NCBI RefSeq assembly: GCF_902774605.1
Contig: NZ_CACYJE010000009.1
Location: 1 to 50,009 of the forward strand
Reading direction: 5' to 3'
Length of the DNA stretch: 50,009 bases
From: an uncultured Methanobrevibacter sp.
GTDB lineage: Archaea; Methanobacteriota; Methanobacteria; Methanobacteriales; Methanobacteriaceae
Shown: positions 1 through 50,009 of the stretch, piece by piece
Position numbering within the stretch: position 1 is the first letter of the stretch
How the letters are laid out: each line of letters opens with the position of its first letter
Program-made: the position numbers and the translations under genes
Notes under the pieces: generated by a model
The model's database searches: none
What the model saw: only the letters and a program-made list of their open reading frames with translations
Told to the model about the DNA's origin: nothing

Positions 1-108
1 CCATAATAAGTATACTGAAAAAAAATAATCAACAAAAATATAATAAAAAATCCCTTAAACTATAAATAAACAGTTAAAAATAAGTATTTTTACTAGTACT
101 CCCAAAAC

Positions 109-149
109 TGCGATTCATCCTCGACTTCAGAAGTCGAGGTATTCTCGCA
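109..149. repeat. IS200/IS605-like terminal hairpin (orphan)
   Basis: A perfect 9-bp stem, CCTCGACTT (119-127) and AAGTCGAGG (131-139), closes a CAG loop. It is nested inside a second inverted pair TGCGA (109-113) and TCGCA (145-149), with TTCAT and TATTC between the stems. The GCGATTCAT-stem-ATTCTCGC layout resembles the subterminal hairpin at the ends of IS200/IS605-family elements, which transpose as single strands and recognise such hairpins. No tnpA or tnpB is visible in the window, so this is either the right end of an element lying to the left of the window or a remnant/MITE. The structure is seen directly; the family assignment is by resemblance. Confidence 0.55.
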
Positions 150-500
150 TTCTTAAGATAAAGAAGATAATGGGCATGTCGCATATATTATTCATTAACT
201 TTTACATTTAAGGGGGATTTTGTTTAGTGGAGTTGTAATTTTGGTTTGTGTAAAACTCTCTTTAATTTGTTCTTTGATTAGGGATAGGAATATTTCAAAT
301 TATTATCTGTTTAAGACTTTCCAAAGTTAAGTCAATCATTTAGTTTCATCGCAATTAAACAAATAAACAATTTAAAGGAATTTAATTTTATTATTGTAAA
401 ATGTTTAATGATTTTCATAAGAAAATTATTTTTAATTCAATAAACTATTATATTTAATGAATGAAAGATATATATTTCATTTGAATTGTTGAAAATCATA
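150..500. other. gene-free AT-rich leader region, no recognised feature
   Basis: No convincing open reading frame, tRNA or repeat is visible here. The sequence is strongly AT-rich, with short A/T runs typical of intergenic DNA upstream of large surface-protein genes in this group. It could hold regulatory sequence for the adhesin gene at 598, but nothing can be named. Confidence 0.5.
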
Positions 501-571
501 TAGATTAACTTTATATATTATGTACAACTTATATATAACTGGTTAATCTAAGACTTTGATTTTTAGATTAA
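501..571 (+). promoter_or_regulatory. adhesin promoter with three TAGATTAA operator-like sites
   Basis: A TATA-like TTATATATTA (511-520) sits at a suitable distance for transcription starting near 545. TAGATTAA occurs three times: forward at 501-508, reversed at 543-550 and forward at 564-571. Centres are 42 and 21 bp apart, i.e. four and two helical turns. The first and second form a 9-bp inverted pair around the TATA box. The second and third form a 9-bp hairpin (543-551 with 563-571) in the predicted 5' UTR, ending about 12 nt before the GAGGT ribosome site at 583-587. Repressor binding or an RNA hairpin are both possible. Confidence 0.45.
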
Positions 572-597
572 ATCATAAAAATGAGGTTGCGTAAAAT

Positions 598-3500
598 ATG
601 AAGAAATCGTATATATCAATATTGTTGCTATTTTTAGTAATGATATTAGCAGTTTCTGCTGTCAGTGCAGCAGAAGATATTGATACTTCAGACTCAGACC
701 TACAGGCTGTAGATGAGGCACCTGTTGAAGAGGTGGCTTCTGAGGACGTTGAACCGCTTGCGGCAACGGACGATGCAGATGTAGTGGCTGATCCTGGAGA
801 TGGTAATAATTTCACCTCACTTCAAACCATAGTTGATACAAAGTATTCCCATACTCTTCAAAAGGATTACACTAGGGTTGAAGGAGACAGCGATATATCA
901 ATAAGTGGTAAAACCTTTACTTTGATAGGTAACAACTACAAAATTGATGCTAATAACTTGGGTGGAATTTTTAAAGTTGATTCTGATGCTACTTTAATTT
1001 TAGTCGGTGTGACTTTGGTTAACGGTAACTCAGATTATGGTGGAGCAATTTATAACGAAGGACTACTTACTATTTCTGAATGTAAATTAACTAACAACAC
1101 TGCTAGTGCTAATGGTGGTGCAATTTACAACGTTGGTACAATAGAAAGCTTTTCTTCCTCCACTTTTGAAAACAATAAAGCAAGTAATGGTGCTGCACTT
1201 TATACAACAACTGATACAGAAGTGCGAAGTTCCACTTTTGATGGAAACATTGCAGTAAATAAAGGTGGTGCTATTTATGCAGATGAAAATGTTGCACTAA
1301 CAGTTGAAAACAGTATTTTCATGAACAATGAAATTACTAAAAACAGCTATTCCAATGGTGGTGCAGCAATATTTAATCTTGGAAACAATTTAAATGTTCG
1401 TGGATCCCGATTTGTTAACAACCTAGCTCCTTGGATAGGCAGTACAGGTGCCATATCCTCCTGGAGTACAGGTACTGTATACATTAAAGACTCATACTTC
1501 GAACGCAACGTTGCACGTTTCGGTGCAGCAATCGAACTTGAAGAATTAGATCAAAAAGAGGTTGCAGTTGAAAACTGTACATTCTACAATAATACAGGTT
1601 ATGTTGGTGTTGGTATTAATGCAAATGATAATGTAAAATATTTAAACGTAACCAAATGTACATTTGACTCAAACAACTTCCATGGTCCTCAAGGCGCTCC
1701 TACTACTGGTGCTATGGGTGCAGGTATCTGTGTTGGTACTAATACTGTTCCTGTAACATTAGAAATATCTTACAGTGTCTTTAAAAACAATTATGGAGAT
1801 GATAAAAACGGATCTACTGGTGCAGCTATCCGTTTAGCAAATTGTGCATCCGGTATCATTGACAACTGTACCTTTGAAAACAACTATGGTACTCGTAGCG
1901 CTGCAATCAGCAGTGGTACTTTTAAGGATGATGGTGATGTAACTTTAGTTATCAAAGATTCTACATTCATAAATAACCAAGCCACAGACAATATCACTGT
2001 GTCTATAGATGAAGAATTCAATGCAAAAATTGAAAATTGTGATATTCAGGATTCAAACAAGTATTCAGTTTATAATTCAGGTACTCTTGAGTTAAGTGAG
2101 AATAATATTCCTAACGGTGTTTACAGTAAAGGTACCATTATATCACAAATCAATGCAACTATTTTAAACAATGAGACTGTTACCACTAATGATGGTACAT
2201 ACCTGATTAATGCTACAGTTACTGATGACAATGGTAACCTAATGACAATCGTTAATGGTTTAACCTTTGTGACTGACGGTGCTGAAGTTGAAGCAGTCTA
2301 CAATGCTACTACTGGAGTATATGAAGGACTCATGACATTACCTGCTCCTGGTATATACACTGTTAACATTACTTATATAGATGAGGATAAGTTGAATGTG
2401 AAAACAGCTACTATTAATAACTACAAAGGTACCTTCCAGGACTTGCAGAATAAAATAGATAATGCTATAAGTGGTACTTTAGACTTAGCATATGACTTTG
2501 CATTCACTCCTGAACTTGGCGACAGTGAGGTTAATGGTATAATTATTGATGAAGATTTAACTATTAATGGTAATGGTCATACTATCAGTGGTAGTAATGC
2601 TGCTAGAATCTTTAATATTACTGCAGGTACTTTAACCTTAACTAATGTCACTGTTTGTAATGGTGCTGCTAGTGAAGGTGCTGGTGTATATGTTGCTAAT
2701 GGTGCTACTTTAGCTGCTAATGATGCTGTATTTAGTAATAATATTGCACAGGAATATGATGGTGGTGCTATTTATACTAATGGTGGTAGTATTAATCTTA
2801 CTAGTTGTGTTTTAGATAGTAATGATGTAACTAAATTAGAAGCTAGGGCTTCTGAAAATCATGGTGGTGCTGCAATATATGCTAATAATGCAATGGTTAC
2901 TTTAACTAATACTAATGTTATTAATAATGGTAAAAATCTCAACCGTACTGAAGGCGATTTAGTTAATGGTGTTTTAAACTTACTCAATTCCCAAACCACT
3001 ATTGAAAATTGTTTATTTGAAAACAACAATGGTGTTTATGGTGGAGCAATTTATGCTGAAGATGGGACTATAACTATTTCTAAATCTAGTTTCCTTGCTA
3101 ATAATGCATATTGCGGTGGAGCTATTCAATTAGAAGGAAATTTAAACTTTGAAATTAAAGATACTATATTCACTGAAAATAACAAAGCAGTAGGTATTGG
3201 TAGTCCTGGTTATACTGCTGGTGGAGGTGCCATATTTATTAAAAACGCTGGTGGTTCTATTGATAATATTACTGTGAAAGATTCTTATTCAGCCCAAGGT
3301 GGTGCTGTTGATATAGAAAGTACCAAAAAAACTAATATTACTGGCAGTACTTTTGAAAACAATCACGCTGATAATTTGGCAGGTGCACTTTACTTATATG
3401 CTCCTTCTATAACTGTTGACAATTGTACTTTTAAAAACAATAGTGCTGATAAAGGTGGGGCTATTTTTATTTATGATAATAGAGGAGGATCTGCAGCTAC

Positions 3501-6500
3501 CATTAATAATGTAATATTTGATTCAAATAATGCTACTAATGCTGGTGCTCTCTGGGCATGGGATAATGTTGCTATTTCTGATTCTAGATTCATCGATAAC
3601 ACCGCTACTGAAACAGGTGGTGCTATAGTTTTCACTAATTACTGCACTGATTCTTCCTTAACTAACTCTAACTTCACTGGAAACACTGCTGAGGATGGTA
3701 ATGCAATATATAATAATCAAGGTGTTATCACATTATCTAAAAACAATGTGTCCAGCGAAAAAGCTGATATTGTAAGTACAGGAATAATCAAATCAACAAT
3801 CTACATTGAAATCTTGAACAATGGTACTACATACCACTGTGGCGATATTACTCTTCAAGCTACTGTTACAGATGATATTGGTAACTTAATGGATATTACT
3901 GGTCTCAAATTCAAAGTCAATGATACTGCAAACTCTTTAGTTGATGCAAAATATAATCCTGATAATAGATTATATGAAGGAATTTACACTCCTAAAGATG
4001 CTGGTATATTCAACATTGATGCTAATTGCACTACTTCAGCCAATTTAGTAATAATTACAACTGCTAACATTACTATTGTCAAATCATTAATCGACATCCA
4101 AAACATGATTGATGCAGCTGACGCTGGTGACATTATTGAGTTAACCGGTGATTACGCATATGTTGAAGAATTTGATTCAAGCATTAAAAATGGTATTGTA
4201 GTTAATAAGACTGTAACTATTGACGGTAAAGGATACACTATTTCAGGTTCCGATGCCGCCAGAATATTTAATGTTGGTAATAATGCTGTTTTAAATTTAT
4301 CTAATGTTACTTTAACCAAAGGTAAAGCTTTAAATGGTGGTGCTGTTTATGTTAATGCTGGTGCTGAATTGAATGCTGATTATGTAAACTTCGATGAAAA
4401 CACTGCTGCTGAACGTGGTGGAGCTATCTGGTCTGCAGGTACTGTAACCATTGATAATTCAGGATTTGACAGCAATAATATTACAGAAAGGAAAAACAAT
4501 GTTGACAATGGTGGAGCAGCTATCTACAATTACGGTACTTTAAATGTTGATCACTCATCATTCACTAATGACCTTAAAAACTATGTTGTCAGAACTGGAG
4601 ATAATAATAATCCTCAATTTATTGAGGCTGTTGTTTTCAATTCAGGCAAAGCTGTAATAAATAATTCCTACTTTGAAAATAACAGTGGTACCTATGGAGG
4701 TGCTATAGCTTCATATCCTATACTCGGTGCTACCAAAGCTAGTTTAACTGTTGAAAATTCTGATTTTGTCAATAACTTAGCATATTGCGGTGCAGCTATC
4801 TATATCGCTGCAGATAAAGGTGAAGAATCTTATTTCTCCATTGATAATTGTACATTTATAGGAAATAATGCTACCGGTATTGGCAGTTATGGTTACACTT
4901 CTGCTGGTGGTGCAATCGTTATAGTAGATATTGCTGAAGGTACTATTAAAAATTCCAAGTTCTATAATAACACAGCTACCGTAGGTGGTGCTGTTGATAT
5001 TAGTAGCAATAATAATGCTAATAATGTTATTGATGTAGAAATTGATAATTGTGACTTTGAAAACAACACTGCTGTCGGTTCTCCTAAAAGAGAAGCTGTT
5101 GGTGGTGCTATACGTACCAATACCAAGTATGCAACTGGTGACATATTGAATTTAACTGTTAATAATTCCAACTTCACCAACAATAAAGCTGCTGCTGGAG
5201 GTTCAGCAATTTACAGCAACGGTACTTTAACATTATCCGGAAACAATGTAACTTCAGGAAATGCCGAAATCGAAGTTGGTGCAAAAGGATTTATAACTTC
5301 AACCATTAAAGTAACAATCCTTGACGGTGAAGTTAAAACCATTGAAACTCTGGAAGCTGAATTATCCGCTAAAGTGACTGATGATGAGGATAACCTGATT
5401 AAAGACGCCCAATTCAAATTCACAATAAATGATGAGGAAGTTGCTGCAGTTTATAATGCTGCTAATAAATTATATGAAGCTACTTACACTCTTCCATCTG
5501 CTGGTATCTATCCGGTAAACATTACCTATGCCAGTGATGATGAATTGGAAGTTGAAAACGCTACTGTTAAATCCATTTATGGTACTTTCACACAATTACA
5601 ACAATTAATTGATAATGCAACTGATACTTTAGTTTTACCATACAACTTCACATATAATGCTGAAATTGATGGTGACGCATTGAAAGCTGGTGTGGTAATA
5701 AACAAAGCATTGACTGTAGACGGTAACGGTTCCACTATCAGTGGTGCTGATGCCGCTAGAATCTTCCAACTCAATGCAAATAACATTAACATTACAAACA
5801 CTACTTTCACTAATGGTCATGCTAACACTTCAAGTCAACAATTTGCTGACTGGGGTGGAGCAATCTACTCTAACGGTGCTTATAACAGTCATGTAATATC
5901 TGATTGTAAGTTCTACAACAACACCGCTTACAATGGTGGTGCGATTTACTTAAGTAGTGACGGTAGTGACATCATCGGTTGTGAATTTGAAGACAACAAT
6001 GCTACCGCATCCGGTGGTGCAGTATTCCTATATGGTTTGAATGATGCCATTTCTGATTCCACATTCAAGTTCAACATGGCAGATGAATTAGGTGGAGCTG
6101 TTGCATGCTACAGCGGTCAACAAGCTGCTGAGATTACAAATTCTGTTTTCATTGGCAATGCTGCTCTTAAAAACGGTGGTGCAGTATCCATGCAAAAAGC
6201 TGCAGGTAAGATAACTGATTCCAATTTCACAGGAAACACTGCTTATAATGGTGGTGCTGTCTACTGGGGTGCAAATGGAGGTTCCATCACTGGTGGTGAA
6301 TTCATTGAAAACAAGGCATTTGGTGATTTAGGTGGAGCAATCTTTGCTGAAGGTACTGGTTTAACCCTTACATCCACATTCACTGAAAACTATGCTGATA
6401 ACGGTGGAGCCATTGCTGTATTTAAAGATGCAACAATCACTGAAAGCACATTCACCAACAACACTGCTAAAAATTATGGTGGTGCAATATACGTGAACAG

Positions 6501-9500
6501 CAGTGCAAAACTGGACATTACAAAATCTGCAATGAAAAACAACTCTGCTACTGTCGGTAGTTCAATTTATTCCAACGGTACAATCGGATCCACTATTGTC
6601 AACGCTACAATCTTAGATAATAAGACCTTGAATGACACTGGTTTAGGTGATCTTTACGTACTCAATGCTACATTGACTGATGATATGGGCAATAGCATTT
6701 ACGACCCTAACTTCAGATTCACTGTAAATGGTGTTGAAATTGAAGATGCTCCATTATATCATGATGGAACCGGTTTATACACTCTTGGCTATGCTGTGGA
6801 AAAAGCTGGTTTAAATGTCATTTCAACCAGTTACAGTGCTGCTGGCTTGCAAGTGTTCACTGGTGCTTTAGATATTCCATTAGCTAATGTTACCGAGTTC
6901 ACTGTTAAGGTTGAAAGCATTGTTGAAGGCGAAAACGCTACAGTATTCGTAACCCTGATTGGTGTGAATGACGCTGGTTTAAATGCTATTGTTACTGTAA
7001 TCGTTAACAATGAAGATCATGCTGTAAATGTTGTGAATGGTACTGGTAACATTACAATTGATGGTTTAGCTCATGGTCAATACCCGGTTGTTGCAATGTT
7101 TGAAGATCCTAATTACGAACCTGCAATCAACTCAACAGTATTCTACGTCAAAGGAGCTACAAAATTAACCGTTGAGTCAGTTGAAGCTAACTACAGTGAC
7201 ATTATCACAATAACCGTCAACTTGACTGACAGTGAAGGAAACCCATTAACCGGCATTGTTAATGTCATGGGTGAAGACGTATTCGTAGAAAACGGTGTTG
7301 GAACATTTACCATTGACACTCAACCTGATGTTGGCACCTACAATTGGACTGCAGTCTATGAAGGTAACAACGCCTACATGAACTCCAGTGCTGATTTCAC
7401 AGTGACTGTTAACGTCAAGGAATTGACTGAGGATGACTTGTACATAGAAATCTCTGGTGATGCCCCTGACAATGTGACCGTTTACATTGAAGGTCCTGTC
7501 GGTGAATACAATGTTACTGTTGACGGTCAGACCGTAACTGTGCCTGTTGTATATGATGAAGAGGATGGATTTGCATGGGGCGAAGCTAACATCACAGGAT
7601 TGACTCCTGGTGTGAAAGTCGCCACTATCTCACTCGATGATCCTCAATACAAATTGGCCGAAGACGTATCCACCAAGGAATTTGAATACCTAGGATACCC
7701 TGAATACACTGTGAATATTACTGGAACCTATCCTAATGCTGTAATCAACATTGAAGGTCCTGACGGAAACTATACCGTATCTATCGATGAAGACCATCAA
7801 TATGAGATTACCGTAAAAGATGGTGTTGGCAGTCAAAATGTTTCAGGCTTATTCGCCGGTGACTATGAAGCATATGTTGAATTTGAAGAACAAGATGGAT
7901 ATCATGGTGTTGATAGCTGGGTTGATTTCACTATTGCTAAAGCTCCTTTAGATATTGCTGAGCCTGAAGTAATCGGCGATATGGTAATCGGCAGTCAAAT
8001 CAACATTACTTTCACATTACCTACAGACGTTGACCCTTCCAATGTATCCGCATTCATGGATGGTGAACCTGTTGATGTATTCATCATCAATGAAACCACT
8101 GGAGTCTACACTTTAGTATTATACGGTTTCACTGCTGCTGAAGGTCATTATTTCGTTGTTCAAGTAAACGACCCTAACTATGAGGATGCTATTGCTGAGG
8201 TATATTTCTCAATTGAAAAAATCACTCCAGCTTTAGAGGTTAATGATACCGTTGGTGAATGGAACGAATCTGTTGACATTCCAATCAAATTGACCGGTGC
8301 TGACGGCACTCCTATCACTGGAGATGTTATTGTCACTGTATCATGGGGTGTTGATGGCAAAACTCAAGTGGTAACACTTAATGAAACTGGTGAAGGTGTT
8401 GCAACCTTTGCAATCACTGAATCTTTAGGCAATTTGACCGTAACTGCGAAATACTATGGTGACGATACCTACTATGCAGTTGAAAAAACAGCTACATTAA
8501 CCATTACAGACTCTATGGAAGCTAAATTGGTTGTTGTTGCTGACAGTCAAGTTCCATACAATGATACTGTATATGTGAATGTAACCTTAACCAATGCTCG
8601 TGATGCTGTAATCGGTAACGCTACAATCACTTACACTGTTGACGGTGGAGAAGTTCAAACAGCAAAGGTTAATGAAGATGGATTTGTAAGCATTCCAGTC
8701 ACTGGTTTAGCTGGAGGCAAACACACTATTGAAGTCAAATTCAATAATGAATCATACAGTCCTGTTAGTGAATCCGTAACTGTTACTGTAACTCCTATAG
8801 CACCTGTTGTAACATCCAATGTTACTGAAAATGCTAAAGTCGGTGAAAACGTGACTATTACCATAATCGCTCCTGGTTTAACCGGTAATTTCACTGTGAC
8901 TGTTGACAGCGATCCTGTTACCTTTGATTTACCTGTAATTGATGGTGTTGCAATCATCAACGTTACCGGTTTGGCTGCTGGTCACCACTCATATGAGGTT
9001 ATCTACAACGGTGATGAAAACTACACAACCGGCACTGATGCTAACTCATTCGATGTTGCTCAAGTTCCAACAGAAACCGCTTTAGACATTACAGTTCCTG
9101 AAAACTCAACTGCTCCTGTAATCAGTGTTGAATTGCCTGAAGACGCTACAGGTTACTTGCTGGTTGATATTGACGGTGATAAAAAATACTATGCTCCTCT
9201 TGTAAACGGATCTGCAACTATCCAAACCGATTCATTGGATGCTGGAAACCACACTGTAAATGTCACATACACAGGTGATGATAAATACGCTAAAGCAAGT
9301 GTTAGCAAAGAGATTACTATTAACACTATTCCGGTTAATTTAACTGCTAGTGCTGCTAACATTGAAGTTGGTCAAAACGCTACAATCATTGTCAAATTGC
9401 CTGAAGGCGTTGATGGTGTCGCATTAGTTGAATTGGATGGTGTATACTATCCTGTGACTGACGGTAAGGCTGTTATCGAAAACTTAACTGAAGGCACATA

Positions 9501-10650
9501 CACTGCAACTGTAACCTTTATGGGTAACGGCTTATATGAGGACAATGAAACCACTGTCACATTCAATGTGACTAAAGTTAAGGTCTCACCTGAACAGGCA
9601 TTCAACATTACCGCTCCTGAAAACAGCACTTCACAAGTCATTTCAGTCAACTTGCCTGAAGATGCTACTGGATACCTATTGTTAGACATCAATGGAACAC
9701 AAACACACGTCCCATTGGTCAACGGTAAAGCAAATGTGACTGTCCCTACTCTTGCTGAAGGTACTTACAACGCTACTATCACATACACTGGTGACGACAA
9801 GTACGGTCCAATCACAACAACCAAGGAAATCAACGTGACATCCAACGTTCCTGAAAACGCACTCAACATTCCTGACAGTGCAAAATCAGATGAGCCAACC
9901 ACTTACTCCATTAGCTTGCCAAGCAATGCTACCGGATACCTTGAAGTGGATGTTGACGGAACCAAGTATGTTGCTGCTTTAAACAATGGATCTGCCAGTG
10001 TAACTATACCAGCATTGCCTGCAGGCAATCATAACGTGACCGTTACATACACCGGTGATGCTAATTACTCACCTGTGAGCAAGGCAACCACTTTAAGTGT
10101 AGCTGCTCCTGTATTCAACCTATCTAACAACAAGAACGTGAATGTTGTATACTCAGCTAAAGCCAACTACAAAGTTCTCGTGACTCGTGACGGCAAGGCT
10201 GTTGGTGCAGGTCAGACCGTTACTTTCAAGTTCAACGGCAAAACATACACTGCCAAGACTGACAGTAAAGGTTACGCAACCTTGAATCTCAATACTAAAG
10301 TGAAAGTCAAAAAATACACTATCACAGCAACCTACAATGGCGTAACAGTCAAAAACACAGTCAATGTGAAACACTTGATTAAGGCTTCTAACAAGAAGAT
10401 TAAGAAATCCAAGAAAGTCAACAAGATTAAAGTTAAAACCAATAAGGTCAATGGTAAATACCTTAAAGGTAAGAAGTTAACTTTAAAAATCAAGGGCAAA
10501 AAGGTTAAAGCTAAAATCAACAAGAAAGGTGTAGCTACTTTCAAACTCAAGAAGAGCATTACTAAAAAGCTCAAAGCGGGTAAGAAATACAAATACACCG
10601 TAACCTACGGTAAGGACAAAGTAACCAAGAAAGTTAAAGTTAGAAGATAG
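598..10650 (+). CDS. giant adhesin-like surface protein (beta-helix and Ig modules)
   Basis: A 3350-residue secreted protein. Residues 1-25 form a signal peptide (KK, hydrophobic core, AVSAVSA). About residues 98-1998 hold four parallel beta-helix blocks full of GGAIYN / F.NN.A repeats (PMP/pbH1-like). Each is followed by a roughly 95-residue Ig-like segment containing TDD.GN (about 515-610, 1065-1161, 1565-1661, 1998-2095). Blocks 2-4 open with a common LQ..ID...I.GNG.TISG.DAARIF motif. Residues about 2098-3170 are a tandem Ig-like array, and 3172-3350 an Ig-like domain running into a very lysine-rich C-terminus. No transmembrane anchor or sorting motif is visible, so wall attachment probably uses the cationic end (inference). 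N-X-S/T sequons are abundant. The family matches the adhesin-like proteins of Methanobrevibacter, thought to bind hosts, plant matter or other microbes; the ligand here is unknown. The GAGGT site at 583-587 supports the ATG at 598. Confidence 0.9.
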   Translation: MKKSYISILLLFLVMILAVSAVSAAEDIDTSDSDLQAVDEAPVEEVASEDVEPLAATDDADVVADPGDGNNFTSLQTIVDTKYSHTLQKDYTRVEGDSDISISGKTFTLIGNNYKIDANNLGGIFKVDSDATLILVGVTLVNGNSDYGGAIYNEGLLTISECKLTNNTASANGGAIYNVGTIESFSSSTFENNKASNGAALYTTTDTEVRSSTFDGNIAVNKGGAIYADENVALTVENSIFMNNEITKNSYSNGGAAIFNLGNNLNVRGSRFVNNLAPWIGSTGAISSWSTGTVYIKDSYFERNVARFGAAIELEELDQKEVAVENCTFYNNTGYVGVGINANDNVKYLNVTKCTFDSNNFHGPQGAPTTGAMGAGICVGTNTVPVTLEISYSVFKNNYGDDKNGSTGAAIRLANCASGIIDNCTFENNYGTRSAAISSGTFKDDGDVTLVIKDSTFINNQATDNITVSIDEEFNAKIENCDIQDSNKYSVYNSGTLELSENNIPNGVYSKGTIISQINATILNNETVTTNDGTYLINATVTDDNGNLMTIVNGLTFVTDGAEVEAVYNATTGVYEGLMTLPAPGIYTVNITYIDEDKLNVKTATINNYKGTFQDLQNKIDNAISGTLDLAYDFAFTPELGDSEVNGIIIDEDLTINGNGHTISGSNAARIFNITAGTLTLTNVTVCNGAASEGAGVYVANGATLAANDAVFSNNIAQEYDGGAIYTNGGSINLTSCVLDSNDVTKLEARASENHGGAAIYANNAMVTLTNTNVINNGKNLNRTEGDLVNGVLNLLNSQTTIENCLFENNNGVYGGAIYAEDGTITISKSSFLANNAYCGGAIQLEGNLNFEIKDTIFTENNKAVGIGSPGYTAGGGAIFIKNAGGSIDNITVKDSYSAQGGAVDIESTKKTNITGSTFENNHADNLAGALYLYAPSITVDNCTFKNNSADKGGAIFIYDNRGGSAATINNVIFDSNNATNAGALWAWDNVAISDSRFIDNTATETGGAIVFTNYCTDSSLTNSNFTGNTAEDGNAIYNNQGVITLSKNNVSSEKADIVSTGIIKSTIYIEILNNGTTYHCGDITLQATVTDDIGNLMDITGLKFKVNDTANSLVDAKYNPDNRLYEGIYTPKDAGIFNIDANCTTSANLVIITTANITIVKSLIDIQNMIDAADAGDIIELTGDYAYVEEFDSSIKNGIVVNKTVTIDGKGYTISGSDAARIFNVGNNAVLNLSNVTLTKGKALNGGAVYVNAGAELNADYVNFDENTAAERGGAIWSAGTVTIDNSGFDSNNITERKNNVDNGGAAIYNYGTLNVDHSSFTNDLKNYVVRTGDNNNPQFIEAVVFNSGKAVINNSYFENNSGTYGGAIASYPILGATKASLTVENSDFVNNLAYCGAAIYIAADKGEESYFSIDNCTFIGNNATGIGSYGYTSAGGAIVIVDIAEGTIKNSKFYNNTATVGGAVDISSNNNANNVIDVEIDNCDFENNTAVGSPKREAVGGAIRTNTKYATGDILNLTVNNSNFTNNKAAAGGSAIYSNGTLTLSGNNVTSGNAEIEVGAKGFITSTIKVTILDGEVKTIETLEAELSAKVTDDEDNLIKDAQFKFTINDEEVAAVYNAANKLYEATYTLPSAGIYPVNITYASDDELEVENATVKSIYGTFTQLQQLIDNATDTLVLPYNFTYNAEIDGDALKAGVVINKALTVDGNGSTISGADAARIFQLNANNINITNTTFTNGHANTSSQQFADWGGAIYSNGAYNSHVISDCKFYNNTAYNGGAIYLSSDGSDIIGCEFEDNNATASGGAVFLYGLNDAISDSTFKFNMADELGGAVACYSGQQAAEITNSVFIGNAALKNGGAVSMQKAAGKITDSNFTGNTAYNGGAVYWGANGGSITGGEFIENKAFGDLGGAIFAEGTGLTLTSTFTENYADNGGAIAVFKDATITESTFTNNTAKNYGGAIYVNSSAKLDITKSAMKNNSATVGSSIYSNGTIGSTIVNATILDNKTLNDTGLGDLYVLNATLTDDMGNSIYDPNFRFTVNGVEIEDAPLYHDGTGLYTLGYAVEKAGLNVISTSYSAAGLQVFTGALDIPLANVTEFTVKVESIVEGENATVFVTLIGVNDAGLNAIVTVIVNNEDHAVNVVNGTGNITIDGLAHGQYPVVAMFEDPNYEPAINSTVFYVKGATKLTVESVEANYSDIITITVNLTDSEGNPLTGIVNVMGEDVFVENGVGTFTIDTQPDVGTYNWTAVYEGNNAYMNSSADFTVTVNVKELTEDDLYIEISGDAPDNVTVYIEGPVGEYNVTVDGQTVTVPVVYDEEDGFAWGEANITGLTPGVKVATISLDDPQYKLAEDVSTKEFEYLGYPEYTVNITGTYPNAVINIEGPDGNYTVSIDEDHQYEITVKDGVGSQNVSGLFAGDYEAYVEFEEQDGYHGVDSWVDFTIAKAPLDIAEPEVIGDMVIGSQINITFTLPTDVDPSNVSAFMDGEPVDVFIINETTGVYTLVLYGFTAAEGHYFVVQVNDPNYEDAIAEVYFSIEKITPALEVNDTVGEWNESVDIPIKLTGADGTPITGDVIVTVSWGVDGKTQVVTLNETGEGVATFAITESLGNLTVTAKYYGDDTYYAVEKTATLTITDSMEAKLVVVADSQVPYNDTVYVNVTLTNARDAVIGNATITYTVDGGEVQTAKVNEDGFVSIPVTGLAGGKHTIEVKFNNESYSPVSESVTVTVTPIAPVVTSNVTENAKVGENVTITIIAPGLTGNFTVTVDSDPVTFDLPVIDGVAIINVTGLAAGHHSYEVIYNGDENYTTGTDANSFDVAQVPTETALDITVPENSTAPVISVELPEDATGYLLVDIDGDKKYYAPLVNGSATIQTDSLDAGNHTVNVTYTGDDKYAKASVSKEITINTIPVNLTASAANIEVGQNATIIVKLPEGVDGVALVELDGVYYPVTDGKAVIENLTEGTYTATVTFMGNGLYEDNETTVTFNVTKVKVSPEQAFNITAPENSTSQVISVNLPEDATGYLLLDINGTQTHVPLVNGKANVTVPTLAEGTYNATITYTGDDKYGPITTTKEINVTSNVPENALNIPDSAKSDEPTTYSISLPSNATGYLEVDVDGTKYVAALNNGSASVTIPALPAGNHNVTVTYTGDANYSPVSKATTLSVAAPVFNLSNNKNVNVVYSAKANYKVLVTRDGKAVGAGQTVTFKFNGKTYTAKTDSKGYATLNLNTKVKVKKYTITATYNGVTVKNTVNVKHLIKASNKKIKKSKKVNKIKVKTNKVNGKYLKGKKLTLKIKGKKVKAKINKKGVATFKLKKSITKKLKAGKKYKYTVTYGKDKVTKKVKVRR

Positions 10651-10680
10651 GGATTAAATTTAATCTCTATTACTTTTTTT
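10647..10680 (+). terminator. terminator hairpin overlapping adhesin stop
   Basis: ATAGGGATTAAA (10647-10658) pairs with TTTAATCTCTAT (10659-10670) with one G-U pair, followed by TACTTTTTTT. The left arm contains the TAG stop codon of the upstream gene. The same layout recurs at the other two surface-protein genes. Confidence 0.65.
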
Positions 10681-10864
10681 ATTTTTTCATATAGATTTCA
10701 AAATCAACAAACGCTTATTTTTCAAACAACTGTCATTTAAACACAATACCAATTAAGAATCAACCCACTTTTTCATAAAACAATTGTTTTAATCACACTC
10801 ACAATTCATTTAACGAAACATAATCCCCGGTCCGGAAACCCTCATGTTTTCACTTCACTAAATT

Positions 10865-10874
10865 TTTATATAAT
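10865..10874 (+). promoter_or_regulatory. TATA box of thrS
   Basis: TTTATATAAT lies 42 nt before the thrS ATG, placing transcription start near 10892. A GGTGATT ribosome site follows at 10907-10913. Confidence 0.5.
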
Positions 10875-10915
10875 ATTAAAAATAGAAATTAAATCATTAA
10901 TATATTGGTGATTAA

Positions 10916-12739
10916 ATGAGAATACTTCTTATTCATTCTGATTATTTAAACTACAATGTGAAAAAAGAGACACCTGTAGCCGAGAAAATCGAAGAAGCCA
11001 AAAAACAAGGCCAATTCGATGATTCCCTGGTAGTGTTTACAGCTGTCGAGAAAGACGATGAAAATAATCCAGAAGGTATCGTTAAAAACTTAGTTAAAGA
11101 AGTTTTAAAAACTAATGATCAAGTTAAAGCAGAAAATATAGTGTTATATCCATATGCCCACTTATCTTCATCATTAAGTTCCCCAAAAGTCGCTGTTCAA
11201 ATCCTGAAAGATGCTGAAGAGGCACTTTTGGCTGAAAACTTAACAGTTCAAAGAGTACCTTTCGGATGGTACAAGGCATTCGAGATATCCTGCAAAGGAC
11301 ACCCGTTAAGCGAGCTTTCAAGAACCATAACTGCCGAAGAGGAAGAGGCAAAGGTTGAAAGGAAACCGTCAAAATGGCAAATCCTCGAAGGGGACAAGAT
11401 CACTCAAATCGATGAGTTCAACTTCGAAAACCATGCCTTCAAGCAGCTCGTCGACTATGAGCTTGGACGCGGAGCATCAGATGAAGGAGAACCTCCACAT
11501 GTTAAAATCATGCGTGAAAAGGAAATCTGCGACTACGAGCCTGCATCAGATGTCGGAAACCTCAGATGGTACCCTAAAGGAAAACTCATAAGGGACCTTC
11601 TTGCAGACTACGTCTATGACCTCACAGTCGACCGTGGAGCGATGCCTGTTGAAACCCCAATCTTTTATGACCTGGACAATCAGGCAATCTACGAGCACGC
11701 ATACAAGTTCGGTGAAAGGCAATACCGTACCGACACCAAAAAGAATTTAATGCTGAGGTTTGCTGCATGCTTCGGAGCATTCAGACTGATGAGCGATTCA
11801 TACCTCACATGGAAAAACTTCCCTGCAAAGATATTCGAATTGACCAGGTACAGTTTCCGTTACGAGAAAAAAGGAGAAGTCGTCGGTCTTAAAAGATTAA
11901 GGGCATTCACAATGCCGGACTGCCACTCATTCTGTACAGACGTGCATGCATCCCTTCAGGAATTCTCCGAGCAAACCGACATGTGCATGCAGACCGGCGT
12001 GGACCTCAACCTTGACTTCGAGGTTATCTTCAGGGCAACCCAGGACTTCTTCGAGGAAAACGAGGAATGGATGTACGATATCGCAAGGAAATTCAACAAA
12101 CCTATCCTTTTAGAGATCTTGCCTGAAAGACACCACTACTGGGTGTGCAAAATAGACCTTGCCAATATCGATGCACTAGGACGCCCAATCGAAAACCCAA
12201 CCGTGCAGATTGACGTTGAAAGCGGTAAAAGGTTCGACATCACCTACCTCGGTGAAGACGGCAAGCAGCACAACCCGACAATCATTCACACTTCCCCAAC
12301 CGGAAGTATCGAAAGGGTCTTATGCGCAATGCTTGAAAAGACCGCAATCGAGCTTGATGAAAGAGCGCCAATGCTTCCAACCTGGCTGAGCCCAATACAG
12401 GCAAGAATACTCACAATCAGCGAGGCACACAAGGAATTCGCAGAGGAACTCTACACAAAAATCAACGCCGCCAACATCCGTGTCGACATTGACGACAGGG
12501 ATGAAAGCGTAGGTAAAAAGATAAGAAACGCATCCAAGGAATGGATACCATACATTTTCGTAGTCGGAGACAAGGAAATGGAATCCGGCAAGTTCCAGGT
12601 TACAGTGCGTGAAACCGGCGAGAAAGTCGACATGAGAGTTGACGAATTGATCAGTGAAATTAATGCTAAATGCGAAGGAAAACCATTCAGAAGATTGCCT
12701 TTACCAAAGGACATCTCAAGAAGGATTAACTTCCAATAG
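10916..12739 (+). CDS. thrS: threonyl-tRNA synthetase, archaeal type
   Basis: A 607-residue class II aminoacyl-tRNA synthetase that charges tRNA-Thr in the cytoplasm. Residues 1 to about 140 ([13 protein letters not shown]...) are the archaeal N-terminal editing domain, a D-aminoacyl-tRNA deacylase-like fold that removes mischarged serine, replacing the bacterial TGS/SAD domains. The catalytic core carries C285 (RFAACFG) and the motif-2 stretch [18 protein letters not shown] followed by MPDCHSF. The motif-3 region is [15 protein letters not shown]. The cysteine and the two histidines are the expected zinc ligands. The C-terminal anticodon-binding domain starts near residue 490 ([16 protein letters not shown]). 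Length is normal for the archaeal family. The start is supported by GGTGAT 4 nt upstream. fae-hps follows 43 nt downstream and may be cotranscribed. Confidence 0.96.
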
Positions 12740-12782
12740 TTTATTAAAAATAAAAATTATATTATAATATGGAGGAAATTTA

Positions 12783-14033
12783 ATGGACCCAATGTATAGA
12801 ATAGGAGAAGCCCTTATTGGAGACGGCCCAGAATTAGCACACGTTGATTTATTAATCGGTGATAAGCAAGGACCAGTAGGCCAAGCATTCGCTAACGGTT
12901 TATCAAACCTTTCAGTAGGCCACACTCCACTAACAAGTGTAATCAGACCTAACTTAATGACCAAACCGGCTACTTTAATAATTCCTAAAGTAACAGTCGG
13001 AGACCTGGATGATGCAAGCAAAATCTTCGGACCTGCACAGACCGCAGTTGCAAGAGCCGTTGCAGATGCAGTGGAAGACGGATACATCCCAAAAGACATA
13101 GTTGAAGATATCGTGATTAACGTAAGTGTATTCATCGACCCATCCGCTGAAGACTACAGGAAAATCTACCAATACAATTACGGTGCAACCAAACTGGCAA
13201 TCAGAAGAGCAATGGAAGGATACCCATCCATCGAAAAAGTGCTTGCGGAAAAAGACCGTGGAACTCACCCAATCATGGGATTCAAAGTCAAAAAACTCTG
13301 GAGCCCACCATACCTGCAAGTTGCACTTGACCTTGACAATGAAGCTGCAATGGAAAGAATCATCAACGATTTACCAGACAACGACAGGATCCTGCTCGAA
13401 GCGGGCACTCCTCTTGTCAAAAAATTCGGTGTTGGAATCATCGGCAAAATCAGGGCATTACGTCCGGATGCATTCATCATTGCTGACTTAAAGACTTTGG
13501 ATGTAGGTCGTGTTGAAGTTAAGATGGCAGCAGACGAAACAGCTGACGCAGTTGCAATTTCCGGTCTCGGTACCGTTGAATCAATCGCAAAGGCAATTCA
13601 TGAAACCCAAAAACAAGGAATCTATTCCATCTTGGACATGATGAACGTTGCTGAGTTCGAGAAAAAACTCGCAAAACTGCCTGAAGACTTAAAACCTGAC
13701 ATCGTATTGTTACACAGAAATGTTGATATGGAAACCTACAGGGCAGAGCACGGTGAAGACACCAGCGACATGACCGAATGGGGTAACATCAAGGACATCA
13801 AATCAGCACTCGGTCCTAAAGGACTCGTTGCTGTTGCAGGCGGTATCAAGCCTAACAATGTTGAGGAAGCAATCACCAAAGGCGCTAACATCATCATTGC
13901 AGGAAGATACATCATCGGTTCAAGAGATGTGAGAAGAGCTGCACAAGACTTCTTAGAACACTTTGACCCAGATCCAGACAACATGAGACTTGCAATGGAT
14001 GAAGACGAAAACATTGAAGTGAAAGACGACTAA
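12783..14033 (+). CDS. fae-hps: bifunctional formaldehyde-activating enzyme / hexulose-6-phosphate synthase
   Basis: A 416-residue fusion. Residues 1 to about 165 are formaldehyde-activating enzyme (Fae), which joins formaldehyde to tetrahydromethanopterin. The signature [21 protein letters not shown] is complete, with H20 matching the catalytic histidine of the family. Residues about 170-395 are 3-hexulose-6-phosphate synthase of the OMP-decarboxylase superfamily, with [11 protein letters not shown] and [17 protein letters not shown] (the D-x-K-x-x-D core). In methanogens this fusion is linked to ribulose-5-phosphate production from hexulose phosphate and capture of the released formaldehyde as methylene-H4MPT. 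The acidic tail (about 395-416) looks non-catalytic. A GGAGGAAATT site sits before the ATG. It lies 43 nt after thrS and ends in a strong terminator. Confidence 0.95.
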
Positions 14034-14075
14034 GTAAATTAGATTAAATCTAATTTACCTTTACTATTTTTTTTA
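14034..14075 (+). terminator. terminator after fae-hps
   Basis: GTAAATTAGATT (14034-14045) and AATCTAATTTAC (14047-14058) are perfect 12-bp arms separated by one A, followed by CTTTACTATTTTTTTT. This separates thrS/fae-hps from the zinc-ribbon gene. Confidence 0.7.
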
Positions 14076-14091
14076 AAACAAGGTGGATACT

Positions 14092-14373
14092 ATGGGATTT
14101 TGTAATTCATGCGGACAGCCAATAGTAAAAGAGGATTACGGTACAAACAAGGACGGCAGCCTAAACCCGGACTACTGCAAGGACTGCTATCAGAACGGCG
14201 AGTTCACAGAACCCGACATAACTCTCGAGGAAATGATAGTTAGAAAAACAAAAGAGATGATGGATAAAAATCCTAGACTGGCAGAAACCCAGGCAACAGG
14301 CATCACTGCAATGTTCATTCCGGGATTGAAAAGATGGAATCCAGAGTTTCAAGATGATGACCTTATCTTTTAA
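14092..14373 (+). CDS. small zinc-ribbon protein
   Basis: A 93-residue soluble protein. The N-terminus has two knuckles, CNSCG (residues 4-8) and YCKDCYQNGEF, with the intervening EDYGTNKDGS segment. This is the pattern of the putative zinc-ribbon family whose members read FC.SCGMP...FGT..DGS...YC.YCY.NG.F and continue into a ..TLEEMI helix. The biochemical role of the family is not known to me. An earlier in-frame GTG at 14083 is part of the AGGTG ribosome site, so the ATG at 14092 is preferred. The stop overlaps by 3 nt with the stop of the convergent coiled-coil gene, so the two mRNAs have complementary 3' ends. Confidence 0.75.
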   Translation: MGFCNSCGQPIVKEDYGTNKDGSLNPDYCKDCYQNGEFTEPDITLEEMIVRKTKEMMDKNPRLAETQATGITAMFIPGLKRWNPEFQDDDLIF

Positions 14374-15224
14374 CTCCTATTCAACATAAATTCTTTAACT
14401 CTATTTGCGATGAACTCATCCTGTGTCTGATGAGTTTTAATATTATATAATTCTTCCTGCAAATCATTGAACCTGTCAACCAAGTCATTGTATTCGATGA
14501 TAAGGGAATCATATTCTTTTTCCAAGCCTTCAGTTTTATCATATATTTCAGCATAGCTTGTTTTTGTGTTTAAATTTTCCTGCTTTAGGTGATCATACTT
14601 TGATGACACTTGATTGTAGCTTTCCTTAAGTGAATGATGCTCTTCCTTGAGATTTGAGCATTTGTTTTTAAGGTTCTTGTTCTCTTCCTTGATGCTTGAG
14701 TATTTTGTTTTCAGGTTTTCGTTTTCTGTTTTTATGTTGACGAATTTGTTTTTAAGGTTCTCGTTTTCAACAATAAGCTTGGAATGCTTGTCCCTGATTG
14801 TCTCGTTTTCTTGTTTCAGGGATTCTAGATTTTCATGGTGCAGGGTCTGGTACTTGTTTTCTATTTCATTCAGGGCATTGTCCTGTTCGGTTATTTTTGC
14901 CTTCAGCTCTTCAATCTCCCTTTCATATTCCAAAGTAGATGGGACGTTTGTGTTGTTTTCAATTTCTTTTTCCAATTTATTCACTTCCTCGACGTATAAA
15001 TAATTAGCCACTTTCAATGCTTCTAGTTCTTCCTCTCTACTTTTAAATTCCTCAATTTCGGAGTTTGGGATAATTAGGACTTCCTCCTTGTTTTCGTAGA
15101 TGTCCTCGTTTTTCGGCACGGTTATTTGTATCTGTTCGGTGGTGTATTTTTTCCTCTCACCGTTTTTCAGTGTCCGGTTGTATTCCCTTGAATATTTCTT
15201 TACAATACCATTCCCAAATTTCAT
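14370..15224 (-). CDS. long coiled-coil protein, function unknown
   Basis: A 284-residue cytoplasmic-looking protein without signal peptide or membrane segment. Residues 1 to about 65 form a basic, beta-rich head (GNGIVKKYSREYNRTLKNGE, then TTEQIQITVP) ending near LIIPNSEIEEF. Residues about 70-265 are one long predicted coiled coil dominated by E, K, N, L and I, with repeats such as KHSKLIVENENLKNKF and KYSSIKEENKNLKNKC. The stretch 125-190 looks like recent internal duplication. A strong AGGGGAT site precedes the ATG. It is divergent from the cobN-like operon and convergent with the zinc-ribbon gene. A structural, chromosome- or septum-associated role is possible, but nothing in the sequence fixes it. 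Confidence 0.7.
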   Translation of the reverse strand: MKFGNGIVKKYSREYNRTLKNGERKKYTTEQIQITVPKNEDIYENKEEVLIIPNSEIEEFKSREEELEALKVANYLYVEEVNKLEKEIENNTNVPSTLEYEREIEELKAKITEQDNALNEIENKYQTLHHENLESLKQENETIRDKHSKLIVENENLKNKFVNIKTENENLKTKYSSIKEENKNLKNKCSNLKEEHHSLKESYNQVSSKYDHLKQENLNTKTSYAEIYDKTEGLEKEYDSLIIEYNDLVDRFNDLQEELYNIKTHQTQDEFIANRVKEFMLNRS

Positions 15225-15295
15225 GATTATCCCCTAGATATTAATGTTTTAAGTTTTGTTTTTTTGATTAAATAAATATTTTGTAGTTTAATTTT

Positions 15296-15376
15296 TTAGT
15301 AATACTTTTTATATTTATTTGACTATGTTAGTAATACTTTAATAATATTTATTAATAATGATTTTAAATATATAAA
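15296..15376 (+). promoter_or_regulatory. cobN-like operon promoter with two TTAGTAATACTTT repeats
   Basis: TTAGTAATACTTT occurs exactly twice, at 15296-15308 and 15328-15340, 32 bp (three helical turns) apart. A TATA-like TTTTAAATATATAAA follows at 15362-15376, placing transcription start about 10 nt before the ATG at 15402. The core AGTAATACT is an odd-length palindrome, as expected for a dimeric regulator. Related sites occur upstream of the DUF3344 gene at 22486. Confidence 0.5.
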
Positions 15377-15401
15377 TTATTTATAAGTTAATGGGATAAA
15401 A

Positions 15402-18400
15402 ATGTTTAGAAATAAGAGAGGTTTTTTAGTAATATTCGCAATTTTTATCATAATTATTTCTACTCAAGTTGTTTTTGCTATAGAAAATGGCACTGATTTG
15501 AGTATTGAAAACAATCAAGCGATTGATAGTGGCAATGATTTAATTGTAGAAGAGATTGTTGGTGAAGATTGCGCAGAAAGCGGAAGTGAGCTGAATTCAG
15601 ATAGGTTAAATTCACATGACATGCTTGAACCTGAAGACACTTCCTCTTCTCAAGATAATTATACTCTGTTTTTTATTAGTGATAATCCTGGCACTAATAT
15701 TCTAGATGCGGCTAGTCGGGAACTTTTCAATGAGCATGATTTCAAGAATGTCAATATAATTGTCAGAAGCGGTGAACAGGTTAAGACAATGAGTGAAATG
15801 GAATTAGTGAATTTAATATATGAATCCGATGCATTCGTTGGAGAGTGGATTAGTACTGATGTTGATGCCGTTTTGACAAGTGCTATTGAAAAATATCCTG
15901 ACCTTGTAGAAAAGCAAGTGTTTTTGACATTGGAACCTCCTTCAGGGAATTTGAATTCTGGATCTTCTTCCATTAATTTAATCAAACAGAATACAATTAA
16001 TTATAATAGGATTTTATCATCATTTTCAACAGATGATATCATTACATATTTTTCAAATACTCAGAGGGGAACTGCTTACGAAGACATTGAAAGATATATA
16101 AGGGGTGATGGTGCTGCATTCAATAAAGTGTTAAACGATTTGGTGTTGTATAAGGATATCAATGACAAGAACAACATGAAAAATCAAATTCTATACATTT
16201 TGAATCATTTGGGTTTAGATGTTGATTATGATGAACCAAATTTCACAGGGTCTTATCTATATGGGATATACAGGGAAAGGTGGTTTTCTTTAGATGAGTA
16301 TATTGCAACTTATTTTGACTCTTCAAGAACTCGTACTGTAGGTATATTGGAAAGTACGATGTATGTTTCATCCCAGCAACTGCATCCAACATATGCAATA
16401 ATAGAATCATTGGAATCTAAAGGATATAATGTCATTCCAGTATTTGCTGCTGGAGGTACAGCTGAACAGTTAAGGGTTATGGTCGAATCTTTCACAAGTG
16501 CTGGCAGTGACATTTCAGGATTTTTAGCGAACTCATCAAATTATGAAATGTATGTAGATGCCATAATATCAATGGTTGCATATGGGGTAGGCGGAGAAAA
16601 TTTTACTAAAACAATAGACTTTTTTGAAGAGCTCGGAGTTCCAGTTTTCAGGGCTGTCCATTCCGATTATGTTTCAAATGAACAGTGGGAGCTTGGAAGT
16701 ACAGGTTTGACCACAGAAAAAAGTGATAAATGGTGGCATGTTGCTATTGCAGAGGCACAAGGTATTATTGATGCTACATTCATTGGAGGTGTTTCATCAT
16801 ACATCTCAGAATTGACCGGTGCAAGAATCGTCACATATATTTCTCATGTAAGAAACATTGATTTGTTGACTGACAGGGTAGACTCATGGGTAGACTTGAA
16901 ATATGCTGAAAATGGTGAAAAGGTACTCTCCATAATCTATTATAACTATCCTCCAGGAAAACAGAATATAGGATCAAGTTATTTGGATACAATTACCAGC
17001 ATTTATAATATGCTATACACTTTAAAGGCCGCAGGATATAAGGTTGAAGATTTGCCTAACAATGTTTCAGAACTTGAAGACATGATTTTAAGGTGTGGAA
17101 TCAATGTAGCTAATTGGGCTCCTGGTGAACTTGAAAAATTGGCTAATCAATCCGGTGTAACATTGTTTCCGGTAAGCGAATACACTGAATGGTTCAATTC
17201 ATTAGATGACATTATTAAGTTGCAGGTTCGTGAAGGTCCAGTCGCATACATTGGAGAGTTGGCAAGAAGGGCGGTTGAGTTAAACTACACCGTGACTATT
17301 GGGGATACAATTGATGATTGGTTAAATCAGGTAACTTCATTGCTTCCTGATGATAAGGCTGCTGATGCCAAAGTCGTTTTAAATAAGATTGTAGGTGCAT
17401 TGAAAAACTATACCAAGACCCAGGATATTAAATACTTCAATTTGTTCCAACAGTATTTTGCCGAATTCAAGCAGCTGAATGTTTCAGGATTAAACGGATG
17501 GGGTGACTCACCGGGTACAGTAATGGTTGTCAATAGGAATGGAATCGATTACTTTGTGATTCCGGGTTTGACATTTGGAAATATTTTCATTGCTCCAGAA
17601 CCTCAGAGGGGTTGGGAGGCGGACATTTCAAATCTATACCATTGTACTGCCGTTGCTCCAACACACCAGTATTTGGCAGCATATTACTATATGCAAAAAT
17701 ATTATTCAAACGCAATGGTCTTTGTTGGAAGGCATGCAACTCATGAATGGTTGCCTGGAAAAGAGATTTTATTGTCAGCAACTGATTACGGATCTGTTGT
17801 TGTTGGAGATGTGCCTCAATTGTATTTCTATATTTCTGATGGTTTGGGAGAAGCTATTCAAGCAAAAAGAAGGGGATTTGCAGTATTGATTTCGCATTTG
17901 ACTTCTCCAATGTCTTATACTCATTTATATGGAAATTTAACAATTTCGGTTAATTTGATTAATTATTATTATAATACTGAAAATGTAGAATTGAAATCAG
18001 AGTTTGCACAGCAAATACGCCAATTCATTATTGAACAGGATTATTCAATGAATTTGGGATTAAGTGTTGAGGAAGTGGCAAATTTAGCTGATGATATTCT
18101 TGTTGATAAGTTGGACACATTTTTAAAATCGCTTCAGGATGTTCTCTATCCTTTAGGTCTTCATGCTTTAGGACAATATTGGACAGAACAAGACCTTGCA
18201 AGCACGGTTTCGGTAATGCTGTCATTCGATTTTGAAAGCGAACAAGGTGAAACCAACCTATTCGATGAACTTTCATACATATATTACTCTAAGGATTATG
18301 ACAGTTTATCATCTTTTGAAAGAGAATTTATCCTCAACAAATCATATGATATCTGCAAAGCCCTGATTTATTGGGATGTGGATGATATTTACAGAACATT

Positions 18401-20540
18401 GGTTGCAGGAAATAATTTATATGATAATGCAAAAGTTCTTGCCTGTTTGCAATTGGCTAAAAAATACATAGGTTTGATTAATGAAAGTGTAACCAATGAA
18501 ATGAATTCAATGCTCAATGGGTTAAACGGCAGATATATCCCTATTAGTGCTGGGGGAGAAGTAATATTAAACCCAATTGTTCTTCCAACAGGAAGGAATA
18601 TGTATCAGGACCAATCCCAGGAACTACCAACTCAGGATGCATGGAATTATGCAAAGACATTGGCGCTCTTGACCCTATCCGGCTTGAATGATACAACTGA
18701 TAAAGTCATAATGGGAATTTGGTGTGTTGAAACTGCAAGGGATGACGGGGCTTTGGTTGCATCCGTTTTATATCTTCTTGGAATGAAGCCAGTATGGTCA
18801 GATTCACCAAGTGCAGGATATTTCATAGATGATGAGGATGATCCTGACCATGACCATGGGGAAATAGGTCAAAAAACCAAATCAATGCCGGAATATATTC
18901 TTTTGGAAGACTTAACTCGTCCTGAAGGTTGGGATAAGAAAAGAATTGATGTAACTGTGATTACCAGTGGTCTGTTTAGGGATTTATACTCTTCTCAATC
19001 CATTTTGTTAGATAATGCGTTTAGGGTTGCACTTGCAAGATCTTACAATACCATTGTTCGAAACAGTACTCTTATGAGAAGTCAATACGGTAAGCAAATA
19101 AAAGAGGCCATTAATTTTGTCATGGGAGGCATAGGATATTATGGTATTAGTTCAGAATCACTTGAGGATAATTACGTTGCAAAGCACTGGGTTGAAGATT
19201 GCATATACTATTTAAGTCAAGGTTATAATGCCACTTATGCAGGTGAATGTGCCATTACACGCATTTTTGCACCACCGAACGGCGATTATGGTGCAGGAAT
19301 ATCAAAATTGGTATCAATGTCATGGACCTGGAACGATACAAGCGAGCTAGCCGACTTTTACCTTGGAAGGATGGGAAACATGTATTCCAAAAATTATTGG
19401 GGAGATACAAATCCATTGGTATTCCTTAGGGCACTATCCAATTCAGATACAATCGTAACTAGCCGTAACACTAATCAATATGGTGTTCTCGACAACGATG
19501 ACTTCTTTGATTATTGGGGTGGATTGTCCATGACAGTCGAGAAGATATCTGGAAAAACCCCTAACATGAACGTATTGATGTACGCCAATAAGGATAAGGC
19601 ATATATTGCATCCTTGGAGGAAGTGATGTATCAGGAAATTGCTTCAAGATATGACAATCCCGAATGGATTAAGGGAATGATGGCCGAAGGATACAGCGGT
19701 GCAAGATACATGTCAAATAAATTTGTAACTAATCTATATGGTTGGCAGGTTACCAGACCTTCTGCCGTCAGTGATGCTTTATGGAACAGAGTTTATAATA
19801 CTTACTACAATGACAGATACAATATTGGTGTTACCGATTGGCTGAAAACTGGAAATAATGCATATTCCCTTATTTCAATGAGTGGAACAATGTTGACTGC
19901 CATTCAGGAAGGCTATTGGAATGCAAATGAGGGAACAATAAGAAACATTGCAAACACATGGGCTCAGGCAACAGTTCAAAATGGTGTTGCCTGCTGTGAC
20001 TGCAGCTGCGGAAATATCGCAATGATGCAATGGGCAGTTCAATATGTCAATCCTGATATTTTGGCACAGTTGCTTCCTAAATTATATGAGGCAACCAAAA
20101 ATCCGGTATTTGCAAACAATACTCAATCAACTGTTCCTCCAGAAACTCAGGACAATGTCCAAAATCAGAATGAGGCGTCAACAAACAATCCAGTTGAGGG
20201 TTCAACTTCATCAGCCACTATTGCAACAAATTCAAGTTCAACAACCAATCAAGCTACCGCACAAAACGGTGAAAATGCACAGGGTGAAGCATTTTCAAAT
20301 GTCGGTGCAGGCAGTGAGTCAGTACAGGCGGGAAGTTCTTCTGTTGAAGGTGCTGACGTTAAAAAATCAGTTGAAATCAATCCAATCACTTCACAGTCAG
20401 CAAGTGAAGTTGGATTGTCTCTTATAGCGGTTATAGCTATATTGTGTTTGATTATGGTTATAGCATTCGGATACTTTAGAGACAGTGACGATAAGGATAA
20501 AAAACATGATTTGGATAAGCTTTTCAGAGAAAAATTTTAG
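15402..20540 (+). CDS. surface-anchored CobN-like metal chelatase/dechelatase
   Basis: A 1712-residue protein of the CobN/magnesium-chelatase H family. Residues 1-27 are a signal peptide (ending QVVFA), and residues about 1668-1690 a single transmembrane helix before a short charged tail, so the body should lie outside the membrane. The core motif FVGRHATHEWLPGKE (F774 to E788; H778, H781, E782) corresponds to the CobN HGTLEWLPGK signature and is followed by the family stretch EAIQAKRRGFAVLISHLTSPM. A C-C-x-C-x-C cluster (C1531, C1532, C1534, C1536) lies near the end of the core, and an S/T/N/Q-rich linker runs from about 1566 to 1665. Cytosolic CobN inserts cobalt into a corrin ring with ATPase partners; none is encoded here. 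The context (ExbB/ExbD-like genes) resembles bacterial HmuS, which I recall as a heme dechelatase. The substrate is unknown: cobalt, nickel or a metal tetrapyrrole are candidates. Confidence 0.85.
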   Translation: MFRNKRGFLVIFAIFIIIISTQVVFAIENGTDLSIENNQAIDSGNDLIVEEIVGEDCAESGSELNSDRLNSHDMLEPEDTSSSQDNYTLFFISDNPGTNILDAASRELFNEHDFKNVNIIVRSGEQVKTMSEMELVNLIYESDAFVGEWISTDVDAVLTSAIEKYPDLVEKQVFLTLEPPSGNLNSGSSSINLIKQNTINYNRILSSFSTDDIITYFSNTQRGTAYEDIERYIRGDGAAFNKVLNDLVLYKDINDKNNMKNQILYILNHLGLDVDYDEPNFTGSYLYGIYRERWFSLDEYIATYFDSSRTRTVGILESTMYVSSQQLHPTYAIIESLESKGYNVIPVFAAGGTAEQLRVMVESFTSAGSDISGFLANSSNYEMYVDAIISMVAYGVGGENFTKTIDFFEELGVPVFRAVHSDYVSNEQWELGSTGLTTEKSDKWWHVAIAEAQGIIDATFIGGVSSYISELTGARIVTYISHVRNIDLLTDRVDSWVDLKYAENGEKVLSIIYYNYPPGKQNIGSSYLDTITSIYNMLYTLKAAGYKVEDLPNNVSELEDMILRCGINVANWAPGELEKLANQSGVTLFPVSEYTEWFNSLDDIIKLQVREGPVAYIGELARRAVELNYTVTIGDTIDDWLNQVTSLLPDDKAADAKVVLNKIVGALKNYTKTQDIKYFNLFQQYFAEFKQLNVSGLNGWGDSPGTVMVVNRNGIDYFVIPGLTFGNIFIAPEPQRGWEADISNLYHCTAVAPTHQYLAAYYYMQKYYSNAMVFVGRHATHEWLPGKEILLSATDYGSVVVGDVPQLYFYISDGLGEAIQAKRRGFAVLISHLTSPMSYTHLYGNLTISVNLINYYYNTENVELKSEFAQQIRQFIIEQDYSMNLGLSVEEVANLADDILVDKLDTFLKSLQDVLYPLGLHALGQYWTEQDLASTVSVMLSFDFESEQGETNLFDELSYIYYSKDYDSLSSFEREFILNKSYDICKALIYWDVDDIYRTLVAGNNLYDNAKVLACLQLAKKYIGLINESVTNEMNSMLNGLNGRYIPISAGGEVILNPIVLPTGRNMYQDQSQELPTQDAWNYAKTLALLTLSGLNDTTDKVIMGIWCVETARDDGALVASVLYLLGMKPVWSDSPSAGYFIDDEDDPDHDHGEIGQKTKSMPEYILLEDLTRPEGWDKKRIDVTVITSGLFRDLYSSQSILLDNAFRVALARSYNTIVRNSTLMRSQYGKQIKEAINFVMGGIGYYGISSESLEDNYVAKHWVEDCIYYLSQGYNATYAGECAITRIFAPPNGDYGAGISKLVSMSWTWNDTSELADFYLGRMGNMYSKNYWGDTNPLVFLRALSNSDTIVTSRNTNQYGVLDNDDFFDYWGGLSMTVEKISGKTPNMNVLMYANKDKAYIASLEEVMYQEIASRYDNPEWIKGMMAEGYSGARYMSNKFVTNLYGWQVTRPSAVSDALWNRVYNTYYNDRYNIGVTDWLKTGNNAYSLISMSGTMLTAIQEGYWNANEGTIRNIANTWAQATVQNGVACCDCSCGNIAMMQWAVQYVNPDILAQLLPKLYEATKNPVFANNTQSTVPPETQDNVQNQNEASTNNPVEGSTSSATIATNSSSTTNQATAQNGENAQGEAFSNVGAGSESVQAGSSSVEGADVKKSVEINPITSQSASEVGLSLIAVIAILCLIMVIAFGYFRDSDDKDKKHDLDKLFREKF

Positions 20541-20549
20541 GTGATTAAA

Positions 20550-21257
20550 ATGGATGCGATTAATATTTTATGGCAAGTGGGTATTTTATCTGCTGTTTTG
20601 ATTTTTGGAATTAAATTGGGTCTGGCAACAGGTCTGGCCAATATGTCAAAGAAATATTTGGCATTGGTTTCCATTGGATATGGTGGAGGTGTGTTGATAT
20701 TGACAGAAATCTCTTCCCATTTCACACAGCAGATTACAGACTTGATTTATACTTATAATTTTGAATTTTTCCTGATAATGGCAATAATCATGATTTTGGC
20801 AGGATTGTTCACAATAAGGGAATATAAGGTGTTTGAAAAGAACACAACCGCCGCAACTTGCATGGCTGTTGTGGCACCTTGTCCGTGCTGTTTTGGATCT
20901 ATTATAGTGAGCATCATGCTTGTTGCACCTACAGTTGGTTTGGGATTGATGGATTTGAGTCTTGTCGTTGCAGGTGCATTGGTTCTGACAATTGTTCTAA
21001 CCTATTTTGCATCCAACCACCTTGTTAGGTTTATTGATAAGCCATATCCGATTGTTTTAGGTAATTTCATGTTCTTTTTGGGAATATATTTCCTCCTCTC
21101 AGCATTGTTTTTACCAAACATCACAGCAATGATTCAAAATCCGATGGATGCAATATCAATATCTTCTCCTTATTCATTGATTGGAGCATTGATACTGATA
21201 TTGGTGATTATTGGAATAGGCGGAATAATTTCAAGGAGAAACAGCAATTTTAATTAG
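20550..21257 (+). CDS. DUF2162-type polytopic membrane protein with CPCC motif
   Basis: A 235-residue integral membrane protein with about six or seven hydrophobic segments (roughly residues 5-25, 35-55, 70-88, 98-150, 165-190, 210-230). The motif A-P-C111-P-C113-C114 with C104 just before it lies in a membrane segment and suggests metal or thiol chemistry. I assign it to DUF2162 from its position between a CobN-like gene and an ExbB-like gene and from its topology; this is less certain than its neighbours. It probably forms the membrane conduit for what the CobN-like protein releases (inference). An in-frame GTG at 20541 is part of the AGGTGA ribosome site, so the ATG at 20550 is chosen. The gene starts 9 nt after the cobN-like stop, so translation is probably coupled. 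Confidence 0.65.
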   Translation: MDAINILWQVGILSAVLIFGIKLGLATGLANMSKKYLALVSIGYGGGVLILTEISSHFTQQITDLIYTYNFEFFLIMAIIMILAGLFTIREYKVFEKNTTAATCMAVVAPCPCCFGSIIVSIMLVAPTVGLGLMDLSLVVAGALVLTIVLTYFASNHLVRFIDKPYPIVLGNFMFFLGIYFLLSALFLPNITAMIQNPMDAISISSPYSLIGALILILVIIGIGGIISRRNSNFN

Positions 21258-21265
21258 GTGATTTT

Positions 21266-21910
21266 ATGGTAGCAACAATTCCCGGCAGCGAAATATTGAC
21301 TTCAACATTAAACATGATTTCTCAAAGTCTGCAGATTCCCGTAATTATCTTTTTAGTGATATTTGCGGTTTTCGCAGTCTTGGCTATTGGAGGGCTGGTT
21401 TCTGAGTACACTTCAAGAAAAAAAGTCACTCCTGACCTCATCGAGCAGCTAATATATTCAATTTCAAATGCGGGCTCTTTAGAGGAAATAAAGGACATAA
21501 TTAAGAACGCAAAAATCTATGAATCCCAGAAGGTTGTCCTGATTAAAATTTTAAGATCAAGTTCCCTTACAGTCGATTCAAGGCATGCCCTTGCAAAGAA
21601 ACTGATAGAGTTTGAGGAAAACAAATTCACAAAGACAATAGAGAAAACTGATGTGGTAACTCGTATAGGGCCGACTTTAGGTTTAATGGGTACTTTAATC
21701 CCAATGGGTCCAGGTCTTGCCGCATTGGGTGCTGGTGATGTAAATACTCTTGCCAACGCGATTATTGTAGCATTTGATACCACTGTTGTTGGTATTGGTG
21801 CAGGTGCTGTGGCCTACTTCGTATCAAAAGTAAGACGCAGATGGTATGAGGAATACCTGTCCAACTTGGATGCGCTTGCCGATGCGCTTCTGGATAAATT
21901 AAATCAATGA
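21266..21910 (+). CDS. MotA/TolQ/ExbB-type proton channel subunit
   Basis: A 214-residue membrane protein with the ExbB layout: one helix near residues 21-45, a cytoplasmic stretch of about 85 residues (VTPDLIEQLIYSISNAGS...), then two helices at about 133-157 and 160-185. The second pair carries RIGPTLGLMGTLIPMGPGL and NAIIVAFDTTVVGIGAG, where the T-LGLMGT-P and A-TT-G-GAG patterns are hallmarks of ExbB/TolQ. Such proteins form the pentameric ring of proton-driven motors. It sits 8 nt after the DUF2162 gene with an AGGTGATTTT site, and 9 nt before the ExbD-like partner. The presence of this motor in a single-membrane archaeon is notable. Confidence 0.85.
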   Translation: MVATIPGSEILTSTLNMISQSLQIPVIIFLVIFAVFAVLAIGGLVSEYTSRKKVTPDLIEQLIYSISNAGSLEEIKDIIKNAKIYESQKVVLIKILRSSSLTVDSRHALAKKLIEFEENKFTKTIEKTDVVTRIGPTLGLMGTLIPMGPGLAALGAGDVNTLANAIIVAFDTTVVGIGAGAVAYFVSKVRRRWYEEYLSNLDALADALLDKLNQ

Positions 21911-21919
21911 GGTTTTCAC

Positions 21920-22252
21920 ATGGTTCTAGACAAGTCTAAGAAAAGATTTTCAGAAGGTGAAGAGGATCCGATGGCAGGAACCTCAAATCTTGTTGATGCA
22001 ATGCTTGTTATTGCAGTTGGATTGCTGATATTTGTTGTAATAAGTTGGAATATGCAGAGTGTTGTATTTCAGGATTCGCAAGACCAACAAAAGGCCATTG
22101 AGGAATCATCACCTGATGTGACTGAAGTGGCTGAAGGACAGGTTTTAAATGAGACTCCAGATACCTCCGACAGCTCCGGTCAGGGATACATGGAAATGGG
22201 TAAGGTCTATAAGGATCCTTCAACGGGAAAATTGATAATGGTTGAAGGTTAA
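21920..22252 (+). CDS. DUF2149-type ExbD-like protein
   Basis: A 110-residue protein with a short cytoplasmic N-terminus, one membrane helix (residues about 24-44, LVDAMLVIAVGLLIFVVIS) and a roughly 65-residue outer domain ending YKDPSTGKLIMVEG. The helix starts with Asp26 in the context LVD-MLV. This is close to ExbD, where Asp25 in FIDIMLVLL carries the proton, so it is probably the motor-rotor partner of the upstream ExbB-like protein. The position as last gene of the cobN-like operon and the DP-AGTSNLVD motif fit DUF2149. The outer domain is much shorter than ExbD's. A TTTTTTTACTTTTTATTTT run about 40 nt downstream is the likely termination site. Confidence 0.8.
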   Translation: MVLDKSKKRFSEGEEDPMAGTSNLVDAMLVIAVGLLIFVVISWNMQSVVFQDSQDQQKAIEESSPDVTEVAEGQVLNETPDTSDSSGQGYMEMGKVYKDPSTGKLIMVEG

Positions 22253-22333
22253 TTTTTTTAAGGGATTTTGTTAAAAATCTCGGTATTCTTTTTTTACTTT
22301 TTATTTTAACTATTATTAACTTAAACTTGATTT

Positions 22334-22414
22334 AAGTATTACTTTTTTTATTATTTTCCTATTTTAGTAATAAATTGATTAGTTTTAAATATTAAATATT
22401 ATATAGTAATAATT
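22334..22414 (+). promoter_or_regulatory. AGTAATA-type sites upstream of DUF3344 adhesin
   Basis: Three sites related to the cobN-like promoter repeats lie here: AAGTATTACTT (22334-22344, a perfect odd palindrome), TTAGTAATAAA (22364-22374) and TAGTAATAATT (22404-22414). They precede the AT-rich core promoter of the gene at 22486. Shared core sites point to one regulator for both transcription units (inference). In such AT-rich DNA chance matches remain possible. Confidence 0.4.
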
Positions 22415-22485
22415 AAGGGTATAATTTTATTATTACCTTTAATAAATTTTTAAAAATTCGTATTAAATATTTGGAGGAAATTATT

Positions 22486-25400
22486 TTGCAAAGTAAAAGA
22501 AGAAATTCGATATTATTGATTGCATTGCTTTTCATATTATTGATGTCTATCTCTTTTGTTAGTGCACAAGAATTAGATGATTCAAATAATGATGATTTGG
22601 CTGTTGATAATAGCGAATCTGTAATTGAAAGTCAAAATGATGGACTGGATGATATATCTAGTCAAGATAATGAAGATGAATTGAAAGATTCAAGTCAGGT
22701 TGTCGAAACAATTCCTCAAGCCGATACAGGGGTTGTTTCAGGAGGAGTTGACTTAACTACTTATAATGGTAGGACTACAACAGGTAATGTGGTGTATACA
22801 GTTCCAGTTAATCAAACCAATCTTAAATCTGCAATAGTTGTTGTAAATGTTTATTCAGGTAGTGGAGCTGAGACATATGGTCTTTATTCCAATGTTACAT
22901 TAAATACAAACAATGGACTGGAAGTTTTGGGATATGAAACATTAACATTTGATACTAATCTCGCAAACGATCCAACTGTTTATTATGTAAATGACCACAC
23001 TACCAAACAATATTCAGACTACCAAATGGTTTACGATATTACAAACAAGGTCAAAAACTTAAATCCTGGAGATACCATCACTGTAGGTGTTGAAAACACA
23101 AAGATTCCAGACAAACTATTTGATGGTAATATTAAATTAATTGGCCTATTCTATGCTTATGATGATGGGGATGAAGATAAGTATACTTATTGGTTACATT
23201 TAGGTCAGTTATGGAGATCTGCAACCACCGGTAATTTTAATTTTGCAACTCAGAATTATAATGGTAAAACTGATGATATTTCATTAAGGACAATCGCATT
23301 ATCCAGTTCACTTGCAGATTCTTATAAAATTAACAATAATGAAATTACTCCAACTAGCGTAACCCCAGGGGACTATTATTCTAATGATATTAAATGGGAC
23401 AATATTGCGTATGCATTTAGTTCTGGAAGTGAAACCAATTTCTCCTTTGAAAAAAGTTCCGGTTCCTATAAAACTAATGTCGCTTTGTTGGTGGTTAGAG
23501 AACAATATGAAACCGCACCTATAACTGAAGTTTATGTTAATTATGCTACAGGTTCCGATGATTATGCGGGAACAAGTTCAGAAAACTCATTTAAAACAAT
23601 TGAACATGCATTAAGTGTAATTGAACCAAATGGAATCATTCATTTAAGTGGTGTAAACTACTTGGATAATGTTGGCGTTGATGGTATTTCCATTGATAAA
23701 AATGTTTCCATTATTGGTATGGGTGATGATGCTGTAATCGATGCTAACAATAATGGTAGGATTTTCAGTATTGGTGCTTATACAGTCAATTTATCTAATT
23801 TGGCATTTGTCAATGCTAATGTTGCTGGTGCCAGCGATAAACGTGGAGGAGCATTATGGGTCAATGGGGCTACTTTAACAGTTGATAATTGTAAATTCAT
23901 CAATAACACTGCAGGTACAAGTTCATCCTACGGTGGAGCCATCAACTTAAAATCTGCTACAGCAACCATTAGAGATTCCTATTTCGAAAACAACTCTGCA
24001 TGGTATGCTGCTGGTGCAATTAATGCTGAAAATAGTAATGTGCTTTTAAACATTACAGGCTCAACATTTACTAACAATGTTATTTTAAACAATGGATGGT
24101 CCGCAGGAGCTGCAATATGTGCCTATAATACTGTAATAATTGACAGATCAATGTTTTATGGTAACAGATTAACTGACACTACCCGTAATGGTAAATCCAT
24201 CAACGAATACAGTACTGGCAGTTTAACAATCACCAATTCTGTTTTATTGGATGGTGAAAAAGGAGTATGGATTGCAACCGGCCCAACTGTTTTAGAAAAT
24301 AACTGGTGGGGAAACAATGACACTACCAAAGATACCAATCCAAAAGACTTAGGATACACAAATGCTGATGTAACTTCCTATTTATATCTTAATATGGTAA
24401 TGTATGCAACTGGTATGGATATAGATGATGTGGCAACTGTAAATATTAACTTGGTTTCAAGTGATGACAGTGAATTTGATATGCCAAATCTTCCTGCAAC
24501 CATTGCTGCTGTAAATGGAGATGTTAATCCTGAAACTACCACTCTCGTCAATGGTATTGCATCTGTTGCATATACAATCACTGAAGTTGGAAACAATGCT
24601 GTAACTGTTGATGTTTTAGGAATTAAAGATACTGTAACTTTATCTTCTGAAGATGTAGTTTCAACCGCTATAGTTTATGTAAACTCAACTGGCGGTTCTG
24701 ATTCAAACTCTGGAAATAGCTGGGAAAATGCATTTAAAACAATTGAAAAGGCTGTAAGTGCTGTAGAAGAGGATGGAACAATTTATGTTGCTGATGGTTT
24801 CTATCAATTAGGTGATTCTGTTCCTGCAGCAGGTATTTCTATAACTAAAAACATCGCTATCATCGGTCAAAGTACAAATGCTGTAATTTCAGGTGGTAAT
24901 GCAAAAAGAATATTTACTATTGGTGTAGATTGTACTTTAAACATTACTAAATTAACTTTAACTGAAGGTAAAGGTACTTATGGTGGTGCTATTCAGATTG
25001 AAGATGGTGGAAATACAAACCCTGTCCGTCAAGGTTATTTAATAATTTCCGATTCAATTATTTCAAATTCTCAAGCAACTACTATCGGAGGAGCTATTGG
25101 AACAAATAGGGGAACTATCAGCAATATTAACAATGTCACATTCGTAGGCAATAGTGCACCTATCGGTGGGGCGGTAGGTTCATCTCAAAAAGGAACTGTT
25201 AATATTGGAGAAAATTGTAAATTTATTGAAAATAGTGCTTCTGGTCGTGGATCCGTGATTTATGCTCAAGCAGAAGTAACCACAGGTAAAAACAACCTAT
25301 TTTATGGAAATATTGCAACTGGCAACTATGGTTATGGTGCTATATTTGGTTATGGATTTGATATAGGTCCCGCTAATGTATTTATTAATAACAAAGCAGC

Positions 25401-28400
25401 AGCAGGTGGATCATTATATCTTGGTGGAAACAGATATTCTGGAACCGGTAGCTATTGTATATTCATTAATAATACAGATAATGATGGTTACACTATTGCA
25501 AAACAAAGTAAAAACCGCCCAGTAACCCTTAATAATTGTTATTGGGGAACAAATACTCCTGATTTCAGTGCTTTATGTAATGGGGCTATAACTTATACCA
25601 ATTATTTGGTATTGAATATATCTTCAGATAGTGATGAAATCCATGTTGGTGAAAATGTGGTCATCACTGTCGATTTGACTAAAAATCAGAATGGTGGAAC
25701 TGTAGATATTAATTCACTTCCAGGCAGTCTACCTTTAGTATTCGCAGTTGTTAACGGTAATGTAAATCCAATTACAACAGAGCTTGTAAATGGTGTTGGA
25801 ACAACTACTTATTCACCTTCTGTAATGGGTGAAGGTTCTGTGACAGCTAATATTTATGCAGTTGCTGAAACTTACACCTTAAATGTATTGCCTGAAGCTG
25901 GAACAGTATTTGTTAATAGTACTGGTGGCTTAGATACTAATGCAGGTGACAGTTGGACAAATGCTGTTAAAACTATTAAACATGCTTTGGAAATTGTTGG
26001 TGAAAATAGAACAATTTATGTTGCTGATGGTATTTATTATTTAGAAGATGTTTCCGTTGATGGATTAACCATTGATAAAAATGTTTCCATTATTGGTATG
26101 GGAGATAATATTGTCATCGATGCTAATAATAATGGTAGAATATTCAATATTGATGGTTCAACAGTTACTTTGAATAATTTAATTTTCACCCATGCGGACG
26201 TTTCCAATGCTACAGTTAAACGTGGTGGAGCACTATACGTAACCAGTTCAATTTTAAATATTGATAATTGTAAGTTCATTGACAATACTGCTGGAATTTC
26301 TGGCAGTTATTCAGGTGCAATCAATTTAATAGGATCCAATACTACAATTTCCAATTCCTACTTTGAAAATAACACTGCATGGTATGGTGGTAGTGCAATT
26401 AATGCACAATCTGGAAATATCTTTGTCAATATCCAAAATTCCCAATTCATTAACAATAGGGCTCTGAACACAGGATATGCAATGGGTGGAGCACTCATGA
26501 TTTATGGTGATTCCATCATTAACAGGTCAGTTCTTTTCAATAATAGTTTAGGTGATAAATCTAGGGCAAATGCTGGTCAAGCAATCAACTATGGTCAAGG
26601 TAATCATGTTCTTGTCAATTCAGTATTGATAGGCGAAGGATTATTGACAGTTAACCTAGGAAATAGTGCTGTCGTTTCATTAGAAGACAACTGGTGGGGA
26701 AACAATGACACAACCAAAGACACAAATCCTAAAGATTTAGGACACACAAACGGTAATGTGGAATCTTATTTAGTTTTATCTTCAACTATAGATAAAGATT
26801 TAATTTTTGCTGGTGATTTGGTTACTGTTACCACTACATTAGGCAATGTAATTGAATTGCCTGTTGTATTCGATGCTAATTTAGGCAGTGTAACTCCTAA
26901 TGAAGCAACTATTCTTGGTCAGGTAGTGTCTACTTATAATGCCACTGACATGGGAGATGTTATTGTTACAGTTGATGTGTTAGGAATTAAAAATGAAATT
27001 AAATTCACTGTAAAAGAATCTCTTCCTAATGTTGCTATTGCTCAAGTCAAAACTCCTTGGAACGATGGAATCTATCCGGGAGTTAACAATACTTTCACTA
27101 TCACATTAAATAATTTAGAAAATGACCCTGTGGAAGGTTTAGTCCTTGAAGTATATTCCAATGAAACCGGTGAATTAATTGCTAGTTACACTATCGATTC
27201 ATTAGTTGCTGGAACTTCAACAATTTCAGTGACAGACCCTACAATTCGTCCAATAACAGAACAGACTGTATGGCCTACTGCAAGAGATAATAAGATTAGA
27301 TTCACATTTAATTTAATGAGGGGAGAAGATGTGGCTGCCACATTAAGTGTTGACAAAATGCTTGCATATGACGGATATTTAAATAAGACATATGCATATG
27401 GTGGTCATGACAATATCATAAACAGAAATTACACAATTACTGGAGACATTATCATTGCTACACAGGATGAGAGCGTTTACATGGATCAATTATCAAGGTT
27501 CAGAAATGAAACATGGAACATTGAAACACCTGAAGATGCAGAAAATATTAGAGCATTCTTATACTTCAACTATAACTGGGATACTTCATTCTTCCCTAAC
27601 GGATGGACTTTAACATTCAATGATGTTGAAATAACCGCTGATTATATCTCTTATGAAAGAGATAGAGGTAACCTAGGTGGTTGGGGTGCATATGACTATG
27701 GTCTTTTAGTATTTGATGTAACTGAGTATTATAAGGCAAATCAAAATAATTCTTTCGTCATTGAAAAAACCGGCAATTGTGCATTATATCCATCAACTTT
27801 ATATGTATTATATGACATGCCAAACAGCCATGTAACCAAGGATGTTTACTTCAGCGATATTTGTGACGTATTCTATCCAAACTATAACATGAATGGCTAT
27901 GACGACTTGATTAAATTTGTTGTTGATTATAATGGATTGAATTTAGAAAATATGACTGAAGCTACCTGGTATGTATTTAGTGGTTCTTCTTCAACTAACA
28001 ATATTCTTTTATTCAATGATAAGGAAGAAAATGCGTTCATTGGACGTACTTCTAATAGCTGTTATGCTTTAGAATTGGATGTAACTGATTACATTTCTGA
28101 AAACAATAAAGCATGGTTCATTTCAACCAATAGGTCTACAACCACTGTCGCTTATGAACAGGTATTGGTTATTACTAAAGTTTCAACTGTTGAAACTTCT
28201 ATAGAAATTACATCAATCCAAGGTAACGGCACTATTTTAGGAATTCTAAAAGATAATTCTGGTTTAGGAGTAGCTAATCAAATCATCAACTTAACTGTTG
28301 ATGGTACAAGCTTCGCAAGCACCGTCACTAATGATGCTGGTGAATTCACAATAATTGGTAAAAACGGTGTAAATAACATTATTTTTGAAGGAGATAATGT

Positions 28401-29682
28401 ATTTTTAACTTCAATCAAGTCAATCACCTTAACTGACATTGCTTCAAATGAGGAAACCAACAAAACAATTTCAGATTTAGAAAAACAATTAGAAGAAGCT
28501 CAGGCTAATGCCACTGCTTTGGCTGATGAGCTTGATGATGCTAAGGCTAATTTGACTGCTGCTGATGAGAAAATTGCTGGTTTGGAAAGTGATCTTGCTG
28601 AAGCAAATCAAAAAATTGCTAATTTGACTAGTCAATTAGAAAATATCACTGCCCAATTGGCAAATAAAACTTCTGAAGTAGCTAACTTAACTGATCAATT
28701 GGCTGAGGCTCAGGCTAATGCTACTGCTTTGGCTGATGAGCTTGCTGATGCTAAGGCTAATTTGACTGCTGCTGATGAAAGAATTGCTGATTTGGAAAGT
28801 GATCTTGCTGAAGCAAATCAAAAGGTTGGTAACTTAACTGATCAATTGGCTGAGGCTAACAGTAATATCACTAGTTTAACTGAAAAATTATCAACTGTCA
28901 CTACTCAATTGGCTGAGGCTCAGGCTAATGCTACTGCTTTGGCTGATGAGCTTGCTGATGCTAAGGCTAATTTGACTGCTGCAGAAGCTAAAGTTGCTGA
29001 TTTGACTAATAAATTGGCTGATGCTAATAATAATATTACTAATTTGACTGATAAATTAGCTAATATCACTGCTCAATTGGAAGAAGCTCAAAAACAAATT
29101 CAAAACCTGTCTTCTGAGTTAATCCCTACAGCAATCACAGCAAATGCCTTAAAAATTAAAGCTTTAAATAGTGGAAACTTCCAAGTCACCTTAAAAGATA
29201 ATAAAGGTAATGCTTTAGCAAATAAAACAGTATCCATTATTATTAATGGTGTAACAAAACAAGTAACCACTGATGCCAATGGTATTGCAAAATTATCAGT
29301 TAAATACTCAACTGCTGGTACTTACAATGTGGTAGTCACATTCTTGGGTGATAAAACATACTCAGCTACTGTAGCAACCGGTAAAATTACCGTAACTAAA
29401 AAGGCTACAAAAATCACCGCTCCTAAAAAGAAATTTAAAGTTAAGAAGAAAACCAAAAAGGTTAAAATCACTTTAAAATCTGAAGGAAAAGCTTTGGCTA
29501 AAAAGAAAATCACTTTAACTGTCAAAGGTAAAACTTTCAAAGCTAAAACCAATTCAAAAGGTGTGGCTACAATTAAAGTTAAACTTAATAAAAGAGGAAC
29601 TTTCAAGTACAAAGTGAAATTCGCTGGTGATGGAGCTTACAAAGCAATCAGTAAAAAAGGTAAAATTGTAATCAAAAAATAG
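22486..29682 (+). CDS. large secreted DUF3344/beta-helix protein with coiled-coil stalk
   Basis: About 2398 residues. The start is the TTG at 22486, because the upstream in-frame TTG at 22471 lies on the GGAGG ribosome site (22473-22477). Order: signal peptide (1 to about 24, ending SFVSA); DUF3344-like domain (82-342, from GVVSGGVDLT); three beta-helix blocks at about 349-632, 731-1043 and 1141-1428, the latter two opening VNSTGG.D.N.G.SW.NA.KTI; Ig-like segments between; a CARDB-like segment (1515-1625); a second DUF3344-like domain (1629-1902); a 28-heptad coiled coil (about 2006-2201); an Ig-like domain; and a lysine-rich C-terminal domain (about 2310-2398). It is secreted without a membrane anchor. 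Position directly after the cobN-like operon suggests a role as extracellular binding partner, but a general adhesin is equally possible. Confidence 0.85.
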   Translation: MQSKRRNSILLIALLFILLMSISFVSAQELDDSNNDDLAVDNSESVIESQNDGLDDISSQDNEDELKDSSQVVETIPQADTGVVSGGVDLTTYNGRTTTGNVVYTVPVNQTNLKSAIVVVNVYSGSGAETYGLYSNVTLNTNNGLEVLGYETLTFDTNLANDPTVYYVNDHTTKQYSDYQMVYDITNKVKNLNPGDTITVGVENTKIPDKLFDGNIKLIGLFYAYDDGDEDKYTYWLHLGQLWRSATTGNFNFATQNYNGKTDDISLRTIALSSSLADSYKINNNEITPTSVTPGDYYSNDIKWDNIAYAFSSGSETNFSFEKSSGSYKTNVALLVVREQYETAPITEVYVNYATGSDDYAGTSSENSFKTIEHALSVIEPNGIIHLSGVNYLDNVGVDGISIDKNVSIIGMGDDAVIDANNNGRIFSIGAYTVNLSNLAFVNANVAGASDKRGGALWVNGATLTVDNCKFINNTAGTSSSYGGAINLKSATATIRDSYFENNSAWYAAGAINAENSNVLLNITGSTFTNNVILNNGWSAGAAICAYNTVIIDRSMFYGNRLTDTTRNGKSINEYSTGSLTITNSVLLDGEKGVWIATGPTVLENNWWGNNDTTKDTNPKDLGYTNADVTSYLYLNMVMYATGMDIDDVATVNINLVSSDDSEFDMPNLPATIAAVNGDVNPETTTLVNGIASVAYTITEVGNNAVTVDVLGIKDTVTLSSEDVVSTAIVYVNSTGGSDSNSGNSWENAFKTIEKAVSAVEEDGTIYVADGFYQLGDSVPAAGISITKNIAIIGQSTNAVISGGNAKRIFTIGVDCTLNITKLTLTEGKGTYGGAIQIEDGGNTNPVRQGYLIISDSIISNSQATTIGGAIGTNRGTISNINNVTFVGNSAPIGGAVGSSQKGTVNIGENCKFIENSASGRGSVIYAQAEVTTGKNNLFYGNIATGNYGYGAIFGYGFDIGPANVFINNKAAAGGSLYLGGNRYSGTGSYCIFINNTDNDGYTIAKQSKNRPVTLNNCYWGTNTPDFSALCNGAITYTNYLVLNISSDSDEIHVGENVVITVDLTKNQNGGTVDINSLPGSLPLVFAVVNGNVNPITTELVNGVGTTTYSPSVMGEGSVTANIYAVAETYTLNVLPEAGTVFVNSTGGLDTNAGDSWTNAVKTIKHALEIVGENRTIYVADGIYYLEDVSVDGLTIDKNVSIIGMGDNIVIDANNNGRIFNIDGSTVTLNNLIFTHADVSNATVKRGGALYVTSSILNIDNCKFIDNTAGISGSYSGAINLIGSNTTISNSYFENNTAWYGGSAINAQSGNIFVNIQNSQFINNRALNTGYAMGGALMIYGDSIINRSVLFNNSLGDKSRANAGQAINYGQGNHVLVNSVLIGEGLLTVNLGNSAVVSLEDNWWGNNDTTKDTNPKDLGHTNGNVESYLVLSSTIDKDLIFAGDLVTVTTTLGNVIELPVVFDANLGSVTPNEATILGQVVSTYNATDMGDVIVTVDVLGIKNEIKFTVKESLPNVAIAQVKTPWNDGIYPGVNNTFTITLNNLENDPVEGLVLEVYSNETGELIASYTIDSLVAGTSTISVTDPTIRPITEQTVWPTARDNKIRFTFNLMRGEDVAATLSVDKMLAYDGYLNKTYAYGGHDNIINRNYTITGDIIIATQDESVYMDQLSRFRNETWNIETPEDAENIRAFLYFNYNWDTSFFPNGWTLTFNDVEITADYISYERDRGNLGGWGAYDYGLLVFDVTEYYKANQNNSFVIEKTGNCALYPSTLYVLYDMPNSHVTKDVYFSDICDVFYPNYNMNGYDDLIKFVVDYNGLNLENMTEATWYVFSGSSSTNNILLFNDKEENAFIGRTSNSCYALELDVTDYISENNKAWFISTNRSTTTVAYEQVLVITKVSTVETSIEITSIQGNGTILGILKDNSGLGVANQIINLTVDGTSFASTVTNDAGEFTIIGKNGVNNIIFEGDNVFLTSIKSITLTDIASNEETNKTISDLEKQLEEAQANATALADELDDAKANLTAADEKIAGLESDLAEANQKIANLTSQLENITAQLANKTSEVANLTDQLAEAQANATALADELADAKANLTAADERIADLESDLAEANQKVGNLTDQLAEANSNITSLTEKLSTVTTQLAEAQANATALADELADAKANLTAAEAKVADLTNKLADANNNITNLTDKLANITAQLEEAQKQIQNLSSELIPTAITANALKIKALNSGNFQVTLKDNKGNALANKTVSIIINGVTKQVTTDANGIAKLSVKYSTAGTYNVVVTFLGDKTYSATVATGKITVTKKATKITAPKKKFKVKKKTKKVKITLKSEGKALAKKKITLTVKGKTFKAKTNSKGVATIKVKLNKRGTFKYKVKFAGDGAYKAISKKGKIVIKK
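28501..29088 (+). repeat. 210-bp tandem repeat encoding ten-heptad coiled-coil units
   Basis: The string CAGGCTAATG opens each unit at 28501, 28711 and 28921, exactly 210 bp (70 codons, ten heptads) apart. The third unit runs 168 bp (eight heptads) to 29088, so the array is 588 bp or 28 heptads with the register kept. The first 65-70 bp of each unit are nearly identical in DNA, which points to recent duplication or gene conversion. Each unit encodes ANATALADEL-DAKANLTAA with repeated N-A-T, N-L-T and N-I-T sequons. Confidence 0.9.
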
Positions 29683-29710
29683 AGATTAACTTCTCTATTT
29701 TTTATCTATT
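29678..29710 (+). terminator. terminator overlapping stop of DUF3344 gene
   Basis: AATAGAGA (29678-29685) pairs with TCTCTATT (29692-29699), extendable by two A-T pairs, and is followed by TTTTTTATC. The left arm contains the TAG stop codon. Confidence 0.65.
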
Positions 29711-29821
29711 TTTTTGTATTTTGCTCAAATTTTCAACTTTTTGGAAAAACTTATATTATTATTTTTAATAAATATATTATCTAAATAATAAAATATTATT
29801 AAAAATTATTAAGGTAGGACA

Positions 29822-32800
29822 ATGATTAATAAAAAATTTTTTCTAATTATTTTAACATTTGTTCTCATCATTAATGTTAGTATGGTCTTTGCTGAAGACA
29901 CTAATGATTTAAATCAAACTACTGATGATACGGACATATTATCTATTGATGATGAGAGTGTTGGCTTGCAGGAGATTGAATCATCTTCTGTCGATGAAAA
30001 ATTATCTGATTCTCATGAAGATATTTTAAAAGATGGGGTCATAAGCGACGACATCCCTCTTGTTGAGAAAGGTGTTGTTTCAGGAGGTGTGGATTTAACA
30101 GCTACACATCCATGGGCGCCTAGTGATAGTGTTAACGGTAATCACGGTGGAATAACTTATTTAATACCATCAGAAGCCACTGACATTAAGTTTGCACATG
30201 TTTATGTTAATATTTATGCGGGAAGTGCACAGCCAACTTATGATATAATTGCAAATACTACTATAACCACTGCTAATGCCACTTCTACTCATTCAGAATA
30301 TTTATGGTATCCAAGTGGAGTAATTGACGGTACAAGATTTGTTTTAAATGATTATATAGATAAAGTCTATTCTGATTATATGATCTTTTATAATATAACA
30401 GATATGGTTCAAGGATTGAATGGGACTTCAGTGTCTGTTGATGTTCTTTCCCTACCTGGAAGCAAACAATTCGACGGCAGGATTAAGTTGGTATCTTTAA
30501 TTCTTGCATATGATGACGGTGATGATGATGAGGTCTTCTACCAGTTCAATGCAGGTCAAGCATGGACTAATGCCAAGACTGGTGTTTCTTTTGATGCCGG
30601 TGAAATTGAATTAGGGGATAATGGTAAGGTAACTCTTACAAATATTGGACTTTCAAGCATTGATGCGTTTTATGAGTTGAATGGTATGCCTCTAATTTCT
30701 CAGGAGGATTTTGGGGATGTTTACATTGATGGAAGTTATTACCAATATCACGAGTGGGATTTAACTGACCTATTTGAACCTGAGTTTTATTTGGAATGCA
30801 CAGCCAGTTCTTCCGGATGGGCTTCATTTAAAGAGGCCATGTCCCTTTTGGTCGTTGACAACAGTTTTTATTCTAGAGATGCTGCTGGTAGCGATGAACT
30901 CTCATTCAGAACAGAGTATTCATTAGGTACCACTCCAATCATCCTTGTTTATGCAGGTACCAATAATACCATAACAGCTTCCGTTAAAGTGAATAACGCA
31001 GGAAATTATAACCTTAAGTTATTGGCTGATGGTGTGGAAGTGGATAGCGTTAACGTTAATTTGCAAAGATTGGTGGCTACAACCGTTCATCTTACTGATC
31101 CTACAATCAGGGCTGTTGACAAAAACACTGATTATAAGGCAAATCATGATAAAACTAATTACACTTTATTATTGTATTATGATGGGGAAATAGTCAATTC
31201 GTTTTCCAGTCTCATTCCGGTTCTCTACAATGGTCTTTTAAGTAAAGATCTCGCATATGAATCAGGTTATGACATTCCATTCTCATACAATGCTTCAATC
31301 ACTGGAGATATTGTAGTTGATGTTAAAGATGAGAACACATACTTGAATAGAAAAGATTTAAACAGAACAGATGTTTGGAATCTGGAATTGCCTAGCGGTT
31401 CTAATCTTGTTAGGGCATTTATTTATGTTCCTTATAATTACTATATTCCAAATTATCTCAATAACATTACTGAAGATGAAAATCTGATTGAAGCCACATT
31501 CAACGGAAACAAATTGAACGTATGTGGATATTATAGGGATCAATCCAATATTCTTCATGCATTTACAACTGAATATCCTTATGCAGTATATGGATATGGT
31601 GTTTTCATTTATGATGTGACTGACTATCTTAGAAATGGTGATAATACATTGTTCCTCAAGAAATTTGATGAATATCCTGCATTAAATCCAAGCACCCTGG
31701 TATACATGTATAACATGACAGGTAGCGATACTGTAAAATTTATTTATATAGACAATACTGCAGATATTCTTGAAAACTCTTACAATGTGGCCAACAGGCC
31801 AGTCGAATTGAAAACCAGATTCAATGTCAGTTCCGAATTGGTTCAATCTGCCGATTTTTACGTTTTTGCTGCAACAGACGATTCCGGTGATGAAGCATAT
31901 ATTATTTTTAATGGTGAAAAAACCAAATGGACAATTGAAGGCAGACAAACCTCTTTTAAAAAGTTAAATATTAAAAGAACAGTTAAGGATATCAACAATG
32001 TCACTGTTGGTGCCTATTCCAATGTGCCTGGATACAGACTCTTTGCATTGCAGCAAATAATGGTGTTAACCAAAAAAATACAGACTTCTGTTTCTTCAAT
32101 AAACACAGAATATGATAACGTTGCCTTTGCAGGCACTTCTAACAAAGTATACATCGAAATTAAAAACACAAGAAGTGGCGAGTTTACAGTTAAGCTGTAT
32201 GCGGATAATGTCTTCATAGGTTCACAGGATATTATTCTAAATGGAAAAAGTGATACAATATCATTAATTGACCCAACAATCAGGCCGATTGATGGAAATA
32301 CAGTTTATGGTGGGGACAATGATAAAGTCAACTACCTGGCTGAAATAATATTCAATGGAGAGAAGATTAGTTCATATTCAATTAATGCACCTATATTATA
32401 TGATGGATACTTAGGAAAAGATTTTTCATATCATTCAAATGCCTTTAATCCTTTCTTTAATGGAACAATAACCGGGGATATTGTAATTGATATCAAGGAT
32501 TACAATTCCTATCTGGATAATTACGGCACTTCCAGGACAGATGTATGGACTGTAACCTTGCCTGCCAATTCTATCCTTGTAAAATCATTAATATATGTAC
32601 CTTATAGTTACTTCAACCCTAATGAAGGATTATCCGAAAATTTAAGCATGTTTTCAACAAGATTCAATGATGTTGAAATAACTCCTATTATGCTGTACAG
32701 GGATCAAATCAACTTTGGAAGAGAAGCTGATTATGGATATGGTGTTTTGGTTTATGATGTAAGCCAATTAATTAAGGCAGGTTCCAATTCATTTGCTTTA

Positions 32801-33589
32801 ACTAAAAAATCAAACATTCCATTTGTTTATCCGTCAACCCTAATTTATATGTACAATACAACAGGAAGCAAAACCATTAAGGATGTTTACATTTCAAATG
32901 ATGCAGATTTGCTCTCTTTCGTTGACTTCAATGATTTGAATAGGGAAGTTAAGGTGGATTCTGTATTTAATGTTAACTCTAGTGGGAAAGTAGATGCTAA
33001 ACTGTATATTTTTGCTGCTGGTGCTCAAAAGGGTGAAGGTAATGTTATTTTCAATAACATGTTAAATGAAGATGTTTGGAATGGAAATTCCAATTCCACA
33101 GATTTGTATGTCTTAGATGTCACCAATTCAATTGGGGATGCCAATTCAGTATCATTTATTTCAACCAATTCTTATTTATTGGCATTGCAACAGATTATTG
33201 TAATTACTAAAGAAGCTCCTAAGGAGGACGATACTTCTACAAACACTACTCCGGGAGATTCCACTAATCCTGATACCAATAAACAAGGCACTGCTAAAGT
33301 AACCAAAAAAGCAACTAAAATAACTGCTAAAAAGAAAAAATTCAAGGCAAAAACCAAAATTAAAAAATACTCAATTACCTTAAAATCCGGTAATAAAGCT
33401 GTTAAAAAGGTTAAAGTTACTATTAAAATAGGTAAGAAAACTTACACTGCAAAAACCAACAGTAAGGGTAAAGCAACCTTTAAAATTAAGAAACTAACCA
33501 AAAAAGGCAAATATAATGCAGTTATTAAGTTTAAAGGAAACAGTGCTTACAAAGCATCAAGTAAAAAAGTGAAAATAACTATTAAATAG
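29822..33589 (+). CDS. secreted protein with three DUF3344-like domains
   Basis: A 1255-residue protein with a signal peptide (residues 1-24, ending MVFA). It has three copies of a DUF3344-like domain at about 84-350, 474-752 and 864-1130. Copies 2 and 3 both open with L.KD..Y......PF..N..ITGDIV.D.KD, and contain SLIYVPY or FIYVPY, GYGV..YDV and PSTL.YMYN. CARDB-like segments (about 370-465 and 763-860, with DPTIR.ID.NT or similar) separate them. A short T/N/P/D linker (about 1132-1158) precedes a lysine-rich Ig-like C-terminal domain (1159-1255) resembling those of the other two surface proteins here. There is no beta-helix and no membrane anchor. A second DUF3344 gene next to a cobN-like operon strengthens the idea of a functional link, though the role of DUF3344 is unknown. 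AAGGTAGG precedes the ATG. Confidence 0.85.
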   Translation: MINKKFFLIILTFVLIINVSMVFAEDTNDLNQTTDDTDILSIDDESVGLQEIESSSVDEKLSDSHEDILKDGVISDDIPLVEKGVVSGGVDLTATHPWAPSDSVNGNHGGITYLIPSEATDIKFAHVYVNIYAGSAQPTYDIIANTTITTANATSTHSEYLWYPSGVIDGTRFVLNDYIDKVYSDYMIFYNITDMVQGLNGTSVSVDVLSLPGSKQFDGRIKLVSLILAYDDGDDDEVFYQFNAGQAWTNAKTGVSFDAGEIELGDNGKVTLTNIGLSSIDAFYELNGMPLISQEDFGDVYIDGSYYQYHEWDLTDLFEPEFYLECTASSSGWASFKEAMSLLVVDNSFYSRDAAGSDELSFRTEYSLGTTPIILVYAGTNNTITASVKVNNAGNYNLKLLADGVEVDSVNVNLQRLVATTVHLTDPTIRAVDKNTDYKANHDKTNYTLLLYYDGEIVNSFSSLIPVLYNGLLSKDLAYESGYDIPFSYNASITGDIVVDVKDENTYLNRKDLNRTDVWNLELPSGSNLVRAFIYVPYNYYIPNYLNNITEDENLIEATFNGNKLNVCGYYRDQSNILHAFTTEYPYAVYGYGVFIYDVTDYLRNGDNTLFLKKFDEYPALNPSTLVYMYNMTGSDTVKFIYIDNTADILENSYNVANRPVELKTRFNVSSELVQSADFYVFAATDDSGDEAYIIFNGEKTKWTIEGRQTSFKKLNIKRTVKDINNVTVGAYSNVPGYRLFALQQIMVLTKKIQTSVSSINTEYDNVAFAGTSNKVYIEIKNTRSGEFTVKLYADNVFIGSQDIILNGKSDTISLIDPTIRPIDGNTVYGGDNDKVNYLAEIIFNGEKISSYSINAPILYDGYLGKDFSYHSNAFNPFFNGTITGDIVIDIKDYNSYLDNYGTSRTDVWTVTLPANSILVKSLIYVPYSYFNPNEGLSENLSMFSTRFNDVEITPIMLYRDQINFGREADYGYGVLVYDVSQLIKAGSNSFALTKKSNIPFVYPSTLIYMYNTTGSKTIKDVYISNDADLLSFVDFNDLNREVKVDSVFNVNSSGKVDAKLYIFAAGAQKGEGNVIFNNMLNEDVWNGNSNSTDLYVLDVTNSIGDANSVSFISTNSYLLALQQIIVITKEAPKEDDTSTNTTPGDSTNPDTNKQGTAKVTKKATKITAKKKKFKAKTKIKKYSITLKSGNKAVKKVKVTIKIGKKTYTAKTNSKGKATFKIKKLTKKGKYNAVIKFKGNSAYKASSKKVKITIK

Positions 33590-33620
33590 AGATTTATTTC
33601 TCTATTTATTCTATTTTTTA
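33584..33620 (+). terminator. terminator overlapping stop of second DUF3344 gene
   Basis: AAATAGAGA (33584-33592) pairs with TCTCTATTT (33599-33607), followed by ATTCTATTTTTTA. The TAG stop is in the left arm. The arms are almost the same as at 29678. Confidence 0.65.
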
Positions 33621-33657
33621 ATAAAATATTTTAATTGATTTGGCTAAAACTATCTTC

Positions 33658-34233
33658 ATGAAAGTTTTTGGAATCTGTGCAAGTCCCCGTAAGAGCACAA
33701 CAGAATATATTTTAACACAGGCACTAAAAAAATTAAATTGTGAAACAGAAATGTTTACATGTAATGGTAAAGATTTAAAGCCATGTCTTCATTGTGACTA
33801 TTGTCTTGAAAACAAGAAATGCATCATACAGGACGATATGGGTGAGGTATATGAGAATCTTCAAAGCGCTGACGGAATCATTCTGGCAACTCCGGTTCAG
33901 TCAGGATCCGTTTCAGCAAACCTTTCGATAATAATGGACCGTACAAGGGCACTGGAAGCCATTGACTATAATCTTTTAAGGGGAAAAATCGGCATGAGTA
34001 TTGCCGTTGGAGGTGACCGCACCGGGGGGCAGGATTTCGCACATCTCGCAAATATAACCTACTTCATGATACATGGAATAATACCGGTCAGCGGTGGGCC
34101 TTTCGGTTCAAACTTGGGTGCATCATTCTGGTCACAGGATTCAATTGAGGAAATAAAGAAGGATGATTATGGCATGGAGTCATTGAACAGAACTTTGGTT
34201 GAATTTGAAAATTTCTTAAATAAATATATTTAA
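33658..34233 (+). CDS. iron-sulfur flavoprotein (Isf family)
   Basis: A 191-residue flavodoxin-fold protein of the NADPH-dependent FMN reductase superfamily. The N-terminus MKVFGICASPRKSTTEYIL is the FMN-phosphate loop. The motif C-L-H-C-D-Y-C-x5-C (CX2CX2CX5C) is the compact ligand set for the 4Fe-4S cluster of methanogen iron-sulfur flavoproteins. LATPVQSGSVSANLSIIMDR and GGDRTGGQD are the remaining flavin-contacting loops. The family transfers electrons between ferredoxin and acceptors and is tied to oxidative-stress defence in methanogens. A TTG at 33640 is in frame, but homologues start at MKVFGI. No strong ribosome site is seen for either start. It lies only 50 nt after the previous terminator. 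Confidence 0.85.
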   Translation: MKVFGICASPRKSTTEYILTQALKKLNCETEMFTCNGKDLKPCLHCDYCLENKKCIIQDDMGEVYENLQSADGIILATPVQSGSVSANLSIIMDRTRALEAIDYNLLRGKIGMSIAVGGDRTGGQDFAHLANITYFMIHGIIPVSGGPFGSNLGASFWSQDSIEEIKKDDYGMESLNRTLVEFENFLNKYI

Positions 34234-34282
34234 ATATCAAAATCAATTTATATTATTAATAACTAATTTTTAAGGTTAAATT

Positions 34283-35842
34283 ATGGCTAACAAATTGGTG
34301 CGTGGCAGTTTCATCATTCTCATAGGAAACATAATCTTCCGTATCGGAGGTTATGTCTACCGTTTCCTTATGGCGATACTGTTGGGACCTACTGCGTATG
34401 GTATATTGGGAATCACACTGCCTTTCCAGGGCATTTTCCAGACATTGTCTGCTGGGGGCTTGCCTCCGGCAATTGCAAAGTATGTTGCAGAGTACGAGGC
34501 TGTTGACGAGAAGGACATGGCGAGACAGACCATATACACGGCCTTGAAGATAATGGTGTTTCTGGGACTCTTCTTTGGGGTATTGATGATTTTCGTCGTG
34601 GCGCCGTATCTGGCCTATGACTATCTTGGAAAGCCTGCCGCACTGGTTCCGCTGCAGATTGTCGGTCTAATCACTCCGTTCAGCGTTATCGTGGGTGCGT
34701 TCAGGGGAGCGTTCCAGGGAGTGTACAAGATGGAGTATATCGTCTACACCCGTGCCGTGGAGCAGCTCGGTATGATTTTATGTGCCACTGCGTTCGTTCT
34801 CATAGGATTGTCCACTGTAGGGGCCCTATGGGGTACAGTGTTAGGCTATTCCCTTTCTGTTGTGGCTGCAGTCTACATCTTCAAGTACCATATGGGCAAG
34901 TTCATACCTAAGGCCAGCGACGACTTTGTATTCACTCGCAAGGATGAGATGAAGCTTGCAGGAACATTGGTGAAGTTCTCCATACCTGTAATCATCACTG
35001 CGATTGCCGAAATGCTTATCTACAACATTTGCACAATCGTAATGGGCAAGTTTCTGACATTTGCAGACATCGGGTTTTTTGCAGCCGCAGACCCAATTGC
35101 GCGCCTGCCGCTGATCATTTCAATTTCAATTGCAACCACAATACTTCCTGCCTCATCCGAGGCGTTCAAGCTGAAGGACATTGACATGCTTCAGAAGTAT
35201 GTCTCCGAGGCCTATAAGTTCTCATTGCTGTTCGTTGTCCCAATGTGTGTCGGTCTGGCATTGTTCGCTTCACCTACATTGAGGATACTCTACTTTAAGA
35301 ACCCTGCATATGTTGCGGGTGCGGGCGCATTGGCAATACTTTCAATCGGAATGACATTCTATTCAATTTTCGCGATTTCAACCAGCATAATCCAGGGCAT
35401 AGGCAATCCTAGAATCCCAATGTACATCCTTGTCGGCGGTGCAGTCGTGACAGGCGTATTGAACTGGATCATGGTTCCGACCATGGGCATTGCCGGAGGG
35501 GCATTGGCAACCAGTATAGCATGCCTTTTGATGATGATTCCATGTGTCTATTTCGTATTCAGGCTGACTGAAACAAAGGCTCCGGCATCATCGGTCATTA
35601 AGATTATAGCTGCCGCATTGATAATGGGGGTTTTTGCTTTCTTCATTCCAAAATCCACATTATGGCTATTCCCGGGCATCATTGCATGTGTGATTGTTTA
35701 TTTCTTCGCATTGATACTGGTCAAGTTCTTCCAAAAGGATGATATTGAGAGTTTAAGGCATCTCTCTTCCAGATTCGGCCCCCTATCCAAGATTGTCAAT
35801 AAGATGTTGAATCTTGTTGAGAAATTGGAATTTAGAAACTAA
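34283..35842 (+). CDS. polysaccharide/lipid-linked oligosaccharide flippase
   Basis: A 519-residue membrane protein with about 14 predicted helices, of the MOP superfamily (Wzx / stage V sporulation protein B-like). The start MANKLVRGSFIILIGNIIFRIGGY and the following LGPTAYGILGITLPFQGIFQTLSAGGLPPAIAKYVAEY (shown here only as a landmark at residues 33-70) are typical of the group. It probably flips lipid-linked glycans, either pseudomurein precursors or S-layer/adhesin glycans, across the membrane; the substrate cannot be read from sequence. An AAGGTTA ribosome site precedes the ATG. Codons are noticeably richer in G and C than in the surface-protein genes to the left. The undecaprenyl-diphosphatase gene at 39785 is another envelope-lipid function nearby. 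Confidence 0.8.
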   Translation: MANKLVRGSFIILIGNIIFRIGGYVYRFLMAILLGPTAYGILGITLPFQGIFQTLSAGGLPPAIAKYVAEYEAVDEKDMARQTIYTALKIMVFLGLFFGVLMIFVVAPYLAYDYLGKPAALVPLQIVGLITPFSVIVGAFRGAFQGVYKMEYIVYTRAVEQLGMILCATAFVLIGLSTVGALWGTVLGYSLSVVAAVYIFKYHMGKFIPKASDDFVFTRKDEMKLAGTLVKFSIPVIITAIAEMLIYNICTIVMGKFLTFADIGFFAAADPIARLPLIISISIATTILPASSEAFKLKDIDMLQKYVSEAYKFSLLFVVPMCVGLALFASPTLRILYFKNPAYVAGAGALAILSIGMTFYSIFAISTSIIQGIGNPRIPMYILVGGAVVTGVLNWIMVPTMGIAGGALATSIACLLMMIPCVYFVFRLTETKAPASSVIKIIAAALIMGVFAFFIPKSTLWLFPGIIACVIVYFFALILVKFFQKDDIESLRHLSSRFGPLSKIVNKMLNLVEKLEFRN

Positions 35843-35898
35843 ACTATTTAAAATATGAAAAAAATATATATAATATTATATTTTGGGGGATTTATAAT

Positions 35899-36591
35899 AT
35901 GGCTGATGTAAGAGCAGGTGTAGAATATAAAATCAATGTGGATGGCAATTCATTCTTGCTTGACAGCAAGAAGTACCAATTGCTTGAATCAATTATTGAA
36001 ACCGGTTCGCTGACAAGTGCTGCCAAGGAGATTAAGGTTTCATACCGTACAGCATTGAATTACATTGAGAAGATGGAGTCATCACTTGACGTGAAGATAG
36101 TGAGCACCACTAAAGGCGGCAAAGGCGGAGGGGGAGGAACCTCCCTGACCGAGGAGGGTTACTCAATCCTCAAGGAATGCAAGAAGATAAATGCCATCAT
36201 GGAGCTTCACAAGGATGTTAATGAGATTGAAGCTGAGATAGTTAACATTAATGATGTTAAGGGTGTAATGACCATTAGCATGGGGGATTTTGAAATAAAC
36301 GCTCCATTAAACAGGAATTATGAGATAGGAGACCATATTCTTGCATTGATTAGCTATGACAATATTTTCCTTATGTTGGAGCCTCAGACCTCAAGCATTC
36401 GTAATATATTGAAGGGTAAGATTATAGAAATGAAGCTTGAAGGAGAAATTATCCGCGTTAAAATCGATGTGGGCGGAGTAATATTATGTTCTGATATTAC
36501 AGTGTCTGCTGAGAAGGAATTGAACCTTAATATAGGAAAAGATATTTATATTGGATTTAAGGCAATGTCAGTTGCAACTTTAAAGTTATAG
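35899..36591 (+). CDS. modE: ModE-type molybdate/tungstate-responsive regulator
   Basis: A 230-residue protein with two parts. Residues about 15-100 form a LysR-like winged helix: LLESIIETGSLTSAAKEI then SYRTALNYIEKME, and the wing STTKGGKGGGGGTSLTEEG, a hallmark of ModE. Residues about 115-230 contain two MOP/TOBE-type molbindin segments (GVMTISMGDFEINAPL... and GKIIEMKLEGEIIRVKIDVGG...) that bind oxyanion. In methanogens molybdate and tungstate supply formylmethanofuran dehydrogenase, so this protein probably adjusts transport or enzyme genes. It is preceded by a TATATATAATATTATATTTTGG promoter region and overlaps no gene; the ferredoxin starts 10 nt later. The oxyanion and target genes are not determined. 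Confidence 0.85.
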   Translation: MADVRAGVEYKINVDGNSFLLDSKKYQLLESIIETGSLTSAAKEIKVSYRTALNYIEKMESSLDVKIVSTTKGGKGGGGGTSLTEEGYSILKECKKINAIMELHKDVNEIEAEIVNINDVKGVMTISMGDFEINAPLNRNYEIGDHILALISYDNIFLMLEPQTSSIRNILKGKIIEMKLEGEIIRVKIDVGGVILCSDITVSAEKELNLNIGKDIYIGFKAMSVATLKL

Positions 36592-36601
36592 GTGATTATT
36601 T

Positions 36602-36805
36602 ATGCCGTTGCAGATTTTAATTGATGAGGAGAAATGTATAGGTTGTGGAGAGTGTGCGGAGATTTGTCCAAAATCTGCTAAAATTTGGAAAGTTGGTAGA
36701 GTTGCACGTATATTGGATTTAAGATATTGTCATGTTTGTACAATATGTGCAATGAAATGTCCTACAGACTGCATTACAATTATACGTCCGGGCGAAGAAG
36801 CATGA
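36602..36805 (+). CDS. 2[4Fe-4S] ferredoxin
   Basis: A 67-residue ferredoxin with two cluster motifs: C-I-G-C-G-E-C-A-E-I-C-P (CX2CX2CX3CP) and C-H-V-C-T-I-C-A-M-K-C-P. The linker between them is longer and more basic (KIWKVGRVARILDLRY) than in clostridial ferredoxins. It is a small cytoplasmic electron carrier, and such proteins in methanogens often serve formylmethanofuran dehydrogenase or related iron-sulfur enzymes. It lies 10 nt downstream of modE behind AGGTGATT, so cotranscription is likely. The pairing hints that its partner is a Mo/W enzyme, which is inference only. Confidence 0.88.
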   Translation: MPLQILIDEEKCIGCGECAEICPKSAKIWKVGRVARILDLRYCHVCTICAMKCPTDCITIIRPGEEA

Positions 36806-36844
36806 ATTATCAATGCTTAAATCAATTATTTGATAGGTAATATT

Positions 36845-37423
36845 ATGACTAGAATTTCAAACGTTTCAAGGAAAACCTCAGAAACCGACATTTCAATAAA
36901 AATGAATCTTGACGGTGAAGGAAAATACGACATTGATACAGGAGTTAACTTCTTCAACCACATGCTGGAATCATTTTCCAAGCACTCAATGATAGATTTG
37001 GATGTTAAGGCGGTCGGTGATATAGAGATTGATGACCACCACACCATAGAGGATGTGGGAATCCTTTTGGGTGAAGCTTTTCTTGAAGCTATTGGAGATA
37101 AAAAGGGCATAAAAAGAATGGCTCATGCAATAGTGCCGATGGACGAGTCAGTATCCACAGTGGCAATAGACATCAGTGGAAGAAGCTACTGCAACATGTC
37201 ACTGAACTTTAAAAACGAAAAAATAGGTGACATGACCTCGGATATTGTCATTCACTTTTTTGAATCATTCGCTTCAAGTGCAAAATTAAATATTTACGGC
37301 ACTGTTGAAGGTGCAAACGACCACCACAAGGCAGAAGCAGTATTTAAGGCATTTGCTAAAGCATTAAAAGAAGCTATTAAAATAGAACATGATCAGATTC
37401 CTTCTACAAAAGGAGTGTTATAG
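36845..37423 (+). CDS. hisB: imidazoleglycerol-phosphate dehydratase
   Basis: A 192-residue enzyme of histidine biosynthesis that dehydrates imidazole glycerol phosphate to imidazole acetol phosphate. Family signatures are present: R.SETDI at the start, [13 protein letters not shown] (metal-binding histidine), [15 protein letters not shown], and near the C-terminus [19 protein letters not shown], the two-histidine repeats that bind Mn. Length is normal for the monofunctional archaeal/plant type, with no phosphatase domain. A TTG at 36830 is in frame, but the ATG at 36845 after AGGT matches homologues. No other his gene is in the window, so the histidine genes appear scattered. Confidence 0.94.
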
Positions 37424-37450
37424 TTAATTCTTTTAACTATCTTTTTTTCT
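37421..37450 (+). terminator. terminator overlapping hisB stop
   Basis: TAGTTAA (37421-37427) pairs with TTAACTA (37433-37439) around TTCTT, followed by TCTTTTTTTCT. The TAG stop begins the left arm. Confidence 0.6.
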
Positions 37451-37514
37451 AATTTTTTATTATTATTTTCTTTAAAAAATTATATTTTAAAGTATTTTCA
37501 ATAATCGTGGTGTT

Positions 37515-37560
37515 CTGGTTTTAAAAAAAGAAAAAAATGAAGTAGCAAAAATTATGCTAC
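37515..37560 (-). terminator. mtd terminator
   Basis: On the minus strand GTAGCA/TGCTAC arms (37555-37560 with 37542-37547) form a 6-bp stem directly after the mtd stop, followed by TTCATTTTTTTCTTTTTTT. Confidence 0.65.
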
Positions 37561-38391
37561 TTATTCTGGTTTAGAGATTAAATCAACTTTGCAGCCTGGG
37601 TTTCCTTCTTTCATGTGAGGAGTTCTTAAGACTGTGTCGTTGGATTTTTCGATTTCTCTTGCTTCTTGTGCTAATTTAGCAGCACATGCAGCCATTTCGT
37701 GTGCAGCAGCTACTAATGGGATGAAGTTTTCGAAACCTTTGGTCATGAAACAACCTTTCATGTCTAAGTTTGCGACTGCTCCAGCCATTTCGTATGCAGC
37801 AATAGCTTTTGCTTTTGCGTATGGGTTTGCGAATCCTGCTGCTTCTACAGCTTTTTCAGCAGTAATAATGAGTTTTGGTAATTCGATGTCTTCGCCTGCG
37901 TCAGCAGCAGCAATTACACCGTCAATGGTTTTTTGTACTAATCTTAATGCACCGGTTTCTGCGAGTACTTTTAAGATGTCAGCGTTGAAGATAGCCATTT
38001 CAGTTGGGTCTAACCATTCTCTTTTTGCACCGATCATTGGGTCGGACATAACGATGATGTAACCGAGGCCTTGTTCATCCATTTCATCTTTTTTACCTTT
38101 ACCAGGTGCGTCACCGATGATAATAGCAGGTACATCTTTTTCGGATAATAATTCTCTTGCTTTAGCTGGTCCAGGTGCTCCTGGGTTTGGGCTAATGAAG
38201 ATTGCGAAGTCAGGTTCGAAAGCGTCTATTTTAGGTACGACGTCTTCTACTTGTTCTGGGTTCATTTTTGCTCCAGATCCAAAGGTTCTAACATCGATGT
38301 TTGGTCTGTCTGCTCTTTCGTCTAACAATAGGTCAATTACTGGTGAAGTACCAATATTACCACTTTTAATAATAGCAATTTTAACTACCAT
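37561..38391 (-). CDS. mtd: F420-dependent methylenetetrahydromethanopterin dehydrogenase
   Basis: A 276-residue core enzyme of hydrogenotrophic methanogenesis that reduces methenyl-H4MPT to methylene-H4MPT with F420H2. The sequence matches the family along its whole length: MVVKIAIIKSGNIGTSPVIDLLLDERADR at the N-terminus (landmark, residues 1-29), SGAKM, FISPNPGAPGPAKARE, IIGDAPGKGKKD, GYIIVMSDPMIGAKREWLDP, and the C-terminal RTPHMKEGNPGC. An AAGGAG site precedes the ATG, and TTTAAATA (minus strand, 38437-38444) gives a leader of about 24 nt. Codons are strongly biased, as expected for a very highly expressed gene. It stands alone between its own promoter and terminator. Confidence 0.97.
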   Translation of the reverse strand: MVVKIAIIKSGNIGTSPVIDLLLDERADRPNIDVRTFGSGAKMNPEQVEDVVPKIDAFEPDFAIFISPNPGAPGPAKARELLSEKDVPAIIIGDAPGKGKKDEMDEQGLGYIIVMSDPMIGAKREWLDPTEMAIFNADILKVLAETGALRLVQKTIDGVIAAADAGEDIELPKLIITAEKAVEAAGFANPYAKAKAIAAYEMAGAVANLDMKGCFMTKGFENFIPLVAAAHEMAACAAKLAQEAREIEKSNDTVLRTPHMKEGNPGCKVDLISKPE

Positions 38392-38436
38392 ATTTTTAAT
38401 CTCCTTATTTGATATATTATTTTTTAATTAGAAAAC

Positions 38437-38444
38437 TATTTAAA
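38437..38444 (-). promoter_or_regulatory. mtd TATA box
   Basis: TTTAAATA on the minus strand, a perfect match to the archaeal TATA consensus, 46 nt before the mtd ATG. It predicts transcription start near 38415. Confidence 0.5.
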
Positions 38445-38655
38445 TTTTATTATTTGATAATTTTAATCATCAATTAATTTTATTTTTAAATTCTGTTCAG
38501 TTAAACATGATTGCTATTAGAAAATTGAATAAAGTGGTAATTTAATTTAAATAATTTGGCATAAGAATTAATTTGGAGAGTGATTTTTCACGAAAAAACA
38601 ACGATAAAATATGGATAAAAATCATGAAAAAATCTTTGAAAAATAGAATTAAGAG

Positions 38656-38728
38656 TGGTTCCGACGAGACTCGAACTCGTGATCCCCTCCTTGTAAGGGA
38701 GGTATCATACCAACTAGACCACGGAACC
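38656..38728 (-). tRNA. tRNA-Val (anticodon TAC)
   Basis: On the minus strand a 73-nt tRNA reads GGTTCCG...CGGAACC with a perfect 7-bp acceptor stem and discriminator A. The anticodon stem CCTCC/GGAGG holds the loop CTTACAA, anticodon TAC, decoding GTA and GTG valine codons. The T arm is ACGAG-TTCGAGT-CTCGT, and the D arm has GTC-TAGTTGGTAT-GAT. The 3' CCA is not encoded (CTC follows), so it must be added by the CCA enzyme. No intron is present. Confidence 0.95.
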
Positions 38729-38754
38729 AACAAACAATATTATGACTTTACTAG

Positions 38755-38762
38755 TATATATA
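38755..38762 (-). promoter_or_regulatory. tRNA-Val TATA box
   Basis: TATATATA within AAAAGTATATATAC on the minus strand lies 27-34 nt upstream of the tRNA 5' end, the standard archaeal promoter distance for a tRNA without a leader. Confidence 0.65.
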
Positions 38763-38848
38763 CTTTTCGGTAATTCAAAAATCATGAAGAAAATTTTATA
38801 AAATAATAAGGATATATAAAATATTACATAAAAAATTGAAGTGATAAA

Positions 38849-39772
38849 ATGGCTTGGGATGACAAAGAAACCAAAGTATGGCTAGACGGAAAATTCGTAG
38901 AATGGAAAGACGCAAACATATCAGTGCTCTCACACGTGGTTCACTATGGAACAAGTGTCTTTGAAGGAATAAGAGCATACTCCAATGAAAACGGAACAGC
39001 AGTATACCGCCTCGAGGAACACGTCCAAAGACTGTTCGACTCAGCGAAAATCTACAAGATGGACATACCGTTCACACAAGAGGAAATCGCAGAAGCGATT
39101 CTTGAAACCCTCCGCGTAAACGACCTCGGAGGATGCTACATACGCCCAATCGTATTCAGAGGATACGGGGAACTCGGAGTCAACCCACTTGGATGCCCTG
39201 TAAACGTTGCAATCGCAGCATGGGAATGGGGATCATACCTTGGAGAGGAAGGAATGGCAAACGGAGTCGACATCGGAGTGTCCTCCTGGAGAAAACCTGC
39301 ACCTGACACCTTCCCGACACTTGCAAAATGCGGTGCAAACTACATGAACTCACAGCTTGCAAAACTCGAAGCCCTCGACAACGGATTCGACGAGGCAATC
39401 ATGCTCGACTATGAAGGACACGTATCCGAAGGAAGTGGTGAAAACATCTTTTTAGTAGAAGGGGACAAGTTATACACTCCATCAATGTCATCATCAAACC
39501 TTAAGGGAATAACCCGTGACTCAGTAATGACACTCGCACGTGACCTCGGATATGAGGTGATTGAAGAGACAATTTCAAGGGAAAGACTATACATTGCAGA
39601 CGAAGTATTCTTCACAGGAACAGCAGCGGAAGTAACACCAATCAGATCAATCGACCACAGGACAATCGGAATAGGCAGAAGAGGACCTGTTTCAGAAAAA
39701 CTACAAAAAACATTCTTCGACATTGTGGAAGCGAAAGCGGAAGACAAGTACGGCTGGCTGACTTACATCTAA
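38849..39772 (+). CDS. ilvE: branched-chain amino acid aminotransferase
   Basis: A 307-residue class IV PLP aminotransferase that makes leucine, isoleucine and valine from their keto acids. Evidence: [15 protein letters not shown] near residues 30-45, [16 protein letters not shown]160 in [13 protein letters not shown] as the PLP lysine, and [19 protein letters not shown]. The SEGSGENIF and [12 protein letters not shown] motifs favour branched-chain over D-amino-acid or aminodeoxychorismate members. AAGTGAT precedes the ATG, and a GGATATATAAAA promoter lies about 40 nt upstream. uppP starts 12 nt after the stop and is probably cotranscribed, although the functions are unrelated. Confidence 0.93.
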
Positions 39773-39784
39773 GCGGTGTAGACA

Positions 39785-40618
39785 ATGGATATACTACAGG
39801 GAATTATAATCGGTATCGTACAGGGATTGACAGAATTCCTGCCGGTTAGTAGTTCAGCGCACCTTGTGTTCATTCAAAACCTCTTGGGGGTTGAAAGCTC
39901 ACTGGCTTTCGACACATTCCTTCATTTGGGATCCCTCATCGCAGTATTGTGGTTCTTCAGGTATGACATCTACAAGATGCTCAAGTCATGGTGGCTGAGC
40001 ATCGGAGACATCCTCCAGGGAAGATTCAGGGAAGGATTCTACGATGACCCATACAAGAGGCTTGCATGGTACGTGATAATGGCGACAATACCGGTCGGAA
40101 TCGTGGGATTGCTGTTCGAGGACTCCGTTGATGCACTGTTTTCAGGCGCATTGTACGTTCCGGCATTCTTCCTATTCGTTACAGGAACAATATTGTACCT
40201 TTCACAAAGGATGCCTAGCGGAAACATCAACTACAACAACATAACCAAAAAGGAAGCCTTGTTCATGGGACTGGGTCAGGCATGCGCCATACTGCCGGGC
40301 CTTTCACGTTCAGGAACAACAATCGCAGCAGGACTCACAATCGGATTGGATAAGGAATTTGCGGCAAAGTTCAGTTTCATACTCTCCATTCCAGCAATCC
40401 TTGGAGCATTTCTCCTTCAGGCAAAAGACATCGGCTCTGCAATGGACGCCAACTTCCTGCCGGTGATATTGGGTTTCATCGCATCCATCATTGCAGGTTA
40501 CATGGCTATTAAGTGGATGCTTGACCTGGTACAGAACAGGAACCTTGACATATTCTCATATTACTGCTGGCTGATGGGTCTGATAGTGTTCATGGGTTCA
40601 ATCGCCCACATATTTTAA
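39785..40618 (+). CDS. uppP: undecaprenyl-diphosphatase (BacA family)
   Basis: A 277-residue membrane enzyme with about eight helices that removes a phosphate from polyprenyl diphosphate, recycling the lipid carrier for envelope glycans. Both BacA signature regions are present: IVQGLTEFLPVSSSAHLVF (residues 10-28) with the catalytic glutamate, and PGLSRSGTTIAAGL around residue 175-190 with the arginine and serine. In this lineage the lipid carrier would serve pseudomurein and protein glycosylation. Start ATG is preceded by GGTGT. It is the second gene of a pair with ilvE and ends at a clear terminator. Confidence 0.93.
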   Translation: MDILQGIIIGIVQGLTEFLPVSSSAHLVFIQNLLGVESSLAFDTFLHLGSLIAVLWFFRYDIYKMLKSWWLSIGDILQGRFREGFYDDPYKRLAWYVIMATIPVGIVGLLFEDSVDALFSGALYVPAFFLFVTGTILYLSQRMPSGNINYNNITKKEALFMGLGQACAILPGLSRSGTTIAAGLTIGLDKEFAAKFSFILSIPAILGAFLLQAKDIGSAMDANFLPVILGFIASIIAGYMAIKWMLDLVQNRNLDIFSYYCWLMGLIVFMGSIAHIF

Positions 40619-40620
40619 AC

Positions 40621-40656
40621 AGATGTATATCAATACATCTTTAAATCTTTTTTTTT
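40621..40656 (+). terminator. terminator after uppP
   Basis: AGATGTAT (40621-40628) and ATACATCT (40633-40640) flank ATCA, followed by TTAAATCTTTTTTTTT. Confidence 0.7.
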
Positions 40657-41189
40657 GAAAAACAGTTAAAAATAGTTTAAATTTTAATATAAAGTTAGAG
40701 TTAACTAACTTCATATTAAACCCTCAATAAATGTAACAAATTATCACAAAGTTCTAATAATTTGCATATATTCCTTTATTATTAACATTATAAATAATTT
40801 TTGATACGTATCATGAAAGCGGAAAACCTTACCCAAAGGAAAATTCTAAAACTTTTTAGTTTTTTTGGCATTCAACTGCTTAGTTCTTTTTTTTTAAAAC
40901 AACCTTATGAAAATTATGGTGATGAGTTGTAGAATGGTAATAACTAGTTTAATTATTAATTCTATTTTTTTACTCATTATTTCACCTTTACATTTATTAA
41001 GGGCGATTTAATCCAAGCAAGTAAAAGCTTTCATAGACTAGTCTATTACTAAATTAACCTATGAATCATATAAATCTATGTATAAAAATAAGTAAAAATT
41101 GTTCAATCATTAAAATAAGTATTTAAATTAGTTTTTTTGACATGATGATGTCAATATTGCTTTATAGTTAAAATTTTGGTGGATGGTTA
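40657..41189. other. gene-free stretch with four palindromes
   Basis: About 530 bp between two convergent genes hold no credible coding region. Four palindromes are visible: a 32-bp imperfect one (40686-40717; arms AATATAAAGTTAG and CTAACTTCATATT), TGATACGTATCA (40802-40813), ATAGACTAGTCTAT (41033-41046), and TTGACAT-GATG-ATGTCAA (41137-41154). TTATAAATAATTT near 40789-40801 resembles a TATA box, and CTAAAA-C-TTTTTAG followed by seven T ends near 40868. A small RNA at about 40814-40868 is conceivable. The only short frame there, 39 codons from 40813, lacks a ribosome site and resembles nothing known. Confidence 0.45.
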
Positions 41190-41211
41190 AATAGGGATTT
41201 AATTCCCTATT
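41190..41211 (-). terminator. possible cobT terminator
   Basis: AATAGGGA (minus strand, 41211-41204) pairs with TCCCTATT (41197-41190); the cobT TAA stop lies in the loop. The following T runs are weak. Confidence 0.45.
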
Positions 41212-42272
41212 CTGCATACCTTTTCTATTTTTCTTCTTAGTTTCTCAACGGAATTTCCTAAAACCAGTGCGGTGAACATTGCGCCGCCTGCGCCTGCGCC
41301 TTCCTTGACGAATCCTTTAAGGTAGTTTTTCAAACCCTCGTGTTCGGAGTCTTCAAACCTTGGGTCAACCACATTGACTGTGATGTTGTCGTCAATCTGC
41401 TCGAGGATACCGAAAAGATCAGCGGTCTCATCAGCCGCCACAAAGACGGTTGTTGCGAGGTTGATTCTTGAAAAGTCAAATGTCGGCTGTATGGATTTTA
41501 TCACTGCACAGGTTGCGGCCATCTGTGTTCCTCCGGCCAGTATGATTGGAATGTCTGAGCCCAATACCAGTCCTGCGATTGCTGGGATTGTTGGGTCTCC
41601 CACTGCACCGATTGCCTGCATTGCATCAGCTTCACCTGGCTTTAAGCCGGCGTTTTCCAGTCCTTCATTAACGGTATCTGATTTCATGTCATGTGGGTTG
41701 TGGGGCATGCTTCCGCTCACTTTCTCATTGGCCTCATAGCCCAATGCCTTTAAAACGCCCAGGGCGGTTGTGGTTCCGGCGGCTATGCTTTCTCCGATGA
41801 TGAGCATTTCATGCCTTAGTGACAGTTCATTTCCCAAATCCTTTGCGTTTTCAAATATTTCCAATGGGTTCAATACGCCCTTGCCTGTTCTGATGTCTCT
41901 TCCATAGTCTTTTCCGAGGCTGACGTATTCGAGGTCGGGTTTGATTTTGGATCCTGCATCAACAATCACGAATGGGATGCTTGCGAGTTGCAGCGCCGCT
42001 TTTGTAAGTCTTGCAGGGGTTGGCGCTGCAGCATCGCCCACTACTGTTTCCGCCGGTGCTTCGCAGCATCTCACCTCTCCCAAAACCATGAATTCCGCAT
42101 CGCTTGCCGGTGTGTATTCGGTAAGGTCTGCGGATGGTCCTGCACCGGATATTCCATCTATAAGTGATGTTTCGGTTGTTCCTATTGTCAGTAGGAATAC
42201 AGCTTCGTCTTCAGCTTCCTGTAGCTTTTCAATCAGTTCTGTTGAACCGTAAGTTGTTACACCATCAATCAT
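41199..42272 (-). CDS. cobT: nicotinate-nucleotide-dependent phosphoribosyltransferase, archaeal CobT type
   Basis: A 357-residue protein of the archaeal CobT-like family. It transfers phosphoribose from nicotinate mononucleotide to the lower-ligand base (dimethylbenzimidazole or similar) during cobamide assembly. Evidence: glycine-rich stretches GISGAGPSADLTEYTPASDAE and CCEAPAETVVGDAAAPTPARLTKAAL (residues about 40-60 and 70-95), IIGESIAAGTTTALGVLKALGY near 160, and IILAGGTQMAATCAVI near 245. Methanogens need cobamides for the Mtr methyltransferase. Archaeal members differ from bacterial CobT and the exact base is uncertain. The start overlaps the upstream gene's stop as TAATG, so the two are translationally coupled. 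No other corrin-synthesis gene is adjacent. Confidence 0.85.
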   Translation of the reverse strand: MIDGVTTYGSTELIEKLQEAEDEAVFLLTIGTTETSLIDGISGAGPSADLTEYTPASDAEFMVLGEVRCCEAPAETVVGDAAAPTPARLTKAALQLASIPFVIVDAGSKIKPDLEYVSLGKDYGRDIRTGKGVLNPLEIFENAKDLGNELSLRHEMLIIGESIAAGTTTALGVLKALGYEANEKVSGSMPHNPHDMKSDTVNEGLENAGLKPGEADAMQAIGAVGDPTIPAIAGLVLGSDIPIILAGGTQMAATCAVIKSIQPTFDFSRINLATTVFVAADETADLFGILEQIDDNITVNVVDPRFEDSEHEGLKNYLKGFVKEGAGAGGAMFTALVLGNSVEKLRRKIEKVCRIGN

Positions 42273-42769
42273 TATTGTTCACCTTGTTTTTTCAATAAGT
42301 CTATGATAATCTTGTTCTGGTTAATAATCTTCTTGTTTTGAAGCATGATTTTTTTAAGCATTTCGATTTCAGGCAATTCCTCATCTGTCTGGAATGTCTT
42401 GCCGTCCCTTGCTCTTGGTGGGATTCTAATCTGATCTTTTGGTGGCAGTGAAGTTTTCTCATCTGACCTTGGAGGTATTACTCCTCTTGACGCACTGTCC
42501 TCATTGGATATGAAGTCGACGTAGCGGTGTGTCACCTTGTTCTTTCCCCTTTCGTCAAGCAGTTCCATCAGCCTGTCGTCCACTTGCTTCACGCCAACCA
42601 ACTGTTCCTGTTCCACTTCATGCAATAAGCGTTTTTGAATGTTGTATGCATTGTAGATTGGTATTCCTCTGGTTTCACATTCGTTTTTAAACATTTCACT
42701 GATGTTAATGTCTCCGGTTAATTTCTTAACCCTTTTCTGTTCTGGAGTGTTTGCGCTATAAAATCCCAT
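42272..42769 (-). CDS. conserved-looking small protein of unknown function, coupled to cobT
   Basis: A 165-residue soluble protein that I do not recognise. Residues 1-85 look folded and helical (MGFYSANTPEQKRVKKLTGD... to HRYVDFIS). The middle (about 86-130) is disordered and rich in P, R, S and D (RGVIPPRSDEKTSLPPKDQ, RIPPRARDGK). Residues 138-160 are a short coiled coil (LKKIMLQNKKIINQNKIIIDLL). An in-frame GTG at 42778 lies in the AAGTGA ribosome site, so the ATG at 42769 is preferred. The TAATG overlap with cobT implies coordinated expression, perhaps as a regulator or accessory of the lower-ligand step (inference). It is divergent from kae1-bud32. Confidence 0.7.
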   Translation of the reverse strand: MGFYSANTPEQKRVKKLTGDINISEMFKNECETRGIPIYNAYNIQKRLLHEVEQEQLVGVKQVDDRLMELLDERGKNKVTHRYVDFISNEDSASRGVIPPRSDEKTSLPPKDQIRIPPRARDGKTFQTDEELPEIEMLKKIMLQNKKIINQNKIIIDLLKKQGEQ

Positions 42770-42859
42770 ACTATTCACTTATGTATTTTGAATTTAAAAA
42801 ATATTTTTATATTTTAAATAATATATACTATTAATAAAATTTTTTTGCAGTTGATTATT

Positions 42860-44449
42860 TTGATAAGTTTAGGAATTGAAGGAACAGCGGAAAAGACAGG
42901 TGTGGGCATAGTTGACAGTGACGGTAACATTCTGGCGATGGCCGGAAAACAGTTATATCCAGAGGAAGGGGGAATTCACCCTCGACTGGCAGCCGAGCAC
43001 CATGCGGAATGGATTCCTAAACTGATACCCGAAGCAATCGAGCAGTCAGGACTGGAATACTCCGACATTGATCTAGTCTCATTTTCCCAGGGTCCCGGAC
43101 TCGGGCCGGCATTGAGGATTGTTGCAACATCCGCCAGAAGCCTTGCACTGTCACTGAATAAACCAATCATTGGCGTCAACCACTGCATAGGCCACGTTGA
43201 AGTCGGAAAGCTCGACACCGGAGCCGTCAACCCAGTGTCATTGTACGTCAGCGGTGGAAACAGTCAGGTCATCGCATATGAAAGCGGAAGGTACAGGATA
43301 TTTGGTGAGACACTTGACATTGCTGTGGGAAACTGCCTTGACCATTTCGGCCGTGAAACAGGACTTGGACATCCCGGCGGACCGGTGATTGAGAAGCTCG
43401 CCAAGAAGGGCTCATACGTTGACCTGCCATATATCGTCAAGGGAATGGACTTCTCGTTTTCAGGATTGTTATCGGCGGCCATTAGGGAAGTTCAGAAAGG
43501 CACTCCAATCGAGGATGTGTGCTTCTCACTTCAGGAAACCGCCTTCGCAATGCTTGTGGAGGTGACCGAGCGGGCGCTATCACACACCCAAAAGGATGAG
43601 GTGATGCTGTGCGGAGGAGTGTCAGCCAACTCACGCCTGCGCGAAATGCTCAAAACAATGTCCGAGGAGCACGGCGCCAGGTTCTACATGCCCGAGATGA
43701 AGCTGTGCGGGGACAATGGGGTCATGATCGCATGGCTTGGACTTTTGATGTGCAGGCAGTTCGGGCCGATGGAATTGTCGGAAACCGGAATCATCCAGAA
43801 GTTCAGAACCGATGAGGTTGACATCCCATGGATCGACAATGCCAAAACCTACCTGAAGCTGCCGGATGAGTTCATCGCCAAGGGGGCTGAGTCAAACATT
43901 GTAAAAGGCAAGTATCTGGGCGAAAATGCAGTGGTCAAGGACCGCATACCCAAAAGCTATAGGATTCCTGAAATCGACAATAAGATACGTAAGGCAAGAA
44001 CCAAGGAAGAGGCTAAACTGTTGTCCGACGCCAAGCGCGCAGGAGTCAAGACTCCCGTGCTCTATGATGTTGACTTGAAAAGAAAGGCCATTGTAATGGA
44101 GGAAATCGATGGAGTCATGGTAAAGGACATCATCGATGAGGACTTGGCCCGTGAGATTGGTGTGGAAATCTCAAAGCTTCACTCAGCCGACATCATCCAC
44201 GGGGACATCACAACCTCCAACATAATGTATCGCGACGGCAAACTCGTCTTCATCGACTTCGGCCTTGGAAGATACTCACAGGTCAAGGAGGATAAGGCGG
44301 TCGACTTGCTGGTGTTGAAGAAGTCCCTGCAAAGTATAGACTATAATCTGGCTGTCAAGTATTTCGATTGCGTATTGGAGGGATATGGTGACGCATCAAT
44401 AGTCAATTCCATAAGGGATATTGAATCCCGAGGAAGGTACACTCATTAG
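42860..44449 (+). CDS. Kae1-Bud32 fusion, tRNA t6A synthesis
   Basis: A 529-residue fusion of two KEOPS subunits that make N6-threonylcarbamoyladenosine at position 37 of ANN-decoding tRNAs. Residues 1 to about 325 are Kae1 of the ASKHA fold: SLGIEGTAEKTGVGIV, HPRLAAEHHAEW, metal ligands H108 and H112 in HCIGHVEVG, YVSGGNSQV, and CGDNGVMIAWLG. Residues about 335-529 are the Bud32 atypical kinase: GAESNIVKGKYLG, KSYRIPEIDNKIRKARTKEEAKLL, IVMEEIDGVMVKD, the catalytic loop H447-G-D-x4-N, and FIDFGLG. The fusion is known from several euryarchaea. The start is taken as the TTG at 42860 because homologues begin at ISLGIEG; an in-frame TTG at 42845 is possible. No strong ribosome site is present. 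Pcc1 and Cgi121 are not in the window. Confidence 0.93.
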   Translation: MISLGIEGTAEKTGVGIVDSDGNILAMAGKQLYPEEGGIHPRLAAEHHAEWIPKLIPEAIEQSGLEYSDIDLVSFSQGPGLGPALRIVATSARSLALSLNKPIIGVNHCIGHVEVGKLDTGAVNPVSLYVSGGNSQVIAYESGRYRIFGETLDIAVGNCLDHFGRETGLGHPGGPVIEKLAKKGSYVDLPYIVKGMDFSFSGLLSAAIREVQKGTPIEDVCFSLQETAFAMLVEVTERALSHTQKDEVMLCGGVSANSRLREMLKTMSEEHGARFYMPEMKLCGDNGVMIAWLGLLMCRQFGPMELSETGIIQKFRTDEVDIPWIDNAKTYLKLPDEFIAKGAESNIVKGKYLGENAVVKDRIPKSYRIPEIDNKIRKARTKEEAKLLSDAKRAGVKTPVLYDVDLKRKAIVMEEIDGVMVKDIIDEDLAREIGVEISKLHSADIIHGDITTSNIMYRDGKLVFIDFGLGRYSQVKEDKAVDLLVLKKSLQSIDYNLAVKYFDCVLEGYGDASIVNSIRDIESRGRYTH

Positions 44450-44456
44450 CTCATGA

Positions 44457-44542
44457 CAATTTTTCACTGTGGTGACAATATTTCATTCATGGGGCAATTT
44501 TTCAAAGTGCCAACAATTTTTCAATTCTAAAGCAATATTTCA
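44457..44542 (+). repeat. five CAATWTTTCA repeats with exact 19-bp period
   Basis: CAATTTTTCA or CAATATTTCA occurs at 44457, 44476, 44495, 44514 and 44533, each step exactly 19 bp. The order is T, A, T, T, A at the fifth base. The intervening 9 bp are not conserved. A degenerate sixth unit (CAACTTAAAA) is in phase at 44552. The array ends 22 bp before a perfect archaeal TATA box, TTTAAATA (44565-44572), which serves the gene at 44624. The position suggests an operator or cooperative binding array. Confidence 0.85.
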
Positions 44543-44564
44543 TTCTAAAAACAACTTAAAAACC

Positions 44565-44572
44565 TTTAAATA
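44565..44572 (+). promoter_or_regulatory. TATA box of the DUF4062 gene
   Basis: TTTAAATA preceded by AACC, with predicted transcription start near 44595, about 29 nt before the ATG. It directly follows the 19-bp repeat array. Confidence 0.55.
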
Positions 44573-44623
44573 CTAATTAAACATATATATTTTTAGTTAA
44601 TTAATTTTTAAGGAGGTTTTTTG

Positions 44624-46027
44624 ATGAAATTTAAAGTTTTCCTTAGCAGCGTCCGAAGCGAATTTGAAAATGAAAGAAAATTCATTAAACAAGAAATAGA
44701 GAATGACTATGTCTTGAACAGATTCTTTGAAGTGTTCACTTTCGAAGAAACATCCTCATCTGGAAAACGCCCAGTTGAACTATATTCTCATAAAGTTGTT
44801 AACTCAGAAATATATGTCGGATTGATTGGATCTGATTATGGTTCAAAACTGGAATCTGGAATATCCGCAACAGAATATGAATATGACCTGTTCAACAGAG
44901 CCCATAATGATGCATTGATCTTCATTAAAAACCGTGAATACCGCGATGATGAGGTAAACAAATTCATTGATAAGATTAAAAATGAACACAGCTACCAGAC
45001 TTTCGATGACATCTACGAGTTATACTATGAAGTTAGAAGAAGCCTGACTGATTTTTTAGAAAAAAATCTCATCAACTACAGGGCATATGACTCACAGATA
45101 TTATTGGATTCCTCATGTGATGATGTGGATATGGAAGCTGTAGAAATGTTTTTTAGAGTGTGTGATAATCAGGCATTGAAAAAATTAAGGGATGAAAAGG
45201 GTCTAGACTATATATTATCTACCATTAATGCAGGTGAATTTCATAATGGTGAATTCAAGTTAAATGTGGCGGGGGCATTGTTTTTTGCTAAAGACATATC
45301 CAAATTCAACATCGCTCATGAAGTTAAAATGGTTAAGTTCATTGATAGGGATTCTTTGGAGGATGTTGTTAAAATCAATTCGAATAAGCCATTATTGAAG
45401 TTGCTTTCCGATGCATTGGTTTTTTTGTATGATAATACTAGTCATGTTCATCATATCAAGGGATTTTTGAGAGATACAATTGATGAATATCCTGAAGAAG
45501 CAATTCGTGAAGCATTGGTTAATGCTATTGCCCATAGGGATTATTCAATCACATCTTCAGCGATAACATTTTACATTTATGAGGATACGATTGAAATTAA
45601 AAGTCCTGGAAGATTGCAATATCCTTTAAAGGTTTCTGATTTGGAATTTCATGAACCGGTTCATAGAAATAAAGTAATATGCAGTATTTTTTCAAATACA
45701 AAATATATGGAACACATTGGCACTGGCATTAAAAGGATGAAGAATATCATGCTTGAAAGTGACTTGAAAGAACCTGAGTTTGAGGAGTCCGGCGAGTTTT
45801 TCAAGGTCACTTTTCATGGTAAGGATTTCCTGAATAAGCATGTTAAGTTGAATGAGCGTCAATCAAGCTTTTTAGAAAGTGATAAATCTTCAATATCTAT
45901 TACTGAATATGTAAATATATTTAATGTTTCTAGAAATACTGCTAGAGCGGATTTAAATAAATTAGTGGATAAACATTTGGTTAAAAAAATGAAATTAGAA
46001 AAATCATTCATGTATAAAAAATTATAA
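44624..46027 (+). CDS. DUF4062 - GHKL ATPase (HATPase_c_4) - winged-helix protein
   Basis: A 467-residue protein of three parts. Residues 1 to about 150 are DUF4062, a TIR/SLOG-like sensor or effector fold: FKVFLSSVRSEFENER, YVGLIGSDYGS, SATEYEYDLFNRA. Residues about 170-405 are the RecG-related/COG2865 region with an HATPase_c_4 domain: EEAIREALVNAIAHRDYS (N box, near 290), IEIKSPGRLQYP (G1) and EHIGTGIKRMK (G2). Residues about 410-467 are a winged helix (SITEYVNIFNVSRNTARADLNKLVDK). Usually an AlbA/Schlafen domain occupies the N-terminus of such proteins, so DUF4062 here is a domain replacement. It may be a regulator or a defence protein; neither is proven. A strong AGGAGG precedes the ATG at 44624 (the TTG at 44621 is less likely). 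The gene stands alone between two repeat arrays inside a housekeeping cluster and looks inserted. Confidence 0.8.
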   Translation: MKFKVFLSSVRSEFENERKFIKQEIENDYVLNRFFEVFTFEETSSSGKRPVELYSHKVVNSEIYVGLIGSDYGSKLESGISATEYEYDLFNRAHNDALIFIKNREYRDDEVNKFIDKIKNEHSYQTFDDIYELYYEVRRSLTDFLEKNLINYRAYDSQILLDSSCDDVDMEAVEMFFRVCDNQALKKLRDEKGLDYILSTINAGEFHNGEFKLNVAGALFFAKDISKFNIAHEVKMVKFIDRDSLEDVVKINSNKPLLKLLSDALVFLYDNTSHVHHIKGFLRDTIDEYPEEAIREALVNAIAHRDYSITSSAITFYIYEDTIEIKSPGRLQYPLKVSDLEFHEPVHRNKVICSIFSNTKYMEHIGTGIKRMKNIMLESDLKEPEFEESGEFFKVTFHGKDFLNKHVKLNERQSSFLESDKSSISITEYVNIFNVSRNTARADLNKLVDKHLVKKMKLEKSFMYKKL

Positions 46028-46258
46028 TGTCAATCATGTGTCAATTTTTTTGACACATTTTTCATATTTTGTTGACACATATTTAATCAAAGTCATTGTT
46101 AATATTTCATAGTTTTCCACTACCTTGTCATATTTAATTAATCATTTCTTCAAGTATTATATGAATATTTATAAATATATTACTTTCTTGTAAAATCGTA
46201 TTAACTGTCAATCATGTGTCAATTTTTTTGACATTTGAACTACAATTCATTGACACAT
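46028..46258 (+). repeat. duplicated 28-bp repeat with TGTCAA/TTGACA half-sites
   Basis: A 28-bp sequence is repeated exactly at 46028-46055 and 46206-46233, 178 bp apart. It contains TGTCAATCATG, then TGTCAA-TTTTT-TTGACA. Each copy is followed, 22 bp after its right arm, by another TTGACACAT (46072-46080 and 46250-46258), again at 178-bp offset. In the first copy the arms extend to ATGTGTCAA and TTGACACAT, a perfect 9-bp inverted repeat. Half-site starts are spaced 11, 11 and 22 bp. The second block ends 10 bp before the rdgB TATA box. Confidence 0.85.
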
Positions 46259-46268
46259 CACCAATACC

Positions 46269-46279
46269 TATAATATAAA
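46269..46279 (+). promoter_or_regulatory. rdgB promoter, probable leaderless transcript
   Basis: TATAATATAAA lies 22-32 nt upstream of the ATG at 46301, so transcription is expected to start at or within a few bases of the ATG. No ribosome site is visible between, which fits a leaderless mRNA. Confidence 0.45.
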
Positions 46280-46300
46280 CCATAGCTAAAACTTAAAAAT

Positions 46301-46852
46301 ATGATAACATTTATAACTGGTAACGAACATAAAGTAATAGAAGCAGAGAATATTTTCAAAGATTACGGCATTGAACTTGAGCATATTGATTTAGGCTATG
46401 AAGAACCCCAAGGAACCCTTGAGGAAGTGGCCTTATCAGGCGCAAAATATGCCAGCCGTAAGCTTGACAAACCTGTGATTGTGGAAGACGCTGGCTTATT
46501 CATCAAGGCTTTAAACGGGTTTCCGGGAACATATTCACATTACGTTCAGGATACCATTGGAAACCAGGGAATATTGAAGCTATTGAAAGACACTGATGAC
46601 CGTTATGCCGAATTCAGGTCAGTTATTGGGTACTGTGCCCCCAATTCTGAGCCCAAGACTTTTTTAGGCAAGGTCGAAGGTGAAATCGCAGTTGAAGAAA
46701 GAGGAGATTTAGGATTCGCATTCGATCCCCTATTCTATGTTCCAAGTCTAGACAAGACTTTCGGGGAACTCACCACTGAAGAGAAGAACCAGTTTTCACA
46801 TAGGAAAAATTCATTAATCAAATTCATTGAATGGTATTCCAGTCAAGAGTAG
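46301..46852 (+). CDS. rdgB: XTP/dITP diphosphatase (Ham1/RdgB family)
   Basis: A 183-residue house-cleaning pyrophosphatase that hydrolyses XTP, ITP and dITP to monophosphates and keeps deaminated purines out of nucleic acids. The family motifs are present: [16 protein letters not shown] at the start, [23 protein letters not shown] (metal-binding Glu/Asp), [24 protein letters not shown], and [16 protein letters not shown], with the SHR ending typical of archaeal members. Length is normal. In related genomes it follows kae1-bud32, as it does here apart from the inserted DUF4062 gene. The next gene, rpsO, starts 62 nt later. Confidence 0.94.
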
Positions 46853-46914
46853 ACTTTATTTTCTGTTTATATTGGGCTTATTTAAGATTTAAAAAATTTA
46901 AAGAGGTTTATATT

Positions 46915-47313
46915 ATGGCAAGACCAGAATGGGTAACTTACAGTGACGAAGAAATTGAAGAAATGATTTTGAAATTTAACAGGGAAGGAAAAAGCACTTC
47001 CGAAATCGGTATCATCCTAAGAGATCAATACGGAATCCCATCCGTTAAGGACGTAACCGGTGAAAGAATCACTCAAATCCTAAAAAGAAACGGTCAGGCT
47101 GGAGACTACCCAGAAGACTTAATGAACTTAATCAGAAGGGCTGTAAACATCAGGGACCACCTTGAAGAAAACCCTAAAGACTTACACTCCAAAAGAGGAT
47201 TAACCATTATCGAAGCAAGAATCAGAAGATTAGCATCTTACTATGTAAGTGAAGGTGCATTACCAGAAGGATGGAGATATAATCCAAAAGAAGCAGCACT
47301 CCTTGTTAAATAG
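46915..47313 (+). CDS. rpsO: 30S ribosomal protein S15 (archaeal)
   Basis: A 132-residue small-subunit protein that binds 16S rRNA in the central domain. Start [18 protein letters not shown] is typical of archaeal/eukaryotic S15/S13e, with an N-terminal helical extension (1-60) before the conserved S15 core ([25 protein letters not shown] at about 81-105, then [18 protein letters not shown]). An AGAGGT site precedes the ATG; longer in-frame readings back to 46831 are not supported. Codon use is strongly optimised. The DHH-family gene overlaps its end, so rdgB, rpsO, the DHH gene and the aconitase X gene may form one operon. Confidence 0.95.
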
Positions 47314-48637
47314 GGCTGGCGAAGCCACTGATATGCTCAAGGAGCATATTGAAAAGGATAGTGTTATAAGATTAATTTCTCATAACGATGCTGATGGAAT
47401 ATCAGCTGCGGCAGTCATAGCGAATGCCTTAAAAGAAGAGGATGTTCAGTTCCACACAACAATAATCCCTCGTCTGAAAGAGGACATTGTCAATCAGCTG
47501 AGAAGCGAGAAGTACGATCTTTTCATCTTCTCAGACATGGGAAGTCCCTTTATTAAGGAATTCAACACCTACAAGCATGACGTCATAGTTGCAGACCACC
47601 ATCAGGTCAACGACACAGAGGCTGAGAGCAATGTGGTTCACATAAACCCTCACCTCTTTGAAATCGACGGCAGCCGAGACCTATGCGGTGCCGGTTCAGC
47701 ATACCTTGCTGTGCGCGAGCTTGACAAGAAGCACCTTGCATACTTCGCACTCGTCGGTGCATTCGGTGACATGCAAGGCCAGGAAGGATTCACTGGCGTC
47801 AACCGCATGATACTGGATGATGCAGTCCAAAGCGGAACCGTTGAGATACATGAAGGATTGAAGATAGTTTCAAAGGCATCAGAACCGATTTTCAAATCCC
47901 TCGCCTACACCTTCTCACCGCCGCTGCCTGGAATCAGCGGAGACCTTGAAGGCGCACAGGAATTCCTGGAGAGAATGAACCTGTCCTACGGAATCAAGTT
48001 CACCGACCTTGAGGATGAGGAAAAGGACCTTCTAAAAGAGGCCTTGGTGGAGGTCAACCCGGACATCTTCGGTGACTGCTACACAGTGCCTAAGGAAATC
48101 CCGCTGCTCAGGGACCTGGAGGAATACTCATATATCCTTGACGCATGCGGAAAGAACAAGAAGCAAGGCTTGGGATTGAGCATAGCCTTGGGCGAAAGGG
48201 AACAGGCACTGGATGCCGCATTGAAGCTTCAGCGCCAATACCGTGATCAAATCGTTAAGGGACTTGAATGGATCAAGCGCGAAGGCGCCCAGCAATTGAA
48301 CGCCATACAATACTTGTATTCTGAAGATAAGGTGTTGAAATCTGTAATGGGCACCATTGCAAGCATCGGCTTGTCAGTACAATTATTGGATAATTCCAAA
48401 CCGGTCATTGGACTGTCACGTCTTCACAAGGACATTAAGATCTCCGGGCGCACAACCAGGGACATGGTTGCCCGTGGAGTGAACCTTGGAAAGGCACTGA
48501 TGGACTCATCCAACAACTTCAACGGCACCGGGGGAGGACATGACATTGCCGCAGGCGCTATGATTCCATACGAGGCAAAGGATAATTTCCTTCACCTGGT
48601 GGATGAGATGGTTGAATATCAATTAAGTAATGATTAA
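47303..48637 (+). CDS. DHH-family phosphoesterase, archaeal RecJ-like
   Basis: About 444 residues. The DHH domain has [18 protein letters not shown] (motif I), [19 protein letters not shown] (the DHH motif) and GAFGDMQG. The C-terminal DHHA1 domain ends with [15 protein letters not shown] (the GGGH motif). The family includes archaeal RecJ-like exonucleases and related nucleotide phosphodiesterases; substrate specificity cannot be read from sequence. The start is uncertain: TTG at 47303 gives [15 protein letters not shown], keeping a helix found in relatives and overlapping rpsO by 11 nt, while ATG at 47333 is the alternative. GTG at 47249 would overlap rpsO by 65 nt and is unlikely. It overlaps or abuts the aconitase X gene. 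Confidence 0.82.
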
Positions 48638-48638
48638 T

Positions 48639-49826
48639 ATGTTTTTAACAAAAGAAGAACAGGCAATGTGCGATGGCGAATACGGTGAAACCATACGCAA
48701 AAGCATGGATATACTGGTTGCATTAGGCGACATCTACGGCGCTTCCAAGCTCGTGGACATCACCTCAGCTCAGGTATCCGGCGTATCATACAAGACAATC
48801 GGCGAAGCGGGACTTGAATACCTGCAGGACCTTGCAGGCGACGGTTCAGGAAAAGCCACAATCAACGCATCCCTAAACCCTCCTGGAACCGATCTGGACA
48901 ATTGGGAGGAATTGGGATTTCCGGAATACTTCGCAGTCAAGCAGAATGAAATCGTTGACGCCTATGCGGAACTTGGAATTGCTAAAACATGCACTTGCAC
49001 TCCTTATTTGGTTGGAAACGTGCCAAGATTTAGGGATCATGTGTCATGGTCCGAATCATCAGCTGTTGCATACGTCAACTCAGTCATAGGTGCAAGAAGC
49101 AACCGTGAAGGCGGACCGGCAGCGCTTGCAGCTGCAATTGTCGGAAAAACCCCATTATACGGGTTCCATCTGCCTGAAAACCGTAAGGCAAACCTTGTCG
49201 TTAATGTTAACACAGAATTGCACGGCGCGGATTTCGGAGCATTGGGCTATTATATCGGAAAGGTTGTCGGAAGCGGAGTACCATACTTTAAACTGCAAAA
49301 CACTCCAAACAACAATGACCTGAAGACATTGGGTGCGGCACTGGCATCATCCGGTTCAGTCGCATTATACCATATGGAGAATGTGACACCTGAGTTCGAC
49401 ATTGCCGGCGAGGCTGATGTTGAGGATATAATGTTTATTGGCGAGAAGGAAATCACCGATACACGTGAAAAACTCACTACAAGCGACAGGACACCTGACC
49501 TGATCTGTCTGGGTTGTCCTCATGCATCACTTGAAGAGATTAAGCAAGTTGCAGCTATCGTTCAGGGAAAAACAATTAAGAACAAGTTATGGATATGCAC
49601 ATCCGTCAGCGTCAAGGCCACAGCCGACAGGATGGGCTACACTAAACTCATCGAGGCCGCAGGCGGAAACATAGTATGTGACACCTGCATGGTTGTAGCT
49701 CCAATCGAGGAAATGGGCTTTGAGGTTATTGGCGTGAATTCCGCAAAGGCGGCCAACTACGTTCCGTCAATGTGCGGTTTGGAAGTTGTCTATAATGATG
49801 TTGAAAATCTTATTCAGTTCGAGTAA
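48639..49826 (+). CDS. aconitase X catalytic subunit (phosphomevalonate dehydratase large subunit)
   Basis: A 395-residue member of the aconitase X family (AcnX), normal length for the separate large subunit. In archaea this family has been identified as the large subunit of phosphomevalonate dehydratase in the archaeal mevalonate pathway, which makes isoprenoids for membrane ether lipids. Evidence: [30 protein letters not shown] at the start (residues 1-30, landmark), [59 protein letters not shown], and CDTCMVV. The cysteines in CTCT, CLGC and CDTC are candidate cluster or substrate ligands. An ATG at 48630 is also in frame and overlaps the DHH gene, but homologues begin at M-LTKEE. The small subunit is not in the window. 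Confidence 0.85.
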
Positions 49827-49833
49827 GGTTTTC

Positions 49834-49855
49834 ATAATATTTTTTTTAATATTAT
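49834..49855. terminator. bidirectional terminator-like hairpin
   Basis: ATAATATT (49834-49841) and AATATTAT (49848-49855) flank a run of T, followed by TCTATTTTTTA. It lies between convergent genes and could end both. Confidence 0.5.
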
Positions 49856-49929
49856 TCTATTTTTTAGAATACGTCCAATTATGGCATAATTTACATAATG
49901 ATATTAAACATTTTAGGGGCCTGAATTTT

Positions 49930-50009
49930 TCAGTTTTCTGAAAGTTGTTGTATGGCTGTTTTTGAGTAAAATCCTTGCGATATGATTAGTGCTCCTAAAA
50001 ATACATTTA
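49930..50009 (-). CDS. 3' end of a minus-strand gene, unidentified
   Basis: From the right edge the minus strand stays open for about 26 codons and ends in TGA at 49930-49932. The tail reads VFLGALIISQGFYSKTAIQQ then LSEN, a hydrophobic stretch followed by a polar end, as at the C-terminus of a membrane protein. The frame is too short to identify, and could be chance, but its position after a convergent terminator supports a real gene. Confidence 0.35.
   Translation of the reverse strand, partial: NVFLGALIISQGFYSKTAIQQLSEN

Follow-up and report, generated by a model that had tools for sequence, protein, structure and literature searches.

A candidate cell-surface nickel-acquisition operon joining a CobN-like protein to an ExbB-DUF2149 motor in Methanobrevibacter

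Introduction

HmuS, the CobN-superfamily protein of the iron-regulated HmuSTUV system of Bacteroidota, is a heme dechelatase whose His538 is required for turnover, and the 2025 paper that describes it reports that Archaea have no complete hmu operons and that the use of their many HmuS/CobN homologues is unclear (PMC12583661). The cytosolic chelatases CobN-CobST and ChlH-ChlI-ChlD combine a PF02514-family protein with AAA+ subunits, and the ExbB-ExbD, TolQ-TolR and MotA-MotB motors combine a PF01618 subunit with a single-transmembrane (TM) partner. Methanogenesis can be limited by nickel, a metal required by methyl-coenzyme M reductase, [NiFe] hydrogenases and CO dehydrogenase. A 2011 genome paper described the Methanothermobacter nickel transporter as not yet identified (PMC3087415).

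Here, we describe a four-gene operon from a Methanobrevibacter genome (2.14 Mb, 96% complete), read in a window (the whole 50,009-nucleotide stretch analysed, on one contig) for which an earlier note, made from the sequence alone, had proposed a surface chelatase coupled to a proton motor. The PF09930 and PF09919 domains of these genes are already known, and the parallel with hmu can be seen from annotation; the novelty lies in the metal assignment, in which a cis-element found in the sequence ties the operon to a nickel-uptake gene set. A literature search (most subscription journals lying outside its scope) returned no paper joining the archaeal operon to HmuSTUV, a nickel regulon or nicotianamine synthase.

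Results

ORF calls and a Pfam search place four plus-strand genes, cobN, DUF2162, exbB and DUF2149, at 15402-22252. They are as tightly packed as first described, with gaps of 9, 8 and 9 nt, provided that the DUF2162 gene starts at the ATG at 20550; an in-frame GTG directly abuts the cobN stop (alternative start 20541). The features are:

15299..15337, no strand assigned: candidate metal-regulon operator GTAATAC-N25-GTAATAC, 65 bp 5' of the cobN start
15402..20540, plus: CobN/HmuS-superfamily surface protein, 1712 aa (PF02514, E=1.5e-225)
17733..17735, plus: His778, equivalent of catalytic HmuS His538 (alignment column)
17850..17852, plus: Glu817, equivalent of HmuS Glu577 (alignment column)
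19488..19523, plus: LDNDDFFDYWGG, CobN-like form of HmuS LSLDHxxEFMGG, Asp replacing His1209 and Glu1212
19992..20015, plus: CCDCSCGN cysteine cluster at the ectodomain end (alignment)
20409..20477, plus: C-terminal TM anchor of the CobN-like protein, preceded by SVEINP, a variant of the common [AS]YE[VI] tail
20541/20550-21257, plus: DUF2162 polytopic membrane protein (PF09930, 6.2e-67), CPCC at 20880-20891
21266..21910, plus: ExbB/TolQ/MotA-family motor subunit (GPTLGLMGTLIPMGPGL, FDTTVVG; PF01618, 5.6e-10), aligned with HmuU
21920..22252, plus: DUF2149, ExbD-like single-TM subunit (PF09919, 1.8e-22), with NLVDAM and its conserved Asp codon at 21995-21997
22336..22374, no strand assigned: imperfect operator copy GTATTAC-N25-GTAATAA 5' of the DUF3344 gene (sequence inspection)
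22471..29682, plus: large DUF3344-domain surface protein, 2403 aa (PF11824, 2.8e-44), candidate accessory component

No CobN locus other than this one was found in the 96%-complete genome, and an Rfam search of the window returned no known riboswitch. DUF3344 genes adjoin cobN operons at four surveyed loci (L037, L048, L066, L096), and exact operator pairs precede DUF3344 genes in congeners (L196-L198).

Sequence prediction gives the CobN-like protein a signal-like N-terminal helix (aa 5-31) and a single C-terminal TM segment (aa 1670-1692), the signal peptide and anchor that the earlier note had claimed; on these features the protein is not cytosolic. Its YEV-TM-GY-type tail was considered as a motor-docking tag and rejected: 5-11 surface proteins per genome have the tail, and because it is present also in surface proteins without an adjacent motor it is simply a common anchor. 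A PF01078 search found no ChlI or ChlD gene in the window or the 96%-complete genome, as the same note had stated for the locus, its matches being solely sequences read as LonB and MCM. The system shares the PF02514 family, fold and a CobN-like LDNDD motif with CobN-CobST and ChlH-ChlI-ChlD; unlike those cytosolic chelatases, it has an exported and anchored protein paired with a predicted ion-driven motor, and no AAA+ chelatase subunit was found by the PF01078 search of the genome. The signal peptide and anchor, which would put the protein outside the membrane, and the lack of an AAA+ partner in that search make it extremely improbable that this CobN homologue serves as the nickel chelatase in F430 biosynthesis, a possibility named for MTH673 in 2011 (PMC3087415).

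An AlphaFold (AF2) model of ectodomain residues 301-1500 (pLDDT 83.5, pTM 0.81) has HmuS (9d26) as its best Foldseek match (E=2.7e-54, TM 0.72), followed by CobN (7c6o, TM 0.71) and ChlH (4zhj, TM 0.69); the predicted chelatase fold with a tetrapyrrole-type body agrees with the cleft that had been expected. In the alignment, the positions of HmuS His538 and Glu577 are kept, whereas equivalents of HmuS His1209 and Glu1212 are absent and the CobN-type motif LDNDDxxDYxGG is present. The site-1 heme ligands Met79 and His254 of HmuS correspond to Ile and Ala, in a head-domain region where the alignment is weak. Because these heme-specific residues are absent, the window protein is not HmuS: as aligned, it has HmuS architecture without HmuS heme-specific residues. 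In a tree, HmuS stands alone on a long branch, and the window protein groups, with full support, with motor-linked proteins of Methanobacteriales. The aligned archaeal surface CobNs carry CC[DH][CH][ST]C[GA]N or close variants near the ectodomain end, and a hand-over of metal or thiol between this Cys/His cluster and the CPCC motif of DUF2162 is plausible.

The Bacteroidota hmu operons were compared with the archaeal genes by Pfam search, alignment and hhalign. HmuU is a PF01618 protein and HmuV a PF09919 protein (1.1e-34), and they align with archaeal ExbB and DUF2149 through GPxLGLMGTLIPMGPxL and NLxDaM; judged by sequence, they are true homologues of operon genes 3 and 4. HmuT has no Pfam match, hhalign of DUF2162 against HmuT gives a probability of 0.1%, and an equation of the two is not supported at this Pfam/hhalign sensitivity, so the identical composition proposed for hmuSTUV holds by homology for S, U and V and is not borne out for T. 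Both systems have an exported, anchored CobN-superfamily protein of the same fold, then a small polytopic protein, an ExbB homologue and DUF2149. Unlike HmuSTUV, the archaeal system has no outer membrane, HmuY or HmuR, its second gene is a CPCC-bearing DUF2162 that is not detectably HmuT, and in place of iron regulation it has a cis-element in common with nickel and cobalt uptake genes (see below). A true archaeal HmuS system taking iron from heme would agree with the shared S-U-V gene set and with HmuS as best structural match, but it is very improbable given the four unconserved heme residues, the missing counterparts of HmuT, HmuY and HmuR, and an element that indicates Ni/Co genes; the residue alignment rejects heme or iron as the primary reading.

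Pfam and topology confirm genes 2 to 4 as the expected polytopic CPCC protein, ExbB homologue and ExbD-like protein (DUF2162, MotA/TolQ/ExbB and DUF2149). The ExbB homologue has the conserved pore threonines and the GTL and TT motifs of PF01618 subunits, and DUF2149 has one TM segment and an NLxDaM motif with a helix Asp conserved across the nine sequences aligned, HmuV among them. This pairing resembles ExbB-ExbD, TolQ-TolR and MotA-MotB, whose single-TM partner also has a conserved Asp; unlike in ExbB-ExbD, the partner is DUF2149, not Pfam ExbD, and the output is a cell-surface protein at a single membrane, not TonB and an outer-membrane receptor. For DUF2162, a structure search with a low-confidence model gave no confident relative (best E 0.2), and its role may be a redox one resembling that of CcdA/DsbD or one like that of ZIP/NiCoT proteins. 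All eleven CobN-linked DUF2162 copies aligned carry CPCC; in the copies linked to FmdE and CbiM at loci L042, L043, L050, L053 and L073 the motif is changed.

Across 152 Methanobacteriota genomes (at most four CobN candidates scored per genome), DUF2149 is present in at least 136 and CobN in at least 119. At least 30 DUF2149 genes have a same-strand upstream CobN match (27 at 2.0-2.5 kb, 3 at 3.3-3.5 kb), so the co-occurrence is not due to chance, and the genes are found together widely in the phylum. Beside the cobN-DUF2162-exbB-DUF2149 order of the window, three further arrangements are seen: an FmdE-domain surface protein, a His-rich protein, CbiM (PF01891 1.3e-42 in L042), a 160-aa protein, DUF2162, exbB and DUF2149 (L042, L043, L073); CbiM-linked surface CobNs followed by motor genes (L058, L060, L061); and beta-helix surface proteins with exbB-DUF2149 and without DUF2162 (L035, L036, L099). 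Some surface CobNs have no adjacent motor genes. The window genome itself has two more motors, DUF2162-exbB-DUF2149 at a contig edge (C86, L034) and a Peripla_BP_2-FecCD-ATPase-FmdE-212aa-exbB-DUF2149 cluster (C64, L080).

The motor is a module that is combined with several kinds of surface protein, of which many are linked to metal uptake. Of the proton-motor drive first proposed for demetallation, the motor partners stand as homologues of HmuU and HmuV; a dedicated role does not, because the motor is also paired with FmdE-domain proteins and CbiM, with a FecCD-type ABC importer and with beta-helix proteins. An ExbB of M. ruminantium (mru_0329), which lauric acid induces together with nik genes, was dropped as support because its neighbours are the adhesin-like genes mru_0326/0327/0331 and it appears to be of a different motor type.

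Two GTAATAC boxes spaced by 32 bp lie 5' of the window cobN. The 2.14-Mb genome contains five exact GTAWTAC-N25-GTAWTAC pairs (0.11 expected from a first-order Markov model of the window; 0 in the reversed control). Besides cobN, the sites are those of nikA1BC, a NikA-like binding protein gene with NikB/C/D-like genes; nikA2BC, a second NikA/B/C set (TIGR02294 1.9e-55); a divergent site between a GNAT acetyltransferase gene and nikD-nikE-nicotianamine synthase (NAS, PF03059 1.5e-22); and CbiMNQO, a CbiM-type gene (MHIPDGFIPIAQ...) with CbiN/CbiQ-like neighbours, CbiM/N/Q being assigned by sequence inspection. CntA-type matches are found among the NikA-like binding proteins, and the genome has one NikR gene. 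Fifteen congeners hold 59 exact pairs (1 in the reversed control), and 38 of the 39 sites examined in the window genome and congeners adjoin nik, GNAT/NAS, cbiM, cobN-operon or DUF3344 surface-protein genes.

These sites make it very likely that the operon belongs to a nickel/cobalt-uptake regulon, and nickel is likely the main metal. The link to the Nik/Cbi/NAS element favours the metal-acquisition role suggested earlier, and the iron or heme also suggested gives way to nickel (or nickel and cobalt) as the most likely metal because the element is common to these genes and the HmuS heme residues are missing. The Nik and Cbi transporter families also carry cobalt and zinc, which counts against a firm nickel assignment. 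The system resembles NikABCDE, CbiMNQO, Cnt and MtNAS systems in its 32-bp-spaced element and sometimes in neighbourhood; unlike the Nik/Cbi transporters, it is built from other families and would act upstream, making metal available.

Acquisition of cobalt or corrinoid, in which the body would bind corrinoid as cobaltochelatase does and the system would recycle cobalt, fits the CobN-type motif, the carriage of Co as well as Ni by the CbiM family, and the third motor's place beside a FecCD-type ABC importer and an FmdE protein. It is distinctly unlikely in view of the NikA-type binding proteins in the regulon and of the response to nickel limitation, in a 2025 proteome, of the M. marburgensis operon ExbB as assigned by tag order.

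In M. thermautotrophicus deltaH, a strain that can be manipulated genetically (PMC8609365), the NAS gene is followed by those for an FmdE surface protein, CobN (1708 aa), DUF2162, ExbB and DUF2149, its NAS being identical to the thermonicotianamine synthase of PDB 3fpe/3o31. There and in M. marburgensis, the same element, with 32-bp spacing and at most one mismatch, lies 5' of both the NAS and the FmdE-CobN genes. In the 2011 genome paper, the cobN found here carries the tags MTBMA_c10550-10570 (MTH673) (PMC3087415), three tags that agree with the three ORFs into which the operon cobN is split in M. marburgensis; by tag order, MTBMA_c10540 is predicted to be DUF2162 and MTBMA_c10530 ExbB. The 2025 proteome report (PMC12350162) gives MTBMA_c10530 as a 'Transporter' that is up under nickel limitation and possibly acts in nickel transport, and CobN1 and NikR1 as high solely under nickel limitation, a CobN1 that may or may not be the product of this locus. 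The M. marburgensis NAS is split into two ORFs, and both in this species and in genome G151 the NAS and the linked cobN are fragmented and FmdE, DUF2162, ExbB and DUF2149 intact. This joint decay is consistent with NAS and CobN acting together; because cobN is fragmented there, the nickel-responsive ExbB of M. marburgensis may serve another partner, such as the intact FmdE surface protein.

The same observations bear on a reading without any tetrapyrrole, in which the surface protein would be a non-catalytic receptor for a nickel-nicotianamine-type metallophore and the motor would drive release to a Nik transporter. The common cis-element, the thermonicotianamine synthase neighbourhood, the CntA-type matches and the shared decay of NAS and cobN all agree with such a receptor, but a plain receptor would have no need of the retained catalytic His/Glu and chelatase body, and the CbiM-linked loci import free ions; we consider it unlikely.

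Discussion

The operon probably encodes a cell-surface nickel (possibly cobalt) acquisition machine that is the archaeal single-membrane counterpart of Bacteroidota HmuSTUV. The motor's pairing with unrelated ectodomains, the surface CobNs that stand apart from motor genes, the split cobN beside the nickel-responsive ExbB of M. marburgensis and the lack of a confident structural relative for DUF2162 speak against this. That the CobN-like protein dechelates a tetrapyrrole is nearly an even question, leaning slightly to the negative.

For this acquisition machine, we infer a route in which metal shortage would act through a regulator (the single NikR is a candidate) and derepress the operon together with the NikABC-type and CbiMNQO transporters and NAS. 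The CobN-like ectodomain would hold a metal chelate in an HmuS/CobN-type cavity and release the metal as a reverse chelatase, as HmuS does; the chelate may well be a tetrapyrrole, a first guess being a nickel-tetrapyrrole such as F430 debris. Since the genome has no ChlI/ChlD, ExbB-DUF2149 would power dechelation in place of AAA+ ATPases, drawing on an ion gradient (H+ or Na+) to do mechanical work on either DUF2162 or the anchored ectodomain. The freed metal might take a path along the CCxCxC cluster and the membrane protein with CPCC, or be carried by a nicotianamine-type metallophore for Nik/Cbi import.

In its fullest form, which we put forward tentatively, the proposal is of an extracellular, ion-gradient-powered dechelatase that would take nickel from tetrapyrroles (e.g. 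F430 of dead neighbours) and pass it by way of a nicotianamine-type nickelophore to Nik/Cbi importers within one nickel regulon, with the DUF2149 motor as a general archaeal driver of surface metal-handling proteins.

Many methanogens have hmuSUV-like genes beside DUF2162, for which a testable job is now proposed. The operon also suggests a setting for archaeal (thermo)nicotianamine synthase and provides an example of an ExbB-type motor operating in a cell without an outer membrane.

Unrelated surface proteins (CobN, FmdE and beta-helix proteins) share a C-terminal tail consisting of [AS]YE[VIL], a linker, a transmembrane segment and GY, with 5-11 such proteins per genome. This tail is a possible signal for anchoring, sorting or docking, and is found at the following positions (L numbers denote fetched gene neighbourhoods of this or related Methanobacteriota genomes):

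20370-20477, the tail in the window
C-termini in L042, L044, L046, L050, L063, L086 and L099

Motors composed of an ExbB homologue and the ExbD-like DUF2149 protein also adjoin other partners. Pairs of exbB and DUF2149 genes free of DUF2162 lie immediately 3' of large surface proteins, beta-helix or other, in L035, L036, L051, L057, L070 and L099. The third motor of the window's own genome lies on contig C64 (L080, 2722-8013), in the order Peripla_BP_2, FecCD, ABC ATPase, FmdE/zinc finger, a 212-aa protein, exbB and DUF2149; this cluster is a putative ABC importer for metal or corrinoid, coupled to an ExbB-type motor.

The fragmented genes in M. marburgensis (L044/L247) and genome G151 (L045) are, in both, nicotianamine synthase (NAS) and the linked cobN, beside which FmdE, DUF2162, ExbB and DUF2149 are intact.

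The own genome's single NikR gene (contig C39; L209, 3964-5713) is followed by methyltransferase-like and hydrogenase-maturation-protease-like genes, both identified by eye, and no copy of the paired cis-element adjoins it. The same genome carries two NAS genes (C35:8728-9366 and C91:693-1331). In L249 (G001:C1:58000-64000), NAS adjoins an ABC transporter operon; the gene that diverges from this operon was recognised by eye as encoding a NikR-like ribbon-helix-helix protein. A GNAT-like acetyltransferase gene forms a divergent pair with NAS or nikDE-NAS (L105, 11295-11855; L190; L246-L248), with the cis-element common to both partners, and the acetyltransferase may modify the metallophore.
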